DNA of 64,000 nt from Dactylosporangium siamense. GTDB taxonomy: Bacteria; Actinomycetota; Actinomycetes; Mycobacteriales; Micromonosporaceae. The translations under genes were made by a program, and so were the position numbers. Shown in pieces: positions 1 to 64,000 of the stretch. The notes beneath the pieces were generated by a model. The model ran no database searches. It was not told the origin of the DNA and saw nothing but the letters and a program-made list of their open reading frames with translations. The stretch is from positions 1 through 64,000 of the forward strand of contig NZ_BONQ01000155.1 of assembly GCF_016862795.1 (NCBI RefSeq), in the 5' to 3' direction. The first letter of the stretch is position 1. Each line of letters begins with the position of its first letter.

Positions 1-87
1 AGCGTTGTGGTCGCCCACGCGGCCACCCGGCTCCTTCGATCTGTGACCAAGCCCCGTTCTCGCGGCCTGCCGTGTGCCGCCGGGCCG

Positions 88-294
88 TCATGGTGCGCCG
101 GGTGCGTCTCGCTTCTTGGCGGCGGACGCCTGGTCCGCGGCGACGTCGTGGGCGCGACGGGGCTCCAACCTGATGAGCACACCGGTCGTCACCCCGGCCA
201 GCACGAGGAATACCGACCTTCCGGTGATGTGGTGGAGCCACGCCATGGCACCGACGAACAGCACGGCGCACACCACTGCCAGTGCTATTCGCAT
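88..294 (-). CDS. Small one-to-two-pass membrane protein
   Basis: This 68-residue protein starts at the ATG at 294, which is preceded by AAGGAG with five-base spacing; an in-frame extension to 348 lacks such a site. The N-terminal part, about residues 2-40, is hydrophobic and reads as one or two membrane segments (MRIALAVVCAVLFVGAMAWL, then SVFLVLAGVTTGVLI). The tail is charged (Arg, Asp, Lys) and probably cytoplasmic. I do not recognise a family and assign no function. It lies 69 bp downstream of the GNAT fusion gene on the same strand and could be co-transcribed with it. Confidence 0.55.
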   Translation of the reverse strand: MRIALAVVCAVLFVGAMAWLHHITGRSVFLVLAGVTTGVLIRLEPRRAHDVAADQASAAKKRDAPGAP

Positions 295-363
295 CGCGTC
301 TCCTTGGCCCGGGGGAGCTTCGGGACCGTTGGAGGTTTCGGATTCCACGGGATGATGGGCAGT

Positions 364-1296
364 CTAGGCAGGCTGCAGCTCAAGGCGGAACCGCTGCTCG
401 AGGCGCCCGCTGCGCGGGTGCGGGGTGGGGTCGCCGGACGGGAGCCAGCCGTGCCGCTCGTAGAGGTCGACGGCCCGGGGATTGTCCAGGTAGACGTCCA
501 GCTCGCCGTGGGTGAAGCCGGCCACTGCCAGGTGGGCCGGCAGCGCCAGCATCAGCTGCCGGCCGACGCCGCTGCCCCAGCTGCCGGGGTGCACCGCCAG
601 GTATCGGACGTCGGCGGTCGACCCGTCCGCGGGCATCGGCTCGACCGCCGCGAAGCCGAGGACCACACCGTCCGGGTCGAGCGCGACGAGCAGCATCGAC
701 CTCGGCGAACGGTCGGTCACCTGCTCGATGACGGGGCGGGCCAGCGACAGCGGCGCGACCTCGGTGGTGCCGTCCCGGGCCGCCGTCGCCTCGGCCCAGA
801 TCGTGGCCGCCTCGTCGAGGTGCTCACCGTGCCCGGCCACCTGGACGCGCACCGATGTCATCGGCCTGGTCTGCGGCCGGAGGCCAGGGGGAGCGACCGA
901 ATTCCGTCGCGCGGCGCGGAGCCGGAGCACCACCGCGGTGCACAGCATCCAGCCGTCAAGCGTGACGTGTGCGGGGTCGGTGGGGCGCCAGCCGCGGGCG
1001 AGCGCCTCGTCCAGCAGCGCCCGCACCACGCGTGGCTGGTGCAGGTTCAGGTAGTCCTCGCCGTGGATCACGCCGCCCGAGTGGAGGAGGCCGTCCGGGA
1101 CCAGCCGTCCGGGTCCGGCCTCGAACAGCATCTCCAGCCGGCCCGGTGCACCGTCGCGGCGCACCGCGAGCCGTTCGGTGCAGCCGTGGTAGTGCGGTGG
1201 GCCGCCGTCGTGCTCGACGCGGTGCCGGTGCGACAGGGACCACCGGTACGTCACCCGATCGACGACCAGCACACGGGCACCCTTGCGGCGAGGCAC
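364..1296 (-). CDS. Two-domain protein: uncharacterised N-terminal domain plus GNAT acetyltransferase
   Basis: The 310-residue product has two parts. The C-terminal half (about 146-305) is a GNAT N-acetyltransferase: it has the core strand LLVALDPDGVVLGFAAVEP, the beta4 strand VRYLAVHP and an acetyl-CoA loop GSWGSGVGRQ, and ends with the usual ARAVDLYERHGW-type element (here NPRAVDLYERHGW). The first 135 residues are rich in His and Arg and resemble no domain I can name. The GTG at 1296 is favoured because TAGCGT lies six bases upstream, which fits a leaderless transcript; a second GTG eight codons in has AAGGG upstream. Substrate unknown. Confidence 0.75.
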   Translation of the reverse strand: MPRRKGARVLVVDRVTYRWSLSHRHRVEHDGGPPHYHGCTERLAVRRDGAPGRLEMLFEAGPGRLVPDGLLHSGGVIHGEDYLNLHQPRVVRALLDEALARGWRPTDPAHVTLDGWMLCTAVVLRLRAARRNSVAPPGLRPQTRPMTSVRVQVAGHGEHLDEAATIWAEATAARDGTTEVAPLSLARPVIEQVTDRSPRSMLLVALDPDGVVLGFAAVEPMPADGSTADVRYLAVHPGSWGSGVGRQLMLALPAHLAVAGFTHGELDVYLDNPRAVDLYERHGWLPSGDPTPHPRSGRLEQRFRLELQPA

Positions 1297-1322
1297 AACG
1301 GCACGCTACCGCGTTTCGGGGG

Positions 1323-1997
1323 TCACAGGTCCAGGCGGTAGCCGAGGCCTGGGCGGGTGACGATGTGGCGCGGGTGGGCCGGGTCGCGTTCGAGCTTGCG
1401 GCGCAGGTTGGCGAAGTGCACGCGCAGGTAGTTCGTCTCCGTCTCGTACCGGGGCCCCCACACCTCGCGCAGCAGCTGGCGGTGTTCCACGACGGTGCCG
1501 GGGTTGCGGGCGAGGACTTCCAGGAGGTGCCACTCCGTCGGGGTGAGGCCGACCTCGCCGGCGGGGCCGACGGCGCGCTTGGTCGCCAGGTCGAGGGTGA
1601 AGGACTCGGTGGTGATGACCGGTGCGTCCGGGGCCGGGGACCCGCGGCGCAGTGCGGCCCGGATCCTGGCGAGGAGCTCGTCGATGCCGAACGGCTTGGT
1701 GACGTAGTCGTCGGCGCCGGCGTCCAGGGCGGCCACCTTCGACGGCTCCGAGTGCCGGGCGGACAGCACGATGATCGGCACGGCGCTCCAGCCCCGCAGG
1801 CCCTTCACGACCTCGATCCCGTCGAGGTCGGGCAGGCCGAGGTCGACGATGGCGAGATCAGGGTGGTGGTTGCCGGCCGAGATGAGGCCGGCGGTCGCGG
1901 TGACGGCGGTGTCGACCTGGTAGCCGCGGGCGGCGAGGTTGACCCGCAACGCACGCAGCAGCGGCTCGTCGTCGTCCACGATGAGGATGCGGCTCAC
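1323..1997 (-). CDS. KdpE-like OmpR-family response regulator
   Basis: The 224-residue protein has a receiver domain (1-115) with the acidic pocket D8-D10, phospho-acceptor D52 in IVDLGLPDLDG and conserved K101 in VTKPF. A winged-helix DNA-binding domain follows (about 130-224, LTPTEWHLLEVLARNPG and the ending RPGLGYRLDL). Sequence and length match KdpE-type regulators. The GTG start at 1997 overlaps the stop of the upstream small membrane gene by four bases (GTGA), so the two are probably translationally coupled. No histidine kinase and no kdpFABC genes are in view, so a potassium role cannot be inferred from context. Confidence 0.85.
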   Translation of the reverse strand: MSRILIVDDDEPLLRALRVNLAARGYQVDTAVTATAGLISAGNHHPDLAIVDLGLPDLDGIEVVKGLRGWSAVPIIVLSARHSEPSKVAALDAGADDYVTKPFGIDELLARIRAALRRGSPAPDAPVITTESFTLDLATKRAVGPAGEVGLTPTEWHLLEVLARNPGTVVEHRQLLREVWGPRYETETNYLRVHFANLRRKLERDPAHPRHIVTRPGLGYRLDL

Positions 1998-2329
1998 GGT
2001 TCGTATTGTCCCGCATCGGTCAGGCCCACCGCCGGGCCATCGTCCGGGTGGCGGCGGTCCAGGCGGCGGGCCCGCCAGATGAGCCAGATCCCGGTGGCCA
2101 CGACGAGCGTCCCGGCGGCGCAACCGACAGCCGCCAGCAGGAGGGTGACGTCCCCGTCCCGGGCCTCCTGCGCCATCATCTCCGACGTGGCGTCCTGGCT
2201 CGGGATGAACTGCGCCGGGCCGAGCGCGGTGAGCCCGCACGGCACCGCCATCCCGAGGGGGATCAGGGACCAGCCCAGCTCCCGCCGCCAGCCGGTCCAG
2301 CCCACCCGCGCCCGCCACCCCGCCGACAT
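1994..2329 (-). CDS. Two-TM small membrane protein coupled to response regulator
   Basis: This 111-residue protein has two predicted membrane helices (about residues 16-35 and 63-85), separated by a roughly 25-residue polar loop with acidic residues (DATSEMMAQEARDGD). It ends in an Arg/Asp-rich tail. The ATG at 2329 is chosen because the longer reading frame upstream adds only unlikely Ala/Arg-rich residues. Its stop codon is embedded in the GTGA start of the KdpE-like gene. The topology would allow an extracytoplasmic sensing loop, but no kinase domain is present. Family not recognised. Confidence 0.6.
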   Translation of the reverse strand: MSAGWRARVGWTGWRRELGWSLIPLGMAVPCGLTALGPAQFIPSQDATSEMMAQEARDGDVTLLLAAVGCAAGTLVVATGIWLIWRARRLDRRHPDDGPAVGLTDAGQYEP

Positions 2330-2412
2330 CCGGTGATCTTCGCATGACGCCCGCTCGTCCGTGACCCGACAGCACGCGGCGGCAGCGGCGCGGGGTGCTG
2401 TATCCATGAGGG

Positions 2413-3126
2413 GTGGAAGAGCAGATCGAGAAGCTCGGCACGATCGTGTCGATCTGGGCGCACCCCGACGACGAGACGTATCTGGCGGGCGGGATCATGG
2501 CGGCCGCCGCCGAGCTCGGGCAGCGGGTCGTGTGTGTCAGCGCCACCGAAGGTGAGCACGGCACCGACGACCCGGTCGCGTGGCCGCCGGAGCGGCTCGG
2601 GCGCACCCGGCGCTGGGAGGCGGCCGCGGCGATGGCCGTGCTCGGCGTCACCGACCACCGCTTCCTGGGCTACCCCGACGGCGGGATGGCCGCCCTGGAC
2701 CCCGAGGAGCCGGTGGCGCGGATCGCGGCGCTGCTCGTCGACGTGGCTCCGGACACGGTGCTGACGTTCGGGCCGGACGGCGGGACGTTCCACCCCGACC
2801 ACCAGACCATCTCCGCGTGGGTCGGGGCGGCGTGGGAGCGGGCGGGCCGGCCCGGGCGGCTGCTCCACGCGACGATGACCGCGGAGCACCTGGAGACCTG
2901 GGGCGAGCGCTACGAGCAGTGGCGGGTCTTCATGACCGACGAGCGCCCGGTCGGGGTGACGCCCGAGGACCTGGCGCTGGACCTGCGGCTCACCGGTGTC
3001 GCGCTGGACCGCAAGATCGCCGCGCTGCTCGCCATGCACACGCAGGTCGCGCCGGCGGTCGCGCTGCTCGGCATCGACGACTACCGGGACCTCAACGCGG
3101 GGGAGGCGTTCATCGAGGCGCCGTGA
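2413..3126 (+). CDS. PIG-L family deacetylase (LmbE-like)
   Basis: The 237-residue protein belongs to the PIG-L/LmbE zinc deacetylases that remove N-acetyl groups from amino sugars; MshB and Mca of mycothiol metabolism are relatives. Residues 16-21 form the zinc-binding and catalytic AHPDDE motif, and the second metal motif HPDH follows at about residue 130 (TFHPDHQT). It lacks a signal peptide and should be cytoplasmic. The GTG at 2413 lies six bases after TATCCA, which suits a leaderless mRNA, though GAGGG could also act as a ribosome site. A second, different PIG-L protein lies at 61630-62463. The true substrate cannot be told from sequence. Confidence 0.85.
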   Translation: MEEQIEKLGTIVSIWAHPDDETYLAGGIMAAAAELGQRVVCVSATEGEHGTDDPVAWPPERLGRTRRWEAAAAMAVLGVTDHRFLGYPDGGMAALDPEEPVARIAALLVDVAPDTVLTFGPDGGTFHPDHQTISAWVGAAWERAGRPGRLLHATMTAEHLETWGERYEQWRVFMTDERPVGVTPEDLALDLRLTGVALDRKIAALLAMHTQVAPAVALLGIDDYRDLNAGEAFIEAP

Positions 3127-4405
3127 CCAGGTCCTCGGCCGCGTGGACCACCGCGGCCTCGATGTCGCGGGCGCACCGCTGGATCGCGTCCGGGGTGAAC
3201 CGGTGGGTGTCGCCCCACAGCGAGTAGCTCATGGCGTCCTCGACGTGCAGATACAGCGACCCGTCGTAGGTGTCCTCACGGACGCCCCAGTGCACGGTGG
3301 TGCCGGCGAGGGCGGCGCGGACGGTGTCGATCGCCGGGACCGGCCCGGGGTCCTCGTCGCGGGTCTCCGTCCGCCGGTCGTTGAGGTAGCAGGTCAGATC
3401 GTGGCCGGCGACGAGGTCCTGGTGGGCGGCCGGGTCGTAGTAGCCGTGCTTGTAGGCGCCCATCGCCGCGCTGAACGCCCGCGCGACCACGTCGTCGAAC
3501 GGGCCGGTCACGTCGATCACGCACAGCCCGAACTGCCGGAGGCTGCCGACCGCCTCGGCGAAGCCGGGCCGGAACCGGTTGCTGACGACCACCTGCACGA
3601 CGGCCGTGTCCGCGCCGGTGAGGCGGGCGGTCGCGACGGCGTACGCGGCGAGCAGGATCGGACCGGTCGCGACCCGGGTCCGGGCCGCGACCCGCCGCAT
3701 GGCGAGGGCCAGCGCCGGGGAGTCGCAGACGACCTCCCAGAACCGCGGCTCGTCCGGGTCGAACGGCACGACCGGGACCGGCGCGTGCGGGACCCGCCGC
3801 AGCTGGCGTTGCCAGTACCGCAACGACTGCTGACTCTGCCGCAGCGCCGCCGGGGTCCGCTGCTGCCGGGACAGCTCCAGAGGCTGGATGCCCCGGGGAG
3901 CCGCGTTCAGGTCGGCCAGGTCGCGCACCACGGCGTTGATGCCGAACCCGTCGACGACGACGTGGTAGTACATCACCACGACGTGCGTGAGCGTCCCGCC
4001 GGAGCGGACCACGGCCATCCGCAGGGGCCACTCCGTGACCGGGTCGAACCTGGTCGTCTGGTATCGCACCCGGAGCCGCTCCGCCGCGAGGTCCGGATCG
4101 CCGGTGGCGTCGAGGATCTCGAGGACGATCTCGCCGGAGCCGGACACGACCTGCCGCGGCGGTCCTCCGTCCACAAGGGACAGCCTGGTGCGCAACGCCT
4201 GATGCCGGCTGACCAGACGGCGCAGCACCGCCGCGACCCCTTCGACGGTCTCGCCGGCGGCGGCGCGCACGGTGCCGCCGATGTTCATCGTCCGGCCGGT
4301 GCGCCGCATGAGGTCCCAGACGTCGCGCTGGCCCCAGGTCAGCTCCTCGACCCCGGATCCTTCGCCCTCGAACGCGACGACGACGTGACTCGTGCTGTTG
4401 CCCAC
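3110..4405 (-). CDS. Stand-alone condensation-domain protein (NRPS C-domain fold)
   Basis: The 431-residue protein is a free-standing condensation/acyltransferase-fold protein with no adenylation or carrier domain beside it. The family motif HHxxxDG appears as YHVVVDG, so the second (catalytic) His, the Asp and the Gly remain while the first His is Tyr. Other family elements include the LTWGQRDVW opening, the RHQALRTRL block and the SNRFRPGF block. The GTG at 4405 is chosen because CGGGAG lies six bases upstream and the sequence then aligns with the start of the paralogue at 43218-44894. It converges on the PIG-L gene with a 17-bp overlap. It could be an acyl/peptidyl transferase or an inactive relative. 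Confidence 0.75.
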   Translation of the reverse strand: MGNSTSHVVVAFEGEGSGVEELTWGQRDVWDLMRRTGRTMNIGGTVRAAAGETVEGVAAVLRRLVSRHQALRTRLSLVDGGPPRQVVSGSGEIVLEILDATGDPDLAAERLRVRYQTTRFDPVTEWPLRMAVVRSGGTLTHVVVMYYHVVVDGFGINAVVRDLADLNAAPRGIQPLELSRQQRTPAALRQSQQSLRYWQRQLRRVPHAPVPVVPFDPDEPRFWEVVCDSPALALAMRRVAARTRVATGPILLAAYAVATARLTGADTAVVQVVVSNRFRPGFAEAVGSLRQFGLCVIDVTGPFDDVVARAFSAAMGAYKHGYYDPAAHQDLVAGHDLTCYLNDRRTETRDEDPGPVPAIDTVRAALAGTTVHWGVREDTYDGSLYLHVEDAMSYSLWGDTHRFTPDAIQRCARDIEAAVVHAAEDLVTAPR

Positions 4406-4517
4406 CAACGACTCCCGTACAGCGACGACCGCGCTCACCAAACGCCGCGAGCGTGCGGCCCGCCGCCGGTGGTGTCAACGCGCGGCGGCGGGAGTCGTCG
4501 TTGGTACCGTTGCCGCC

Positions 4518-5654
4518 GTGGAACTTTCATTGACCGGCCCCGACAGCCACCGGCTGGTGCGCAGCCCCGGTGTCGGCAGTGTCGTCATCGGACCGGCGGC
4601 CGATGGGTCACGCCGCCCGGACCTGGTCGTCGCCGCGGACGACGCGATCGACTGGACGGTGTTCGACGGGCTCACGGTGCCGGCCGGATATCCGTGGCCA
4701 CGCATCATCGTCTACGAGGGCGACGACACCGGCTTCTTCGACTGGGCGCGGCGCCGCCCGATCGGGACCTTCGAGTGGCGGCCGAGCTCGGCACATGTGG
4801 TCGACGCGACCGGGGCGAACATCAACCGCCTCTGGATCGGGTTGCGAACCGCGCCGCTGCACCTGACCGTGCCGTCGATGCCGCACGGGGTCCTGACCGT
4901 CAACGGGGACCTGAGCCTGCTCACGGCCGTGCTCGCCGACGGCGGCGCCTGCCCGGCGGTGGACTTCCAACCCGACACGCTGCCCGCCGCGGACGCAGTG
5001 CCGCTGCGCCTGCCGGACCTGCCGGCGTTCGCCGGTGCGCAGCACGTCACCGTGACCGTGCGGCCGTTGCGCCAGGCGTTCGACTGCGCCAGCCTGCTGC
5101 AGTTCCCCGACACCCGCCACCTCTCGCTCGGTGGGCAGCTGGTCAACGTCGCCGCCCTGGCGCAGCTGCGGCACCTGCGCGGCCTGCAGCTGCGGTTCTG
5201 CCCGGACCTGACCGGGCTGCCCGCGCTGGACAGCTGGCCCGAGCTGACCCACCTGATCGCGTTCAACGTGGAGGAGGCCACCGGCAAGCGGCTGCGCGGC
5301 GAGCTGCGCCGGCCCGGCCGGGAATGGGAGCGCAGCGGCGTCTCCCAGCTGCGCCGGCCCGAGTGGTTCGCCACCGAGTACGGCCTGCCGTTCTCGGGCT
5401 GGCCGGCCGCGAAGGCGAAGAAGGCGACGACGGCGTACCGCACCGCCCAGCGCGCGATCGCGACCGCGACCGGGCCGGACGGCGTCGAGGCGGCGATCCG
5501 CGCGTTCGTCGCGGTGGTCAACGCGATGCCGGGCATCGAGACGACCGAACGGGAGGACGCCGGCGATGCGGTGGCCCAGCTGGCCGAGGACACCCCGTTC
5601 GGCGACCTCACCGAGGACGCCCAGGACTGGTTCGACGACGCCCGCGACTTCTGA
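4518..5654 (+). CDS. Leucine-rich-repeat-like protein of unknown function
   Basis: The 378-residue protein has a central region (about 180-260) with leucine-rich-repeat-like strands (LLQFPDTRHLSLGGQL, ALAQLRHLRGLQLRF, PALDSWPELTHL). It is flanked by an N-terminal beta-rich region and an acidic helical C-terminus. No signal peptide or membrane segment is seen. The GTG at 4518 is preferred to the upstream ATG because TACCGT lies exactly seven bases before it, a leaderless arrangement, and the added N-terminus would be low-complexity Arg/Ala. I can assign no reaction; a protein-binding role is the family expectation. Confidence 0.65.
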   Translation: MELSLTGPDSHRLVRSPGVGSVVIGPAADGSRRPDLVVAADDAIDWTVFDGLTVPAGYPWPRIIVYEGDDTGFFDWARRRPIGTFEWRPSSAHVVDATGANINRLWIGLRTAPLHLTVPSMPHGVLTVNGDLSLLTAVLADGGACPAVDFQPDTLPAADAVPLRLPDLPAFAGAQHVTVTVRPLRQAFDCASLLQFPDTRHLSLGGQLVNVAALAQLRHLRGLQLRFCPDLTGLPALDSWPELTHLIAFNVEEATGKRLRGELRRPGREWERSGVSQLRRPEWFATEYGLPFSGWPAAKAKKATTAYRTAQRAIATATGPDGVEAAIRAFVAVVNAMPGIETTEREDAGDAVAQLAEDTPFGDLTEDAQDWFDDARDF

Positions 5655-5659
5655 ACCCG

Positions 5660-6514
5660 CTACCGCCACGTGACGTCGGCGAACGAAGGCGCCAGCTTGG
5701 CGAACGCGCGGAGCAACGGGCGCAGGAACTCCTCCGTGGTGGCGCCGTAGAAGCCGGCGGTGCACGTGTGACCGTCGCGGGCGAGCGTGTGGTACGCGGC
5801 CGGGTGCTCCAGCCGCAGCTCCCTCAGGTGCTGCTCCAGCTTGTCCACCAGGTGCCGGACCGCGCTGACGCCGTCCTGGTCCGGGGCGGTCCGGAACATC
5901 GCGGTCAGCGCCGGCGCGTCGACCGGCGGCGGGCAGTCCAGGCCGAGCCGCGCCGCGAACCGGGCGGCCTCGCGGGGCAGCGGGCCGGGCGGTGCGTCCG
6001 CGACGATGCCGGACAGCCACTCCTGGGCGAGATCCGGTGCGCCCGCGGTCGCCGCCAGGTACACATGCCGCAGTCCCAGGACGCCGTACGGCAGTGGGGT
6101 GCCGCGCACCCAGGCGAGGACGCCGGCGTCGGTGCGCAGCTCGTCGAACCACGAGAGGTCCTGGACCGCCCGGCCGGCGTCCGCGCCGAGCGACCGCAGA
6201 TCGGTGGCCGCGTCGAACGTCCACCAGTGCGAGCCGGGGCGCCGCAGATGGCACTGGTGCTCGTCCGGCGGTTCCGATGGCGGTACCAATGCCACGAACG
6301 CGTCCAGGTCGTGCAGGAAGACACCCAGGTGGATGGTGAACGCGCCGCCGTGGCGCGAGTTCCACCGGTGCGGCTCGACGGTGAGCAGCTCCTGCCGGTC
6401 GGGCAGGGTGCGCCGGTAGTTGCGGCCCCGGCCCGCGAAGCCCTGCCGCCTGAGCACCGGCGTCACGTCCCGGGCCAGCAGCTCGGAGATGACCGCCTTC
6501 GCCGAGCGGTCCAT
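5660..6514 (-). CDS. DUF4304-type hypothetical protein
   Basis: The 284-residue protein begins with the pattern typical of DUF4304 proteins: a helical start (SAKAVISELLARDVTPVLRRQGF), then GRNYRRTLPDRQELLTVEPHRWNS and a beta strand FTIHLGVF. Function of the family is unknown. The ATG at 6514 is chosen on family resemblance. A GTG at 6547 would overlap the stop of the LacI gene by four bases (GTGA), so translational coupling with that regulator is an alternative start. No membrane segments are visible. Confidence 0.65.
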   Translation of the reverse strand: MDRSAKAVISELLARDVTPVLRRQGFAGRGRNYRRTLPDRQELLTVEPHRWNSRHGGAFTIHLGVFLHDLDAFVALVPPSEPPDEHQCHLRRPGSHWWTFDAATDLRSLGADAGRAVQDLSWFDELRTDAGVLAWVRGTPLPYGVLGLRHVYLAATAGAPDLAQEWLSGIVADAPPGPLPREAARFAARLGLDCPPPVDAPALTAMFRTAPDQDGVSAVRHLVDKLEQHLRELRLEHPAAYHTLARDGHTCTAGFYGATTEEFLRPLLRAFAKLAPSFADVTWR

Positions 6515-6543
6515 GGCCGGCTTGGTCTCGTCCGGCGGCGAGA

Positions 6544-7584
6544 TCACGGGCGAGCCGGAGCGGGCGGTGCGGTGCTGGCGCGCACGACGAGCTGGGTGGC
6601 CAGCTCGACCCTGGCCGGCTCGACCGGCTCGCCGACCACCAGCTGCAGCACCATCCGGGCCGCGGTGGCGCCCATCTCGGCGAACGGCTGCCGCACGGTG
6701 GTCATCGGCGGCCCGCACCACCGGGTCACCTCGATGTCGTCGAAGCCGACGACGCTGACCTCGTCGGGGATGCGCACGCCGAGCAGGCGGGCGGCCTCGT
6801 AGACGCCGAGGGCCTGCAGGTCGTCGCCGCACACGATGGCGGTCGGCGGGTCGGGCAGGGTGAGCAGCTGCCGGCCGAGCAGGGCGCCGTCGTCGAAGTG
6901 GAACCGGCCGTGCCGGACCAGCCGCGGGTCGAGGGGCAGGCCGGCGGCGTCCAGGGTGCCGCGGCACGCCTCGAGGCGGGCCCGCGCGCACAGGTACTCC
7001 ATCGGGCCGGTGATCACGCCGACCCGCCGGTGTCCGAGGTCGAGCAGGTGGCGGGTCGCGGCGATGCCGCCGCTCCAGTTCGTCGCGCCGACCGACGGGA
7101 TCGAGTGCATCGGCTCGCCGGTCGGGTCGAGCACGACCATCGGCACGCCACTGGCGGTGAGCTGCTCGTACTGCCGGGCGCGGAACGCCGAGTTGACCGC
7201 GATGACGCCGGTGGGGCGGCGGGCGAGGAGCCGGTCGGCGGTGCGGCGCCCACCGGGGGCGGGGCCCTGCAGGTCGGTGAACCCGACCGCGAGCCCGCGG
7301 TCGCGCACCACCTGCTCGACGCCGCGCAGGATCTCCATCGCGAGGTGGCTCTCCAGGCCGTAGAACGCGACCTCGACGCTCGGCGACGCGACCGCGGACT
7401 CGCCGCGCCGGTAGCCGTGCTCGCGCAGCAGCGCCTCGACTCGGTCCCGGGTCTCCACGGCGATGCCGGACCGACCGTTCAGAACTTTCGAAACCGTCGG
7501 CGGGGACACGCCGGCGAGCTGGGCGATGGTCGCGACGGTGACCTCGCCACGGCGACGGCGACCCTGCGGCTTCCCGGACTCCAC
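6544..7584 (-). CDS. LacI-family transcriptional regulator (first of three)
   Basis: The 346-residue regulator has an N-terminal LacI helix-turn-helix (about 15-65, VTVATIAQLAGVSPPTVSKV, with the hinge LNGR...VEALLREHGY) and a periplasmic-binding-protein-like sugar domain (70-335, ending RQPFAEMGATAARMVLQLV). It is a close paralogue of the next LacI gene: both share PSVGATNW, GHRR and the closing VVRASTAP. The GTG start at 7584 follows TAGACT by six bases. A perfect palindrome overlaps the predicted -35 region. Context points to control of glucuronoxylan-utilisation genes by an oligosaccharide or aldouronate effector; the effector itself is inference. Confidence 0.9.
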   Translation of the reverse strand: MESGKPQGRRRRGEVTVATIAQLAGVSPPTVSKVLNGRSGIAVETRDRVEALLREHGYRRGESAVASPSVEVAFYGLESHLAMEILRGVEQVVRDRGLAVGFTDLQGPAPGGRRTADRLLARRPTGVIAVNSAFRARQYEQLTASGVPMVVLDPTGEPMHSIPSVGATNWSGGIAATRHLLDLGHRRVGVITGPMEYLCARARLEACRGTLDAAGLPLDPRLVRHGRFHFDDGALLGRQLLTLPDPPTAIVCGDDLQALGVYEAARLLGVRIPDEVSVVGFDDIEVTRWCGPPMTTVRQPFAEMGATAARMVLQLVVGEPVEPARVELATQLVVRASTAPPAPARP

Positions 7585-7590
7585 CGCGCC

Positions 7591-7627
7591 AGTCTAGGGC
7601 CGTTCCTCAGACATGGAAATATTTCCA
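7591..7627 (-). promoter_or_regulatory. Leaderless promoter and palindromic operator of first LacI gene
   Basis: On the minus strand, -10 TAGACT (7596-7591) sits six bases before the GTG at 7584. The perfect 14-bp palindrome TGGAAATATTTCCA (7614-7627) covers the position where a -35 would lie (17-bp spacing). The palindrome is inside the last codons of the upstream LacI gene. This suggests autoregulation. Confidence 0.6.
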
Positions 7628-8637
7628 ACCGGGGCGGTGCTGGCCCGCACGACGAGCGGCGTGGCGAGCTCCAGGCGGGTCGAGTCCAGGCTGTCGCCGG
7701 CGATCAGCGTCAGCAGCATCCGGGTGGCGAGGCCGGCCATCTCGGTCAGCGGCTGCCGCACCGTCGTCAGCGGCGGGATGGACCAGCGGGCCTGCTCGAG
7801 GTCGTCGAACCCGACGACGCTCAGGTCGTCGGGGACCCGCAGCCCGCGCTCGTACAGGGCCTCGTAGGCGCCGCGGGCCATCTCGTCGGCGCAGGCGAAG
7901 ATCGCGGTCGGCGGCGTCGGCAGGTCCAGCAGCGCGAGGGTCTCCCGGTGCCCGGTCGGGCTGGTGAAGTCGCCGGTGCGCTCGTAGCCGGCGGGGACCT
8001 GGAGCCCGGCGGCGGCCATCGCCGCCCGGTAGCCGTCGACCCGGGCCCGGGAGCACAGCACGTCGCCGGGGCCGCCGATGACGGCGATCCGCCGGTGGCC
8101 GAGGCCGATCAGGTGCTCGGTGGCGGTCAGCGCCCCGGTCCAGTTGGTGGCGCCGACCGACGGCACGCTCGGGTCGGGTTGCCCGGCCGGGTCGACGACC
8201 ACGACCGGGATGCCGAGCTGGGCGAGGCGGGCCCGCTGGTCGGCGGCGAGCTCCGACAGCACGAGCAGGACCCCGTCGGACCGGCGGGCCGCCAGGCTCT
8301 CCAGCCAGCGCCGGTCGGGCGCGGTGCGGGTGCGGCCGTGCACGGCGGAGACGACGACGCCGGTCCCGGCGCGGTGCGCGACCTCCTCGACGCCGGCCAG
8401 GATCTGCATCGCCCAGGCGCTGCCGAGGTCGACGAAGACGACGTCGATGAGACGGGCGGTGCGGGCCGGCGGGTTGCGGCGGGGCAGGTAGCTGCGGGCG
8501 CGCAACAGCTCCTCGACCCGCTCCCGGGTCGCGGGAGCGACGTCGTGCCGGCCGTTGAGCACCTTGGAGACGGTCGGGACCGAGACACCCGCCTCGGCGG
8601 CGATCTCGGCCATGGTGGCCCTGCTGTGCGACGCCAT
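7594..8637 (-). CDS. LacI-family transcriptional regulator (second of three)
   Basis: The 347-residue regulator has the LacI helix-turn-helix at about residues 9-58 (TMAEIAAEAGVSVPTVSKV, LNGRHDVAPATRERVEELL) and a sugar-binding effector domain over the rest. The recognition helix VPTVSKV is nearly the same as the PPTVSKV of its downstream paralogue, so the two may read related sites. The ATG at 8637 follows TAGACT by eight bases. It lies 11 bp downstream of the CE7 esterase and 9 bp upstream of the next LacI gene, on the same strand. Role inferred: control of the neighbouring xylan genes. Confidence 0.9.
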   Translation of the reverse strand: MASHSRATMAEIAAEAGVSVPTVSKVLNGRHDVAPATRERVEELLRARSYLPRRNPPARTARLIDVVFVDLGSAWAMQILAGVEEVAHRAGTGVVVSAVHGRTRTAPDRRWLESLAARRSDGVLLVLSELAADQRARLAQLGIPVVVVDPAGQPDPSVPSVGATNWTGALTATEHLIGLGHRRIAVIGGPGDVLCSRARVDGYRAAMAAAGLQVPAGYERTGDFTSPTGHRETLALLDLPTPPTAIFACADEMARGAYEALYERGLRVPDDLSVVGFDDLEQARWSIPPLTTVRQPLTEMAGLATRMLLTLIAGDSLDSTRLELATPLVVRASTAPVGNISMSEERP

Positions 8638-8645
8638 GGCCCGCG

Positions 8646-8665
8646 AGTCTACGCCGAAAGTTTCG
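8646..8665 (-). promoter_or_regulatory. Promoter and GAAAGTTTC operator of second LacI gene
   Basis: The -10 TAGACT (8651-8646) includes the TAG stop codon of the esterase gene and lies eight bases before the ATG at 8637. The palindrome CGAAAGTTTCG (8655-8665) lies within the promoter spacer and inside the last esterase codons. Confidence 0.6.
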
Positions 8666-9614
8666 CGGCCAGCCAGTCCAGCTGGCGGCGGACGTGGACC
8701 GCGTCGCCGCCCTCGTGCCCGTTGAACGGATACGTGTGCATGGTGCGGTCCGCGCCGCCGTAGGCGTTGTACGCGGCGAACACGGTGCTCGGCGGGCACA
8801 CCGTGTCGCGCAGCCCGGTGCCGAAGTGGCCGGGGGCGACCGCCCGCCGGGCCAGGTGCACGCCATCCACATAGGACAGCGTGCGCCACACCTGTTCCGG
8901 GGCGTCGCGGTGCACCGCCAGGTACCGCGCGATCTCCCCGTAGGGCGAGGCGTCGGTGAGCGCGACGGCCCGCTCGACGTGGCACAGGAACGGCGCGGTG
9001 GTGAGCAGCGCGGCCAGGTCGGGGACGAGGCCCGCGACCGCGAGGGCGAGCCCGCCGCCCTGGCTGTTGCCCAGGGCCGTGACCCGCGCCGGATCGACGC
9101 CGGGCAGCGCCCGCACCGCGTCGACGGCGCGCACCGCGTCGGTGATCAGCCGCCGGTAGTAGTAGTCGTGGGGGGACAGGATGCCCCGGGTGACCGGCTG
9201 GAGGCCGCCGGCGTACGGGTCGGGGGTGCCGCCGCCGAGCCCGCTCAGGTCGCCCTGGTCGCGGTTGTCCATCAGCAGGTGCGCGTAGCCGGCCGCGACC
9301 CAGGTGAGGCGCTCGTGCGGCAGTCCGCGCCCGCGCCCGTATCCGGCGAACTCCACGACGGCCGGTAACGCCCGGGTCGTGCCGGCGGGCCGGCTGAACC
9401 AGGCCCGGACCGGGTCGCCGCCGAACCCGGCGAAGGTGACGTCCCAGGTGTCGACGAGCCGCAGCCCGGTCGCCACCGGCGCGGCGGAGACGACCGGCGG
9501 CGAGGCGCGCGCCGCGTCGAGCGTCGAGGCCCAGAACGCGTCGAGGTCGGTGGGTTCGGCCAGTGCGGGGGCGTACCGGCGGAGCTCCGGCAGGGCGAGG
9601 TCGAACTGTGGCAT
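8649..9614 (-). CDS. CE7-family acetyl xylan esterase / cephalosporin-C deacetylase
   Basis: The 321-residue protein is an alpha/beta hydrolase of the CE7 type, which deacetylates xylo-oligosaccharides and cephalosporin C. The nucleophile is S184 in GNSQGG, with likely D270 (LRDTVCPPST) and H300 (NGHEGG) completing the triad; the family motif RGQ near the oxyanion region is represented by NRDQGD. No signal peptide is present, so it should act inside the cell on imported acetylated oligosaccharides. The ATG at 9614 has GAGGA upstream. It is transcribed away from the ABC importer operon, and GAAAGTTTC sits 15 bp before its start, so the divergent units are probably co-regulated. Confidence 0.85.
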   Translation of the reverse strand: MPQFDLALPELRRYAPALAEPTDLDAFWASTLDAARASPPVVSAAPVATGLRLVDTWDVTFAGFGGDPVRAWFSRPAGTTRALPAVVEFAGYGRGRGLPHERLTWVAAGYAHLLMDNRDQGDLSGLGGGTPDPYAGGLQPVTRGILSPHDYYYRRLITDAVRAVDAVRALPGVDPARVTALGNSQGGGLALAVAGLVPDLAALLTTAPFLCHVERAVALTDASPYGEIARYLAVHRDAPEQVWRTLSYVDGVHLARRAVAPGHFGTGLRDTVCPPSTVFAAYNAYGGADRTMHTYPFNGHEGGDAVHVRRQLDWLAAKLSA

Positions 9615-9627
9615 GAGGATCCTCGAC

Positions 9628-9638
9628 CGAAAGTTTCC
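9628..9638. promoter_or_regulatory. GAAAGTTTC palindromic operator
   Basis: CGAAAGTTTCC lies 15 bp upstream of the esterase start codon in the 171-bp divergent region 9615-9785. It matches the core of the sites at 8655, 9753, 44966 and 50295. It is presumed to be a LacI-family site. Confidence 0.55.
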
Positions 9639-9699
9639 AAGGGCGCTGGCGTCGCCCGCTGGTCAAGTGTGCGCAGCTCATGCCGCAAATATCGAGTCC

Positions 9700-9728
9700 T
9701 TGACAGCAGGTAGTGATGAATCTACATT
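9700..9728 (+). promoter_or_regulatory. Consensus sigma-70-type promoter of ABC importer operon
   Basis: TTGACA (9700-9705) and TACATT (9723-9728) are separated by exactly 17 bp. Transcription would begin around 9735, giving a leader of about 50 nt that contains the operator at 9753-9763 and the GGAAGGGAGG ribosome site. Confidence 0.7.
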
Positions 9729-9752
9729 ACCCGATGCTTGCCGAATGATTGC

Positions 9753-9763
9753 CGAAAGTTTCG
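9753..9763. promoter_or_regulatory. GAAAGTTTC palindromic operator downstream of promoter
   Basis: The 11-bp palindrome CGAAAGTTTCG is centred about 30 bp after the -10 box and 28 bp before the permease start. This position suits repression by blocking transcription. Confidence 0.6.
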
Positions 9764-9785
9764 AAGAGCGGAAGGGAGGGCGGGC

Positions 9786-10694
9786 ATGAAACGCCGCACC
9801 TGGCGAGCCGCACTGCGCCGCGACTGGCAGCTGTACTCCCTCGTCGTGCTGCCGCTGCTGTTCTTCGTCGTCTTCCGGTACCTGCCGATGGCCGGCAACG
9901 TCATCGCCTTCCGCCGGTACCGGCCCGGTGGCGACCTCTTCGGCGAGACCTGGGTGGGTCTGCGCTACTTCCGGATGTTCTGGCAGGACCCGACGTTCTG
10001 GCACGTCTTCACCAACACGCTCGTCCTCGGCGCGCTCACCCTGCTGCTCGTCTTCCCGCTGCCGATCGTGCTCGCCCTGCTGCTCAACGAGGTGCGCACC
10101 CGCTGGCTCAAGCGGCTCGTCCAGACGATCTCGTACCTGCCGCACTTCCTGTCGATCGTCGTCGTCGCCGGCATCGTCATGCAGCTGCTCGCCCTCGACG
10201 GCGCGGTCAACGCGGGCCTGCGCGCGGTCGGCGCCGACGCCGTGCCGTTCCTGCAGCAGCCCGGCTGGTTCCGCGCCATCTACATCTCCTCCGAGATGTG
10301 GCAGACCGTCGGCTGGGGCACGATCCTCTACCTCGCCGCCCTGACCACCATCGACGACGAGCTCTACGAGGCGGCCCGCATCGACGGCGCGAGCCGTTGG
10401 CGGCAGACCTGGCACGTGACGCTGCCCGGCATCCGCCCGACGATGGTGACGCTGCTGATCCTCAACATCGGCACGTTCCTGTCGGTCGGGTTCGAGAAGG
10501 TCCTGCTGCTGTACAACCCGCTGACCTTCCCGACCGCCGACGTCATCTCCACCTACCTGTACCGGGTCGGCGTGGTGTCCGGCAGCTTCAGCTACGCCGC
10601 CGCGATCGGGTTGTTCGAGTCGGTGATCGGCCTGACCCTGGTGCTCACGGCGAACTTCGTGTCCAAACGAACGGTCGGGGCGAGCCTGTGGTGA
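9786..10694 (+). CDS. LplB-type sugar ABC transporter permease
   Basis: The 302-residue membrane protein has about six transmembrane helices and the MetI-type permease EAA loop (YEAARIDGASRWRQTWHVTLPGI) at roughly residues 195-220. It closely resembles LplB/YtcP-group permeases, which import aldouronates and other oligosaccharides. The ATG at 9786 follows the strong site GGAAGGGAGG. Its last four bases overlap the GTG start of the second permease. The operon continues with permease, lipoprotein, GH39, DUF624 and GH67, which points to a glucuronoxylan-derived substrate. No ATPase gene is in the operon. Confidence 0.9.
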   Translation: MKRRTWRAALRRDWQLYSLVVLPLLFFVVFRYLPMAGNVIAFRRYRPGGDLFGETWVGLRYFRMFWQDPTFWHVFTNTLVLGALTLLLVFPLPIVLALLLNEVRTRWLKRLVQTISYLPHFLSIVVVAGIVMQLLALDGAVNAGLRAVGADAVPFLQQPGWFRAIYISSEMWQTVGWGTILYLAALTTIDDELYEAARIDGASRWRQTWHVTLPGIRPTMVTLLILNIGTFLSVGFEKVLLLYNPLTFPTADVISTYLYRVGVVSGSFSYAAAIGLFESVIGLTLVLTANFVSKRTVGASLW

Positions 10695-11536
10695 AGCGCG
10701 CCGTCCTCGGGCTGATCCTCACCGGCGTCGTGGTGCTGACGCTGTACCCGTTCCTCAACGTCGTCGCCCGCTCGTTCAGCGAGGAGCAGGCGATCCAGGC
10801 CGGGAAGGTGAACCTGCTGCCGCGCGGGTTCAACACGACCACCTACGAGGTCGTCATGTCCGACCCCGTGTTCTGGACCAACTACCGCAACACCGTCGTC
10901 TACACCGTCGTGGCCACCGCCATCTCGATCGTGCTCACCACCTGCTTCGCCTACGTGCTGTCCAAACGCCACCTGAAGGGCCGCGCGCCGCTGGTCGGGA
11001 TCGCGGTCTTCACCATGTTCTTCAACGGCGGCCTGATCCCCAACTACGTCCTGGTCAGCGGGCTCGGCCTGCGCAACACGATCTGGGCGGTGGTGCTGCC
11101 CAACGCCATCAGCGTGTTCAACCTCCTCGTCATGAAGGCGTTCTTCGAGGGCCTGCCGACGGAGCTGGAGGAGGCCGCCGCGGTCGACGGGCTCGGCACC
11201 TACGGCATCCTGTGGCGGATCGTGCTGCCGCTGTCGAAGGCCGTCATCGCCACGATGGTCCTGTTCTACGCGGTGTTCTTCTGGAACTCGTGGTTCCCGG
11301 CGTTCCTCTACCTGGACGACGCCGACCTGTTCCCGGTCACCATCTACCTGCGCAACCTCATCGCCGGGTCCACCGGCGGGTCCGACATCTCCACGCCCTC
11401 GGACACGGCACTGCAGATCGCGGCGAACATCCAGGCCGTGACGATCGTGCTCACGGCCCTGCCGATCATGCTCGGCTACCCCTTCATCCAGCGGTACTTC
11501 GTCTCCGGGATCACCCTCGGCGCCGTCAAGGGATGA
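10691..11536 (+). CDS. LplC-type sugar ABC transporter permease
   Basis: The 281-residue protein is the partner permease of the LplC/YtcP type: about six membrane helices, the family segment MFFNGGLIPNYVLV and the EAA loop LEEAAAVDGLGTYGILWRIVLPLSK. The GTG at 10691 overlaps the preceding stop (GTGA), indicating coupled translation and equal subunit supply. It would form the heterodimeric channel with the preceding permease and receive substrate from the lipoprotein encoded 23 bp downstream. Confidence 0.9.
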   Translation: MKRAVLGLILTGVVVLTLYPFLNVVARSFSEEQAIQAGKVNLLPRGFNTTTYEVVMSDPVFWTNYRNTVVYTVVATAISIVLTTCFAYVLSKRHLKGRAPLVGIAVFTMFFNGGLIPNYVLVSGLGLRNTIWAVVLPNAISVFNLLVMKAFFEGLPTELEEAAAVDGLGTYGILWRIVLPLSKAVIATMVLFYAVFFWNSWFPAFLYLDDADLFPVTIYLRNLIAGSTGGSDISTPSDTALQIAANIQAVTIVLTALPIMLGYPFIQRYFVSGITLGAVKG

Positions 11537-11559
11537 CGCCGCAGACCAAAGGAGCTTTC

Positions 11560-13206
11560 ATGCATCAGATTTCCAGGCGCGCCCTGCTCGGTGCGTGCGG
11601 CGCGGCCGCGGCGGTCGTGCTGGCCGGCTGCGGCGATGACGACGAACCCGACAAGGGCCAGGACTACACCGGGCGCCGCGACGGCGCCATGGACGGCTAC
11701 GGCGCCGGCCAGCAGTTCACCGCCACCCAGCCGCTGAACTTCTCCATCATGATGCTCAGCAACGCGGGCTACCCGTACAAGGCCGACTGGCTGTTCTTCA
11801 AGGAGCTCACCAAGCGCACCAACGTGACGCTGCAGGCGACGGTCGTGCCCGGCAGCGACTACAACCAGAAGCGCAGCGTCGTGGTCGCGGCCGGGGACGC
11901 CCCGATGATCATCCCGAAGACGTACCACCCCGACGAGGAGGCCTACATCGCCGGCGGGGCGATCCTGCCCATCAGCGACCACCTCGACCTGCTGCCGAAC
12001 TTCCGCGACCAGGTCGCCAAGTGGAACCTGCAGTCCGACCTCGACGGGTTCCGGCAGGAGGACGGCAAGTTCTACCTGCTGCCGGGCCTGCACGAGGACG
12101 TCTGGGCCGACTACTCCCTGGCCGTGCGCACCGACGTGCTGCAGCAGCTCAACCTGCAGATCCCCAAGACGTGGGAGGAGCTGCGCACCGTGCTGCGGGC
12201 CATGAGGGCCGCCCACCCCGACGTGTACCCGCTGTCGGACCGGTGGAGCACCCCGCCCAACCCCGGCGGCAACAACCTGCTGTCGATCGTCGGCACCGCC
12301 TACGGCGTCCAGGCCGGTTGGACCTACCAGCACGCCACCTGGGACGCCACGGCGAAGGCGTTCGTCTACACCGGCACGACCCCGCAGTACCGGCAGATGG
12401 TCGAGTACCTCAACTCCCTGGTGACCGAGAAACTCGTCGACCCGGAGAGCTTCACCCAGTCCGACGACATCGCCAAGCAGAAGTTCGCCAACGGCAAGTC
12501 GTTCGTGATCAGCTGCAACGCCCAGACCCTCGTCAACGAGCTGCGGCCCAGCATCGCGAAGATCCCCGGCGCGACCGTGCTGAAGATCCCCACGCCGACC
12601 GGCCCGATGGGCGACACGAAGGCCGGCACCCGCCTCGAGGGCGGCGTCATGATCTCGGCGAAGGCCCGGGACAGCAAGAACTTCGTCGCCCTCATGCAGT
12701 TCATGGACTGGCTGTACTACTCGCCGCAGGGCAAACTGTTCGCCAAGTGGGGCGTCGAGGGCACCACGTACACCGGCAACGTCGAGGACGGCACGTTCAA
12801 GCTCGCCGCCGACGTCAACTGGGGCGGGCTGAACCCCTCCGGGACGAAGAATCTCCAGGTCGAATACGGCTTCCTCAACGGCGTCTTCGTCTACGGCGGC
12901 ACCACCAAGCTGCTCAACTCGCAGTTCCCCAAGGAGGAGCTCGCGTTCCAGGACGTGATGAACGCCCGCAAGAACCAGCCGCTGCCCCCGCCGCGCCCGC
13001 TCAACGCCGAGGAGCGCGAGCAGGCGACGCTGTGGGAGACCACGCTGAAGGACCACGTGAACCAGCAGACGCTGAAGTTCATCCTGGGACAACGGCCGCT
13101 GAGCGAGTGGGACGCCTACGTCACCGAGCTCAAGGGCAAGAACATGACCCGGTACGTCGAGGTCGTGAACGCCGCCTACAACCGGTACAAGAAAGCACAC
13201 GGATGA
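11560..13206 (+). CDS. Extracellular solute-binding lipoprotein (LplA type)
   Basis: The 548-residue substrate-binding lipoprotein begins MHQISRRALLGACG and carries a lipobox LAGC at about residues 25-28. The SRRALLG pattern is twin-arginine-like, so Tat export followed by lipidation is possible. The mature part resembles the large LplA-type binding proteins that work with LplBC permeases (motifs such as IIPKTYHPDEEAYIAGGAI and a C-terminal VVNAAYNRYKKAHG). The ATG at 11560 has AAAGGAG upstream. Its stop overlaps the GH39 start by four bases. The likely ligand is an aldouronate or xylo-oligosaccharide, inferred from the operon. Confidence 0.88.
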   Translation: MHQISRRALLGACGAAAAVVLAGCGDDDEPDKGQDYTGRRDGAMDGYGAGQQFTATQPLNFSIMMLSNAGYPYKADWLFFKELTKRTNVTLQATVVPGSDYNQKRSVVVAAGDAPMIIPKTYHPDEEAYIAGGAILPISDHLDLLPNFRDQVAKWNLQSDLDGFRQEDGKFYLLPGLHEDVWADYSLAVRTDVLQQLNLQIPKTWEELRTVLRAMRAAHPDVYPLSDRWSTPPNPGGNNLLSIVGTAYGVQAGWTYQHATWDATAKAFVYTGTTPQYRQMVEYLNSLVTEKLVDPESFTQSDDIAKQKFANGKSFVISCNAQTLVNELRPSIAKIPGATVLKIPTPTGPMGDTKAGTRLEGGVMISAKARDSKNFVALMQFMDWLYYSPQGKLFAKWGVEGTTYTGNVEDGTFKLAADVNWGGLNPSGTKNLQVEYGFLNGVFVYGGTTKLLNSQFPKEELAFQDVMNARKNQPLPPPRPLNAEEREQATLWETTLKDHVNQQTLKFILGQRPLSEWDAYVTELKGKNMTRYVEVVNAAYNRYKKAHG

Positions 13207-14717
13207 CCGCATGGCGGCACTGCGTCGGCGCCGGTCGGCTCGAGCTCGCGCTGCGCCGCGACTATCAGGAGTCGCTCGCGCTGCTCCAGCGGGAGATCGG
13301 TTTCCGGCACATCCGCCAGCACGGGCTGTTCAGCGACGGGATGGGCGTGCACCGACCTTATGGGCACGGCGGCGAGCGGCGGGTGCTGCACTCGTTCACC
13401 TACGTCGACCAGGTCGTGGACGCCTACCTGGCGCTCGGCGTCAGGCCGTTCGTGGAGCTCGGGTTCATGCCGCCCGGGCTCGCGTCCGGGGATCAGACCG
13501 TGTTCTGGTGGCGGGGCAACGTGACCCCGCCCAGCGACCGCGCCGAGTGGGCGGCGCTGGTCCGCGGCACCGTCGCGCACCTCGTCGACCGCTACGGGCT
13601 CGACGAGGTGCGCGGCTGGCCGATCGAGGTGTGGAACGAGCCGGACCTCAAGGACTTCTGGCAGCACGCGGACCAGGACGCCTATCACGACCTGTACGAG
13701 GCCGCCGCGAACGCGGTGAAGGACGTCGACGCGTCGCTGCAGGTCGGCGGCCCGGCCCTGTCGCCGGGTGCGGACGACGGCTGGCTGCCGCGGTTCGCCG
13801 AGTTCGTCGCCGCGCGGGACGTCCCGATCGACTTCGTGAGCCGGCACGCGTACACCTCCGGCGCCGCCCAGCACGTGCCCTTCGGCGTGCACCAGACCCT
13901 CGCCCCGGCGGCGACACTGCTGGAGCAGTTCGCGGCGCCGCGGCGGCAGCTCGCCGGCACCGCCCTGGCGGGGCTGCCGGTGCACATCACCGAGTTCAAC
14001 TCCTCCTACCGCCCCGACAACCCGGTCCACGACACCGCGTTGCACGCCGCCTACCTCGCGCCGGTCGTCGCCGGCGCGGGCGACCTGGTCGACTCGTTCG
14101 CATACTGGACGTTCTGCGACGTGTTCGAGGAGAACGGGATCCCGGCGGCGCTGTTCCACGGCGGCTTCGGGCTGCTCACCCACCGCCAGATCCGAAAGCC
14201 CACCTTCCACCTGTACGCGTTCCTGGCCCGGATGGGCGACCAGGTCCTGGCCCGCGGCGAGGACCACCTGGTGACCCGGGACGGCACCGGCCGGGTCACC
14301 GTGCTCGCCTGGGCGCCGGTCGACCACACCGGTCGCGGCCCGGCGGTCGCGGGGCACCGTGTGCGGCTGTCCGTCCCCATCGGACAGCACGCCGGCACCG
14401 CGTATGTGGCCCGGTCGTCGGTGTCGGAGGAGGCGGGCAACGCGTGGGCGGCGTGGCGCGAGCTGGGCAGCCCCCGCTCTCCCAGCGCACGGCAGCTCGA
14501 CGCGTTGCACGAGGCGGCGGAGCCGGCCCGGCGGCACCACGCCGCGCCCGTCGCGCAAGGGCGGGCCGAGCTGGACCTGACCCTCGCCGCCCACGAGGTG
14601 ACCCTGGTCGAGGTCACCGCCGTCCACGACGAGACGCCGCCGTGGTGGGACGACGCCCGGCTGCTCGGCGGCCCCGGACGGGCGGCCGGCAGCGGCTCCG
14701 GGGGTCGCGATGACTGA
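13203..14717 (+). CDS. GH39-type beta-xylosidase
   Basis: The 504-residue protein has the clan GH-A features of GH39: a catalytic acid/base E146 in VWNEPD and a nucleophile E264 in HITEFNSSY, with GLFSDGM and the YWTFCDVFEE segment typical of GH39 beta-xylosidases. No signal peptide is present, so it should hydrolyse imported xylo-oligosaccharides in the cytoplasm. It overlaps the binding-protein gene (ATGA) and overlaps the next gene by eight bases, so the operon is tightly packed. The C-terminal region (about 370-490) forms the usual beta-sandwich. Specificity for xylose rather than iduronate rests on context. Confidence 0.85.
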   Translation: MTAWRHCVGAGRLELALRRDYQESLALLQREIGFRHIRQHGLFSDGMGVHRPYGHGGERRVLHSFTYVDQVVDAYLALGVRPFVELGFMPPGLASGDQTVFWWRGNVTPPSDRAEWAALVRGTVAHLVDRYGLDEVRGWPIEVWNEPDLKDFWQHADQDAYHDLYEAAANAVKDVDASLQVGGPALSPGADDGWLPRFAEFVAARDVPIDFVSRHAYTSGAAQHVPFGVHQTLAPAATLLEQFAAPRRQLAGTALAGLPVHITEFNSSYRPDNPVHDTALHAAYLAPVVAGAGDLVDSFAYWTFCDVFEENGIPAALFHGGFGLLTHRQIRKPTFHLYAFLARMGDQVLARGEDHLVTRDGTGRVTVLAWAPVDHTGRGPAVAGHRVRLSVPIGQHAGTAYVARSSVSEEAGNAWAAWRELGSPRSPSARQLDALHEAAEPARRHHAAPVAQGRAELDLTLAAHEVTLVEVTAVHDETPPWWDDARLLGGPGRAAGSGSGGRDD

Positions 14718-15375
14718 CGGGACCGGTGCCCGACGGCGGTTCGGCACCGGTCCCGTCTCGCGTCTGGCGGCGCGGACCTACACGCTCCTGGCGGTGGAGG
14801 CGCTCTTCGTCGCCACCACCGCACCCGGTCTCGTCCCGCTGGTCCTGCTCGACCGGAGCCTCGTCTCGATCGTCGGGGTCCTGCCGGTCGGGCCGGCGCT
14901 GTCGGCGGCGCTCTACGCGCTGCACCGCCAGCCCGCCGACCTCACCGACCTGCGGCCGGCCGCCGCGTTCTGGCGCGGCTACCGGCTCAACGCCGGGGCG
15001 GCGCTGCGGATCTGGGTGCCGCTCGTCGCCGTGCTGGGCGTCGTCGCCGTCAGCCTCACTCATCGCGCCGCGGCCGGGGTGCCCACCTGGTGGTCGGCGC
15101 TGCTGGTCGTGGTCGCGGCGGCGGCGGCCGTCCTGGCGGTCACCGCCCTGGTCATCGTCTCCCTCTTCGAGTTCCGGCCGCTGGACGTGCTGCGCCTGGC
15201 CTTGCGCTTCCCGCTGGTCTCCCTCGGCACCGCCGGGCTGCTCCTGGCGGCGGTCGCGGTCACGCTGCTGGCCTCGGAGGCGGTGCTCCTGCTGCTCGGC
15301 TCCGCCTTCGCCGCCGCGCTCCTGGCGGTCACCCGCCCGATGATCAGCGGGATCACGGCACGGTACACGGCGTGA
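14710..15375 (+). CDS. YesL-like DUF624 membrane protein
   Basis: The 221-residue protein has about five hydrophobic segments and the DUF624 opening FGTGPVSRLAARTYTLLAVEALF. YesL-like proteins accompany Lpl-type polysaccharide importers in Bacillus and actinobacteria, but their job is not established. The ATG at 14710 overlaps the GH39 gene by eight bases. A perfect 15-bp inverted repeat (14716-14757) lies just after the start codon inside the coding sequence and could restrict translation or transcription of this and later genes. Confidence 0.8.
   Translation: MTDGTGARRRFGTGPVSRLAARTYTLLAVEALFVATTAPGLVPLVLLDRSLVSIVGVLPVGPALSAALYALHRQPADLTDLRPAAAFWRGYRLNAGAALRIWVPLVAVLGVVAVSLTHRAAAGVPTWWSALLVVVAAAAAVLAVTALVIVSLFEFRPLDVLRLALRFPLVSLGTAGLLLAAVAVTLLASEAVLLLLGSAFAAALLAVTRPMISGITARYTA
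14716..14757 (+). other. Perfect 15-bp stem-loop at start of DUF624 gene
   Basis: GACGGGACCGGTGCC (14716-14730) pairs perfectly with GGCACCGGTCCCGTC (14743-14757) across a 12-base loop. There is no following T-run. It sits six bases after an internal start codon in the operon, so it may act as an attenuator, an mRNA-processing or stability element, or a vestigial terminator. Confidence 0.5.
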
Positions 15376-15494
15376 ATCCCAGCAGGGACGCCTTCCGGGC
15401 CCGGCCCGGCGTCGACCCGCTCACCGGGGCCTCAGTGGACGGTGCCGTCACGCTCGGACCGCTGGGGGTGGCCGTGACCGGGGCGCGGCCGTGA
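15372..15494 (+). pseudogene. 40-codon reading frame, possible remnant of a glycosidase C-terminus
   Basis: A GTG at 15372 overlaps the DUF624 stop and its own stop overlaps the GTG of GH67, giving a 40-residue peptide tiled between them. Its second half (GVDPLTGASVDGAVTLGPLG followed by VAV) looks like the closing beta-sandwich strands of GH42/GH2-type glycosidases, where a D-x-LTG...V-x-G-x-LTL-x-P-x-GVAV pattern is common. I read it as the tail of a lost enzyme, retained in frame with the operon. A functional small peptide is possible but unsupported. Confidence 0.35.
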
Positions 15495-17458
15495 CCGGCG
15501 ACGTCCATCCGGCATGGCTGCCGCCGGAGGCGCTGCGGGCCGTCGGTTCGCGCCGGGTGCTGATCCAAGGCGGCGGGCTGCTCGTGGACACGGTGCGGGC
15601 CGAGCTGTCCCGGGCCTGCGGACGGTTCGGCGGGACGGTCGGCGGCGACGGTCCGTTCGACCTGGTGCTCAAGCTGTCCAACGGGCGGCGGCCGCCCGAC
15701 CCGGACGTCTTCGTCCTGTCCCGCGACGCCGGCGTCACCGTCGTGCGCGCCGACGAACCGGCCGGGCTGCTCTACGGGTTCTTCCACGTGGTGCGGCTCG
15801 GCGAGGCGGCCTTCGACGGCGCGTTCCCGCCCCGGCCGCACCGGCCCGCCATCCGCCGGCGGATGGTCCAGCACTGGGACAACGTCGACGTGCACCCCGT
15901 CATGGGCCAGGTCGAGCGCGGCTACGCCGGCGGGTCCGTGTTCTGGCACGACGGGGCGCTGCGCGCCGACCTGTCCAGGGTCACCGCCTACGCCCGCCTC
16001 CTGGCGTCCTGCGGTGTCAACGCCCTGTGCGTGAACAACGTCAACGTGCACGCGACCGAGGCGCGGCTGCTGACCGGCCGGCTCGGCGACGTCGCCGCGA
16101 TCGCGGATCTCCTGCGCCCGTACGGGATCCGCGTCCACCTGTCGGTGAGCTTCGCCGCGCCGGCCGTGGACCTCGGCACCGCCGACCCCCTCGACCCGCG
16201 GGTGGCGGCCTGGTGGGCGGACACCACCCGGCGGGTCTACGCGACGATCCCCGACTTCGGTGGCTACGTCGTGAAGGCCGACTCCGAGGGGCAGCCCGGC
16301 CCGTTCGCGGACGGCCGCAGCCACGCCGACGGCGCCAACGCCCTCGCCGCCGCGCTCGCCCCGCACGGCGGCGTCGTGCACTGGCGGGCGTTCGTCTACA
16401 ACCACCGGCAGGACTGGCGCGACCGCGGCACCGACCGGGCCCGCGCCGCCCACGACCACTTCGTCCCGCTCGACGGCGCCTTCGGTGACAACGTGATCCT
16501 GCAGGTGAAGCACGGCCCGATCGACTTCCAGACCCGGGAGCCGGTGTCGCCGCTCATCGCCGCCATGCCCGCCACCCGCGTCGCGGTCGAGGTGCAGGCG
16601 ACCCAGGAGTACACCGGCCAGCAGCGGCACGTGTGCTACCTCGGTCCGATGTGGAGCGAGGTGCTCGGCTTCGCCCCCTGGGGCTCCGAGGGCCCGCCCG
16701 TGGCCGGTCTCGCGGCCGGTCTCGTCGCGGTGTCGAACGTCGGCGACGACCCGTTCTGGACCGGGCATCCCCTCGCCCAGGCGAACCTGTACGCGTTCGG
16801 CCGGCTCGCCTGGGACCCGCGCCTCGATCCCGTCGCCGTGCTCGACGAGTGGATCGACCTGACGTTCGGCCCCGGCGCGACGGCCGACCCGCGCCTGCTA
16901 CGGGCCACGCTGCACGCCGTCATGGACGACTCGTGGCGGACCTACGAGCGCTACACCGCCCCGCTCGGCGTCGGCTTCATGGTCCGGCCCGGGCACCACT
17001 ACGGCCCAGACGTCGACGGCTACGAGTACACGCCGTGGGGCACCTACCACTTCGCCGACCGCGACGGCGTCGGCGTGGACCGCACCCGCGCCACCGGCAC
17101 CGGCTTCGCCGGTCAGTACCCGCCGGCGTGGTCCCGGGTGTACGAGTCGGTCCACGACTGCCCGGACGAGCTGCTGCTGTTCTTCCACCATGTGCCCTAC
17201 GGGCACGTCCTGCACGACGGCGGCACCGTCATCCAGCACATCTACGACACACACTTCGAGGGTGTCGAGGCGGTCGGGGCGATGCGGGATCGCTGGTCGG
17301 CGCTGCCGGCCGGGCTGGTCGACCCGGCGCTCGCCGCGCGGGTCGCCGAGCGCCTGGACGAGCAGCTGCGCAGCGCCGTCGAGTGGCGGGACCAGATCAA
17401 CGCGTACTTCTTCCGCAAGTCCGGCGTCCGTGACGCGCACGGCCGCCGCATCCACTGA
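15491..17458 (+). CDS. GH67 alpha-glucuronidase
   Basis: The 655-residue protein is a GH67 alpha-glucuronidase, which removes 4-O-methyl-glucuronic acid from the non-reducing end of aldouronates. The family signature appears as VVKADSEGQPGP with the presumed acid E266, followed by VEVQATQEYTGQ and the aromatic segment GHHYGPDVDGYEYTPWGTYH. Length is slightly short of the usual 680-710 residues. It has no signal peptide and is cytoplasmic, so its substrate must be imported, consistent with the LplBC importer upstream. The GTG at 15491 overlaps the small remnant frame. Confidence 0.92.
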   Translation: MTGDVHPAWLPPEALRAVGSRRVLIQGGGLLVDTVRAELSRACGRFGGTVGGDGPFDLVLKLSNGRRPPDPDVFVLSRDAGVTVVRADEPAGLLYGFFHVVRLGEAAFDGAFPPRPHRPAIRRRMVQHWDNVDVHPVMGQVERGYAGGSVFWHDGALRADLSRVTAYARLLASCGVNALCVNNVNVHATEARLLTGRLGDVAAIADLLRPYGIRVHLSVSFAAPAVDLGTADPLDPRVAAWWADTTRRVYATIPDFGGYVVKADSEGQPGPFADGRSHADGANALAAALAPHGGVVHWRAFVYNHRQDWRDRGTDRARAAHDHFVPLDGAFGDNVILQVKHGPIDFQTREPVSPLIAAMPATRVAVEVQATQEYTGQQRHVCYLGPMWSEVLGFAPWGSEGPPVAGLAAGLVAVSNVGDDPFWTGHPLAQANLYAFGRLAWDPRLDPVAVLDEWIDLTFGPGATADPRLLRATLHAVMDDSWRTYERYTAPLGVGFMVRPGHHYGPDVDGYEYTPWGTYHFADRDGVGVDRTRATGTGFAGQYPPAWSRVYESVHDCPDELLLFFHHVPYGHVLHDGGTVIQHIYDTHFEGVEAVGAMRDRWSALPAGLVDPALAARVAERLDEQLRSAVEWRDQINAYFFRKSGVRDAHGRRIH

Positions 17459-17487
17459 TCGTTGCCGGCCGCGATGCAAGCTTCACG

Positions 17488-17512
17488 ATGTTTCCTGGCC
17501 GGTTGGAAACAT
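17488..17512. promoter_or_regulatory. Inverted repeat upstream of CE15 gene
   Basis: ATGTTTCC (17488-17495) and GGAAACAT (17505-17512) are perfect inverted copies separated by nine bases, 62 bp before the CE15 start in the 115-bp gap after GH67. The half-site GGAAA resembles that of the palindrome at 7614-7627, so it may be a spaced LacI-family operator. Confidence 0.45.
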
Positions 17513-17573
17513 TGCTGTACCGACGCCGATTCGTTCTGCGACGCTGCCTGCCACCATCCAGTTAGGAGTGTCG

Positions 17574-19181
17574 ATGAGAAGACCCTGGATCGTCGTCATC
17601 ACGGTCGCCCTGGCCCTCGCCCTCGGCGCCGCCGTGGTGACGGTCACCGCCGGTGCCGCCGTCACCGCGTCCGCGGTGGAGGACGAGGGCGCCGACTGCC
17701 CGGTGCCGGCGCTGCCCGACGCCGGTGCGCTGCCGACCAACGCGAAGCTGCCCGACCCGTTCAAACGCCTCGACGGCACCCGCATCGCCACGAGGTCCGA
17801 CTGGCGGTGCCGGCGGGAGGAGGTCAAGAAGCTGGCGGAGAAGTTCGTCTACGGCGAGAAGCCCGCGAAGCCGCAGAGCGTCACCGGCACGGTGTCCAGC
17901 ACCGGCGTCACCGTGAACGTCACCCACAACGGCAGGAGCTCGAGCTTCTCCGCGCGGGTCGAGCTGCCCGGCGGCTCCGGGCCCTTCCCGGCCGTCGTGG
18001 TCCTGGGCGGCTTCGGCGCGGACACCGCCGCCATCAAGGCCGCCGGCGCCGCCGTGATCAGCTACGACCCCTACGCGGTCGGCAAGGAAGGCACCCCGCG
18101 CACCAACAAGCAGGGCGCGTTCTACAGCATCTACGGCGCCACCAGCAGCACCGGCCTGCTGATGGCGTGGGCCTGGGGCGTGAGCCGCATCATCGACGTC
18201 GTCGCCCAGTCCGACGGGCGGATCCTCAAGGCGGACGCGATGGGCGTCACCGGGTGCTCGCGTTTCGGCAAGGGCGCGTTCGTCATCGGCGCGTTCGACC
18301 AGCGCATCGCGCTGACCATGCCGATCGAGTCGGGCAGCGCCGGCGCGCCCATCTTCCGGGGCATCCCGGGGGAGGGTGCGCAGAGCCTCAGCAGCGCCTA
18401 CGGGGAGCAGCCCTGGCTCGGCGACGCGTTCGGCACGTTCACCGGCAGCCCGAACCGGCTGCCGGTCGACACGCACGAGATGGTCGCGATGGTCGCGCCG
18501 CGGGGGCTGTTCATCATGGACAACCCGCACATCGCCAACCTCGGCCCGAGGTCCGCGAGCGTGGCCGCGCTCGGCGGCGCCGAGGTGTACAAGGCGCTCG
18601 GCGCGGGGGCGAACATCACCTACTGGTCGGACGTCCAGGACGGCAACCACTGCGCCAACCGGGCCGAGTGGCGGGTCCCGTTGCAGCAGCACATCGCGAA
18701 GTACCTGCTGCGGACCGGCAACGAACCCGGCACGATCAGGATCGCCGCCAAGGCCCTGGGCCGGTTGTCGGACTGGAGCGACTGGCAGACCCCGGTCCTC
18801 GGCGACACCCAGTCCCCGACCCCGAGCCGGTCCGTGTCGGCGTCGGCGTCGGTCTCGCCGTCCGCCTCGCCGTCGGCGAGCGCGTCGCCGCCCGCGGGCC
18901 AGGGGTGCTCGGCCGCCCTCACCGTCCAGAACGTCTGGGACGGCGGCTTCGTGGCCTCGGTGCGGGTCACCGCCGGCGCCGCCGCGATCACCGGCTGGAC
19001 CGTCCGGCTCAGCGTCCCCAACGGCACGATCACCAGCCTGTGGAACGGCCGGCGCAACGGCACGACGGTGTCGAACGAGACGTACAACGGATCCCTGGGC
19101 GCGGGTGCCTCGACGGAGTTCGGCTTCCAGGGCACCGGCTCGGCGACCGGGCTGGCCACGACCGGCTGCACCGCCCCCTGA
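17574..19181 (+). CDS. Secreted CE15 glucuronoyl methylesterase with CBM2
   Basis: The 535-residue protein has a signal peptide (about 1-34), a CE15 domain (about 45-400), a Ser/Pro/Ala-rich linker (about 412-445) and a C-terminal CBM2 (about 448-535, bounded by Cys residues). CE15 enzymes cleave the ester between lignin alcohols and glucuronic acid on xylan. The nucleophile is S229 in GCSRFGKG; E252 in MPIESGS and H359 in DGNHCAN complete the site. The ATG at 17574 follows TTAGGAG. It is 115 bp after GH67 and may have its own promoter around the inverted repeat at 17488-17512. The CBM2 should bind cellulose or xylan. Confidence 0.93.
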   Translation: MRRPWIVVITVALALALGAAVVTVTAGAAVTASAVEDEGADCPVPALPDAGALPTNAKLPDPFKRLDGTRIATRSDWRCRREEVKKLAEKFVYGEKPAKPQSVTGTVSSTGVTVNVTHNGRSSSFSARVELPGGSGPFPAVVVLGGFGADTAAIKAAGAAVISYDPYAVGKEGTPRTNKQGAFYSIYGATSSTGLLMAWAWGVSRIIDVVAQSDGRILKADAMGVTGCSRFGKGAFVIGAFDQRIALTMPIESGSAGAPIFRGIPGEGAQSLSSAYGEQPWLGDAFGTFTGSPNRLPVDTHEMVAMVAPRGLFIMDNPHIANLGPRSASVAALGGAEVYKALGAGANITYWSDVQDGNHCANRAEWRVPLQQHIAKYLLRTGNEPGTIRIAAKALGRLSDWSDWQTPVLGDTQSPTPSRSVSASASVSPSASPSASASPPAGQGCSAALTVQNVWDGGFVASVRVTAGAAAITGWTVRLSVPNGTITSLWNGRRNGTTVSNETYNGSLGAGASTEFGFQGTGSATGLATTGCTAP

Positions 19182-19188
19182 GCACCGT

Positions 19189-19261
19189 CCGCCGGGCGCT
19201 CGGCCGAGCCCCTGATTCGCGGCTCCCGCGCTGCGCTCAGGCCTGCTGCAGCGCCCGGCGG
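19189..19261. terminator. Long inverted repeat between convergent genes
   Basis: CCGCCGGGCGCT (19189-19200) and AGCGCCCGGCGG (19250-19261) are perfect 12-bp inverted copies with a 49-base loop between the convergent CE15 and TetR genes; the right arm is within the last TetR codons. It could serve as a bidirectional terminator, but it has no T-run. Confidence 0.3.
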
Positions 19262-19905
19262 ATGGTGGCGGCGACGGTGTCGGGATCGCGCTGGTCGTGC
19301 AGGACGATGACGGCGGTGCCGTTGCCGTTGGGGGCCGGCTCGGGCGTCGCGAAGAGCGCCACCACCTGGGCCATGGCGGCGTCGAGCTCGGCGGCCGGCT
19401 CGACGGTGTCGCGCCGCAGCCACCGCCGCAGCACGTGGTTGTGCGCCGAGACGACGGCGGCGGCCATCAGCTCCGCGCGCAGCGCCGCCCCGGGCGCCGG
19501 GCCCATCCACTCGGCGATGAACTCGCGGAACAGCCGCTGATACCGCGCGACGCTGGCGATCTCGCGGTCCCGCAGGGTGGCGATCCGGCTGGTGAGCGCA
19601 TAGCGGCGGCGGGCCCGGTCGTCCTCCTCGACGTAGCGCAGCAGCACCAGCCGCACCGCCTCGGTGACGGCCACGATCGCGGTGTCGGCGGTCGACGTGG
19701 CGAGGCGTTCCTTGACGGTCGCGAGGAGCCGGTCGTGATCCGGGAAGATCACGTCCTCCTTGGACCGGTAGTGGCGAAACAGCGTGGTCCGGCCGACGCC
19801 CGCCCGGTCGGCGATGTCGTCGGCGGTCGTCTGTTCGTAGCCGCGCTCGTCGAACAGCTCGAGGGCGGCATCGACAAGACGGTCTCGTACAGGAATCCCG
19901 GTCAC
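19237..19905 (-). CDS. TetR/AcrR-family transcriptional regulator
   Basis: The 222-residue regulator has a TetR helix-turn-helix in the first 55 residues (LVDAALELFDERGYEQTTAD, then RAGVGRTTLFRHYRSKEDVIF) and a helical ligand-binding domain after it. The GTG at 19905 is chosen for AAGGA seven bases upstream; an ATG at 19923 would add six residues. Two palindromic repeats lie between it and the divergent Crp/Fnr-type gene, so it probably represses itself and perhaps that neighbour. The ligand is unknown. Confidence 0.85.
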   Translation of the reverse strand: MTGIPVRDRLVDAALELFDERGYEQTTADDIADRAGVGRTTLFRHYRSKEDVIFPDHDRLLATVKERLATSTADTAIVAVTEAVRLVLLRYVEEDDRARRRYALTSRIATLRDREIASVARYQRLFREFIAEWMGPAPGAALRAELMAAAVVSAHNHVLRRWLRRDTVEPAAELDAAMAQVVALFATPEPAPNGNGTAVIVLHDQRDPDTVAATIRRALQQA

Positions 19906-19950
19906 GGTCCCATCCTTGCGCATCGCTCTGACCTGTTGCTTTCCGGTCGC

Positions 19951-19984
19951 GGTATCTAGTACCGTCGCAATGGTACTGAGTACC
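19951..19984. promoter_or_regulatory. Tandem palindromic operators for TetR
   Basis: GGTATCTAGTACC (19951-19963) and GGTACTGAGTACC (19972-19984) are near-identical 13-bp palindromes whose centres are 21 bp apart, two helical turns. They lie in the divergent region between the TetR and Crp/Fnr-type genes. Confidence 0.6.
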
Positions 19985-20004
19985 ACCTGGCTTGGGGAGG
20001 GCTC

Positions 20005-20742
20005 ATGGTCCTGACGTTTCCATCCCGCACCACGAGCGCAGCGACGGTCACCGCCGACCCGGTCCTGCGCTCCACCGACCTGTTCCGCAGCATCGACCCG
20101 GACGCCGCGACCGCGCTCGCGGCCGAGTTCGAGACGATCCGCGCGGAGCGCGGCACGGTGCTGTTCGCCGAGGGTGACCCCGGCGACCGGCTGTACATCG
20201 TGCTGGCCGGCAAGGTGAAGCTCAGCCGCAGCTCGCGGGACGGCCGCGAGGGCGTCATGGCGCTGCTCGGCCCGACCGACCACTTCGGCGACTTCGAGCT
20301 GCTCGACGGCGGCCCGCGCGTCGTCGGCGCCACCGTCGTCGCCGACGCCCGCCTGGCCGTGCTGCCCAAGCCGGTCCTGGACCGGTGGATCGCGTACCAC
20401 CCGTACGTTGCGGAGCAGCTGCTGCGCGTCATCGCCCGCGGCATCCGCGGCCACCGCGCCGCGGTCGACGACCGCCTCTACAGCGACGTGCCCGGGCGGG
20501 TCGCCAGCCGGATCATCCAGCTCGCGCACCGCTTCGGCGTCGTCGAGGACGGTGCTACCCGCGTGGTGCACGACCTCACCCAGACGGAGCTGGCGCAGTT
20601 CGTCGGCGCCTCCCGGGAGTCGGTGAACAAGGTCCTCGCCGACTACGCCGCCCGCGGCTGGCTGCGCCTGGAGCACAAGTGCGTGGTCATCCTCGACAAC
20701 GCGCCCCTGGCCCGCCGCGCGCAACACGGCCGCCGCCGCTGA
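20005..20742 (+). CDS. Crp/Fnr-family transcriptional regulator
   Basis: The 245-residue protein has a cyclic-nucleotide-binding beta-roll (about 22-135, with GDRLYIVLAGKVKLS and HFGDFELLDGGPR) and a Crp-type winged helix (about 155-225, DLTQTELAQFVGASRESVNKVLADY). The effector pocket motif FGExALL...R is altered to FGDFELLDGGPR, so cAMP binding is uncertain. No cysteine cluster for an Fnr iron-sulfur centre is present. The ATG at 20005 follows GGGGAGGG. It is divergent from the TetR gene, and 16-bp tandem repeats begin directly after its stop codon. Confidence 0.88.
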   Translation: MVLTFPSRTTSAATVTADPVLRSTDLFRSIDPDAATALAAEFETIRAERGTVLFAEGDPGDRLYIVLAGKVKLSRSSRDGREGVMALLGPTDHFGDFELLDGGPRVVGATVVADARLAVLPKPVLDRWIAYHPYVAEQLLRVIARGIRGHRAAVDDRLYSDVPGRVASRIIQLAHRFGVVEDGATRVVHDLTQTELAQFVGASRESVNKVLADYAARGWLRLEHKCVVILDNAPLARRAQHGRRR

Positions 20743-20870
20743 CCGGCTTCTGCGCTGGCCGGCTTCTGCGCTGGCCGGCTTCCGCGCTGGCCGGCTTCCG
20801 CGCTGGCCGGCTTCCGCGCTGGCCGGCTTCCGCGCTGGCCGGCTTCCGCGCTGGCCGGCTTCTATGCTGG
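20743..20870. repeat. Eight tandem 16-bp repeats
   Basis: The unit CCGGCTTCCGCGCTGG is repeated eight times head to tail, starting right after the Crp/Fnr stop codon. Units 1 and 2 have CTG for CCG, and unit 8 reads CCGGCTTCTATGCTGG. There are no spacers, so this is a minisatellite, not a CRISPR array. The altered last unit supplies the TATGCT box of the next gene. Confidence 0.95.
20863..20868 (+). promoter_or_regulatory. Leaderless -10 box created inside the last repeat unit
   Basis: TATGCT lies six bases before the GTG at 20875, the spacing expected for a leaderless mRNA in actinobacteria. The preceding repeat units carry CCGCGCT in the same place and lack the box. Confidence 0.5.
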
Positions 20871-20874
20871 GCCG

Positions 20875-21162
20875 GTGGATCTGGAGTTCAGCGGCGAGGT
20901 GTGGTTCTGGCGCGGCCCGTCGCCGTTCCACTTCGTCACCGTGCCCGAGGACGACTGCGCCGCCCTGCGCGACGCGGCCGCGCTGGTCACCTACGGCTGG
21001 GGCATGATCCCGGTCGCGGCGCGGATCGGCGGCACCGGCTGGACGACGTCGCTGTTTCCGAAGGACGGCCGGTATCTCGTGCCGCTGAAGGACCGGGTGC
21101 GCAAGGCCGAGCAGATCGACATCGGCGACACCGTCACGGTCCGGCTCACCGTCGACGTCTGA
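20875..21162 (+). CDS. DUF1905 domain protein
   Basis: The 95-residue protein matches the small DUF1905 beta-barrel family: it opens with a short strand and GEVWFWRGPSPFHFVTVP and closes with DIGDTVTVRLTVDV. The conserved glycine-rich segment GWGMIPVAARIGGTGWTTSLFP is intact. Function is not established. The GTG start fits a leaderless mRNA from the TATGCT box in the last tandem repeat; no ribosome-binding site is visible. Confidence 0.8.
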   Translation: MDLEFSGEVWFWRGPSPFHFVTVPEDDCAALRDAAALVTYGWGMIPVAARIGGTGWTTSLFPKDGRYLVPLKDRVRKAEQIDIGDTVTVRLTVDV

Positions 21163-21168
21163 CCCGGT

Positions 21169-22065
21169 CTACAACGGCCAGGTGTGCATTGCCCGATCCA
21201 GCCACGGTACGACCAGCAGCACCGTCGGCAGCACCAGGATCGCGGCGGCCACGGCATAGATGGCGGCGCTGAGCCGCGCGTCGGTGCCGGGCGCGCCGGG
21301 CGCGAGCCGGTCCAGCCGCCACCGGCGCTCCCGCGCCGCGTCGTGCGGCTCGAGCTCGAGGTCGCCGACCGGCCCGCCGAGGGCCTGCAACGCCTCCCGC
21401 AGCGGCCCGTTGCCGTGCCGCCGGCGGGCCGCGTCGTCGGCGAGGGCCTCGAGCAGGATGTGCACGGCATCCAGCGGGGCGCGGCTGCGCAGCGGGGCGG
21501 GCACGGCCCGGTAGAAGGCGGTGAAGGACTCCATCACCACGTCGTGCCGGGCGCTCAGGTGCGCCCGCTCGTGCGCGAGCACCGCGGCGACCTGCTGCGT
21601 GTCGAGGACCCGCAGCGTGCCCTGACTCAGCACGATGCGGGGGGAGCGGCCGGGCACGCAGTACGCGAACGGCAGCCCGCCGTCGAGGACCCGCACCACA
21701 TCGTCGAGGCCGGCATGCGCGTCCAGCAGGTCGGCGAGCAGCCGGTGCCGGGCCCGGCGGACGCGGGACCGGTACGCCACCAGGCCGACCGACACGAGCA
21801 ACCGCACGACGATCACAGCGGCCACACCGAGCGCCGCCACCAGTGCCGCCACGCCGAAGGTCTGGTCGGCGCCGTGGGCCCGTACCAACTCCTCGGGAGC
21901 GGCGAGCACCACGCCCAGCGCGCACAGCACCGCGGCCAGGGTGACCGACTGCCACAGCACGACGGTGGCGCCCGGCGCCCGCGCCGTCCACCGGGCCCGG
22001 GCGAGCGGGCCGGGCACGATGAGCGACAGGGTCAGGCCGAGCGCCCCGAGCAGGAGTGCGGTCAC
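21169..22065 (-). CDS. M56-family membrane metallopeptidase (BlaR1-like, without penicillin-binding domain)
   Basis: The 298-residue membrane protein has about four hydrophobic helices and the zinc motif HERAH in VLAHERAHLSARHD, as in M56/BlaR1 sensors. A C-terminal beta-lactam-binding domain is absent. The GTG at 22065 overlaps the stop of the BlaI-type gene by four bases. In such pairs the peptidase cleaves the BlaI repressor. Here the pair sits next to cydABDC rather than a beta-lactamase gene, so the signal may be respiratory or membrane-related, which is inference. Confidence 0.85.
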   Translation of the reverse strand: MTALLLGALGLTLSLIVPGPLARARWTARAPGATVVLWQSVTLAAVLCALGVVLAAPEELVRAHGADQTFGVAALVAALGVAAVIVVRLLVSVGLVAYRSRVRRARHRLLADLLDAHAGLDDVVRVLDGGLPFAYCVPGRSPRIVLSQGTLRVLDTQQVAAVLAHERAHLSARHDVVMESFTAFYRAVPAPLRSRAPLDAVHILLEALADDAARRRHGNGPLREALQALGGPVGDLELEPHDAARERRWRLDRLAPGAPGTDARLSAAIYAVAAAILVLPTVLLVVPWLDRAMHTWPL

Positions 22066-22433
22066 CGGTCCCCGGCGGCGGCCTTGAGTGCCGCGGCCAG
22101 GGCGGCGGCGCCGTCGGGGCCGACCCGCCCGACGAAGTGGGCGAGGGCCGCGTCGCGGGCGGCGCCGTCGGGGGCGGCGCTGAGCGCGTCGAACATGAGC
22201 GCCGCGGTCATCTCCTCGCGGGTCTGCGTGGCGGCATACCGGTAGGCGCGGTCGGCCTTCTGCTGGGTGACGACGCCCTTCTTGGCGAGCCGGTCCAGCA
22301 CGGTCATCACGGTCGTGTAGGCCAGGCCCCGCGCCGGGTCCAGCCGCTCGTGCACCTGCCGGACGGTCAGCGGCTCGCCGGCGTCCCACAACTGCGCCAT
22401 GACCTCGCGTTCCAGGTCTCCGAGTCCACTCAC
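22062..22433 (-). CDS. BlaI/MecI/CopY-family transcriptional repressor
   Basis: The 123-residue protein is a BlaI-type winged-helix repressor: LGDLEREVMAQLWDAGEPLTVRQVHERL, then LAYTTVMTVLDRLAKKGVV with the recognition helix, and a dimerisation helix at the end. BlaI proteins bind TACTACA/TGTAGTA-type dyads as dimers. Copies of TACTAC/GTAGTA lie 57-93 bp upstream, in the region shared with cydA. The GTG at 22433 is the likely start. It is coupled to the M56 peptidase gene. Confidence 0.9.
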   Translation of the reverse strand: MSGLGDLEREVMAQLWDAGEPLTVRQVHERLDPARGLAYTTVMTVLDRLAKKGVVTQQKADRAYRYAATQTREEMTAALMFDALSAAPDGAARDAALAHFVGRVGPDGAAALAAALKAAAGDR

Positions 22434-22464
22434 GTGCTCGCCTCCGCTTCCGCTCTGGACCAGT

Positions 22465-22526
22465 GTAACGCGGATTACGGTGCGCGTCGTACTACAGGTC
22501 GTAGTATGTACTACGTACCGTCGTAG
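22465..22526. promoter_or_regulatory. BlaI-type dyad array between blaI-like gene and cydA
   Basis: TACTAC-AGGTC-GTAGTA (22490-22506) is a perfect dyad. A second, TACTACGTACCGTCGTAG (22509-22526), follows at once, ending 11 bp before cydA. Upstream GTAA-N6-TTAC (22465-22478) is another inverted repeat. Both divergent genes could be controlled from here. Confidence 0.6.
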
Positions 22527-22537
22527 ATGGGGGCCTC

Positions 22538-23923
22538 ATGGACGTGCTCGACCTGACCCGGCTGCAGTTCGCCGTCGTCACGATCTACCACTACCTGTTC
22601 GTGCCGCTGTCGATCAGCCTGTCGGCGACCACGGCCGGGCTGCAGATCGCCTGGATGCGCACCGGCCAGGACCGGTACCGGCAGCTGACCCTGCTCGTCG
22701 GCAAGCTGCTCATCGTCACCTTCGCCGTCGGCGTCGTCACCGGCCTGGTCCAGGAGTTCCAGTTCGGGCTCGCCTGGAGCGGGTTCGCCCGCTTCTACGG
22801 CGACGTCTTCGGCCCCACCCTCGCCATCGAGGGCATGCTGGCGTTCTTCCTCGAGGCGACGTTCCTCGCCCTGTGGTACTTCGGCTGGGACCGGCTGTCC
22901 CGCCGGGTCCACCTGGCCACGATCGTCGTCGTCGCCGTCGGCACCCTGCTCTCGGCGTTCATCATCCTGGCCGCGAACTCCTTCATGCAGCACCCGGTCG
23001 CCTACGAGCTCGACCCGGTCACCGGCCGCGCCCACCTGACCAGCTTCCGGGAGCTGCTGCTCAACAAGGTCAACCTCGCCGCGTTCCCGCACACCATGGC
23101 CGGCGCCGTCATGGTCGGCGGCGCGCTGCTCCTCGCCGTCGGTGCCTGGCGCGCCTGGGCCCGGGGCCGCCAGGACGACGCCGACGCCCCCGCGTTCGGC
23201 ACCCTGGCCCGCATCGGCGCCTGGATGACCGTGGCCGGCGGCGCCCTCACCGCCGTCACCGGCGACCACCTCGGCAAGGTCATCACCCAGGTGCAGCCGA
23301 TGAAGATGGCGGCCGCCGAGGCGCTGTACAGCACCACGACCGGCGCCCCGTTCTCCATCTTCGCGGTCGGCGCCGACGGATTCAGCATCAAGGTGCCGCG
23401 GCTGCTGTCGATCCTCGCCTACGGCGACCCGAACGCCACCGTCGCCGGCATCGACGACCTGCAGGCCCAGTACGCCGCCGCCTACGGCCCCGGCAGCTAC
23501 ATCCCGATGGTCCCCGTGGCGTTCTGGACGTTCCGGCTGATGATCGGCGCCGGCATGCTCGCCATGCTGCTCGCGCTGCTCTACCTGTGGCGGGGCCGTC
23601 GCGGCCGCACCCCCGACACCTGGCTGGTCCGCACCGCGATGCTGCTGCCGCTGCTGCCCGCCGCCGCCAACAGCCTCGGCTGGATCTTCACCGAGACCGC
23701 CCGGCAGCCGTGGATCGCGTTCGGCCTGTCGAAGGTCGCCGACGGCATCTCCCCGGGCCTCACCAGCGGCGAGGTCCTCGCGTCCCTGCTCGGCTTCGCC
23801 GCCGTCTACGGCGTCCTCGCGGTCGTGTGGCTGCGCCTGGTCCGGCACCTCGTCCGCCGGCCGCTCGATCCTCTTCCGGCCGGTGAGCAGCCGGCCGACG
23901 CCGAACCGGCCATGAGCTACTGA
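22538..23923 (+). CDS. cydA: Cytochrome bd oxidase subunit I
   Basis: The 461-residue protein is CydA, the haem-bearing subunit of the bd-type quinol oxidase that reduces oxygen to water without pumping protons. About nine membrane helices are visible. H18 in TIYHYLFVPLS is the expected haem b595 ligand, and the family motif GRQPW is present as ARQPW near residue 390. The Q-loop is of the short actinobacterial type. The ATG at 22538 lies 11 bp after the last BlaI-type dyad. cydB follows after 10 bp with a GAGGAG ribosome site. Confidence 0.95.
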   Translation: MDVLDLTRLQFAVVTIYHYLFVPLSISLSATTAGLQIAWMRTGQDRYRQLTLLVGKLLIVTFAVGVVTGLVQEFQFGLAWSGFARFYGDVFGPTLAIEGMLAFFLEATFLALWYFGWDRLSRRVHLATIVVVAVGTLLSAFIILAANSFMQHPVAYELDPVTGRAHLTSFRELLLNKVNLAAFPHTMAGAVMVGGALLLAVGAWRAWARGRQDDADAPAFGTLARIGAWMTVAGGALTAVTGDHLGKVITQVQPMKMAAAEALYSTTTGAPFSIFAVGADGFSIKVPRLLSILAYGDPNATVAGIDDLQAQYAAAYGPGSYIPMVPVAFWTFRLMIGAGMLAMLLALLYLWRGRRGRTPDTWLVRTAMLLPLLPAAANSLGWIFTETARQPWIAFGLSKVADGISPGLTSGEVLASLLGFAAVYGVLAVVWLRLVRHLVRRPLDPLPAGEQPADAEPAMSY

Positions 23924-23933
23924 GGAGACTTCG

Positions 23934-24950
23934 ATGAATCTCGTCATCATCTGGTACGCCCTGGTCGTGCTCTGCTGGGTCCTGTTCTTCGTGCTCGAGG
24001 GCTTCGACTTCGGGGTCGGGCTGCTCGCCCCGCTGCTCGGCCGCGACGAGCACGAACGCGCCGCCGCCGTGCGCACCATCGGCCCGTTCTGGGACGGCAA
24101 CGAGGTGTGGCTGGTCGCCGCGATCGGCGTCACCTTCGCCGCCTTCCCGTCGTGGTACGCGGCCCTGCTGTCCGGCCTGTACCTGCCGATGGTGGCGATC
24201 CTGCTGCTGCTCGCCGGTCGCGGCGTGGCCCTGGAGTTCCGGGGCAAGCACGACGACCCGCGCTGGCGCCGCCGCTGCGATCTCGCCCTCGCGGCCTGCT
24301 CCGCCGGGGTGGTGCTGCTGTGGGGCGCCGTGCTGACCGTCTTCGTCCGCGGCCTCGCCCTCGACGCCGGTGGCGAGGTCGTCGGCGGCGGCCTCGGTCG
24401 CACCCTCGCGCCGGTCCTCACCCCGGCCGCCGCGCTCGGCGCCCTCCTGGCACTGACCGCCGCGGTGCTGCTCGGCGCGACCTTCCTGGCACTGCGGACC
24501 ACCGGCCCGGTGCGCCGCCGGGCCGCGCTGCTGGCCCGCCGCCTCGCCACCGGCGGCGGCGTGGTCGCCCTGGTCGTGGCGGCCGCCTCGGCGCTCGCTG
24601 GCTCTTCTGCTGTCGCCGCGGTGGCGCTCGCCGTCGCGCTGCTGCTGGGTGGGCTCGCCAGCCTGTCCCGGCGGTCGGGGACGCGGTGGGAGGCGGCCGC
24701 GTTCGGGCTCACCGCGCTCACCGTGGCCGCGGCCGTCGTCGCCGTCCTCACCGCCAACGGTGACGTCGTCCTGCCGAGCACGCTGTCCGGGGCGTGGTCG
24801 CTGACGATGGACGAAGCGGCCGCCACCGGCTCCGCGCTGCGGCTGATCAGCGCCGCGGACGTCGTCGTGCTTCCGGGGGTGCTGGTGTACCAGGCGTGGT
24901 CGTACCGCGTGTTCCGGCAGCGGGTCGCCAGCGAACGGATCGCCTCATGA
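23934..24950 (+). CDS. cydB: Cytochrome bd oxidase subunit II
   Basis: The 338-residue protein is CydB, with about eight membrane helices and the family opening WYALVVLCWVLFFVLEGFDF followed by GPFWDGNEVWLV. It assembles with CydA. The ATG at 23934 follows GAGGAG. Its stop overlaps the ATG of the cydDC fusion (ATGA), so oxidase and assembly exporter are translationally linked. Confidence 0.95.
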   Translation: MNLVIIWYALVVLCWVLFFVLEGFDFGVGLLAPLLGRDEHERAAAVRTIGPFWDGNEVWLVAAIGVTFAAFPSWYAALLSGLYLPMVAILLLLAGRGVALEFRGKHDDPRWRRRCDLALAACSAGVVLLWGAVLTVFVRGLALDAGGEVVGGGLGRTLAPVLTPAAALGALLALTAAVLLGATFLALRTTGPVRRRAALLARRLATGGGVVALVVAAASALAGSSAVAAVALAVALLLGGLASLSRRSGTRWEAAAFGLTALTVAAAVVAVLTANGDVVLPSTLSGAWSLTMDEAAATGSALRLISAADVVVLPGVLVYQAWSYRVFRQRVASERIAS

Positions 24951-27900
24951 CCCGGCGTCCCGGCTCCGGGCCGGTCGACCCGCGGCTGCTGCGGCACGCC
25001 CGGACCAGCCGGGCCGGGATCGCCGCCCTCGCGGTCATCGGCGCCGCGCAGGCCGCCGCGACGGTCGTCCTCGCCGTGGTGCTCACCGGCATCGTCGTCG
25101 CTCTTCCGCAGGTCGGATCAGGCTCTCTGGTCGCGCTTGCCGGGGTGTACGCCGCCCGGGCCGCGCTGACCTGGGCGGAACAGGTCGTCGGGCACCGCAC
25201 CGCGGCCCGGGTCACCGACGAGCTGCGCCGCTCGGTGCTGCACGCCGCGCTGCGCCGGGGACCGGCCTGGGTCGCCGGGTACGGCACCGGCCGGCTCGTC
25301 GCCGTGCTCAGCGGCGGCCTCGACACGTTGCGGCCCTGGTTCAGCGGCTACCTGCCCGCACTGGTCCTCGGCGTGGTCCTGCCGCCCCTCGTCGTGGTCA
25401 CGATGCTGTTCGCCGACCCCGCGTCCGCGGCGATCGTCCTGGTCACCCTGCCGCTCGTGCCGCTGCTCGGCGCGCTCATCGGCTGGGCCACCCAACGCCG
25501 CGCCCAGGACCGCTGGCAGGCCGGCGCCCGCCTCGCCGGGCACTTCCTCGACGCCGTGCGCGGCATCGCCACGCTGCGCCTGTTCGGCCGGGCCGGCCGC
25601 CAGGTCGCCGAGGTCCGGCGGATGACCGACGGGCACCGCGCCGCGACGGTGCGGGTGCTGCGGATCGCGTTCCTCTCCTCGACCGCACTGGACCTGGTCG
25701 GGACGCTGTCGGTCGGCCTCGTCGCGGTCGAGGCCGGGCTCCGGGTCGCCGCCGGCCGGCTCGACCTCGGCCCCGCGCTGCTGGTCATCCTCCTCGCGCC
25801 GGAGGCGTACCGGCCGCTGCGCGAGGTCGCCGCCCGCTTCCACGCCAGCGCCGACGCGGGCGCCGTCATCGCCGACGTCGACGAGATCCTGAACCCTTCC
25901 TTCGATGCCCCTGCGGTGGCGCTCTCTGTCGATGCCCCTGCGGTGGCCGCGGCCGGCGTGCGCGTGCGGCACCCGGGCACCGCCGTCGACGCGCTGCACC
26001 TGCCCGGTCTCCTCGTCCACAGTGGAGAGCTGGTGGCGCTGCGCGGGCCGTCGGGCGCCGGGAAGACCACCACGCTGCGGGTTCTGGCGGGGCTGCAGCC
26101 GGTGCTGGCCGGCACCGTCGAGGTCGGCGGCAGGCCGCTGTACCTGCCACAGGACCCGAGCCTGCCGCACGCGCGGACGGTCGCGGAGGCGGTCGCCCTG
26201 GACGGGGAGGACCACCCCGACCATCCTGTGGTCCTCGACGCCCTGCGGACCGTCGGGCTCGACGCGGAGATCCTGGCCCTGCCCGACGGCCTCGGTACCC
26301 CGCTCGGCGAGCGCGGCCAGGGCCTCTCCTCGGGCCAGCGGCAGCGGCTCGCGCTCGCCCGGGTGCTGCGTGAGGCCGCCGCCGGCCCCGCCGTCGTCCT
26401 GCTCGACGAGCCGACCGCGCACCTCGACGCCACCGCCGAACGCCTCGTCATCGCCGAACTGCGGGCCCTGGCCGCCCGTGGCTGCGCCGTGCTCGTCGTC
26501 GCCCACCGGCCGGCGGTCCTCGCCGCCGCCGACCGGACCGTGCGGATCACACCACCCACCCACCCGCACCCAACACCCGCGTCCGCGATCGGGCCTGCGT
26601 CCGCGAACGGGCCTGCGTCCGCGATCGAGCCTGCGTCCGCGATCGAGCCTTCGCCTGCGATCGGGCTGCCGGCCGCGGTCGCGGCGGGGCTCGACGCTGC
26701 GGTTGTGCGCACGAGTGCGCCTGGGACTGTGTCCGCGAGTGCGCCCGGGACCGTGCCCGGGAGCGTGTCCGCGAGTGCGTCCGGGACCGCGCCGGGGCTC
26801 GACGCCGAGGTCGGGCGGCCGGTCGCGGCCGAGGCCTCGCCGCGGCCCGGCGGCGGGCGGTGGCGGTGGTGGCGGCGGCCGGGGACGGCGGTCGGGCTCG
26901 GCGCGGCGTCCTGGCTCGCCGGCATCACCCTCACCGGGGCGGCGACCTGGCTGCTCGTGCGCGCCGCCGACCTGCCGCCGGTCCTCACGCTGTCCACGGC
27001 CGTCGTCCTCGTGCGGGGCAGCGCCGTCGCCCGGCCACTGCTGCGCTACCTGGAGCGCCTGGTCTCGCACGAGGTGGCGTTCGCCCGGCTCGGCACGTGG
27101 CGGGCGGAGGTGTACGCCGACCTGGTGCCCAGGGTCCCCGGCCCGGCCCTGCACCGCCGCGGTGACCTGCTCACCCGGGTGGTCGACGACGTCGACGGGC
27201 GGGTCGACGGGCTGCTGCGGGGGCGCCTGCCCGCGTACGCCGCCTGGGCCGCGATCACGGTCGCCATCGCCGTCGCGGCGGTCGTGAACCCCGCGGCCGC
27301 GGGTGCGCTCGCCGCCGGTGTCACCGTCGCGGGCGGGCTGGCGCCGTGGCTGGCCGCCCGGCACGCGGCCCGGGTCGACGCGGCCACCGGCCGGGCCCGT
27401 GCGGAACTACGCGACGCCGTCGTGGAGACCGTCGAGGGGGTGGAGGACCTGGCGACCCGCGACACAGCCGCCGCGCTCGCCGTCCCCGACCGGCGCAGCC
27501 GAGCCCTGTCGCGACTGGAGTCCGCCACGGCGGGCACGGAAGGCGCGGCGTCGGCGCTGGCGCAGCTCGGGTGTGGCGTCGCGGTGGTCGGCGTCGCGGT
27601 CGCCGCGGCCGCCGGGGGACACCCGGCCGAAACCGCCGCGATCCTGCTCCTGGGCGCCGTCGCCCTCGCCGAGCCGGTGCTGACGCTGCCCGGCGCGGCC
27701 GTCGCCCGTCGCGCCGCGGCCGGTGCCCGCGCCCGCCTCGCCGGCCTCGCCGCCCAGCCGTGTCCGGCCGGCCCGGTCGTGGCGGCGGCCGTGGTGGACG
27801 GTGCCCCCGCGGATTCCGCCGTGGCCGGTGCTCGTGCGTGCCTTGATGGTGTCGCTGTCCAGTCGTGTCCGGCCGGCCCCGCAATCACGGTGGCTGCGGT

Positions 27901-28834
27901 GGATGGTGCTGTCGCGGATTCCGCCGTGGCCGGTGCTCCTGCGTGCCTGGATGGTGTCGCCGCTCAGTCGTGTCCGGCCGGCCCCGCAATCACTGCGGCT
28001 GCGGTGGACGGTGCCGCTGCGGCATCCACAATGGACAAGGACGTGGTGGTGACCGTCGGCGGGCTCACCGCGGGCTGGGACCCGGATCGGTCGCCGGTGT
28101 TGCGTGGGCTGGACCTCGAGCTCCCGCCGGGGCGGCGGGTCGCGGTGCTCGGGGCGTCCGGCAGCGGCAAGTCGACGCTCGCGGCCGTGCTGGTGCGGAT
28201 GCTCGACCCGCGCGGCGGCGGGGTCCGGCTCGGCGGCACCGATCTGCGCGACCTGCCCGACCCGGTGCTGCGCCGCATGGTCGGTCTGGTCGGCGACGCC
28301 GCGGACCACGTCTTCGCGACCACGGTCCGGGAGAACCTGCGCCTGGCCCGGCCGGCGGCGACCGACGACGAGCTGCGCGCCGCGCTCGCCGGAGCCCAGC
28401 TCGGGCCGTGGCTGGAGCGGCTGCCGGAAGGCCTCGACACCTGGCTCGGCGAGGGCGGCACCACGATCTCCGGTGGTCAGCGGCGGCGCCTCGCGATGGC
28501 CCGGGCGTTGCTGGCCGACCCGGCGCTGCTGGTGCTCGACGAGCCCACCGAGGGCCTGGAGGAGCAGGAGGCGGCCGTGCTGATGACCGACCTCCTCACC
28601 GCGGCGACGGGGCGCTCGGTGCTGCTGCTCACCCACCGCCGGGACGGCCTGGAGCACGTCGACGCCGTCTACGACCTCATCGACGGCCGCCTGGTCCCGG
28701 CGGCGCCCCCAACCGCGGCCCCGACCGTGGCCCCGGCGGCGGCCCCGACCGTGGCCCTGACCGTGGCCCCGGCGGCGGCCCAAACCGCGGTCCCGGCGGC
28801 GGCCCTGACCGTGGCCCCGGCGGTCACGGTGTGA
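24947..28834 (+). CDS. cydDC: Fused CydDC heterodimeric ABC exporter
   Basis: The 1295-residue protein joins the two halves of the thiol/haem ABC exporter needed for cytochrome bd assembly. The first half has a six-helix domain, Walker A GPSGAGKTT, signature LSSGQRQR and Walker B VVLLDEPT. The second half has GASGSGKST, ISGGQRRR and LLVLDEPTEG. Fusion is known in actinobacteria. Unusual are three low-complexity additions: an Ala/Ser/Pro linker between the halves (about 540-625) with 6-residue repeats, three 35-residue repeats between the second membrane domain and its ATPase (about 926-1030), and an Ala/Pro/Thr/Val tail over the last 45 residues. Two residues in each repeat are Cys (CLDG, SCPAG) apart from the first. 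Confidence 0.95.
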   Translation: MTRRPGSGPVDPRLLRHARTSRAGIAALAVIGAAQAAATVVLAVVLTGIVVALPQVGSGSLVALAGVYAARAALTWAEQVVGHRTAARVTDELRRSVLHAALRRGPAWVAGYGTGRLVAVLSGGLDTLRPWFSGYLPALVLGVVLPPLVVVTMLFADPASAAIVLVTLPLVPLLGALIGWATQRRAQDRWQAGARLAGHFLDAVRGIATLRLFGRAGRQVAEVRRMTDGHRAATVRVLRIAFLSSTALDLVGTLSVGLVAVEAGLRVAAGRLDLGPALLVILLAPEAYRPLREVAARFHASADAGAVIADVDEILNPSFDAPAVALSVDAPAVAAAGVRVRHPGTAVDALHLPGLLVHSGELVALRGPSGAGKTTTLRVLAGLQPVLAGTVEVGGRPLYLPQDPSLPHARTVAEAVALDGEDHPDHPVVLDALRTVGLDAEILALPDGLGTPLGERGQGLSSGQRQRLALARVLREAAAGPAVVLLDEPTAHLDATAERLVIAELRALAARGCAVLVVAHRPAVLAAADRTVRITPPTHPHPTPASAIGPASANGPASAIEPASAIEPSPAIGLPAAVAAGLDAAVVRTSAPGTVSASAPGTVPGSVSASASGTAPGLDAEVGRPVAAEASPRPGGGRWRWWRRPGTAVGLGAASWLAGITLTGAATWLLVRAADLPPVLTLSTAVVLVRGSAVARPLLRYLERLVSHEVAFARLGTWRAEVYADLVPRVPGPALHRRGDLLTRVVDDVDGRVDGLLRGRLPAYAAWAAITVAIAVAAVVNPAAAGALAAGVTVAGGLAPWLAARHAARVDAATGRARAELRDAVVETVEGVEDLATRDTAAALAVPDRRSRALSRLESATAGTEGAASALAQLGCGVAVVGVAVAAAAGGHPAETAAILLLGAVALAEPVLTLPGAAVARRAAAGARARLAGLAAQPCPAGPVVAAAVVDGAPADSAVAGARACLDGVAVQSCPAGPAITVAAVDGAVADSAVAGAPACLDGVAAQSCPAGPAITAAAVDGAAAASTMDKDVVVTVGGLTAGWDPDRSPVLRGLDLELPPGRRVAVLGASGSGKSTLAAVLVRMLDPRGGGVRLGGTDLRDLPDPVLRRMVGLVGDAADHVFATTVRENLRLARPAATDDELRAALAGAQLGPWLERLPEGLDTWLGEGGTTISGGQRRRLAMARALLADPALLVLDEPTEGLEEQEAAVLMTDLLTAATGRSVLLLTHRRDGLEHVDAVYDLIDGRLVPAAPPTAAPTVAPAAAPTVALTVAPAAAQTAVPAAALTVAPAVTV
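26576..26665 (+). repeat. 18-bp coding repeats in CydD-CydC linker
   Basis: Five units of the pattern CCTGCGTCCGCGATCGAG encode PASAIE/PASAIG-like hexapeptides. They are followed to about 26800 by looser Gly/Thr/Val/Ser-rich copies. The segment joins the first ATPase domain to the second membrane domain. Confidence 0.85.
27722..28036 (+). repeat. Three 105-bp coding repeats inside CydC half
   Basis: Units begin at 27722, 27827 and 27932 and encode 35 residues each. Units 2 and 3 are almost identical (both carry ACLDG, SCPAGPAIT and AAVDGA); unit 1 is more divergent and includes the normal CydC sequence GARARLAGL. The array separates the membrane domain from the ATPase domain. Confidence 0.9.
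28703..28831 (+). repeat. Low-complexity repeats encoding CydDC C-terminal tail
   Basis: GACCGTGGCCCCGGCGGCG-like units recur several times and encode an Ala/Pro/Thr/Val tail after the last ATPase residues. The end overlaps the convergent TetR gene by 11 bp. Confidence 0.75.
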
Positions 28835-29405
28835 GCAGGCGGACCAGGACGTCGGTGAGGTCGTCGGCGGTGCGGTCGGGCGCCTGCGACGGCTGGACGA
28901 TGTGGCTCACCACGAGCCGCACGATCGACTCCGCGGCCACCGCCACGACCCGCGGGTCGTGGTCCGGCAGGTGGGTGCCCGCCCAGTCGCCGATGACCGC
29001 GGTCGCCGCCGCGAGGAGCAGCTCCGAGCGGGTCGTCAGGAACGGCAGCAGCTCGTCGGCGCTGCCCCTGGCACTGGTCAGGATCGCCTTGATCAGCGGG
29101 TTGCCGGCCGCTTCGAGCAGCGTGTGCCCGATCGCGGCGCGGCCGGCGGCCCGGATGTCGGGGCCGTGCCGGTGCAGCGCGCCGCGCACGTCGGCGACGA
29201 ACGCGTCGATCTCGCGGGCGGCGAGGGCCTCCGCGAGCCCGGACTTGTCGCCGAACTCGTTGTAGACCGTCTGGCGGCTCACCCCGGCGGCGCGGGCGAC
29301 GTCGGCCATCCGCACGCCGTCCCAGCCGTTGCCGATGGTCAGGTCCCGCGCGGCGGCCACGAGCGCGTCGCGCAGCCGCTCCCGGTTGGTCTCGCGGTAC
29401 GTCAC
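28824..29405 (-). CDS. TetR-family regulator next to alkB
   Basis: The 193-residue regulator has a TetR helix-turn-helix (about 10-60, MADVARAAGVSRQTVYNEFGDK) and a helical ligand domain of the type found beside alkB genes. The GTG at 29405 lies seven bases after TACATT, fitting a leaderless mRNA; a GTG two codons upstream is less well placed. It is divergent from the alkane hydroxylase gene with a 76-bp gap, so it probably regulates it, perhaps sensing a hydrocarbon or fatty product. It overlaps cydDC convergently by 11 bp. Confidence 0.85.
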   Translation of the reverse strand: MTYRETNRERLRDALVAAARDLTIGNGWDGVRMADVARAAGVSRQTVYNEFGDKSGLAEALAAREIDAFVADVRGALHRHGPDIRAAGRAAIGHTLLEAAGNPLIKAILTSARGSADELLPFLTTRSELLLAAATAVIGDWAGTHLPDHDPRVVAVAAESIVRLVVSHIVQPSQAPDRTADDLTDVLVRLLTP

Positions 29406-29481
29406 CGGCACCAATGTAGACACCGAACCCAAAAGCGTCCAGTCTCTTGACACGAAAGTCGGAGATGTAAAGCATGGCGGC

Positions 29482-30582
29482 ATGGACATCGCTGTCGATG
29501 CCTGGCGGGACCGCCGGCTCCCGCTCTGGCCCCTCGCGCTCGTCGTGCCCGCCCTGCCGTTCGCCGGACTCGCACTGAGCGGAGCCGGCGCGTGGGGCTG
29601 GTGGCTCACCCCGCTGGTCGTCTTCGGCCTGATCCCGCTCGTCGACCTGCTCATCGGCGACGACCGGCAGAATCCGCCGGAGGAGGCGGTCCCGGCACTG
29701 CAGCGCTCGCCGTACTACCGCTGGATCACCTACCTGTACCTGCCCGCGCAGTACGCCGCGCTGGTCATGACCTGCCGGGCCTGGGCGGATGGCGTAGGAC
29801 CGGTCGCGGGCGCCGGGCTGGTGCTCACGGCCGGGATCGTCAACGGCGTCGCCATCAACACCGCGCACGAGCTCGGCCACAAGCGGGAGCGGGTCGAGCG
29901 CCGGCTGTCGCGGATCGCGCTCGCCCCGACCGGCTACGGCCACTTCTACGTCGAGCACAACCGCGGTCACCACGTGCGGGTCGCGACCCCGCAGGACCCG
30001 GCCAGCGCCCGGCTCGGCGAGTCGTTCTGGCGGTTCTGGCCGCGCACGGTCGTCGGCAGCGCGCGCTCGGCGTGGCGCCTGGAGTCCGCCAGGTTCCGCA
30101 TCCGTGGCCGCAGCCCGTGGACGTGGCGCAACGACGTGCTGACCGCGTGGGCGATGACCGTGGTGCTGTTCGCCGCGCTGACCGCGGCACTTGGCTGGAG
30201 CGTGCTGCCGTTCCTGGTGCTGCAGGCCGTCGTCGGCTTCTCGGTCCTCGAGGCGGTCAACTACCTGGAGCACTACGGGCTGCTGCGGCAGCCGACCGGG
30301 ACCGGCCGCCCGGAGAAGGTCGACCCGCGGCACAGCTGGAACAGCGACCGCCTCGTCACCAACGTCTTCCTGTTCCAACTGCAGCGCCACAGCGACCACC
30401 ACGCCAACCCGTTGCGCCGGTATCAGGTGCTGCGCACCTTCGACGTTTCACCGCAACTGCCGGCGGGGTACGCCACGATGCTGGTCCTGGCGCTCATCCC
30501 GCCGCTGTGGCACCGGGTGATGGACCCGCGCGTGCTCGCGCACTACGGCGGCGACGCCCGGCTGGCCAACCGCGGGCCGTGA
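29482..30582 (+). CDS. alkB: AlkB-type alkane 1-monooxygenase
   Basis: The 366-residue integral membrane di-iron hydroxylase carries the four His boxes of AlkB: HELGHK (H129), EHNRGHH, NYLEHYGLLR and LQRHSDHHANPLRRYQ. About six membrane helices are seen. AlkB hydroxylates medium-chain n-alkanes at C1, with electrons from rubredoxin; no rubredoxin gene or fused rubredoxin domain is here. The ATG at 29482 is chosen from the family N-terminus; TTGACA lies about 30 bp upstream. The adjacent divergent TetR is a likely regulator. Confidence 0.93.
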   Translation: MDIAVDAWRDRRLPLWPLALVVPALPFAGLALSGAGAWGWWLTPLVVFGLIPLVDLLIGDDRQNPPEEAVPALQRSPYYRWITYLYLPAQYAALVMTCRAWADGVGPVAGAGLVLTAGIVNGVAINTAHELGHKRERVERRLSRIALAPTGYGHFYVEHNRGHHVRVATPQDPASARLGESFWRFWPRTVVGSARSAWRLESARFRIRGRSPWTWRNDVLTAWAMTVVLFAALTAALGWSVLPFLVLQAVVGFSVLEAVNYLEHYGLLRQPTGTGRPEKVDPRHSWNSDRLVTNVFLFQLQRHSDHHANPLRRYQVLRTFDVSPQLPAGYATMLVLALIPPLWHRVMDPRVLAHYGGDARLANRGP

Positions 30583-30589
30583 GCACCCG

Positions 30590-30911
30590 TCAGCGCAGGC
30601 CGTGCTGCCGTTGCAGGGCCTCGACGGCGTCCTTGGCCTCCTGCAGGCTCGCGCCCGTCGCCGCCCGGTACACCTTTGATGGCCTGGATCTTGCGGCCGG
30701 CGAGCAGCTCCTGTATGACGACGGCGGGCGCGTCCGGCTCCGGCTCGCGGATGCCGAGGTGGTCCATGATGAGGTCCAGCTTGCGCTCGAGCACCGCGAG
30801 CCGGCGGGCCTGATGGTCGGCGGCGGCGCGCCGGCCGCTGCCGGCGACCAGCACCACCAGGACGAACGGCAGGAGCACGACGAACGGCAGGATCCATTCC
30901 ATGCCCGCCAT
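30590..30911 (-). pseudogene. Frameshifted small membrane protein with ribosomal L7/L12 C-terminal-like domain
   Basis: Residues 1-79 give one N-terminal membrane helix, a coiled segment (RRLAVLERKLDLIMDHLGI) and the start of an L7/L12-CTD-like fold (ELLAGRKIQAIK). Directly after this, at about 30673-30676, one extra base in AAAGG shifts the frame. Removing it restores VYRAATGASLQEAKDAVEAL, then QRQHGLR and a stop at 30590, the expected family ending, for 106 residues. Unshifted, the frame runs on to 30543 inside alkB. It is either a real mutation, a sequencing error or a rare programmed slip. An alternative ATG is at 30902. Confidence 0.75.
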
Positions 30912-30920
30912 TGAACACCG

Positions 30921-31616
30921 TCACGCGGCGGCGGCGACCGGTTCGGCCACGGGGTCCAAGGCGGTCCGGCGGACGCCGCGCACGAGCAGGTAGCCGACCA
31001 TCCACACCTCGCCGACGGTTGCCGGGAGCACCAGGACGTCGGCGACCCCGGCCGCGCCGGGGGCGAGGTACGTGACGAACGTGCCGAGCACGTAGCCGGC
31101 GCCGCCGGCGATGAGGACCCAGCCGAGGGCGCGGGGCATCCAGCCCGAGCTGAGCACGCACCAGCCCATCGGCAGCAGCCACAGGCCGAAGAAGATCCCG
31201 CCGACGCTCCACAGGGCGCCGCTGATCTCGTACAGCAGCTGGGTGCCGGCCGCCGCGTCGCCGAACGGGTGGGTGGCCAGGTCGAGCGCGGTGCCCAGCA
31301 GCGCGGCGCTGCCGAGGATCACGACCGCGTTGACGAGCCCGAACGCGGCGATGCCGCCGGCCGCGACCTGGTCGGTGGTGCGGAAGAGCCGGTAGAACCA
31401 CACGGCGGCGAGGGCCTGGGTGAGGACGGTGAGCAGTTCGAGGGCGATGCCGGCGCGGGCGAGGGACTCGTGTTCCACGAGGTTGGCGAGGGTCGCGGCG
31501 GGGTCGCCGTCGACGAAGAGCCGGGACCTGACGAGCAGGAAGCCGAGGCCGCCGGTGATGGCGAGGCCCAGGTAGAGCAGCCCGGTGACCCGGGCGGTGC
31601 GGACCAGCGGATGCAT
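30921..31616 (-). CDS. DUF4386-family membrane protein
   Basis: The 231-residue protein has about six membrane helices and the DUF4386 pattern (ARVTGLLYLGLAITGGLGF, ALWFYRLFR-like AAVWFYRLFR, FFGLWLLPMGW). The family is uncharacterised. The ATG at 31616 follows AAGGAG with four-base spacing. Two palindromic repeats lie directly upstream, and a TetR gene is divergent from them, so the pair probably forms a regulator-target unit. Confidence 0.85.
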   Translation of the reverse strand: MHPLVRTARVTGLLYLGLAITGGLGFLLVRSRLFVDGDPAATLANLVEHESLARAGIALELLTVLTQALAAVWFYRLFRTTDQVAAGGIAAFGLVNAVVILGSAALLGTALDLATHPFGDAAAGTQLLYEISGALWSVGGIFFGLWLLPMGWCVLSSGWMPRALGWVLIAGGAGYVLGTFVTYLAPGAAGVADVLVLPATVGEVWMVGYLLVRGVRRTALDPVAEPVAAAA

Positions 31617-31636
31617 GACGCTCCTTGGTAGGGCCA

Positions 31637-31671
31637 ACCTTACCTCGTAAGGTAACCATACGTTGTAAGGT
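31637..31671. promoter_or_regulatory. Tandem TetR operators between DUF4386 gene and TetR gene
   Basis: ACCTTACCTCGTAAGGT (31637-31653) is a perfect palindrome about its central base. ACCATACGTTGTAAGGT (31655-31671) is an imperfect copy, 18 bp on. They cover most of the 82-bp divergent region. Confidence 0.65.
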
Positions 31672-31698
31672 GAGGGCAAGGGGCGAAGGAGGGCACGG

Positions 31699-32376
31699 TT
31701 GGCACCGAAGGCGTCACGACCACCGCTCAGTCGCGAGCGGGTCCTGGCCGCGGCGGTCGCGCTGGTCGACGGGCACGGCCTGGCGGCGCTGACGATGCGC
31801 CGGCTCGCCGTCGACCTCGGCGTCGAGGCGATGTCGCTCTACTACCACCTGCCCGACAAGGAGACGCTGCTCGACGGCGTCGCCGAGACCGTGGTCGACG
31901 AGGTCGTCGCGGCGGTCGGCCCGCCGGTCGGCGAGGACTGGAAGGCGGTTCTGCGCCGGCAGTTCCTCACCGCCCGCGACGTGATGCTGCGCCACCCGTG
32001 GGCACCCGGGCTGCTCGGCACCCGCCGGAGCGTGCCGGCGGGCGTGTTCCTGTACTACGAGCAGATCCTCGGCACCCTGATCGGCGGCGGGTTCACCTAC
32101 CGCCTCGCGCACCGGGCGCTGCACGCGTTCGGCAGCATGCCGCTCGGCTTCGCCCAGGAGGTGTTCAGCCCGGCCACGGCCGGCGGCAGCATGGACGTCG
32201 AGGACACCGAGGAGAGCCTGGCCGCGATGGCCGAGGCGATGCCGCACCTGACCGCCATGGTCGCCGCCGAGCTGCACGCCGAGACCGACCCGACCCTCGG
32301 CTGGTGCGACAGCCAGGTCGAGTTCGAGTTCACCCTCGACCTGCTCCTGGACGGCCTCGACCGGCTCCGCGCCTGA
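31699..32376 (+). CDS. TetR-family regulator with TetR_C-type effector domain
   Basis: The 225-residue protein begins at a TTG codon preceded by GAAGGAGGG. It has the helix-turn-helix LTMRRLAVDLGVEAMSLYYHLPDKETLLDGV (first 60 residues) and a C-terminal domain with the FEFTLDLLLDGLDRLRA ending shared with the TetR at 56447-57127. It is divergent from the DUF4386 gene across two palindromes and is probably its repressor. The inducer is unknown. Confidence 0.87.
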   Translation: MAPKASRPPLSRERVLAAAVALVDGHGLAALTMRRLAVDLGVEAMSLYYHLPDKETLLDGVAETVVDEVVAAVGPPVGEDWKAVLRRQFLTARDVMLRHPWAPGLLGTRRSVPAGVFLYYEQILGTLIGGGFTYRLAHRALHAFGSMPLGFAQEVFSPATAGGSMDVEDTEESLAAMAEAMPHLTAMVAAELHAETDPTLGWCDSQVEFEFTLDLLLDGLDRLRA

Positions 32377-32382
32377 CCGGCG

Positions 32383-34947
32383 TCACAGCTGGTGCAGGTC
32401 GCGCAGCAGCTCGGACAGCGCCACCTCGTCGACGGCGCCCAGCTGGACCTCGTCCGCGGCGTTGCGCCGGTACCCGATCCGGCCGCGCGACACGACCAGG
32501 GCGCTCAGGGTCTGCTCCGGGTCGTCACCGGGGCGGCCGATCGTGAAGCCCGGCTTCAGCCGGACGTAGGCCCGCAGCCCGTCCGGCAGCGGCCGTTCGA
32601 TCCACGGCTGGTGCCCGTTGTCCTGCGGTGTGGCGCGGCTCCAGCCGGACCGTTCGAGCCCGAGCACCCGCCCGGACGGCACGACCCGGCCGTCGAACGT
32701 GTCGAGCTGCGTCGCCTTCGCCTCCTGCGGGGTGAGCGCGTAGGTCTCGCGGCCCAGTTGGGGGAAGGGCTGCAGCAGCTCGTAGTCGGCGAAGACGTCG
32801 GCCCACCGCGTCGCGGCGGCGAGCCGCAGCGGGTGGGCGACCCCCACCAGCGCGCCGCCGGGCAGCGGGAGCGTGTCGTCGTCGACGCCTGCGTACGAGC
32901 CGTCCTCCGCCACCCGGAACGATCCGTCCACTGTGGAGCCGTCGGCCGCCGCCCCGAACGACCAGACGAGCCGCCGGGCCAGATGGCTGACCAGGGGATG
33001 ACCGACGATGAAGGTGGCGAACTCGGGTGCCGTCCAGCGCCGCCCGGTCACCATCGCCCGCTCGAACCGGCGGATCTGGTCACCGGCCAGGGTCCGCACG
33101 TCCTTCTTGAGCGCGCTGAACCGCTGGTACGCGGCCGGGCCGAGGGTGGCGTCGTCGCGGGCGCCTGGCTTCGGCAGCGACTTGAGCCGCTTGCCGTCCT
33201 CGTCGGCGACCGTGGGCCTCAGCTGGTCGTCGAAGCCGACGACGAACCGGCGCGGGCCGTAGTCGAGCACCAGACCGCCGTCGGCCCGCAGGCCGAGATC
33301 CGGCACGAGCCGGTCGGCGAGCTGCTCGCCGGTCAGGCCGAGCCGCCCGGCGACCGCGTGCAGCATGCTCCGCGCGGAGGAGGCGAGCCCGGCGAACTTC
33401 ACCTTCTCCGCGACGTCGTTGAGGTGGATGAGCGCCACGTCGGTGCCCAGCCCGGTCAGCACCGACAGCCCGGCGACCGAGCGGTGGTGGCCACCCGAGC
33501 CCGGCCACACCTTGATCAGCGGGGTCAGCCGCCGGACCACGTCGTCGTCGCCGATCCAGGCCAGCCCGAGCATCGCCCAGGTGCCGGACGTCGGCATCCC
33601 GATCGACTGCCAGCGCTGGAACAACGCCCAGCCGAACGCGGCCAGGGACGCCCGGTCGCAGGCCGCGACGACCTCGTCGAGGCCGGCCGGCGGCTTTCCG
33701 GCCCGGGACCCGAGCAGCAGCACGACGAGCCGCCGGGTCGTGTCGATCGGCAGGGCCCGGCCGGTCGACAGCCGCACCCGCGGCAGGATCGCGGCGTCGG
33801 CCCAGCCGGGCAGCTCCGGCAGCGGGCTGTGGACCAGCAGCGGCGCCGGGATCTCCCCGGGGTCGCACTCCGGCACCCGGGCGGGGGCCCAGTCGGTGCC
33901 CAGGTGCGGCCGGGCCAGTTCGAGCGCCTCGGGATAGCCGGTCGCGTACGCCTCGAACAGCTCGTCGTCCAGCAGGCGGATCGCCCGGACGGGAAAGCGC
34001 TGCCCCGCGTCGAGCAGGGCGAGCCGCACCTGCGGCTGCTCGGCGTGCGCGATCAGCGTCCGGAACGCGTCGTCGTCCGGCAGGGCCGCCAGCGCGGTGG
34101 CGATCCGCTCGCGTTCCTCGGTGTGGTACGGCAGCAGCGACCCCAGCAGCTCGCCGAGAACCGGGGCGAGCGCGGTGCCCACGCCGTCCATGACCGTTGC
34201 CAGGGCGCCGTCGGACGCCAGGAGCTGGGTCCGCCACGGGGACACCGTGAACCGGGACAGCTGCTCCGCGTCGCCGAGCGCGAACATGACGAGCCCGACC
34301 GAGTGGCCCGCCGTGCGCGCGGTGCAGGTCGCGATGTCCTCGTCGACCCAGTCCTTGCACTCCGGCATCAGGAACGACGTCACGGCCCGTGCGGGCAGGC
34401 CATGCGCTGTGCGTACCGTGGCCAAAACGTCGCGCACGGCGGCGTGATCCTCGTCGTTCGCCGCGACGAGGTGGGCCCGGACCCGGCCGAGGATCGGCAA
34501 CCACTCCAGGTTGGTGTCCTCAGCCGGCAGGCGGCGGACGATCGGCTCGTTCGGGCGCAGCCAGCGGGCGCCCGGCTCACCGACCCGCAGCCCGACCAGT
34601 TCGGCCGCGGCGACGGCGGCGAACACCAGCCCGTGGGCGGCGATCCAGGCGTCGGCGATCACCGTCGTGTCGACGCGGGTGCCGGCGACGTGGCGCAGGA
34701 CCTTCGCGGCGACCACCGCCGCGCCCAGCGGCGACGCCACCCCTTGCGCCGCCGCTCTCAGGTCCGGGTCGGTCTCGGGGTGGGCGAGGGACCCGGTGAG
34801 GTTGCCGGCCTTCGCGGCGACGAGGCGCTCGAGCTTCTTCACCGCGTCCTTCGTCGGGAACGGCGCCGGGACGGCGACGCCACCCCGGCGCGGATACAGT
34901 CCCGGCAGCCACGACGACGGGAGCACCAGCAGATCCTCGTTGCGCAC
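32383..34947 (-). CDS. Large DUF4132-domain protein
   Basis: The 854-residue protein has no signal peptide or membrane helix. The last 250 residues match the DUF4132 pattern seen in MolR-like proteins (RFSALKKDVRTLAGDQIRRFERAM, VGHPLVSHLARRLVW, then VAHPLRL...W...QPFPQLGRETY). The upstream part is a helical-repeat-like scaffold. The GTG at 34947 is selected for GAGGAGGAG upstream. Function is unknown; DUF4132 proteins are sometimes linked to WGR domains, which I do not see here. It converges on the preceding TetR gene with a 6-bp gap. Confidence 0.8.
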   Translation of the reverse strand: MRNEDLLVLPSSWLPGLYPRRGGVAVPAPFPTKDAVKKLERLVAAKAGNLTGSLAHPETDPDLRAAAQGVASPLGAAVVAAKVLRHVAGTRVDTTVIADAWIAAHGLVFAAVAAAELVGLRVGEPGARWLRPNEPIVRRLPAEDTNLEWLPILGRVRAHLVAANDEDHAAVRDVLATVRTAHGLPARAVTSFLMPECKDWVDEDIATCTARTAGHSVGLVMFALGDAEQLSRFTVSPWRTQLLASDGALATVMDGVGTALAPVLGELLGSLLPYHTEERERIATALAALPDDDAFRTLIAHAEQPQVRLALLDAGQRFPVRAIRLLDDELFEAYATGYPEALELARPHLGTDWAPARVPECDPGEIPAPLLVHSPLPELPGWADAAILPRVRLSTGRALPIDTTRRLVVLLLGSRAGKPPAGLDEVVAACDRASLAAFGWALFQRWQSIGMPTSGTWAMLGLAWIGDDDVVRRLTPLIKVWPGSGGHHRSVAGLSVLTGLGTDVALIHLNDVAEKVKFAGLASSARSMLHAVAGRLGLTGEQLADRLVPDLGLRADGGLVLDYGPRRFVVGFDDQLRPTVADEDGKRLKSLPKPGARDDATLGPAAYQRFSALKKDVRTLAGDQIRRFERAMVTGRRWTAPEFATFIVGHPLVSHLARRLVWSFGAAADGSTVDGSFRVAEDGSYAGVDDDTLPLPGGALVGVAHPLRLAAATRWADVFADYELLQPFPQLGRETYALTPQEAKATQLDTFDGRVVPSGRVLGLERSGWSRATPQDNGHQPWIERPLPDGLRAYVRLKPGFTIGRPGDDPEQTLSALVVSRGRIGYRRNAADEVQLGAVDEVALSELLRDLHQL

Positions 34948-35016
34948 CGGCGGACTCCTCCTCGAACCGACCCTCAGATCCCGACACCCTAGTGCCCGGC
35001 TGGGTATCGTGTCGGG

Positions 35017-36066
35017 GTGGAATATCGCGCGCTCGGCCGGTCCGGCCTGATGGTCTCCGTCCTCACCATGGGCACGATGACGTTCGGCGGCAAGGGTGGC
35101 TTCGCGGCCGTCGGCGCCACCGACGTGCCCGGGGCGCGCCGGCAGGTCGACCAGTGCCTCGACGCCGGGGTGAACCTCATCGACACCGCCGACGTCTACT
35201 CCGACGGCGAGTCGGAGCGCATCGTCGGCGAGGTCCTGCAGGGCCGCCGCGACGACGTGCTGGTCGCGACGAAGGTCCGGATGCCGATGGGGCCCGGCCC
35301 GAACGACGCCGGGCTGTCCCGGCAGCACGTGATCGCCGGGTGCGAGGCGAGCCTGCGCCGGCTCGGCACCGACCACATCGACCTGTACCAGCTGCACGAG
35401 TGGGACGGCGTCACCCCGCTGCAGGAGACGTTCGAGGCGCTCGACCTGCTGGTGCGCTCGGGCAAGGTCCGCTATGTCGGGCTGTCCAACTACGCCGGGT
35501 GGCAGCTGATGAAGGCGGTCGGCACGGCGATCCTGCACGGCCTGCCGCGCCCCGTCAGCCAGCAGATCTACTACTCGCTGCAGGCGCGCGACGCGGAGTA
35601 CGAGCTGATCCCCGCCGCCGTCGACCAGCACCTCGGCGTCCTCGTGTGGAGCCCCCTGGCCGGTGGGCTGCTGTCGGGCAAGTACCGGCGCGGGCACCAA
35701 CCGCCCGCCGGCTCCCGGCACCTCTTCGATTGGGACGAGCCGCCGGTGTACGACGAGGAGAAGCTCTACGACACCGTCGAGGTGCTCGTCGAGATCGGCG
35801 CGGGCCACGGGGTGTCGGCCGCGCGGGTCGCGCTCGCCTACATCCTCGGCCGCCCCGCCGTGACGTCGGTGGTCATCGGCGCCCGCACGAGCGAGCAGCT
35901 GGCCGACAACCTCGCCGCCGCGGACCTGGTCCTCGGCGACGAGGAGCGGCGCCGGCTGGACGACGTCAGCGCCGTCAACCTGCTGTATCCGTACTGGCAC
36001 CAGGCGAAGACCGCCCGGGACCGGCTCTCACCCGCCGACCTGACCCTGCTCGGCCCGCATCTCTGA
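35017..36066 (+). CDS. Aldo/keto reductase
   Basis: The 349-residue protein is an NADPH-dependent aldo/keto reductase of the YajO/Tas-like group. The catalytic tetrad is visible: D in NLIDTADVYSDG, Y in the same segment, K in VATKVRMP and H in LYQLHEWDG. The cofactor loop GARTSEQLADNL is near the C-terminus. The GTG at 35017 lies six bases after TATCGT, consistent with a leaderless mRNA, and no ribosome site is seen. Substrate unknown. Confidence 0.92.
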   Translation: MEYRALGRSGLMVSVLTMGTMTFGGKGGFAAVGATDVPGARRQVDQCLDAGVNLIDTADVYSDGESERIVGEVLQGRRDDVLVATKVRMPMGPGPNDAGLSRQHVIAGCEASLRRLGTDHIDLYQLHEWDGVTPLQETFEALDLLVRSGKVRYVGLSNYAGWQLMKAVGTAILHGLPRPVSQQIYYSLQARDAEYELIPAAVDQHLGVLVWSPLAGGLLSGKYRRGHQPPAGSRHLFDWDEPPVYDEEKLYDTVEVLVEIGAGHGVSAARVALAYILGRPAVTSVVIGARTSEQLADNLAAADLVLGDEERRRLDDVSAVNLLYPYWHQAKTARDRLSPADLTLLGPHL

Positions 36067-36225
36067 CTAACCCTTGACGTAGGCGCGTTGCTCGGCGACC
36101 AGGTTGTCCCGGACGGTGCAGAGGTCCACGCCGCGCACGTGCCCGCCGGTGTACCGGTAGTGCCACAGCACCACGACCCGGTCACCGGCCTCGAACACCT
36201 CCTCGGCGGTGAACCGGGCGTTCGG
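36067..36225 (-). pseudogene. Fragment of a SnoaL-like (NTF2-fold) protein
   Basis: Only the C-terminal half of a SnoaL-like protein is recognisable: NARFTAEEVFEAGDRVVVLW, then HYRYTGGHVRGVDLCTVRDN and the typical ending VAEQRAYVKG. Upstream to 36304 the reading becomes out-of-frame and low-complexity, and the domain's first half (about 60 residues) is missing. I read it as a decayed gene between two intact neighbours. Confidence 0.6.
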
Positions 36226-36304
36226 GGGAGTCCGCGAACAGCGGCATGCCACGCGACGTCCGCGGCGCGGCTGGTGGAGCTGTCGCGGAGTCCGGCGAGC
36301 GACG

Positions 36305-37174
36305 TCAGGCGCTCGTGAGGACCTGGCGCAGCCTGGCGGCGAACTCCTCGGGCTTGCCGGCATAGCCGTGCTCGCCGCCGAGGAAGCCGCCGTGGTGGCT
36401 CGGGAACACCCTCGCGTCCTGGCCGAGCAGCGCGGCGGTGGCGACGGCGGTGCGCGCGGTGTAGGTGCCCGCCGACTCCTCGCCGACCGCGATCACGATC
36501 CGGGTCGGTGCCGCGGCGAGTGCGGCCGGGTCGGGGCGGTAGTCGGTGACCGCCCAGGAGCGCTTCGACAGCAGCGGGTCGTCGCGGGTGCCGTCGTCGC
36601 CGGTGGGCATGCCGAACATCGCCGGGTCCGGCGCGGGCTGGGCGAAGAACTCGTCGGTGAACTCGCCCTGCCAGGACGTCATCGCGATGAACGCGGCCAT
36701 CCCCGCGCCCCAGCCCTTCGACTCGTAGGCGTCGTTGAAGAACGCCCGGGCGCGGTCGGCACCCTCGGCGTCGGGGAGCGCCGAGCTGATCGGCGGCTCG
36801 TGCGCCACCAGCGTGGCGACGTCGGCCGGGTGGGTCGCGACCAGTTCCAGGGCGGTGACCGCGCCGCCGCTGCTGCCGAACACGTCGACCGGGCCGGTGC
36901 CGAGCGCCTTGATCAGCGCGTGCAGGTCGGCGGCCTGCTGCTGCGGCGTGTTGTCGGTGCCGCCGTCGGTGCGGACGCTGCGGCCGAGCCCGCGCGGGTC
37001 GTAGGTGACGACCGTGCGGTCCGGGAAGAGCCCGGCGAGCGTCGCGAAGCCGTCCGCCGCCATCGGCTGGCCGATCATGAGCAGCGGCGGCTGCCCGTCG
37101 GCCGGCGGGAGCGGGCCGCGCACGTCGTAGACCAGGTCGACACCGGGCAGCGCGAGGGTGTGCGTCTGCGTCAT
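36305..37174 (-). CDS. Alpha/beta hydrolase
   Basis: The 289-residue protein has the alpha/beta-hydrolase fold with nucleophile Ser in GSSGGAVTALELVA (about residue 105), the oxyanion segment GQPMAADGF, and a likely His in GGEHGYAGKPEEFA near the end. No signal peptide is present. The ATG at 37174 follows TAGGCT by seven bases, fitting a leaderless mRNA. It resembles uncharacterised hydrolases of actinomycetes; substrate unknown. Confidence 0.88.
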   Translation of the reverse strand: MTQTHTLALPGVDLVYDVRGPLPPADGQPPLLMIGQPMAADGFATLAGLFPDRTVVTYDPRGLGRSVRTDGGTDNTPQQQAADLHALIKALGTGPVDVFGSSGGAVTALELVATHPADVATLVAHEPPISSALPDAEGADRARAFFNDAYESKGWGAGMAAFIAMTSWQGEFTDEFFAQPAPDPAMFGMPTGDDGTRDDPLLSKRSWAVTDYRPDPAALAAAPTRIVIAVGEESAGTYTARTAVATAALLGQDARVFPSHHGGFLGGEHGYAGKPEEFAARLRQVLTSA

Positions 37175-37237
37175 GCAGCCGAGCCTACGACGTCGCACCC
37201 GTGCGGCGGTGCAGGTTGAGGGGACGGCTCAGGGCCG

Positions 37238-37660
37238 TCAGATGTCCACGTCGATCGAGATGGTGCCGGTGTCCACGGTGCAGATCTCGGTGGTGCCGCC
37301 GGCCATGGTGAAGTCGACGTTGTACGGGTGCTCGGCGCCGCCGCCGTCGGTGAGGGTCAGGTTGGCGACGCCGGTGCTGCCCGGGGTGTGCTGCGACGAG
37401 ACGAGCTTGATCCTCCACGGCCGTTGCAGGCTCTCGAAGTCCGTCTTGAGCTGGTCCGCGGTCAGCGGCTTCGCGGGCCGGGCGGCGGTGCACCAGTGCG
37501 CCGCGGCGGCGGTGTAGTCGGCGCGCTCCAGCTCGCCGAAGAGCCCTTCGACGGCCACCTTGATGCGCTTGCCGTCGCCGTGCTCGAACGGCTCGGCCAT
37601 GCAGGCGGTGAGGGCGAGCGCGAGGGTGAGGCAGGCGGTCACGGCGAGCTTGCGCGTCAT
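37238..37660 (-). CDS. Small secreted lipoprotein
   Basis: The 140-residue protein has a lipoprotein signal with the lipobox LTAC at about residues 17-20 after a hydrophobic run (AVTACLTLALALTACMAEP). The mature domain is short, with two further Cys (WCTAARP and EICTVD) that could pair. I do not recognise a family; a similar size and pattern occur in actinobacterial DUF4878-like lipoproteins. It is transcribed with the hydrolase downstream (63-bp gap). Function unknown. Confidence 0.65.
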   Translation of the reverse strand: MTRKLAVTACLTLALALTACMAEPFEHGDGKRIKVAVEGLFGELERADYTAAAAHWCTAARPAKPLTADQLKTDFESLQRPWRIKLVSSQHTPGSTGVANLTLTDGGGAEHPYNVDFTMAGGTTEICTVDTGTISIDVDI

Positions 37661-37745
37661 GCCCGCCACGGTAGGTGCCGGCGGCCCGTTGGTGCGTCGG
37701 GCCGCCGACATCTGCCGTGCGGTGTGGATCACCGTGCGGTTCGGA

Positions 37746-39347
37746 TCACCGCAGCGGCACGTCCACGTAGGACCCGCCGGCGACGGTGACCGAGCCGCCG
37801 AAGGTGTTCGCGTCGTAGTACAGCGGGTCGACCGTGTCCACGACGAGGGTGAGCGAGTGCCCGGCCGGCACGTCGTACGCGGTCGCCTGCAACGCCACGT
37901 CGACGCTGCGGCTGCCGCCCGCGGTGCCGAGCCAGCTGACGGGGGCGTGCGTGATGAGCTTGGCGTTGCCGAGGCTGTCGAGGTCGTAGAGGTACGCCAC
38001 GACGGTGCCCTGGGCGGCGGTGCCCGTGAGGTTCAGATGCACCTTGGGGATGCCCCGGATGCGCTGGACGCTCGACGGGCGGTCCGAGGCCCAGACCCCG
38101 GCCCGGAGCCGGTCCACGGTCGGCAGCCAGATCTGCGGCAGGATCCCGGTGAGCGCGGCGGCGCCGTTGGTGAGCAGCACCACCCCGCCGTCGGCGGTCG
38201 TGTTCAGGTCACTCGGCAGCGTCTTGCTCCAGCCCGTGGAGGGTGCGCCGCCGAGCAGCCCGGTCCCGTCATACCAACGGATCTGGCCCAGCCCGTACCG
38301 GCGGACGCTCCCGTTGAGCGAGGACCACGCCGGGTAACTCTCCTGGCCGGCGTTGTGCGGATTGACGAGCACCGGGGGTTCCGCGCCGATCCCGGTCTCG
38401 ACCCCCGCGAGGTACTGGTCGAACCAGCGGTAGGCGCTGCTCCACACGTCGTTGGGCAGGCCGATGACACCGGTGAGCTCGGCGATGGCGTGGTCACCGG
38501 GCCGCAGCTCCAGGCGCTTCGGGCCGGCCAGCCGGCCGTAGAAGTCGACCAGCTGGTTGGGCGGGAAGATCGAGTCGCCCCACGAGTTGGCGATGAGCAC
38601 CGCCGGGCGGTTCGCGTTGATCGCGTCGAGGTAGGTCGCCGCGGAGCGGACGCCGGCCCACGCCATGATCTGCGCGACGTTGCGGTTGGCGTTGAAGTCG
38701 TCGAGCTTGCCGGTCAGGTCCGGCCCGGCGTTGCCGAGCAGGGCGGCGGCGAGCTGCAGCAGCCCGGCCGACTGCTGGTGGCGGGTCTGGTCGCCGTACA
38801 GCGAATACACCAGGTCCGTCCAGCCGCTCATCATGACGACCGCCCGGATGCGCGGGTCGAACGCCGAGCCGAGCAGGCTGATGCCGGCGCCGTAGGAGAT
38901 GCCGGCCGCGCCGATGCGGGACGGGTCGGCGGTGGTGTTCGCGATCGTCCAGTCGATGACCTTCGACAGGTCGGCCATGTCCTTCGGCCCGGCGGTGTCG
39001 ATCTCGCCGCCGGAGGACCACCAGCCGCGCGGGGTGTAGGACACGACCACATAGCCGCGGCCGGCGAGGGTCTTGGCCTGGGCGATGTACTCGAGGTCGT
39101 TGAGGCCCCAGCTGGCGGGGAAGACGATCGCCGGGTAGCGGCCGGCGGCGGACGGGGCGATCACGTTGGCCTTGAGCACGACACCGCCGGAGCCGGTGAT
39201 GTCGACGAACCGGAAGCCGGTGGTGGCTGCTGCTGCTTCGGTGCGTTCCGTGGCGGCGGTTGCCGGGCTGGGGCTCGCGGCGGTCAGGATGGCCGCGGCG
39301 AGCACGGCCAGCAGGACGGCGGACAGGGGTGTTCGGCGCTTCGCCAT
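37746..39347 (-). CDS. Secreted CocE/X-Pro dipeptidyl-peptidase-type (S15) hydrolase
   Basis: The 533-residue protein has a Sec signal peptide (about 1-33, KRRTPLSAVLLAVLAAAILT). An S15-type alpha/beta-hydrolase domain follows with nucleophile Ser in GAAGISYGAGISLLG and the DSIFPPNQLVDFY and GDHA segments around the Asp and His. A C-terminal jelly-roll (about 400-533, beginning near GVWASD) is typical of the family. It should act outside the cell on acylated or prolyl substrates. The ATG at 39347 has GGAGGAG upstream; the GTG at 39353 is too close to it. A divergent TetR gene and an inverted repeat lie upstream. Confidence 0.85.
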   Translation of the reverse strand: MAKRRTPLSAVLLAVLAAAILTAASPSPATAATERTEAAAATTGFRFVDITGSGGVVLKANVIAPSAAGRYPAIVFPASWGLNDLEYIAQAKTLAGRGYVVVSYTPRGWWSSGGEIDTAGPKDMADLSKVIDWTIANTTADPSRIGAAGISYGAGISLLGSAFDPRIRAVVMMSGWTDLVYSLYGDQTRHQQSAGLLQLAAALLGNAGPDLTGKLDDFNANRNVAQIMAWAGVRSAATYLDAINANRPAVLIANSWGDSIFPPNQLVDFYGRLAGPKRLELRPGDHAIAELTGVIGLPNDVWSSAYRWFDQYLAGVETGIGAEPPVLVNPHNAGQESYPAWSSLNGSVRRYGLGQIRWYDGTGLLGGAPSTGWSKTLPSDLNTTADGGVVLLTNGAAALTGILPQIWLPTVDRLRAGVWASDRPSSVQRIRGIPKVHLNLTGTAAQGTVVAYLYDLDSLGNAKLITHAPVSWLGTAGGSRSVDVALQATAYDVPAGHSLTLVVDTVDPLYYDANTFGGSVTVAGGSYVDVPLR

Positions 39348-39437
39348 GCGCACTCCTCCGGGGGTTCATCAGGGCGGGTGCCTCGGTGGCGGGAGCGTAG
39401 GAGTGCGTACCGAGAATTTGAAGTTCATGACATTATC

Positions 39438-39453
39438 GTTACTTGCCGGTAAC
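39438..39453. promoter_or_regulatory. Inverted repeat upstream of TetR gene
   Basis: GTTAC-TTGCCG-GTAAC lies in the 131-bp divergent region between the S15 hydrolase and a TetR gene. It is a candidate TetR operator. Confidence 0.45.
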
Positions 39454-39478
39454 ATGAGTGCGTTTCAGGGAGGTGGTC

Positions 39479-40048
39479 GTGCTGTACGGAGCCCAGACGC
39501 CGCGTCGCCGGGACGCGCAGCGCAACCGCTCGGCCATCGTCGAGGCGGCCACCGAACTGATGCTGGGCCGGCACACCGCGGTGCTGATGCCGGAGATCGC
39601 CCGGCGGGCCGGGGTCGGGCAGGCGACCATCTACCGCCACTTCCCGGACCGGCAGGCGCTGACCGCGGCCGTGGTCGCGCACGAGCTGGCGCGGCTCGAG
39701 GCATACGTGGCCGCCAACGCCGACCGGCCGGCGGCGTTCCGGGACCTGCTCGCCGAACTGCTGCGGACCCAGATCGCGATGCGGCCGCTCGTCCTGCACG
39801 TGCGCCGGCTGGACCGCCAGACGCGCGACCGGTACCAGCAGCGCATGATCACCACGCTCACCGCGCCGTTGCGGCGGGCCCAGCAGGCCGGTTACGTCCG
39901 CGCCGACCTCGCCCCGGCCGACCTGGCCCTGCTGTGCACGATGATCGAGGGTGTCGTGGAGTCCGCCGACGCCTCCGCCGCGACCCGCTCCATCGACCTC
40001 ATGCTGGAGGGGGTCTGCATCGGGGCGCCGGTTCCTGGCGCGGAATGA
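39479..40048 (+). CDS. TetR-family transcriptional regulator
   Basis: The 189-residue regulator has a helix-turn-helix in residues 12-58 (LMPEIARRAGVGQATIYRHFPDRQAL) and a C-terminal SCO1402/KstR-like helical domain with QQAGYVRADLAPADLALL. The GTG at 39479 is selected for GGGAGG upstream. It is divergent from the secreted hydrolase with an inverted repeat between them, so local control is likely. Ligand unknown. Confidence 0.87.
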   Translation: MLYGAQTPRRRDAQRNRSAIVEAATELMLGRHTAVLMPEIARRAGVGQATIYRHFPDRQALTAAVVAHELARLEAYVAANADRPAAFRDLLAELLRTQIAMRPLVLHVRRLDRQTRDRYQQRMITTLTAPLRRAQQAGYVRADLAPADLALLCTMIEGVVESADASAATRSIDLMLEGVCIGAPVPGAE

Positions 40049-40173
40049 CCGCCGCGATCGACATCCCGTTCCGCCGGCGCGGATCACCCTCACCGACGAC
40101 CGCAACGGGTCGGCTGTTCGGCGCTTCGATTCGTACGCACCGGGGCGGCGGAGAGGCCGGGTCCTGCCGCAGA

Positions 40174-41262
40174 ATGAGCGGCGTGACCATTGTGGACCCG
40201 CCCGGCATCCCGTTCCATCGGCTTGCCCGCACCCCCGCGCACCGCTGGTGGCGCCCGATCACGGGCACGCTGGTCGTGCTGGCGGCCGGGTTCGGGATGA
40301 TGATGGCCATCTACAGCGTCGCGTCGGTCGTGGCCGGCGCCGGCGGCCGGTCGGTCGGCGAGGACGGCGTGTTCCCCTTCGGGGCGATCGGCAACACCGC
40401 GCTGGACCTGCTGGTGCTGGCGGCGATCATCCCGTGCGTGCTGTTCGCCGTCTGGTGGGGGAAGGTCCGGACCGTGGGCACCGTCTCGTCGGTCCAGGGC
40501 CGGCTGCGCCTGCGCTGGCTCGGCGCGTGCCTGCTGGTGTCGGTGCCGGTCGTGCTGGTGATGGTGGCCGCGACGACCGTGCTGTTCGTCGTGACGGACC
40601 CCGGTGGCGCCGAGGAGGAGGCCGGCGACTGGGTCGGCGCCGGTGAGTTCACGGTCGCGGTGCTGATGCTGTGCCTGCTGGTTCCGTTGCAGGCGGCCGC
40701 GGAGGAGTACCTGTGCCGCGGCTGGTTCCTGCAGGCCGTCGGGGCGTTCGTGCGTGCGCCGTGGCTGCCGATCGGGATCCAGGCGCTCATCTTCGCCGCG
40801 ATGCACGGGCTCGGCACCTCGTGGGGGCTGGCGGAGGTGATCTGCTTCGGCGCGGTCACGGGATGGCTGGCGGTGCGCACCGGTGGCCTGGAGGCCGGCA
40901 TCGCCCTGCACGCGGTCAACAACCTGGTCGGGATGGTCATCTCGGCGGCCTTCGGCGACCTCGCGAACACGGAGACCGCCGTCGACGCGCCGTGGCAGCT
41001 CTTCGCCGTCGACGCGCCGATGCTGGTGGTGTACGCCCTGGCGATCGCCTGGCTGGCCCGCCGCCGCAACGTCGTGAACCTCGCCCCACCGCTGCCGCCC
41101 GCGCCGTCCGACTCGTCCACTCCGCCCGCGCCGACCGGCCCGCCCGGGCCGACCGGCCCGGCCACTCCAGCCGGCCCGACCACTCCGTCCGGCCCGACCA
41201 CTCCGTCCGGCCCGGCCGCGCCGGACGGGCCGAACACCGAGACGGTGCCGCAGCCCGCCTGA
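40174..41262 (+). CDS. CPBP-family intramembrane metalloprotease with Pro-rich tail
   Basis: The 362-residue protein has about eight membrane helices and the CPBP (Rce1/Abi) motifs EEYLCRGWFLQ, then HGLGTSW and HAVNNL, the Glu/His residues of the glutamic-type intramembrane site. The last 55 residues form a Pro/Thr/Gly tail with short repeats (PTTPSGPTTPSGPAAPDGP), encoded by 18-bp near-repeats at about 41170-41215. The ATG at 40174 is uncertain; a GTG three codons later is possible. Substrate unknown. Confidence 0.85.
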   Translation: MSGVTIVDPPGIPFHRLARTPAHRWWRPITGTLVVLAAGFGMMMAIYSVASVVAGAGGRSVGEDGVFPFGAIGNTALDLLVLAAIIPCVLFAVWWGKVRTVGTVSSVQGRLRLRWLGACLLVSVPVVLVMVAATTVLFVVTDPGGAEEEAGDWVGAGEFTVAVLMLCLLVPLQAAAEEYLCRGWFLQAVGAFVRAPWLPIGIQALIFAAMHGLGTSWGLAEVICFGAVTGWLAVRTGGLEAGIALHAVNNLVGMVISAAFGDLANTETAVDAPWQLFAVDAPMLVVYALAIAWLARRRNVVNLAPPLPPAPSDSSTPPAPTGPPGPTGPATPAGPTTPSGPTTPSGPAAPDGPNTETVPQPA

Positions 41263-41300
41263 ACCGCGGGCCGGAACCGCCGGCCGGATGCTCGGAGGCG

Positions 41301-42296
41301 CTACTCCGCCGGGACCGGCGCCTCCGCCGGCAGCAGGCCGGCCGTCCTCAGCGACCGCCACAACCCGGCCGGCACCGGATGCGCGAGCAGCTCGGCGCTG
41401 GCGGTGACCTCGTCCGGGGTGCGGGCGCCGACGAGGACCGCGGCAACCGCCGGATGACCGAACGCGAACTGGATCGCCGCGGCCAGGGGCGGCACGCGGT
41501 GCTCGGCGCAGACGGCGCGGACCGCCCGCACCCGCTCCAGCAGCGCCGCCGGCACGTCCGGATAGCCGTACGCGGCGCCGGACCGCGGCTCGGCGAGCAG
41601 CCCCGCCTGGAACACGCCCGCCGCGAACACCGCCACCCCCCGCCGCGCGCACAACGGCAGGAGCTCGGCGAGACCGGTCTGATCCAGCAGCGTGTACCGC
41701 CCGGCGAGCAGCACGCAGTCGGGGCCGGGGGCGGGCGCCTCCCGCAGGAACCGGGCCGCCACGTCGGCGTGGTTGACCCCGAGCGATACGGCCCCGATCA
41801 CGCCCGCGGCCCGCAGGTCGGCCAGGGCCTGATACGCCTCGGCGAGCGCCACCGGGTAGTCCAGGTCCGGGTCGTGGATGTGCAGCACGTCGACGCGGTC
41901 CAGCCCGAGGCGCGCCAGGCTGTCCTCGAGGGAACGCCGCACCGCCCGGCGGGTGTAGTCGAGCCGTGGCCCGACCCCGGATGGCGGGTCCGCCCAGATG
42001 TCCTGGGTGTCGGTGCCGCCGGGTTCGATGAGGCGGCCGACCTTGGTGCACAGGACGTACCCGTCGCGGGGACGGGTCCGCAGCGCGAGTCCCGTGCGGA
42101 CCTCGGACCGGCCGTAGCCGTACACCGGCGCCGTGTCGAACAGGCGGACGCCGAGGTTCCAGGCCCGCTCGACGGTCGCCGCCGCGTCCTCGTCGCTCAC
42201 CGGCGTGAACAGCCCGCCGAGCGACGCCAGCCCCAGCCCCAGCCGGCTCACCGTCAGCCCGGTCCGCCCCAGCGGGACCACGTCGTCTGCGCGCAC
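41301..42296 (-). CDS. Aldo/keto reductase of D-threo-aldose dehydrogenase type
   Basis: The 331-residue enzyme resembles D-threo-aldose 1-dehydrogenase and L-fucose dehydrogenase of the aldo/keto reductase family. The tetrad residues are in LFDTAPVYGYG (Asp, Tyr), CTKVGRL (Lys) and LHIHDPDLD (His). The GPRLDYTRRAVRRSLEDSL segment is characteristic of this subgroup. The GTG at 42296 is taken as start. It is divergent from the metallophosphoesterase gene with only 42 bp between start codons. Confidence 0.9.
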   Translation of the reverse strand: MRADDVVPLGRTGLTVSRLGLGLASLGGLFTPVSDEDAAATVERAWNLGVRLFDTAPVYGYGRSEVRTGLALRTRPRDGYVLCTKVGRLIEPGGTDTQDIWADPPSGVGPRLDYTRRAVRRSLEDSLARLGLDRVDVLHIHDPDLDYPVALAEAYQALADLRAAGVIGAVSLGVNHADVAARFLREAPAPGPDCVLLAGRYTLLDQTGLAELLPLCARRGVAVFAAGVFQAGLLAEPRSGAAYGYPDVPAALLERVRAVRAVCAEHRVPPLAAAIQFAFGHPAVAAVLVGARTPDEVTASAELLAHPVPAGLWRSLRTAGLLPAEAPVPAE

Positions 42297-42338
42297 ATCA
42301 CGAGCATGCCGGATGCGCGGCCCGGCTACGCTGGCGGG

Positions 42339-43187
42339 ATGTCACGCGTCGTCGTCCTGCCGGACCGCGGGACGCTGCTGGTGGGCACCGACCTGCATGG
42401 CAACCTGGCCGACTTCCACGCGATCGTGCGCCGCTTCGTGGAGCTGGGCACCGGGAGCCACCTGCTGCTGTGCGGCGACCTGGTGCACGGGCCGGCGCTG
42501 GCACCCCACGAGTGGCCGGACCACCTGGGCTCGTACTACACCGACGCGTCGGTCGAACTGCTCGACGAGGCGCGGCGGCTGCGGCAGCGGTTCCCGGGCC
42601 GGGTCCACTACCTGCTCGGCAACCACGAGCACGCGCACCTCGGCGGTCCCCGCCTGGCCAAGTTCCACCCCGACGAGGCCCGCCACCTCGAGGACACGTA
42701 CGGGCCCGGACGGTTCGCCGAGGTCAGGGACTGGCTCGCCGGCTGGCCCCTCGCCGCCGTCGCGCCGGCGGCGGGCATCGTGTTCACGCACGCCGCCCCG
42801 CACGCGGTCATCGGCGCGGCGGCCGACCTCGACGCGGCGCCGCTGGCCGGTCACGAGGACGTCGCGCTGCACGAGATGGCGTCGCGGAGCGTGGTCGGCG
42901 CGCTGCTGTGGGCCCGGACCACGAGCGCGGACCGGGCGACCGCGTTTCTGCGTGCCCTGCACCCCGCCGCCCGGGTCGCGGTCTTCGGCCACGACGTGAT
43001 CCGCGAGGGCCACCTCGTCGAGCACGAGCCGCTGCTGTGCGTCTCCACCAGCTACGGCTGTCACGACGGCGACAAGGTGTACCTCGAATGGGACCTCGCG
43101 GTCCCCGCCGGCAGCGCGACCGCTCTCGCCCGCACCGGCCTGCGCCGGCTCCACCCGGACGCGCCACCCGTGCACCGGCACGGCTGA
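42339..43187 (+). CDS. Metallophosphoesterase
   Basis: The 282-residue protein has the five calcineurin-like motifs in order: GTDLHGN, GDLVH, GNHEH, THAAPH and FGHD, which bind two metals. It resembles bacterial PPP-type Ser/Thr phosphatases and diadenosine tetraphosphatases more than exported nucleotidases, and has no signal peptide. The ATG at 42339 lies six bases after TACGCT, consistent with a leaderless mRNA. Substrate unknown. Confidence 0.9.
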   Translation: MSRVVVLPDRGTLLVGTDLHGNLADFHAIVRRFVELGTGSHLLLCGDLVHGPALAPHEWPDHLGSYYTDASVELLDEARRLRQRFPGRVHYLLGNHEHAHLGGPRLAKFHPDEARHLEDTYGPGRFAEVRDWLAGWPLAAVAPAAGIVFTHAAPHAVIGAAADLDAAPLAGHEDVALHEMASRSVVGALLWARTTSADRATAFLRALHPAARVAVFGHDVIREGHLVEHEPLLCVSTSYGCHDGDKVYLEWDLAVPAGSATALARTGLRRLHPDAPPVHRHG

Positions 43188-43217
43188 CCGCAAAGGCGCC
43201 AGCAGCGCCACAACAGG

Positions 43218-44894
43218 TCAGGTCGGGCTCAGTGCCAGTAAGGCGGCCCGGCCGGTGCCTTCGGACAGGACCGGCACGGCCCGCCAGTCCGCGAGCGAGG
43301 ACGGGTCCACCGGCGATTGTCCACAGAGGACATAGCGCCCGGGGGTCATCGCGGCGTGCCGGCCCGGCAGCGCGGCCAGGCACCGGCGGTGTGCCTCCTC
43401 GGCCGTGCCCGGGCCGCCGGCGACGAACGCGACCAGCGGTGCGCCGTCCACGGACGCGAAGACCCGGCAGGCATCCGGCGCGAGGGCGTCGTCGACAAGC
43501 CGCTGGACCTCGGCGAGGTCGACCCAGCAGCGGTCGACGCGCAGCCAGCCCGCCGGCCGCTCGATCGGTGGCAGGGCGAGCGCCGCGACGATGCCGGCGT
43601 GGTCGAGGTCGCCGGCCGCCGCGGCGACGAGCAGCCGCTCCAGGGCCAGGAGCAGCGCCGTGACCTCGGCCGGTCCGACCCGGCCGGTGTCGCCGCTCCA
43701 CAGGCGGGCCACCAGCGCGCCGTCGACGCTGCCGAGGTCGAAGCGGAGCAGGACGTCGGTCGCCGGCAGGTCCACCCACTGGGTCTCCGTCGCCGCGGCC
43801 CGCTCGATCTCCCGCAGCGGCCGCGGGTCCGGGGCGCGGGTGTCCATGACGACGCTGTTGAACACCGGCTCGAACGACGGCGCCACCCCACGGTCGGCGG
43901 TGATGCGGGTCGAGTGCTCATGCTGGCGGTACACGTCGTAGGCGCCGTGCAGGCCCGCCTGCAGGACCGCGCCAAAGCAGCGGCGCACCAGGGCGTCGAA
44001 GCCCGAGTCGCCGACCTCGACGGTCAGGAACGTGGACTGGGCCAGGGTGCCCACGTAGCGGAGCAGGTCAGACTCGAACCGGTTCGCCGACAGCGTGACG
44101 AAACTGCAGGTGGCGTCGCCGGTACGGCGGGAAAGCAGCGCACAGAACGCGGCCAGGACGATCGCCGGGCGGCTCGTGCCGGTGCGGGCCGCGACGTGCT
44201 CCAGCGCCATTGCCGCGGCCGTCGAGGAGATGCCGCAGGCGCCGGAGCCGCCGCCGGGTCCGGTGCGCGGCCCGGCGTACGGGTGCGCGGGCGCCTCCCG
44301 CAGCGCGCGCTCCCAGTGCCGCAGCGCCGTCTCCATCCGCCGGCGCCGGGCCGGCCGGGCCTCCAGCGCGGCCCGGTCGAGGGGCTGCGGCCGGGGTTCG
44401 CCGGGCACCCGGGCGGTGGGGTCGCGGATCAGTTCGGTGAACTCGGCGTCGAGCACCGCCAGGGCCTGGAAGTCGGCCACGATGTGCGAGCAGACCACAA
44501 CGGCGGCGCTCACACGGCCGTCGTTGACGGCGACCGCGAACCGGACCGGCGGCGCCGCGGCGGGATCGAACGGCTCGGCCCGGCACAGCGCGACGAGCCG
44601 TGCGGCGTCGAGTCCCGGGTGGACCCGCAGCGGCAGCGTGCCGGACGCGAGGACCCGCTGGACGCCGGGGTCGCCGAGCTCGTACGTGCTGCGCAACCCC
44701 TCGTGCCGGCACAGCAGCACCTCGAAGCAGTCGGCGACGTCCCGGACCGTCGTGCCGGGCGGGACGGCGAACGCGTGGTCGAGGACCGCGGCGGGCGCGT
44801 GCGGGACGTCGAGCAACCACTTCGCGATGTTGCCCTGGCCGGCGGTGAGCGGCCCGGCCCCGGACCGGTGTCCCTCGAACCGTAATCGCACCAT
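43218..44894 (-). CDS. Condensation-domain protein with adenylation-subdomain-like tail
   Basis: The 558-residue protein is a second stand-alone condensation-fold protein. Residues 1-435 match the C-domain, with the motif HHxxxDG reduced to SHIVADF: the second His and the Asp remain, the first His and Gly do not. Residues about 455-558 look like the small C-terminal subdomain of AMP-forming synthetases (LAEVQRLVDDALAPDACRVF, PLVAFVAGG, LPGRHAAMTPGRYVLC), without the adenylation core or the catalytic Lys region. The ATG at 44894 follows AAAGGA. It shares a 240-bp region with the xylanase gene, including a GAAAGTTTC palindrome. It could be an acyltransferase; no carrier protein is nearby. Confidence 0.75.
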   Translation of the reverse strand: MVRLRFEGHRSGAGPLTAGQGNIAKWLLDVPHAPAAVLDHAFAVPPGTTVRDVADCFEVLLCRHEGLRSTYELGDPGVQRVLASGTLPLRVHPGLDAARLVALCRAEPFDPAAAPPVRFAVAVNDGRVSAAVVVCSHIVADFQALAVLDAEFTELIRDPTARVPGEPRPQPLDRAALEARPARRRRMETALRHWERALREAPAHPYAGPRTGPGGGSGACGISSTAAAMALEHVAARTGTSRPAIVLAAFCALLSRRTGDATCSFVTLSANRFESDLLRYVGTLAQSTFLTVEVGDSGFDALVRRCFGAVLQAGLHGAYDVYRQHEHSTRITADRGVAPSFEPVFNSVVMDTRAPDPRPLREIERAAATETQWVDLPATDVLLRFDLGSVDGALVARLWSGDTGRVGPAEVTALLLALERLLVAAAAGDLDHAGIVAALALPPIERPAGWLRVDRCWVDLAEVQRLVDDALAPDACRVFASVDGAPLVAFVAGGPGTAEEAHRRCLAALPGRHAAMTPGRYVLCGQSPVDPSSLADWRAVPVLSEGTGRAALLALSPT

Positions 44895-44965
44895 TTTCAG
44901 GTCCTTTCCACTCCGGCCGAATGTCGCGCACCGTCATCGAATCAACAAACTATGGCGCCGATCAA

Positions 44966-44976
44966 TGAAAGTTTCA
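44966..44976. promoter_or_regulatory. GAAAGTTTC palindromic operator near xylanase gene
   Basis: TGAAAGTTTCA is a palindrome about its central base in the 240-bp divergent region 44895-45134. It shares its core with sites at 8655, 9629, 9753 and 50295 and is presumed to bind a LacI-family regulator. Confidence 0.6.
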
Positions 44977-45089
44977 GTATTCGTTTTTCGAAAATGCTGC
45001 GGCGTGCCCCTGTCAGCAGGGCAACCCTGGCCAGGGAGGGAAGCCCGGAACGGAAAAGGCGATGTCAGACGGCCACTCCGTGATGCTGA

Positions 45090-46487
<1,398 letters not shown>

Positions 46488-46497
46488 GGAGGGCCGG

Positions 46498-47811
46498 ATG
46501 CGTCTGATCAAAGCCGCCCTGGCCGCCGCGGTCCTGGCCGTCGCCGGCATCGCCCTGATCGCGTCGCCGGCGGCCGCCGCCACCCTGACCGAGGTCACCA
46601 ACTTCGGCACCAACCCGACCAACCTGCGCATGCACCTGTACGTGCCCAACACGGTGGCCGCCCGCCCGGCGGTCGTCGTGGCCGTGCACTACTGCACCGG
46701 TTCCGGCCCGGCGTTCTACTCCGGCACCGAGTTCGCGTCGCTCGCCGACCGCTACGGGTTCATCGTGGTGTACCCGTCCGCCACCCGCAGCGGCAACTGC
46801 TTCGACGTCTCGTCGCCGGCGGCCCTGCGGCGCGGCGGTGGCAGCGACCCGGTCGGCATCATGTCGATGGTCACCTACGTCCAGCAGCACAACAACGCCG
46901 ACCCGGGCCGGATCTACGTCACCGGCGCCTCGTCCGGCGGCATGATGACCAACGTCCTGCTCGGCGACTACCCGGACGTCTTCAAGGCCGGCGCGGCGTT
47001 CATGGGCGTCCCGTTCGGCTGCTTCGCCACCACCGACGGCTCGTCCTGGAACAGCACCTGCTCCAGCGGCCAGCTGAACAAGACGCCGCAGCAGTGGGGT
47101 GACCTGGTCCGGGCCGCCTACCCGGGCTACACCGGGGCCCGCCCGCGGATGCAGGTCTTCCACGGCACCAACGACACGACCCTCGCCTACCCGAACTTCG
47201 GCGAGGAGATCGAGCAGTGGACGAACGTGCTCGGGGTCAGCCAGACCCCGGTGCTCACCGATCAGCCGCAGTCCGGCTGGACCCGCACCCGCTACGGCAA
47301 CGCGGGCACCATGGCCCCCGTCGAGGGGATCAGCCTGGCCGGCGTCGGGCACAACCTGCCCCTGGCCGGGCAGGCCGCGATGGTGATCGCGTTCTTCGGC
47401 CTGTCCGGGGGTACGACCCCGACGAGCACTCCGCCCAGCTCGCCGCCGGCTTCGCCGTCGACGCCGCCGTCGAGCCAGCCGCCGGCGCCGGCCGGTGGGT
47501 GCCGCGTGTCGTACACGGTGAACCCCTGGAACACCGGGCTCACCGCGTCCGTCACGGTCACCAACGCGGGCACCACCCCCGTCAACGGCTGGACCCTCGG
47601 GTTCACGCTGCCGTCGGGGCAGACCGTCACCTCCGCGTGGAACGCCACCGTCACGCCCACCTCGGGCGCGGTCACGGCGCGGAACCTGAGCTACAACGCG
47701 ACGATCCCGCCGGGCGGGTCGACGTCGTTCGGGTTCCAGGCGAACCACTCCGGCAACACCGGTGGGCCGGCCGCGTTCACCCTGAACGGCAGCGCCTGCA
47801 CGGCCGTCTGA
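46498..47811 (+). CDS. Secreted CE1/PHB-depolymerase-type acetylxylan (or feruloyl) esterase with CBM2
   Basis: The 437-residue protein has a signal peptide (about 1-28), a CE1-type alpha/beta-hydrolase domain (about 30-300), a Thr/Pro/Ser linker and a C-terminal CBM2 (about 335-437). The nucleophile is S145 in TGASSGGMM; Asp in FHGTNDTTLAY and His in GVGHNLP follow. The arrangement matches actinobacterial acetylxylan esterases of the AxeA kind; feruloyl esterase activity is an alternative. It starts 10 bp after the xylanase gene with GAGG upstream. It would deacetylate xylan to help GH10. Confidence 0.9.
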   Translation: MRLIKAALAAAVLAVAGIALIASPAAAATLTEVTNFGTNPTNLRMHLYVPNTVAARPAVVVAVHYCTGSGPAFYSGTEFASLADRYGFIVVYPSATRSGNCFDVSSPAALRRGGGSDPVGIMSMVTYVQQHNNADPGRIYVTGASSGGMMTNVLLGDYPDVFKAGAAFMGVPFGCFATTDGSSWNSTCSSGQLNKTPQQWGDLVRAAYPGYTGARPRMQVFHGTNDTTLAYPNFGEEIEQWTNVLGVSQTPVLTDQPQSGWTRTRYGNAGTMAPVEGISLAGVGHNLPLAGQAAMVIAFFGLSGGTTPTSTPPSSPPASPSTPPSSQPPAPAGGCRVSYTVNPWNTGLTASVTVTNAGTTPVNGWTLGFTLPSGQTVTSAWNATVTPTSGAVTARNLSYNATIPPGGSTSFGFQANHSGNTGGPAAFTLNGSACTAV

Positions 47812-47820
47812 CAGCACGAT

Positions 47821-47855
47821 GAAGGGCGGGACCCGAAACCGGGGTCCCGCCCTTC
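47821..47855. terminator. Strong bidirectional stem-loop terminator
   Basis: GAAGGGCGGGACCC (47821-47834) pairs perfectly over 14 bp with GGGTCCCGCCCTTC (47842-47855) around a 7-base loop. It lies between the ends of the convergent CE1-type and GH3 genes. No long T-run follows, as is common in high-GC actinobacteria. Confidence 0.85.
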
Positions 47856-47870
47856 GCGCTTGCCGAAGCC

Positions 47871-50201
47871 TCAGTGCAACGAAATCACCGGGTGCAGCTG
47901 CCGGTCGTGGCCGACGACGCGGCGCGGGCCGGCGACCGGGACCCGCACCGCCGCGTGGACGTCCACACTGGACCGTGCGACGCGCAGCTCGACCTCGCCC
48001 GGCTCGACCAGGCGCCGCCCGTCCCGGCCGGAGTACGACAGCAGGTCGGCGTGCAGGCCGAACACGACCGTGCGGTCCTGTCCCGGCGCGAGGTCCACCC
48101 GGGCCGCGGCGATCAGCTGCCGCTCGGGCCGGGCCACCTCGGCGACGGGGTCGTGCAGGTACACCTGGACGACGGTGCTCGTCGCGCGGTCGCCGTCGTT
48201 GCGCACCGGCACCGCCACCTCGACGATGCCGTCGGTCGCCCAGCCGCCGGCGGGGGAGAGGGTGACCTCGCCCCACGCCGTGCCGGTGTAGGACAGCCCG
48301 TGGCCGAACGCGAACAGCGGCGTCGGGTCCACGTTGCTGACGCCGCTGCGACCGGCGAGCGGCGCGGCCAGGTAGGTCGACGGCTGCGAGCCGCCGGCAC
48401 CGGGGAAGCTCACCGGCAGCCGGCCCGACGGGTCGATCCGTCCACTGAGGACACCCTCGATCGCGGTGGCGCCCTCCTCACCGGGGAAGAACCCGCACAG
48501 CACCGCGGCGAGCCGGTCGACCTGGCGGGACAGCTCATACGGGCGGCCGACGAGCAGGACCAGCACGACCGGCGTACCGGTGGCCAGCAGCGCCTCGAGG
48601 AGCTCCTCCTGCCGCCCGGGCAGCCGGAGGTCGACCGCGTCGCAGCCCTCCCCGGACGTGCCCCGGCCGAACAGCCCGGACAGGTCGCCGAGGACCGCGA
48701 CGCACACGTCGGCCCCGGCGGCGGCCTCGACCGCGGCGGCGATCTGCTCGTCGTCGCCGCCGAGGACCGGGCAGCCCAGCGCGTAGGTGACGTCGTGCCC
48801 GGCCTTCAGCGCGTCCAGCACCGACGGCACGGCCACGCCCGCGGGCACGTCCGGGTGGTGCACCAGGACATGGCGGGGGAACGAGTAGCAGCCGAGCATC
48901 GCGCCGGACTCCGCGGCACCGGGACCGACGACGGCGAGCCGGGCGCCGGGGCGCAACGGCAGCGCGGACTCGTTGCGCAGCAGCACGATCGAGCGTTCCG
49001 CGAGCTGCCGGGCGAGGTCCCGGGCCTCGGGCGGGTCGATGTCCACAGTGGCGTCGGACAGCGCGGGAGGCGACGGTTGCCAGTCCTCGTCCAGCAGCCC
49101 GAGGGCGCATTTCTGCAGCAGGATCCGGGTGACGGCCCGGTCGATGAGGGCCTCGTCGACGTCGCCGGCCTCGACGGCGTCCAGCAGCGGTGCGCCGTAG
49201 CAGTTGGCGCCGGGCAGCTCGACGTCGATGCCGGCGCGCAGGGCGAGCGCGGCCGCGTCGGCGCGGGTGCCGGCGACACCGTGCAGCGTCTGCAGGAACG
49301 CGACGGAGAAGTAGTCGGACACGACCGTGCCGTCGAAGCGCAGCCGGTCCCGGAGCAGGTCGGTGAGCAGCGCCGGGTCCGCGGCGACCGGGACGCCGTC
49401 GAGGTCGGTGTAGCTGTTCATGACCGAGCCGGCACCGGCGCGCAGCGCCATCTCGAACGGTGGCAGCAGCACGTCGGCGAGCTCGCGCGGCCCGATCGAC
49501 ACCGGCGCGAGGTTGCGCCCGGCGCGGGAGGCGGAGTAGCCGGCGAAGTGTTTGAGGGTGGCGATGACGCCCGCGGACTCCAGCCCGCGCACGTAGGCGG
49601 CGCCGATCGTGCCGACCAGGTGCGGGTCCTCGCCGATGGTCTCCTCGACGCGTCCCCAGCGCAGGTCCCGGACCACGTCCAGGACCGGGGCGAGGCCCTG
49701 CTGGATGCCGAGGCGGCGCATGGTGCGGCCGATCTGCGCGCCCATCCGCTCCACGAGGTCCGGGTCGAAGCTCGCGCCCCACGACAGCGGCGCCGGGTAG
49801 ATGGTCGCCTGCCAGGCGGCCAGCCCGGTCAGGCACTCCTCGTGCACGATCGCCGGGAGGCCGAAGCGGCCGGCGGCGATGATCTCGCGCTGGAGGCGGG
49901 CGACCCGCCGGGCGCCGTCGGCGGGCGCGATCGGCGTGGTGCCGTAGGCGCGGGTCACCTGGCCGAGGCCGTGGGGGATGAGGGCGGTCCAGTCGATCGG
50001 GTCGGGCGCCTGGTCGTGCTGGTGCGGGGCGACCTCGCCGGCGGTGTCGTCGACGTCGAGCCAGGCGCCGTACATCTGCGCCACCTTCTCGCGCAGGGTC
50101 ATCCGGGTCATCAGGTCGGCCACGCGTGCGGACGCGGGCGCCGTGGTGTCCCGCCAGGTTCCGCCTGTGGTGGGCGAGGAGACGCCGCTGTCGAGTGTCA
50201 C
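47871..50201 (-). CDS. GH3 beta-xylosidase/beta-glucosidase
   Basis: The 776-residue protein has the GH3 architecture: an N-terminal barrel with nucleophile D296 in VVSDYFS and the KHFAGYSASRAGRN segment (Lys-His), a second alpha/beta domain, and a fibronectin-III-like domain at the end (about 690-775). No signal peptide is present, so it works on imported oligosaccharides. The GTG at 50201 has GGAGC upstream; longer frames start with unlikely residues. A TGAAACTTTCA palindrome is 94 bp upstream. GH3 enzymes may use xylosyl, glucosyl or arabinosyl substrates; xylan context favours beta-xylosidase. Confidence 0.9.
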   Translation of the reverse strand: MTLDSGVSSPTTGGTWRDTTAPASARVADLMTRMTLREKVAQMYGAWLDVDDTAGEVAPHQHDQAPDPIDWTALIPHGLGQVTRAYGTTPIAPADGARRVARLQREIIAAGRFGLPAIVHEECLTGLAAWQATIYPAPLSWGASFDPDLVERMGAQIGRTMRRLGIQQGLAPVLDVVRDLRWGRVEETIGEDPHLVGTIGAAYVRGLESAGVIATLKHFAGYSASRAGRNLAPVSIGPRELADVLLPPFEMALRAGAGSVMNSYTDLDGVPVAADPALLTDLLRDRLRFDGTVVSDYFSVAFLQTLHGVAGTRADAAALALRAGIDVELPGANCYGAPLLDAVEAGDVDEALIDRAVTRILLQKCALGLLDEDWQPSPPALSDATVDIDPPEARDLARQLAERSIVLLRNESALPLRPGARLAVVGPGAAESGAMLGCYSFPRHVLVHHPDVPAGVAVPSVLDALKAGHDVTYALGCPVLGGDDEQIAAAVEAAAGADVCVAVLGDLSGLFGRGTSGEGCDAVDLRLPGRQEELLEALLATGTPVVLVLLVGRPYELSRQVDRLAAVLCGFFPGEEGATAIEGVLSGRIDPSGRLPVSFPGAGGSQPSTYLAAPLAGRSGVSNVDPTPLFAFGHGLSYTGTAWGEVTLSPAGGWATDGIVEVAVPVRNDGDRATSTVVQVYLHDPVAEVARPERQLIAAARVDLAPGQDRTVVFGLHADLLSYSGRDGRRLVEPGEVELRVARSSVDVHAAVRVPVAGPRRVVGHDRQLHPVISLH

Positions 50202-50294
50202 GCTCGGGCTCCAATGTTCGTGCAGGGTGGCGCTGGGCAGGGTCGCACCGCGCGCCGCGTGCGCCGTTGCGCACGGCGCGGTCGCGGGGCACCG

Positions 50295-50305
50295 TGAAAC
50301 TTTCA
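50295..50305. promoter_or_regulatory. GAAACTTTC palindromic operator upstream of GH3 gene
   Basis: TGAAACTTTCA is the reverse complement of the site at 44966-44976, with identical flanking T/A. It lies 94 bp before the GH3 start and 20 bp after the end of the third LacI gene. Confidence 0.6.
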
Positions 50306-50324
50306 AACCGCGCGGGTCAGACGT

Positions 50325-51329
50325 TCAGACCGCGCGGGTCGACCGGCGCACGACGAGCCGGGTCGTGAGCCGCACGTGGGTCGTGTCGACCGGCGCGCCG
50401 TGCATGAGCTTGATCAGCAGCTCGATCGCGTGCTGGCCCATCGCGTGGATCGGCTGCTCGACGGTGGTGAGGGCGGGGCTGGCCAGGGCCGCCTCGGGGA
50501 CGTTGTCGAAGCCGACGACGGACAGGTCGTCGGGCACCCGCAGCCCCATCGACGCCGCGACCTCGACGGCGGCGATCGCCGAGACGTCGTTGGCGCCGAA
50601 GATGGCGGTGGGCCGGTCCGGGTCGCTGAGCAGCAGGTGGGCCGCGGCGGCCGAGGAGTCCGGGTCGTAGTCGCCGACCTGGATGAGGTCGGGGTCGACG
50701 GGCACACCGGCGTCGCCCATGGCCTCGCGGAAGCCCAGCTCGCGCTGCCGGGACGACTCCAGGTCCGGCCGGCCGGTGATCATCGCGATGCGGCGGTGTC
50801 CCAGGTCGAGCAGGTGCTGGGTGCCCAGCCTGGCGCCGTTGAGGTTGTCCGAGTCGACGGTCGGCAGGCCGGACGGGCCGGCGTGCGGGTCCACGGCGAC
50901 CACCGCGGTGCCGTAGTCGACGTCGATCACCGTCGGCGTGACCAGGACCGCGCCGTCGATCAGCGTGCCGGACAGCCGCGACAGGTAGCGCTGCTCCCAG
51001 CCGGCCTGGTCGCTGGTGCGCCCGCCGGCGGAGTAGACGACCAGCTCGTAGCCGGTGCCCTTGATCGCCTTCGCGGCGCCCTTGAGCAGCTCGGTGCTGA
51101 ACGGCTCCAGGTCGGCGACGAGGATGCCGATGACGTTGGTCTTGTGGTTGCGCAGGCTCTGCGCCACGAGACTCGCCTCGTAGCCCAGCTCGCGGATGAC
51201 GGACTGGACGTGTGCGCTGGTCGCGGCGGACACCCCGTAACGGGCGTTGAGCACCTTGGACACCGTCGCCACCGAGACGCCCGCGGTCGCGGCGACGTCC
51301 CGGATCGTGATTCGAGAACTGGGCTTCAC
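50325..51329 (-). CDS. LacI-family transcriptional regulator (third of three)
   Basis: The 334-residue regulator has a LacI helix-turn-helix at residues 5-55 (ITIRDVAATAGVSVATVSKV, LNARYGVSAATSAHVQSVI) and a sugar-binding domain. The recognition helix VATVSKV differs from the VPTVSKV/PPTVSKV of the other two, and the hinge has LNAR, not LNGR. The GTG at 51329 lies six bases after TACTCT, so a leaderless mRNA is likely. It is divergent from the second sugar importer, with GATAACGATATC between. It probably controls that importer and perhaps the GH3 gene downstream. Confidence 0.92.
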   Translation of the reverse strand: MKPSSRITIRDVAATAGVSVATVSKVLNARYGVSAATSAHVQSVIRELGYEASLVAQSLRNHKTNVIGILVADLEPFSTELLKGAAKAIKGTGYELVVYSAGGRTSDQAGWEQRYLSRLSGTLIDGAVLVTPTVIDVDYGTAVVAVDPHAGPSGLPTVDSDNLNGARLGTQHLLDLGHRRIAMITGRPDLESSRQRELGFREAMGDAGVPVDPDLIQVGDYDPDSSAAAAHLLLSDPDRPTAIFGANDVSAIAAVEVAASMGLRVPDDLSVVGFDNVPEAALASPALTTVEQPIHAMGQHAIELLIKLMHGAPVDTTHVRLTTRLVVRRSTRAV

Positions 51330-51335
51330 GAGGGC

Positions 51336-51359
51336 AGAGTAACTTCCGATAACGATATC
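51336..51359 (-). promoter_or_regulatory. Leaderless promoter and GATAACGATATC operator of third LacI gene
   Basis: The -10 TACTCT (51341-51336) lies six bases before the GTG at 51329. GATAACGATATC (51348-51359), a near-perfect dyad with central CG, is in the promoter spacer and is different from the GAAAGTTTC sites. TTGACA at 51368-51373 on the plus strand may be the -35 of the divergent importer, but no good -10 follows. Confidence 0.55.
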
Positions 51360-51457
51360 AACAACGATTGACAAGCCTCGTTCCTGAGGCGGAGACTCTG
51401 CGGTCATCGAGGGCCGAGCCCTTTGGCTCGGCTCGCCCCCGTCAGGAGATGATCACT

Positions 51458-52765
51458 TTGAACGTCCGCCTGAGCACCCCACGGAGGCTGGCCGCGATCA
51501 CCGTCGCATTGGCGATGGTCGTGCCCTCCCTGACCGCATGCGGCGACGACGAAACCGGATCGGGCGGCGACCCGAACGCCGCCACGACCTTGACCTGGTG
51601 GCACAACGGCGCCCAGGACCCCGCCAAGGGCGTCTGGCAGTCGATCGCAGACCAGTACCACGCCGACCATCCGAATGTGTCGTTCAAGGTCGAACCGGCA
51701 CAGAACGAAGCGCTCAAGACCAAGATCTCGGTGGCGCTGCAGTCGCCGACACCGCCGAGCATCTTCCAGCAGTGGGGTGGCGGTGCCCTGGCCACCCAGG
51801 TGGAGTCCGGCAAGCTCCTGGACATCACCGATGCGACGTCGAGCTGGATTCAGGAGCTCGGCGCCGGCGCCAAGGGCTGGCAGGTCGAGGGCAAGCAGTA
51901 CGGCGTGCCCTTCGGCCTGCACGTCGTCGGCTTCTGGTACCGCACGGATCTCTTCACCCAGGCCGGCATCACCGCGCCCCCGAAAACGATGGAAGAGCTC
52001 AACGCCGCCGTCACCAAGCTGAAGGCCAAGGGCATCGCCCCGATCGCCGTCGGCGGCAAGGACAAGTGGCCCGACGCGTTCTGGTGGTCCTACTTCGCGA
52101 TCCGCGAATGCGCCCTGGACACCGTGAAGAACACCGTGAAGAACCTCAAGATGGACGACCCGTGCTGGGTCAAGGCCGGTGAGGACCTCAAGGCGTTCCT
52201 CGACACCAAGCCGTTCCAGGACGCCTTCCTCGGCACCCCCGCCCAGCAGGGCGCGGGCAGCTCGGCGGGTCTGCTCGCCAACGGCAAGGCGGCGATGGAG
52301 CTGCAGGGCGACTGGGAGCTGCCCACGATGATCCCGCTGACCGAGGACAAGGAATACGCCAAGAAGCTCAGCTGGTTCGAGTTCCCGGCCGTCGCCGGGG
52401 GCAAGGGCACCCCCGGGACCGCGCTCGGCGGCGGCGACGGCTACTCCTGTGCCATCAAGGCCGGCGCGGCGTGCGCCGACTTCCTCAAGTACATCGCCAG
52501 TGCCCCGGTGCAGCAGAAACTGGTGCAGAGCAACACGATCAGCCTGCCGGCGAACCCGGCGGCGATCTCCGCCATCCAGGACCCCACGCTCAAGACCGTG
52601 CAGGAGTACCTGAACAAGGCGCCATACATCCAGGTGTACTTCGACCAGGCGCTGCCCACGAGCGTCGGGCAGGCACTCAACGACGCCATCGCCGACTTCT
52701 TCGCCGGCAAGGGCAGCCCGCAGGGCATCGTCGACGCCTTCAACAAGGCGGTCGCGAACAAGTGA
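51458..52765 (+). CDS. Sugar ABC transporter substrate-binding lipoprotein
   Basis: The 435-residue binding protein has a lipoprotein signal with lipobox LTAC (about 20-24 residues in) followed by an acidic Gly-rich region. The mature protein has the CUT1-family pattern (TTLTWWHNGAQDPAKGVWQS, PPSIFQQWGGGALATQV, GVPFGLHVVGFWYRTDLF). A TTG start at 51458 is chosen because AGGAG is eight bases upstream; the ATG at 51449 directly touches that site. The gene overlaps the first permease gene by four bases. Likely ligand: a beta-linked oligosaccharide such as xylobiose or cellobiose, inferred from neighbours. Confidence 0.9.
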   Translation: MNVRLSTPRRLAAITVALAMVVPSLTACGDDETGSGGDPNAATTLTWWHNGAQDPAKGVWQSIADQYHADHPNVSFKVEPAQNEALKTKISVALQSPTPPSIFQQWGGGALATQVESGKLLDITDATSSWIQELGAGAKGWQVEGKQYGVPFGLHVVGFWYRTDLFTQAGITAPPKTMEELNAAVTKLKAKGIAPIAVGGKDKWPDAFWWSYFAIRECALDTVKNTVKNLKMDDPCWVKAGEDLKAFLDTKPFQDAFLGTPAQQGAGSSAGLLANGKAAMELQGDWELPTMIPLTEDKEYAKKLSWFEFPAVAGGKGTPGTALGGGDGYSCAIKAGAACADFLKYIASAPVQQKLVQSNTISLPANPAAISAIQDPTLKTVQEYLNKAPYIQVYFDQALPTSVGQALNDAIADFFAGKGSPQGIVDAFNKAVANK

Positions 52766-53727
52766 CCGCATCCGCAGTCACGGCACCACAGAGCGAGGCC
52801 GGCCGCGTTGACCCGCGGCCGGCCCGCCGGCCCGGGCGCCGCGGCACCCGGCTGGAGCTCGCGCTGCTGCTCACCCCGGCGCTCGTGCTGTTCGTCGGGT
52901 TCGTGCTGCTGCCGATCGCGGTCGCCGTCTACTACAGCTTCTACAAATGGACCGGGTTCAGCCCCCGCACCCCGTACGGGCTGGGCAACTACCAGCGGGT
53001 CCTGGAGGACGAGGTCTTCCGGTCCGCGCTGCTGCACAACCTGATCATCGCCGCGCTGTCCGTCGTCATCCAGCTGCCGCTGTCGATCGCGCTGGCGCTG
53101 CTGCTCAACCGCAAGATCCGCGGGCGGGCGGTGCTGCGGCTGGTGGTGTTCGCGCCGTACGTGCTGTCGGAGGCCATCACCGCGGTCGTCTGGCTGCTGA
53201 TGCTGCAGCCCGGCGGCCTGGTCGACCAGTTGTTCAACGCGGCCGGGCTCGGTGGCCTGATCCAGCACTGGCTCGCCGACGGTGACCTGGTGCTCTACAC
53301 GCTCTTCGTGGTCATCACCTGGAAGTACATCGGCTTCGGCGTCATCCTGCTCCTCGCCGGGTTGCAGAGCATTCCGGCCGAGCTGCGGGAGGCCGCCTCC
53401 ACCGACGGCGCGTCGCCGTGGGACACCACCCGCCACATCGTGCTGCCGCTGCTCGGGCCCACCATCCGGATCTGGATCTTCCTGTCCGTCATCGGTTCGC
53501 TGCAACTGTTCGACCTGGTGTGGATCATGACGCTCGGCGGTCCGGCGAGCGCCTCCGCGACCATGGCCACGTACCTGCTCGACCACGGTTTCAGCCGCTA
53601 CGAGTTCGGGTTCGGCAGCGCCGTCGCCGTCGTGCTCTTCGTCGTGTGCTTCATCTTCGCCCTGCTGTATCAGCGCTTCGCGTTGCGCCGCGACCTGCGG
53701 GGCGCACTGACCGGGACCAAGGGGTGA
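52762..53727 (+). CDS. Sugar ABC transporter permease (CUT1, MalF type)
   Basis: The 321-residue protein has a Pro/Arg-rich cytoplasmic start, six membrane helices and the EAA loop LREAASTDGASPWDTTRHIVLP. The segment SFYKWTGFSPRTPYGLGNYQ is typical of CUT1 sugar permeases. The GTG at 52762 overlaps the binding-protein stop (GTGA). It pairs with the following permease. No ATPase gene is present, so a shared MsiK-like ATPase elsewhere in the genome is expected. Confidence 0.93.
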   Translation: MTASAVTAPQSEAGRVDPRPARRPGRRGTRLELALLLTPALVLFVGFVLLPIAVAVYYSFYKWTGFSPRTPYGLGNYQRVLEDEVFRSALLHNLIIAALSVVIQLPLSIALALLLNRKIRGRAVLRLVVFAPYVLSEAITAVVWLLMLQPGGLVDQLFNAAGLGGLIQHWLADGDLVLYTLFVVITWKYIGFGVILLLAGLQSIPAELREAASTDGASPWDTTRHIVLPLLGPTIRIWIFLSVIGSLQLFDLVWIMTLGGPASASATMATYLLDHGFSRYEFGFGSAVAVVLFVVCFIFALLYQRFALRRDLRGALTGTKG

Positions 53728-53732
53728 CCGGC

Positions 53733-54560
53733 ATGAAGAGACGCCTGTCCTTGGGGACGCCGTTCACGTATCTCGTCGTGCTGCTCGTCGTCGGCGTGAC
53801 GGTCGTGCCGCTGCTGTTCACCATCCTCGGCGGGTTCCGCACCAACGCGCAGATCAACAACGAGCCGGTCGGCTGGCCGTCGCCGTGGAACCTGGGCAAC
53901 TACACCGACGTGCTCAGCTCCGACGTCTTCTGGCAGGCGATGGGCAACAGCACGCTCATCTCCGTCATCACCACCGGCCTCGCCGTCGGCGTCGGCGCGA
54001 TGGCGGCGTTCGCGCTGTCCCGCTACACGTTCGCCGGGCGGGAGTCGCTGTACACCCTGTTCACCCTGGGCCTGCTGTTCCCGCTCACCGCCGCGGCCCT
54101 GCCGCTGTACCTGCTGCTGCGCGAGCTGGACCTGCTGGAGAACCCGCTCGGGGTGGCGCTGCCGCAGGCCGCGTTCGCCCTGCCGATCACGATCGTCATC
54201 CTGCGCCCGTTCATGGCCGCGATCCCCGCCGAGCTGGAGGACGCGGCGGCGATGGACGGCGCCGGCCGGCTCGGGTTCTTCTGGCGGATCCTGATCCCGC
54301 TGAGCCGGCCCGCGCTGACGACCGTGGCGATCCTGGCGTTCGTCACCAGCTGGAACGCCTACCTGCTGCCGCTGCTGGTGCTCAGCGACCCGTCGAACTT
54401 CACCCTGCCGCTCGGCGTCGCCGCGTTCCAGTCCCAGTTCTCGCAGGACACCGCCCGGATCCTGGCCTACACGGCGGCGTCGATGATCCCCGCGATCGGT
54501 TTCTTCGTGTTCGCCGAACGGCACATCGTCGGCGGCCTCACCGGATCGGTCAAGGGCTGA
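53733..54560 (+). CDS. Sugar ABC transporter permease (CUT1, MalG type)
   Basis: The 275-residue partner permease has six membrane helices and the EAA loop LEDAAAMDGAGRLGFFWRILIPLSRPAL. The ATG at 53733 is preferred for AAGGGG eight bases upstream; a GTG at 53724 would overlap the previous stop by four bases. The ending FAERHIVGGLTGSVKG is the usual CUT1 C-terminus. It converges on the next gene, overlapping by 11 bp. Confidence 0.93.
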   Translation: MKRRLSLGTPFTYLVVLLVVGVTVVPLLFTILGGFRTNAQINNEPVGWPSPWNLGNYTDVLSSDVFWQAMGNSTLISVITTGLAVGVGAMAAFALSRYTFAGRESLYTLFTLGLLFPLTAAALPLYLLLRELDLLENPLGVALPQAAFALPITIVILRPFMAAIPAELEDAAAMDGAGRLGFFWRILIPLSRPALTTVAILAFVTSWNAYLLPLLVLSDPSNFTLPLGVAAFQSQFSQDTARILAYTAASMIPAIGFFVFAERHIVGGLTGSVKG

Positions 54561-55725
54561 GCCGCCGCGCCTTCGCCGGGGAACGATCGGCGCGTCTCTC
54601 CGGCGGAGGTGCGGCTTCCCGCAACTGGTGCAACAGTTCCGCCCGCGAGACGCCGAGCGCCAGCAGCAGGCGGGCCGCGGTGCCGTCCTCCGGCTCGAGG
54701 GCGGCGACGGCGAGGTGCGTCGTGCCCGTCTCGGGGTGACCCGCCTCGCGGGCCAGGTCCACCGCCCGGTTGACCGCGTCGACCGCCTCGGCGGTCCACT
54801 GCGGCCAGGGGGTCCAGATGACCAGCTGCACACGCCCCGTGGGCGCGATCACCGGGTGCTCCGGGCGGGCGGCCGGCAGCGCCGCGACCGCCCGCTCAAG
54901 GGTCACGCCGTGCGCGTCGAGGAGGTCCGGCGCGCCGTTGAAGGGCAGCAGGGGCGAGCGCAGGCGCCGCCCGGCGGTCCGCAGTTGCTCGCCCAGCCCG
55001 GCGATACCGAGCAGCAGGTGCGCGGCGGTCACCGGGCCGTCGTCGAGGCGGACCGTCTGGCGCATCGCCTCCCGGATGACACTGGGGGTGACCGCACCGC
55101 CGTAGCGGCTGTCGCCGACCTCGGCACGGCGCAGCTTCCGGTCCAACCAGCCGCCGAGGCCGGTCCGTTCGCTCATCTCCCTGGCCGGGGCGAGCTGCGA
55201 CACCACTGGCGTGTACGGCCGGCCGGGCTCCCGCCACGCCGGCTCGGCCCGCAACCCGGCGAGGTGCTCGTCCGCGGGCTGCCCGCTCAGCGTCTCGGTG
55301 CACGCCCGCAGCAGCCCCGCCACCAGGTGGAGGTGACCGGTCGTCTCGACCCCGGCCGCCCGGGCCTCGTCCAGGGTCGCCAGCAGCCCGGCCATCACGG
55401 ACCCGTGCCATCGCACCGGGCCGCGGTCGAACCGGTCCGGCGGCACGCTGAGTCGTGCCTGGCGCAGCAGCTGCGACACCGGATCGGCGCCCGCGAGGTC
55501 CTGCGCCAGCAGGCCGTCCGTCGACGCCTTGAACGGCACCCGCCAGGCCGAGCCGGCGTGCACCTGGCGTTCCACCTGCCGGATCGTGGGCACGCGCCCG
55601 GACTCACCCGGCACGGCCAGCCAGAGCAGCGTCGAGGCGTCCACCACCCGGTTCGCCGGTTCGTTGCGCGCCGCGGCGTACGCCGCCGTACGCACCAACC
55701 CTGCCACCGTATCGCCGAACTCCAT
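54550..55725 (-). CDS. Protein made of Clp N-terminal-like helical repeats
   Basis: The 391-residue protein has no ATPase domain but contains three or four segments that resemble Clp N-terminal (R) repeats. The clearest are residues about 315-375 (AVDLAREAGHPETGTTHLAV, then DGTAARLLLALGVSRAELL) and 205-270 (VTPSVIREAMRQTVRLDDGP, VTAAHLLLGIAG). ClpA/ClpC N-domains bind substrates or adaptors. A stand-alone repeat protein might be an adaptor, inhibitor or unrelated helical scaffold. No signal peptide or membrane helix is seen. Confidence 0.65.
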   Translation of the reverse strand: MEFGDTVAGLVRTAAYAAARNEPANRVVDASTLLWLAVPGESGRVPTIRQVERQVHAGSAWRVPFKASTDGLLAQDLAGADPVSQLLRQARLSVPPDRFDRGPVRWHGSVMAGLLATLDEARAAGVETTGHLHLVAGLLRACTETLSGQPADEHLAGLRAEPAWREPGRPYTPVVSQLAPAREMSERTGLGGWLDRKLRRAEVGDSRYGGAVTPSVIREAMRQTVRLDDGPVTAAHLLLGIAGLGEQLRTAGRRLRSPLLPFNGAPDLLDAHGVTLERAVAALPAARPEHPVIAPTGRVQLVIWTPWPQWTAEAVDAVNRAVDLAREAGHPETGTTHLAVAALEPEDGTAARLLLALGVSRAELLHQLREAAPPPERRADRSPAKARRLSP

Positions 55726-55770
55726 GCCAGCACCCCCGGCCGTCCATCGTGGTGGACGGCCGCAAGGTGC

Positions 55771-56409
55771 CTACAGCGCGGCGATCGAGGCCGGCGCCCG
55801 CTCCGCCCGGCTCAGCGCGCGCAGCACGTCGGTCTGGCCGTGGCGGCGCAGGGCGATGCGGGACAGGATGTCCACGACGGTCTCCACGGCGGCGGGCGGG
55901 AACTCCGGCGTCGTGACGCCGATGCTGTGCGCCAGGTCGTCGCTGTGCACGACGACCTCCAGCAGCCGGCTCGCCACGAAGTCGTCCAGGGCGATCGACC
56001 ACGCACCCCAGGTGGGGCGGCGCACCGGCCGGTCCGGCGCGGCCGGCAGCGCCGTGCGCAGGGACGCGACGGTGGCCTCGACCCGGGCGGCGAGGTCGGC
56101 CGGCCCGTCCGCGGCGTCGTCCTCGCCGCTGGTGCGGATGAGGACGTTGAACGGGTCGTCCAGGTCCGATCCGATCCAGTGCACCCGGGCGTAGTAGTCG
56201 TGCAGGCCGATGACCTCCTCGGTGGGCACCGGCTCGGCGAGGACCTTGGGGATGAAGAAGATCTGCCCCGCCAGGTGCCCGGCGAGCCCCCGGACGCTGA
56301 GCTCGGGCAGGGCGCTCGGCTCGTGCCACGCGGCGGCCACCTCGGGCGCGGCGAGCAGCCGGGCGGCGGTCGCCGCGGCGGTGAGATAGAGCTCCCTGAT
56401 CTGCGTCAT
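55771..56409 (-). CDS. Maleylpyruvate-isomerase/DinB-type mycothiol-dependent family protein
   Basis: The 212-residue protein matches the actinobacterial mycothiol-dependent maleylpyruvate isomerase/DinB-fold family. Metal-ligand His residues are in VRGLAGHLAGQ and in VVHSDDLAHSIGV, the most characteristic segment. Members often catalyse thiol transfer with mycothiol, but many are uncharacterised. It lies 45 bp downstream of no co-directional partner it clearly works with, so its substrate is unknown. Confidence 0.8.
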   Translation of the reverse strand: MTQIRELYLTAAATAARLLAAPEVAAAWHEPSALPELSVRGLAGHLAGQIFFIPKVLAEPVPTEEVIGLHDYYARVHWIGSDLDDPFNVLIRTSGEDDAADGPADLAARVEATVASLRTALPAAPDRPVRRPTWGAWSIALDDFVASRLLEVVVHSDDLAHSIGVTTPEFPPAAVETVVDILSRIALRRHGQTDVLRALSRAERAPASIAAL

Positions 56410-56446
56410 GCCTGCGGCAACGCCCGACCGGCGGGACGCATTCCGA

Positions 56447-57127
56447 TCAATCCGGCCGCGAGGTCCAGCCGCGCGCCCGGAGCCGTTCGAGGCCGTCCAG
56501 GATCAGGTCCAGGGAGAACTCGAACTCGAACTGGTCGTCGCAGCCGCTGCCGACCACGGAAGCGTCGTCATGCGCGACCTTGGTCGTGATTTCGGTGATG
56601 TACGGGTACCGCTCGGCCATCTGCCGGCCCAGTTCCGGATCGATGGGCGCGTCACTCGGCGGGGGAGTGCCGAACAGCTCCTGCGAGAAGCCGAGGATGC
56701 GGCTGCCCATCGCGTGCATCACGTGGTGGGTGAGGTCGACGGAGAAGCCGCCGGCCCGGAACATGCCGATCATCGAGTCCATGTACTGCAGGACCACCGG
56801 CGTGGCGGCCGTGCGGGTCTCGAGCACCCGGGACGCCCAGGGGTGCCGCAGCAGCGCCCGGCGGGCGGAGAGGATCCGCTCGCGGACGGCGGCCTGCCAG
56901 TCGGTGCCGGCGACCGGCGGGTCGATCTCGCCGACGACGACGTCGAGCATGCCGTCGAGGAGCTCCTCCTTGTTGGCGACGTGCTTGTAGAGCGCCATCG
57001 GCACGACGCCCAGGGTCTGCGCGAGGTTGCGCATGCTGAGCGCGTCGATCCCCGTGCCGTCGGCGAGGTCCACGGCGGCGCGCAGCACGCGGTCCCTGGT
57101 CAGGGGTGCGCGCCGAAGGGTGTCCAC
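56447..57127 (-). CDS. TetR-family regulator of the divergent oxidoreductase
   Basis: The 226-residue protein has a TetR helix-turn-helix (about 8-58, LSMRNLAQTLGVVPMALYKHVANKEELLDGM) and a TetR_C-type domain ending FEFEFSLDLILDGLERLRARGW, like the TetR at 31699. The GTG at 57127 lies seven bases after TAGGGT, so the mRNA is probably leaderless. Two identical 17-bp palindromes lie between it and the divergent reductase gene, one inside that gene's promoter spacer. Repression of the reductase and of itself is likely. Confidence 0.88.
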   Translation of the reverse strand: MDTLRRAPLTRDRVLRAAVDLADGTGIDALSMRNLAQTLGVVPMALYKHVANKEELLDGMLDVVVGEIDPPVAGTDWQAAVRERILSARRALLRHPWASRVLETRTAATPVVLQYMDSMIGMFRAGGFSVDLTHHVMHAMGSRILGFSQELFGTPPPSDAPIDPELGRQMAERYPYITEITTKVAHDDASVVGSGCDDQFEFEFSLDLILDGLERLRARGWTSRPD

Positions 57128-57147
57128 CTGCCGCACCCTATCCCCCC

Positions 57148-57205
57148 TTGACTGGTGTACGCCGTACACCTTACCGTCGAAGCGTGCTGGTGTACGCCGT
57201 ACACC
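57148..57205 (+). promoter_or_regulatory. Promoter with two identical TetR operators
   Basis: TTGACT (57148-57153) and TACCGT (57172-57177) form a promoter with an 18-bp spacer. The 17-bp palindrome GGTGTACGCCGTACACC fills 57154-57170 of that spacer, and an exact copy lies at 57189-57205, 35 bp on, before the GAGGAG ribosome site. Confidence 0.75.
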
Positions 57206-57227
57206 TTCCGAATCCGAGGAGAACGCG

Positions 57228-58205
57228 ATGAAGGCGATCGTCCAGGACCGCTACGGCCCGTCCGATGTGTTGCGGCTCGGCGAGGTCGACCCGCCGGTGG
57301 CCGCCGCCGGCGAGGTGCTCGTCCGGGTCCACGCGGCCTCGGTCAACGCCCGCGACTGGCACGTCATGCGCGGCGACCCGTACGTCGCCCGGATGGCCTT
57401 CGGGCTCGGCGCGCCGAAGGTGCGGGTCCGCGGCACGGACTTCGCCGGCCGGGTCGAGGCCGTCGGCGCGGGGGTCACCGGCTTCCGCCCCGGCGACGAG
57501 GTGTTCGGCGAGATCGACGCCGCGTTCGCCGAGTACGTCCGGATCCCGGCCACCGGTCCGCTGGCGATCAAGCCGGCCAACCTCACGTTCGAGCAGGCCG
57601 CCGCGCTGCCCACGGCCGCGAACACCGCCCTCATGGGCCTGCGCGACGCGGCGCGGGTCACCGCCGGGCAGCACGTCCTGATCAACGGCGCGTCCGGCGG
57701 CGTCGGCACGTTCGCCGTGCAGATCGCCAAGGCCTTCGGGGCGCGGGTCACCGCCGTGTGCAGCACCAGGAACCTCGACCTCGTCCGGTCCCTCGGCGCG
57801 GACCGGGTGATCGACTACACCCGGGAGGACTTCACCCTCGGCGCCGACCGGTACGACGTCGTGTTCGACCTCGTCGGCAACCACGCACTGGCCGACTGTC
57901 GGCGGGTGCTGACGCCCGCGGGGGCCCTGGTGCTGTCCGGCGGCGGCGTGTCCGAGGGCGGCAGCCTCTTCGGGCCGGTCCGTCTCATCGCCCGGGCCCG
58001 GGTGGTGTCGAGGTTCGTCCGCCACCGGGTGCTCGCCCTCGTCGCGGTGCCGAGCCGGAAGAACCTCGAGACGCTGGGGGAACTCTTCGAGTCCGGCGCG
58101 GTCACCCCGGTCATCGACCGCACGTTTCCGCTCAGCGACGGCGCGGAGGCCGTCCGGTATCTCGAGATGGACCACGCGCGGGCGAAGGTCGTCATCACCG
58201 TGTGA
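57228..58205 (+). CDS. NAD(P)-dependent quinone oxidoreductase / zinc-less medium-chain dehydrogenase
   Basis: The 325-residue enzyme belongs to the quinone-oxidoreductase branch of medium-chain dehydrogenases. It has the GroES-like opening (MKAIVQDRYGPSDVLRLGEV), a VRGTDFAGRVEAVG segment and the cofactor loop NGASGGVGTFAVQIAK (about 145-160) that favours NADPH. The catalytic-zinc Cys/His set is absent. The ATG at 57228 follows GAGGAG. It is probably induced when the divergent TetR meets an electrophile or quinone-like ligand, which is inference. Confidence 0.9.
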   Translation: MKAIVQDRYGPSDVLRLGEVDPPVAAAGEVLVRVHAASVNARDWHVMRGDPYVARMAFGLGAPKVRVRGTDFAGRVEAVGAGVTGFRPGDEVFGEIDAAFAEYVRIPATGPLAIKPANLTFEQAAALPTAANTALMGLRDAARVTAGQHVLINGASGGVGTFAVQIAKAFGARVTAVCSTRNLDLVRSLGADRVIDYTREDFTLGADRYDVVFDLVGNHALADCRRVLTPAGALVLSGGGVSEGGSLFGPVRLIARARVVSRFVRHRVLALVAVPSRKNLETLGELFESGAVTPVIDRTFPLSDGAEAVRYLEMDHARAKVVITV

Positions 58206-58210
58206 ACCGG

Positions 58211-58417
58211 CTACGCCGGCACCCTCGGCTCCTCCGCGTCGAGCTCGGCCAGCAGGAACCGGGCGTGTGCCGCGTAGCGCTCGCTGACCTCGACGGTGTG
58301 CAGCACGGCGGCGCGGCGCTCGCCCGGGGTGACCCTACGGGTGGCGGCGAGCTGATCCCGCGCCGCGCGCAGGTGCGCCAGGTGCGCGTCAAGGAGCGCG
58401 AGAATGTCGTGGTGCAT
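58211..58417 (-). CDS. Small helical protein
   Basis: The 68-residue protein is almost wholly alpha-helical with heptad-like Leu/Ala spacing (ILALLDAHLAHLRAARDQLA, then VEVSERYAAHARFLLAELDA) and no membrane segment. The ATG at 58417 follows a G-rich tract (GAGGGG). It lies five bases after the stop of the convergent reductase gene. No family recognised; a helical hairpin is the likely fold. Confidence 0.5.
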   Translation of the reverse strand: MHHDILALLDAHLAHLRAARDQLAATRRVTPGERRAAVLHTVEVSERYAAHARFLLAELDAEEPRVPA

Positions 58418-58485
58418 GACCCCTGACCCCTCGACGTCGGGTGGCGTTGCCGCCGTTACCGGAGCGGAACGGCGGCACGGCCGGG

Positions 58486-58545
58486 CTACTTCTTCTTCTT
58501 GTTCTTCTTGTTCTTCTTCTTGTCCTTCTTCGACTTCTTAGCCAT
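58486..58545 (-). CDS. 19-residue lysine-rich micropeptide
   Basis: The product is MAKKSKKDKKKNKKNKKKK: 13 Lys, two Asn and no hydrophobic residue after Ala. The ATG at 58545 has an excellent ribosome site, GGAGGTGGG, five bases upstream, and the -10-like TAGGCT lies at 58599-58594. The codons are all AAG for Lys, creating an AAG-rich run unlike the surrounding DNA. The size and charge recall tiny actinobacterial ribosomal proteins such as bL37, but it is not the same sequence. RNA or ribosome binding is a guess. Confidence 0.6.
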   Translation of the reverse strand: MAKKSKKDKKKNKKNKKKK

Positions 58546-58664
58546 CCGACCCACCTCCGATTCCTGCTGGTTGTACCCGCGGATCTGATGTTTAGCCTAG
58601 TGGCCGGCGGGGCTACGCACAGGAGGATCGTTCACCTTGCGTACACCTTCTGTTCACCATTGCC

Positions 58665-61568
58665 TCAGGGGGCGGTCGGCAGGGTGAAGGTGAACGTAGT
58701 CCCGGTCGGCTCGGTCGGGGTGGCGGTGATCGTGCCGTGGTGCGCGTCGACGATGGCCTTGGTGACGGCCAGGCCGAGGCCGGTGCCCTTGATGCCGTGC
58801 GCGAGCGCGGTCGAGGCGCGGAAGAACCGGGTGAACAGCTGCTGGTACTGCTCGGGCGGGACGCCGATGCCGGTGTCGCTGACGCTGACGGCGGCGTCGT
58901 CGCCGGTGCCCACGGCGGCGACCGTGACCGTCCCGCCGGCCGGGGTGTACTTGACGGCGTTGGAGAGCAGGTTGTCCAGCACCTGCCGCAGCCGCGCCGG
59001 GTCGGCCCGCACCGTCAGGTTCGCGCCGGGTTCGAGCCGGACCGTGAGACCCTTGGCGTCCGCGGCCGGCCGGTGATCCTCGATCGCCTCCCGCAACGCC
59101 CTGGTCAGTGACAGCGGCCGCGGGTTGACCGCGAGGCTCGCGCTGCCGAGCCGGGCCAGGTCCAGCAGGTCGTCGACGAGCTGCTGCATGTGGCTGCTGT
59201 GCCGGAAGATGACCTCGCCGTAGCGGCGCACCTCGTCGGTGACGCCGGGCTCGTCGCCGATGATCTCCGCGTAGCCGAGGATCGTGCCGATCGGGTTGCG
59301 CAGCTCGTGCGAGACGAGGGCGACGAGGTCGTCCTTCATCCGGTCCAGCTCCCGCAGCCGCTCCACCTGCTGCCGCTGCTCGGCGAGGAGCTCCTCACGG
59401 TGCTCGGCGAGGACGCGGCGCTCGGTGACGTTGCTGCTCATCCCGTCCAGGAACAGCCGGCCGTCCTCCCGCCGGGCCAGCGCGCGGGTCCACACCCAGC
59501 GTGTGACGCCGTCGAAGCCGAGGACCCGGACCTCCATCTCCGCCGGCTGGTCCGCGGCGATGGACGCGTTGAACCCGCGGAACTCCTTGATGTCGTCCGG
59601 GTGCACCCGCTCGGCGAGGACCATGGCCAGGTCGGTGCCGCTGGGCATCGGCGAGCCGAACACCCCGGCGCCGTCGGGGCTGGCGTACACCGACCGGACC
59701 GTCTGGTCCGGCAGCACCTCGACGGTCCAGACGTAGTCGTTGACCCGGGCGATGACGCGGTCGAAGTCCAGGCGCGCGGCCGCGAGGGCGGTGGTGAGGT
59801 CGTCGGCGCGCAGCCGCTCGATCTGCCGGGCGATGTGCGCGCAGACGCCGTCGAGCATCGCCACGACGTCCGGGTCCGGCGGGACGAGCCGCTCGGTGGC
59901 GAAGACGAGGACACCGAGCACGGTCCCGCCGCTGAGGACCGGCAACCCGATCACGGCGTGCAGCCCCGCGGCGACGGCGGCGGCCGTGCGTTTCGAGGCG
60001 TACGGCAGCCGGTTGACGTCGGCGATCCACTGCGGCCGCCCGGTGCGCCAGACCTGGCCGATCATCCCGCCGTCACGGGTGACCGGCGGCGGATCGTGGA
60101 GGAAGTCCGGCCGGGCCCGGCCGGGGCTGGCCCAGACGCCGAGCCGGATCGCCGTGTCGGTGTCCGGGTCGACGTGCCAGTACTCGCCGAACGCCCAGTC
60201 CAGCGCGACCGTGACCGCCTCGATGACGGCCTCCGCCGCCTGCGCCGCGCCGCCCGCGGTCGTCAACGCCTCCGCCACGGCGAGCTGCGCGTCCCTGAGC
60301 CGCTCGGCCTGGTGCGCCTCGGTGATGTCGTGCATCGCCACGACCGCGCCGAGCCGCTGGCCGTCCGGGGCGTCGATCGGCTGGCCGTTGCACAGGAACC
60401 GCCGCTGCACGCCGCCCGGGCCGCCGACGACCAGTTCCTCGCCGTGGACGTGCTCCCCGGCGAACGCGCGGGCGAGCGGCACCTGGTCGGGTCGCAGCAG
60501 CCGCCGGCCGTCCGCGGCGAACAGCTGAAACCGCTCCGCCCAGGTCTGCCCCGTGGTCGGTTCCACCGGCACGCCCTGGTGCGCGTCGTGGAACGCGCGG
60601 TTGACCGTGGCGAGCCGGCCCTCGCTGTCGCAGGCGACCACGGCCGTGTCGAGGCTGTCCAGCAGCGCCCGCTGGAACGTGCGCTCGGCCTCCAGCTGCC
60701 GCCGCGCCGCCTGCCGGTTGCTCAGGTCGTGCACGAACGCGTGCACGACCGCCCGGTCGCGTTCGACGTACACCTGGGCGACGACCTCGATCGGGAACCT
60801 CCGGCCGGCCCGGTCCACCGCCGTGACCTCGAGGGTCGCGGCGGATCCGCGGCCGGCCGCACCGGCCAGCCAGGCGGCGAAGGCGTCGCGGCTCTCGTCG
60901 GCGACGACCACGCCGGCCGGCCGGCCGAGGGTCTCCGCCGCGGACCGGCCGAACATCCGCTCCGCGGCGAGGTTCCAGGCCAGCACGGCGCCGGCGGCGT
61001 CGAGCGACAGGAACGCGTCCGCGGCGCTGTCCAGCACCGCCTGGGTGCGCGTCGAGGCAAGCATCAGCTCGCTGTTGGCCAGCCGCAGGGCCAGCTCGAC
61101 CTCGGCGGCGCCGGCCAGGTCCGCGACCGTGTCGAGCTCCTCGGCGGTCCACTGCCGCGGCCCGTCGTCGACGACACAGAACGCGCCGAGCACCTGCCCG
61201 TCCGGCGTGCGCAGCGGGTGCCCGGCGCAGGCGGGTCCCAGCCGGGCGCCGGCCGGGTCCAGGCGGCCGCCGGTCACGGCCGCCGGCGCGTCGTCGTCCA
61301 CCACGCTCCGGCAGAGGTCGGCCACCGGCGAGTCCAGCCCGATGGCGGGCCCGGCCACACTGACGAACACCTGCCGGTGGGCGTCGAGCAGGGACACCAG
61401 GGCGGAGGGCACGCCGACCGCCCGCCGGGCGAGGCGGGTCAGGCGGTCCAGCGAGGGCACCCCGGCGGCCTGCAGCAGCCCGGTGGCGTGCAGCGACTCC
61501 AGGCGCGCCGGATCACCGGCGCGCCCCGCGGGCGTCGCACCCGCCGATCGTGACCCACGACCCCGCAC
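58665..61568 (-). CDS. Multi-sensor (GAF/PAS) histidine kinase
   Basis: The 967-residue soluble kinase has, in order, a GAF domain (about 20-165), a PAS domain (170-290), a second PAS (295-420), a GAF (425-600), a PAS (605-730), a HisKA dimer/phospho-acceptor domain with H754 in SHELRNPIGTILGY, and a HATPase (about 840-965; NLLSNAVKYT, DTGIGVP, KGTGLGLAV). No membrane helix is visible, so signals are intracellular. No response regulator is next to it. The GTG at 61568 is the only good start; the divergent PIG-L gene begins 62 bp away. The GAF domains lack obvious haem or bilin Cys motifs. Confidence 0.9.
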   Translation of the reverse strand: MRGRGSRSAGATPAGRAGDPARLESLHATGLLQAAGVPSLDRLTRLARRAVGVPSALVSLLDAHRQVFVSVAGPAIGLDSPVADLCRSVVDDDAPAAVTGGRLDPAGARLGPACAGHPLRTPDGQVLGAFCVVDDGPRQWTAEELDTVADLAGAAEVELALRLANSELMLASTRTQAVLDSAADAFLSLDAAGAVLAWNLAAERMFGRSAAETLGRPAGVVVADESRDAFAAWLAGAAGRGSAATLEVTAVDRAGRRFPIEVVAQVYVERDRAVVHAFVHDLSNRQAARRQLEAERTFQRALLDSLDTAVVACDSEGRLATVNRAFHDAHQGVPVEPTTGQTWAERFQLFAADGRRLLRPDQVPLARAFAGEHVHGEELVVGGPGGVQRRFLCNGQPIDAPDGQRLGAVVAMHDITEAHQAERLRDAQLAVAEALTTAGGAAQAAEAVIEAVTVALDWAFGEYWHVDPDTDTAIRLGVWASPGRARPDFLHDPPPVTRDGGMIGQVWRTGRPQWIADVNRLPYASKRTAAAVAAGLHAVIGLPVLSGGTVLGVLVFATERLVPPDPDVVAMLDGVCAHIARQIERLRADDLTTALAAARLDFDRVIARVNDYVWTVEVLPDQTVRSVYASPDGAGVFGSPMPSGTDLAMVLAERVHPDDIKEFRGFNASIAADQPAEMEVRVLGFDGVTRWVWTRALARREDGRLFLDGMSSNVTERRVLAEHREELLAEQRQQVERLRELDRMKDDLVALVSHELRNPIGTILGYAEIIGDEPGVTDEVRRYGEVIFRHSSHMQQLVDDLLDLARLGSASLAVNPRPLSLTRALREAIEDHRPAADAKGLTVRLEPGANLTVRADPARLRQVLDNLLSNAVKYTPAGGTVTVAAVGTGDDAAVSVSDTGIGVPPEQYQQLFTRFFRASTALAHGIKGTGLGLAVTKAIVDAHHGTITATPTEPTGTTFTFTLPTAP

Positions 61569-61629
61569 ACCCTGTTATCGGCGCCACGGCGACCGACCTG
61601 AGCCCGGCGCGCTGGATAGGGTGGGTCGC

Positions 61630-62463
61630 ATGGCTCAACGACCCCTGACACTGATGGCAGTGCACGCGCACCCCGACGACGAGGCGACCGGCACCGGTGG
61701 CGTGCTGGCCAGATACGCCTCGGAAGGGATCACGACGGTGCTGGTGACCTGCACCGACGGGCGCTGCGGGGACGGACCCGGCGGGGTCAAACCGGGAGAG
61801 CCGGGCCACGACCCCGAGGCGGTGGCCGCGATGCGCCTCGTGGAGCTCGAGGCCAGCTGCGCCGCGCTGAAGGTCGCGCACCTGGAGGTGCTCGGCTACC
61901 CGGACTCCGGGATGATGGGCTGGCCGACCAACGACGTGGCCGGCTCGTTCTGGACCACGCCCGTGCCGGACGCCGCGCAGCGCCTCGCCGCGCTCATCGA
62001 CAGGTATCAGCCGGACGTGATCGTCACCTACGACGAGAACGGCTTCTACGGGCACCCGGACCACATCCAGGCGCACCGGATCACGATGGCCGCGGTCGAG
62101 CTGACCGGCAGCCCGGCCAAGGTGTACTGGACGACGGTCCCGCGCTCCGGCATGGAGAAGTTCGGCGAGACGCTGCGCGAGCTGGGCGTCGAGTTCCCCG
62201 AGCCGGATCCCGACGCGCCGCCGGCCGGTCCGCCGATGGGCCTGCCCGACGAGGAGATCTCGACGTGGGTGGACACCAGGGCGTTCGGGGCGCAGAAGTT
62301 CGACGCGCTCGCCGCGCACGCCAGCCAGGGCGAGAACATCTTCTTCCTGCGCATGGGCAAGGAGAAGTTCACCGAGCTGATGGGGATGGAGACCTTCGTG
62401 CGGGTGCGCGACACCACGGGTGCGCCGCTGCCGGAGGACGACCTGTTCGCCGGGCTGCGCTGA
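61630..62463 (+). CDS. PIG-L family deacetylase (Mca/MshB relative)
   Basis: The 277-residue zinc enzyme begins with AVHAHPDDEATGTGGVLARY; AHPDDE is the metal-binding and catalytic motif (about 13-18). HPDH in TYDENGFYGHPDHIQ gives the second His (about 140). It is closer to the Mca/MshB group of mycothiol amidases and deacetylases than the protein at 2413-3126, but the resemblance does not prove either activity. The ATG at 61630 follows TAGGGT by seven bases (leaderless type). It is divergent from the histidine kinase. Confidence 0.88.
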   Translation: MAQRPLTLMAVHAHPDDEATGTGGVLARYASEGITTVLVTCTDGRCGDGPGGVKPGEPGHDPEAVAAMRLVELEASCAALKVAHLEVLGYPDSGMMGWPTNDVAGSFWTTPVPDAAQRLAALIDRYQPDVIVTYDENGFYGHPDHIQAHRITMAAVELTGSPAKVYWTTVPRSGMEKFGETLRELGVEFPEPDPDAPPAGPPMGLPDEEISTWVDTRAFGAQKFDALAAHASQGENIFFLRMGKEKFTELMGMETFVRVRDTTGAPLPEDDLFAGLR

Positions 62464-62529
62464 GCCACGGTTTGGGGGGACCTTAAGCGTTCCTTTGGTA
62501 CGGGTGGGGTTGTCCGGGGTGCGGCTACC

Positions 62530-63429
62530 ATGCCGTTCGTGCTGGACAACCCGGAACCCTCGCCGTGGTGGATGCGCCGCCGGACCTGGGTGGTCGCGGC
62601 CGCCGGCGCCGTCGTGGCAGGCACCGCGACCGTCGCGCTCGTCGCGCAGTCGTCCGGGGCCGCCTGCGCCGCGGCCGCCGCCTCGGCCGGCCAGGCGACG
62701 TACTACGCGGCCGACGGCGGCGGCAACTGCTCGTTCGACCCGGTGTCGAACCCGCTCGTCGTGGCCCTCGGCAACGCCGAGTACGCCGCCGGTGCCGCGT
62801 GCGGCGGTTACCTGGACGTCAAGGGTCCGAAGGGCACGGTGCGGGTGAAGGTCACCGACCGCTGCCCGGAGTGCGCCGCCGGCCACCTGGATCTCAGCAG
62901 GCAGGCGTTCGCGAAGATCGGTGACCCGGTCGCCGGGATCATCAAGGTGACGTACAGCAAGGTGACCAGCCCGCCGGCGCCCGGCCCGATGACGGTGCGG
63001 GTGAAGGAGGGCTCGTCGCGGTACTGGCTGGCGCTGCGCCTGGACAACACCGGCAACCCGCTGTCCGCGGTGGAGCTGCAGTCCGGCGGCGGCTGGAAGG
63101 CGTTGAGCCACACCGACTACAACTACTGGATCGCCCAGAACGGTGCCGGCACCGGCCCGTTCACGATCCGGGCGACCGACACCGCCGGGCGGCGCACGAC
63201 CCTGACCGGGGTGACGCTGACCGTCGGCACCGTGCAGCGCCCGGGAGCCACCGCCACCACCGCCGCCTCCGCGCCGAAGACCCCGGCGGCCAGCAGGCCG
63301 GGCACCGCCGCGGCCGAGTCGGCGCCGGTGTCGCCGCCGCCCACCGGCGAACCGGCCGGTGCAGCCGCCACCGAGGCCGGCACCGAGGTCACCGCCGCGG
63401 CCGCCCAGCCACCCGCGAGATGCGGCTGA
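62530..63429 (+). CDS. Bacterial expansin-like protein (DPBB plus CBM63-like domain)
   Basis: The 299-residue protein has an N-terminal membrane anchor/signal (about 16-43), then a double-psi beta-barrel (about 50-140; GQATYYAADGGGNCSF, YAAGAACGGYLDV, VTDRCPECAAGHLDLS with the key Asp). A C-terminal beta domain follows (about 145-240; PMTVRVKEGSSRYWLALRLD, GGGWKALSHTDYNYW) as in EXLX1-type expansins, ending in a Pro/Thr/Ala tail. Expansins loosen cellulose networks without hydrolysis. The ATG at 62530 overlaps TACCAT; a GTG at 62539 lies seven bases after that box and may be the true leaderless start. Confidence 0.85.
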   Translation: MPFVLDNPEPSPWWMRRRTWVVAAAGAVVAGTATVALVAQSSGAACAAAAASAGQATYYAADGGGNCSFDPVSNPLVVALGNAEYAAGAACGGYLDVKGPKGTVRVKVTDRCPECAAGHLDLSRQAFAKIGDPVAGIIKVTYSKVTSPPAPGPMTVRVKEGSSRYWLALRLDNTGNPLSAVELQSGGGWKALSHTDYNYWIAQNGAGTGPFTIRATDTAGRRTTLTGVTLTVGTVQRPGATATTAASAPKTPAASRPGTAAAESAPVSPPPTGEPAGAAATEAGTEVTAAAAQPPARCG

Positions 63430-63439
63430 GTGGCCCCGG

Positions 63440-64000
63440 TCAGCGCCGGCCGGTCAGGTAACCGCCCATCGTCGTGAAGTAGTCGGTGGCCGCCAGCTCG
63501 GTGCCGTCTTCGGTGCGGATCCGCTCGACGGCCAGGCCGTGGCTGCGGCCGCGGCGGGCCTCGGCGCCGGCCACGATGACCACGGCGTCGCCCTCGCGGA
63601 TGAAGATCCGGCCGGGGGTGCCGCCGTAGATGCCCTTGGACACCGACGCGGCGACGATGCGGATGCGCTGGCCGCGGTGATAGGTGAACGCGTTCGGGTA
63701 CGGGTCGGACTGCGCCCGCACGAGCCGGTCCAGGTCCTCCGCCGGCCAGGTCCAGTCGATGCGGCTGTCCTCCTCGGCCCGCTTGTGGAAGAAGCTCGCC
63801 CTGGAGCGGTCCTGCGGGGTCCAGTCGGCGCGGCCGGACGCGATCAGGTCCAGGCCGTCCACGGTGATCGGGCCGAACAGCTCCAGGGTCTTGTGGAACA
63901 GGTCGGTGGTGGTGTCCCGGTCGCCGACGGGGACCGCCCGCTGCAGCACGATGTCACCGGCGTCCAGCCCGGCGTCCATCATGTGCGCGGTGACCCCGAC
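63440..64000 (-). CDS. Formyltransferase-family protein, 5' part outside window
   Basis: Only the last 186 residues are in the window. TAHMMDAGLDAGDIVLQRAV is the family segment that follows the catalytic His-Asp region of methionyl-tRNA formyltransferase and ArnA-type enzymes, and RIDWTWPAEDLDRLVRAQSDPYP starts the C-terminal domain. A short C-terminal beta-barrel follows. The catalytic Asn-His-Asp set lies upstream, outside the window. Alternatives are a sugar-nucleotide N-formyltransferase or an Fmt paralogue. Confidence 0.8.
   Translation of the reverse strand, partial: VGVTAHMMDAGLDAGDIVLQRAVPVGDRDTTTDLFHKTLELFGPITVDGLDLIASGRADWTPQDRSRASFFHKRAEEDSRIDWTWPAEDLDRLVRAQSDPYPNAFTYHRGQRIRIVAASVSKGIYGGTPGRIFIREGDAVVIVAGAEARRGRSHGLAVERIRTEDGTELAATDYFTTMGGYLTGRR

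Follow-up and report, generated by a model that had tools for sequence, protein, structure and literature searches.

A lysine-rich micropeptide gene family of Micromonosporaceae with a predicted link to phosphate control

PHO boxes of the Streptomyces Pho regulon (PhoR–PhoP) consist of direct repeats of 11 nt, in which GTTCACC is the most strongly conserved core, as given in passages of PMC4415409 and PMC6283541 that describe motif and period for PhoP of S. coelicolor. The same core and the same 11-nt phasing occur upstream of a -10-like site at a lysine-rich micropeptide gene of Dactylosporangium siamense, and a similar box lies at the best pstS of that genome. Passages of PMC4415409 and PMC6283541 do not name a Lys-rich micropeptide as a member of the regulon, and the box described here is a predicted one.

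Two other systems invite comparison. AlgP of Pseudomonas aeruginosa, a lysine-rich H1-like protein, associates with polyphosphate (polyP) granules, whose regular spacing in starved cells depends on it, according to the abstract of PMC9239181. The micropeptide resembles it in the H1-like composition of its lysine-rich tail and in the theme of starvation and polyphosphate, but AlgP carries a 154-aa C-terminal domain of KPAA repeats, whereas the micropeptides are free-standing, 15–22 aa long, and place Asp, Ser, Asn or Gly between KK pairs, with few Ala and no Pro. A histone H1-like (Hc1, AlgP) family model had no match among the relatives scanned (20–41 aa), and we regard the tie as an analogy of working, not membership, claiming no homology. 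Amino-acid attenuator leaders likewise comprise a short ORF rich in one amino acid and a hairpin after it; unlike at such leaders, the next gene after the micropeptide is encoded by the opposite strand at 15 of the 53 loci, and no lysine pathway gene was found among the neighbours scanned.

The micropeptide gene and its surroundings

The window, the whole 64-kb stretch of DNA that was analysed, contains the following features around the micropeptide gene.

58486–58545, minus strand: micropeptide gene, 19 codons plus TAG, with its ATG at 58545 and its stop ending at 58486; product MAKKSKKDKKKNKKNKKKK
58550–58558, minus strand: Shine–Dalgarno sequence GGAGGTGGG, 4 nt before the ATG
58594–58599, minus strand: -10-like hexamer TAGGCT, beginning 54 nt before the ATG
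58630–58662, plus strand: PHO box composed of three direct repeats of 11 nt, GTTCACCTTGC-GTACACCTTCT-GTTCACCATTG, with 7, 6 and 7 of 7 core matches
58449–58476, minus strand: hairpin after the stop, 9-bp stem GCCGCCGTT/AACGGCGGC, terminator-like, with no T-run
58211–58417, minus strand: 68-aa ORF MHHDILALLDAHLA..., next downstream of the micropeptide, with the hairpin between them
58665–61568, minus strand: histidine kinase gene with GAF/PAS, 967 aa; the micropeptide gene starts 119 nt beyond its end
ending at 58205, plus strand: converging zinc-dehydrogenase-type gene

The product MAKKSKKDKKKNKKNKKKK has 19 residues, 13 of them Lys (68%) and all 13 encoded by AAG. The initial annotation had described such a 68% Lys micropeptide at 58486–58545 with a ribosome site upstream and TAGGCT farther up, and each of these elements is present (the ribosome site at 58558–58550, TAGGCT at 58599–58594). 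Its coordinates stand, but it named no strand: the gene is on the minus strand, where the frame with its ribosome site reads GGAGGTGGG-tcgg-ATGGCTAAGAAGTCG...AAGAAGTAG, and the plus-strand reading of the same positions is LLLLLVLLV.... Along with the strand, the PHO box and the hairpin had been overlooked.

The hairpin in the window has a folding energy of -28.2 kcal/mol (z -3.58). Beyond it, the 68-aa ORF is identical at 31 of 57 positions to an ORF at the same place in another Dactylosporangium locus (L203), also downstream of a micropeptide gene, and matched no Pfam or NCBIfam family. No homologue of it appears in the gene calls at the other micropeptide locus of the same genome; gene calls around the loci omit ORFs below 70 aa, so that the 68-aa ORF itself falls under the limit. 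That other locus encodes a second copy of the micropeptide, MAKKSKKDKKGKKGKKK. An Rfam scan of the 64-kb window gave no match at gathering scores.

A conserved family of free-standing micro-genes

We searched 300 genomes of the Micromonosporaceae, filamentous bacteria that live in soil, with the pattern ATG-NNN-KK-NNN-KK-NNN-KK, which was found at 53 places in 49 genomes belonging to 8 of 44 genera. All 53 matches are free-standing genes of 15–22 codons with 60–73% Lys, encoding 31 different peptides. The second codon specifies Ala in every one, although the pattern allowed any codon there. A purine Shine–Dalgarno core (GGAG, GAGG, GGGG or AGGG) precedes all 53 (GGAGG in 35), and a -10-like TANN(G/C)T lies upstream of 46, a number that drops to 20 when the reverse strand is scanned and to 24 in shuffled sequence; consensus promoter patterns of FliA, WhiG and SigR showed no clear enrichment upstream of the 53 genes. 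Read backwards as a control, the pattern matched one of the 300 family genomes, the window's own, once; over the family, order and class searches the backward pattern gave one match each in the window's genome (G000) and in G697.

Beyond the family, distribution was narrow. Among 249 genomes of the order, the only matches outside Micromonosporaceae were three, none of them the micropeptide gene: two were internal Met codons in long frames and one a 161-aa protein, and all were rejected. In 296 genomes of the class the pattern was found in the window's own genome only. Genus g4, which has many species, gave no match; a looser pattern (two mismatches, 31 genomes) gave a single one there, which was ruled out as a family member. 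In the window's genus, one of seven genomes lacked the gene at up to three mismatches. A looser search of the Actinoplanes missouriensis genus (g30) returned some match in 41 of 60 genomes, part of them other sequences. Twenty further loci were read (19 of g30 and one of the window's genus), yielding eight free-standing copies (of the MAKDKKKDKK type, with a GTG start, of 35 aa and others) and one 41-aa relative, the remainder being Lys-rich tails of longer frames or unrelated. A. missouriensis, in which gene studies are routine, has a copy with a GTG start and a PHO score of 12/14.

Other lysine-rich products occur in the A. missouriensis genus. The peptide MAKDKKKDKKDKK(G/S)KKSKKK, encoded at L244–L246, represents a second subfamily, whose PHO-like repeats are weaker (10/14). 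Loci L253–L258 and L260 encode small proteins with a WWAW segment and a hydrophobic stretch, whose Lys-rich tails (such as KKGKKGKK) are reminiscent of the micropeptide.

Codon changes in the comparable orthologues are almost all silent, which argues that the peptide is under selection. The comparison used 25 of the 53 loci, those with equal codon number within one genomic context, and only codons outside those fixed by the search pattern. Across 11 orthologues pN was 0.018 and pS 0.306 per site, and across five orthologues of another context 0.012 and 0.286, giving pN/pS of 0.04–0.06 in the two groups (16 loci together). Of the other nine loci, five had no differences and four had one silent difference per pair. 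One 19-aa peptide (MAKKSKKDKKKDKKNKKKK), found at 13 loci, is written in nine different ways. The initial annotation had proposed a genuine coding gene too short for normal annotation and had made conservation of the frame in relatives one half of the test on which that claim could fail; the frame came through this half strongly, and the 53 copies and the selection on them back the claim. The micropeptide gene is real and conserved, not a chance frame.

Codon choice is a separate matter. AAG accounts for 637 of the 661 Lys codons in the family and for 1,791 of 1,945 in the called genes around the loci; the share thus matches background usage, and the exclusive use of AAG, correctly noted before, is uninformative and needs no special explanation.

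Each copy appears to form its own transcription unit. When the 60 nt after the stop of all 53 members were folded and compared with shuffles, z fell below -1.5 in 47 of 53, compared with 5 of 106 controls (mean z -3.92 versus -0.03). Ten aligned g30 loci have in common the Shine–Dalgarno sequence, the coding part, the hairpin stem and a promoter-like block around TTTCC(C/G)TANCGTT(A/G)AC. Of the five loci in the gnd/nhaA context (families assigned by Pfam), four have a T-run following the hairpin, and all have a -10-like TAGGGT between hairpin and nhaA. The next called gene lies on the opposite strand at the 15 loci mentioned above, the window among them, where the same-strand 68-aa ORF comes first; these gene calls are rough, being based on codon-position GC and ORFs of at least 70 aa. 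Neighbouring genes are diverse across the family loci; those scanned with Pfam comprised 24 entries of the 57 distinct nearest-neighbour genes, plus the neighbours in the window and at L200 and L203. An autonomous micro-gene, with its own promoter, Shine–Dalgarno sequence, 19 codons and terminator-like hairpin, is the best explanation of the micropeptide locus.

Relatives of 20–41 aa matched no Pfam family, and those of 20–35 aa no NCBIfam. A full-text search with pieces of the peptide sequence returned one unrelated paper, and literature searches for such peptides found the family unreported in the titles and abstract openings of the matches listed, a scope that leaves aside subscription papers and preprints. 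Passages of PMC11364881 describe a smORF catalogue that goes down to 30 nt, and it may include family sequences unnoticed.

The gene goes with flagellin. Among the 300 Micromonosporaceae genomes, flagellin is present in 47 of 49 with the micropeptide gene and 47 of 251 without it, in raw counts that ignore kinship; by genus the figures are 6 of 8 and 5 of 36. It looks as if presence of the micropeptide were tied to zoospore-forming genera, and shared ancestry may explain the association.

The PHO box in the window and across the family

The three repeat units in the window have the cores GTTCACC, GTACACC and GTTCACC, matching at 20 of 21 core bases; with all spacings between 7 and 16 allowed, the closest competitor among the other triples of the 64 kb reaches 16 of 21. 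Pairs scoring at least 12/14 number two at period 11 (both within this PHO box), six at period 9 and three at period 12, periods 9 and 12 being coding periods. The triple-score control speaks for the PHO box, and the pair controls are neutral. Since isolated pairs turn up readily in 64 kb, what carries the case within the window is the third unit together with the position of the box. The upstream triple is a new finding beyond the initial annotation.

The box lies in the gap between two minus-strand genes and ends 30 nt above TAGGCT, with its repeats running opposite to the micropeptide gene, a placement that allows action on the micropeptide promoter. Only the micropeptide gene starts in this gap; because the kinase gene, transcribed in the same direction, ends there, the box can serve only the micropeptide. 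What marks a regulon member, at least two adjacent 11-nt units with a GTTCACC core upstream of the gene, is present in the window. As a positive control, the genome's best pstS has GTTCACCCCGC-GTTCACCCGTC (14/14) upstream of its likely start; among the six PstS-family loci of the genome only this best one has a clear box, two others having 11-scoring pairs, one a 12-scoring pair and two none. AfsR and GlnR sites can overlap PHO boxes.

Across the family, the signal is specific in both period and sequence. Scoring tandem GTTCACC at each spacing in the 140-nt region between -160 and -20 of every one of the 53 genes, we found that at period 11 a score of at least 11/14 is reached by 20 of 53 promoters and at least 12 by 6, whereas at periods 7–10 and 12–16 between 0 and 6 promoters reach 11 and none reaches 12. 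The expectation for period 11 at 11/14 or better was 0.6 per 53 in shuffles and 0.8 in segments of the same loci. Among 420 orderings of the same seven letters GTTCACC came first (20 of 53, against a mean of 1.06), and the runner-up, CGTTCAC (12 of 53), is the same motif displaced by one base. Orthologues make up many of the 53 loci, which are therefore not independent; divided by genomic context, in groups set by hand from the gene calls, the matches come from 6 of 16, 0 of 5 (gnd/nhaA), 3 of 5, 2 of 4 and 3 of 4 loci, from the window, and from 5 of 18 single contexts.

The box is not a constant feature of the family: 33 of the 53 promoters stay below 11/14, including the second copy in the window's genome (9/14) and all five gnd/nhaA loci, and for this reason we claim membership for no more than the window gene and some of its relatives in the family. 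About half of the 20 boxes (9 or 11, according to the treatment of ties), the window's included, are oriented opposite to the gene. The distance from box to -10-like hexamer ranges from 2 to more than 60 nt, and five of the 20 boxes have no hexamer downstream. At four Dactylosporangium copies the repeats end 2–7 nt above the -10-like hexamer, in place of a -35 element. Control by PhoP of the window gene and of a substantial share of the family, though not universally, is well supported as a prediction from these repeats; its sign could also be repression.

Phosphate also recurs among the neighbours. CHAD, which the abstract of PMC6537752 describes as a polyP-binding domain, is encoded next to copies in 5 of 53 loci (four of Dactylosporangium and one of the Actinoplanes genus), although each of eight genomes searched has no more than one or two CHAD genes. 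PhoD genes adjoin copies in two loci, with 3–10 such genes in each of the eight genomes searched, and a PBP_like_2 (PstS-like) gene adjoins a copy in one. At the PhoD loci, the PstS-like locus and the CHAD locus of the Actinoplanes genus no PHO box reaches the threshold, and the majority of the neighbours scanned are unconnected with phosphate. This theme, noticed after the fact, gives support short of proof for a connection with phosphate.

The four Dactylosporangium loci L198, L200, L201 and L203 share an arrangement in which the micropeptide gene has a divergent CYTH-CHAD gene on one side and, on the other, a gene of membrane phosphodiesterase type (PF01663); the assignments are by Pfam for the L200 genes and by BLAST clusters for the others.

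Possible functions and similar frames in other phyla

The reading we favour, with a probability of about 0.6, is that the locus is a PhoP-controlled autonomous micro-gene whose polycationic product binds intracellular polyanions. When phosphate runs out, PhoP would act through the PHO box and most likely switch the micropeptide gene on. A peptide in which Asp, Ser, Asn or Gly separates the KK pairs would almost inevitably be a disordered polycation, which would bind polyanions inside the cell. Binding of a polyanion, which the initial annotation had already suggested for rRNA, mRNA or DNA, is still the best guess at the biochemistry. Given phosphate control, the likely partner is polyphosphate or nucleic acid; polyphosphate, as a store to be organised or protected, would come first, and nucleic acid next. 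The computation shows the gene family, the selection on its peptide, the hairpin and the PHO-box signal; PhoP binding, the sign of control and the partner are all inferred from sequence features. The PHO-box tag in the window promoter makes the job of the micropeptide testable. If correct, this reading would add a gene class below the usual annotation size limit to one of the best-studied bacterial regulons, and would give actinomycete polyphosphate biology a small defined polycation for tests.

Other proposals are less probable. One, which we consider unlikely, is that the PhoP-controlled, free-standing poly-lysine micropeptide is a counter-ion that condenses, shields or positions polyP during phosphate starvation, and that the same solution evolved in unrelated phyla; if true, it would represent a very small dedicated polyphosphate-binding protein and provide a motive to examine the many short Lys-rich frames that pipelines discard. 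Also unlikely, though slightly less so, is a polycation for nucleic acid or the ribosome, a free-standing counterpart of an H1 tail that would compact DNA or protect rRNA or mRNA in starved or dormant cells or in spores, the PHO box being one of several starvation inputs. Its composition and lack of enzyme-like features would fit, as would the recurrence of short Lys-rich frames in many phyla and the company of flagellin-bearing genomes, which would suit a spore protein. That company is broken by two genomes and comes from counts uncorrected for kinship; the PHO-box and CHAD signals point to phosphate instead, and the relatives of 20–41 aa scanned had no Pfam or NCBIfam match.

Readings that deny the peptide a function of its own fare far worse against the family data. 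A leader peptide, in which a shortage of charged Lys-tRNA makes ribosomes stall on the AAG run and the hairpin attenuates the next gene, has in its favour the order of a Lys-rich short ORF and a hairpin, but the family's own hairpins, promoter-like blocks, opposite-strand next genes and diverse neighbours argue against it, as do the background share of AAG, the TAGGGT between hairpin and nhaA and the lack of a lysine pathway gene among the neighbours scanned; we consider it extremely unlikely. A lysine attenuator in particular is contradicted, no co-directional lysine-metabolism gene having turned up among the neighbours scanned. The suggestion in the initial annotation that the AAG run slows ribosomes finds no support either: the AAG share follows local codon usage, the codons vary synonymously, AAA and TCN/AGC included, the hairpin usually comes after the stop, and the next called gene is on the opposite strand at the 15 loci. 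It is very unlikely that the functional product is a short Pho-controlled sRNA with an incidental ORF; a short transcription unit with promoter-like and terminator-like parts does resemble an sRNA gene, but the peptide is kept while its codons vary, as the low pN/pS and the nine spellings of MAKKSKKDKKKDKKNKKKK attest. A spurious low-complexity frame, which 19 repetitive codons might bring to mind, has next to no probability: start, stop, Shine–Dalgarno sequence, hairpin and peptide are conserved in 53 places, which refutes it, and in the 296 class genomes the pattern was confined to the window's own.

Short lysine-rich frames are not confined to Micromonosporaceae. At least 54 such frames (10–25 aa, at least 50% Lys) were present in 53 of 117 loci from other groups, some inside longer open frames. 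MAKK-type Lys/Ala peptides of Bradyrhizobium, Rokubacteria, Opitutae and Cytophagales are like the micropeptide in length (10–25 aa) and Lys content (at least 50%), and several have a Shine–Dalgarno sequence and a hairpin; they differ in their Ala/Thr/Pro linkers and their contexts, with no evidence of common descent. Scanning the 54 Lys-rich peptides of other phyla for PhoB-type boxes with five motif variants, we found that CTGTCAT scored at least 12 at period 11 in three of 54 (the same Bradyrhizobium gene in three records) and in none at periods 9, 10, 12 or 13. The lead is weak, because CTGTCAC gave three at period 10 as well as three at period 11. In upstream alignments of Rokubacteria, Opitutae, Verrucomicrobia and Cytophagales, inspected by eye, no PhoB-like box was seen.

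The Bradyrhizobium records L040, L055 and L092, three related records only, encode MAKKAKKATKKKAKKAKKAKKK, with a PhoB-like direct repeat about 115–132 nt upstream: CTGTCAC-ATCT-GTGTCAT in L040, and CTGTCAC-ATCC-ATGTCAT in L055 and L092. In all three the repeat matches 12 of 14 core bases at an 11-nt period, and a strong hairpin follows the stop; an unrelated Lys-rich micropeptide has possibly come under phosphate control there by convergence. Candidatus Rokubacteria loci L045, L061, L097, L118 and L125 encode very similar 12–13-aa peptides of the MAKKKATKKKKK type with the Shine–Dalgarno sequence GGAGGTGA. A hairpin containing GGTGGGGGGTGGCGGCCTC follows the stop in five of six Rokubacteria frames, and L061 has two such frames in tandem.
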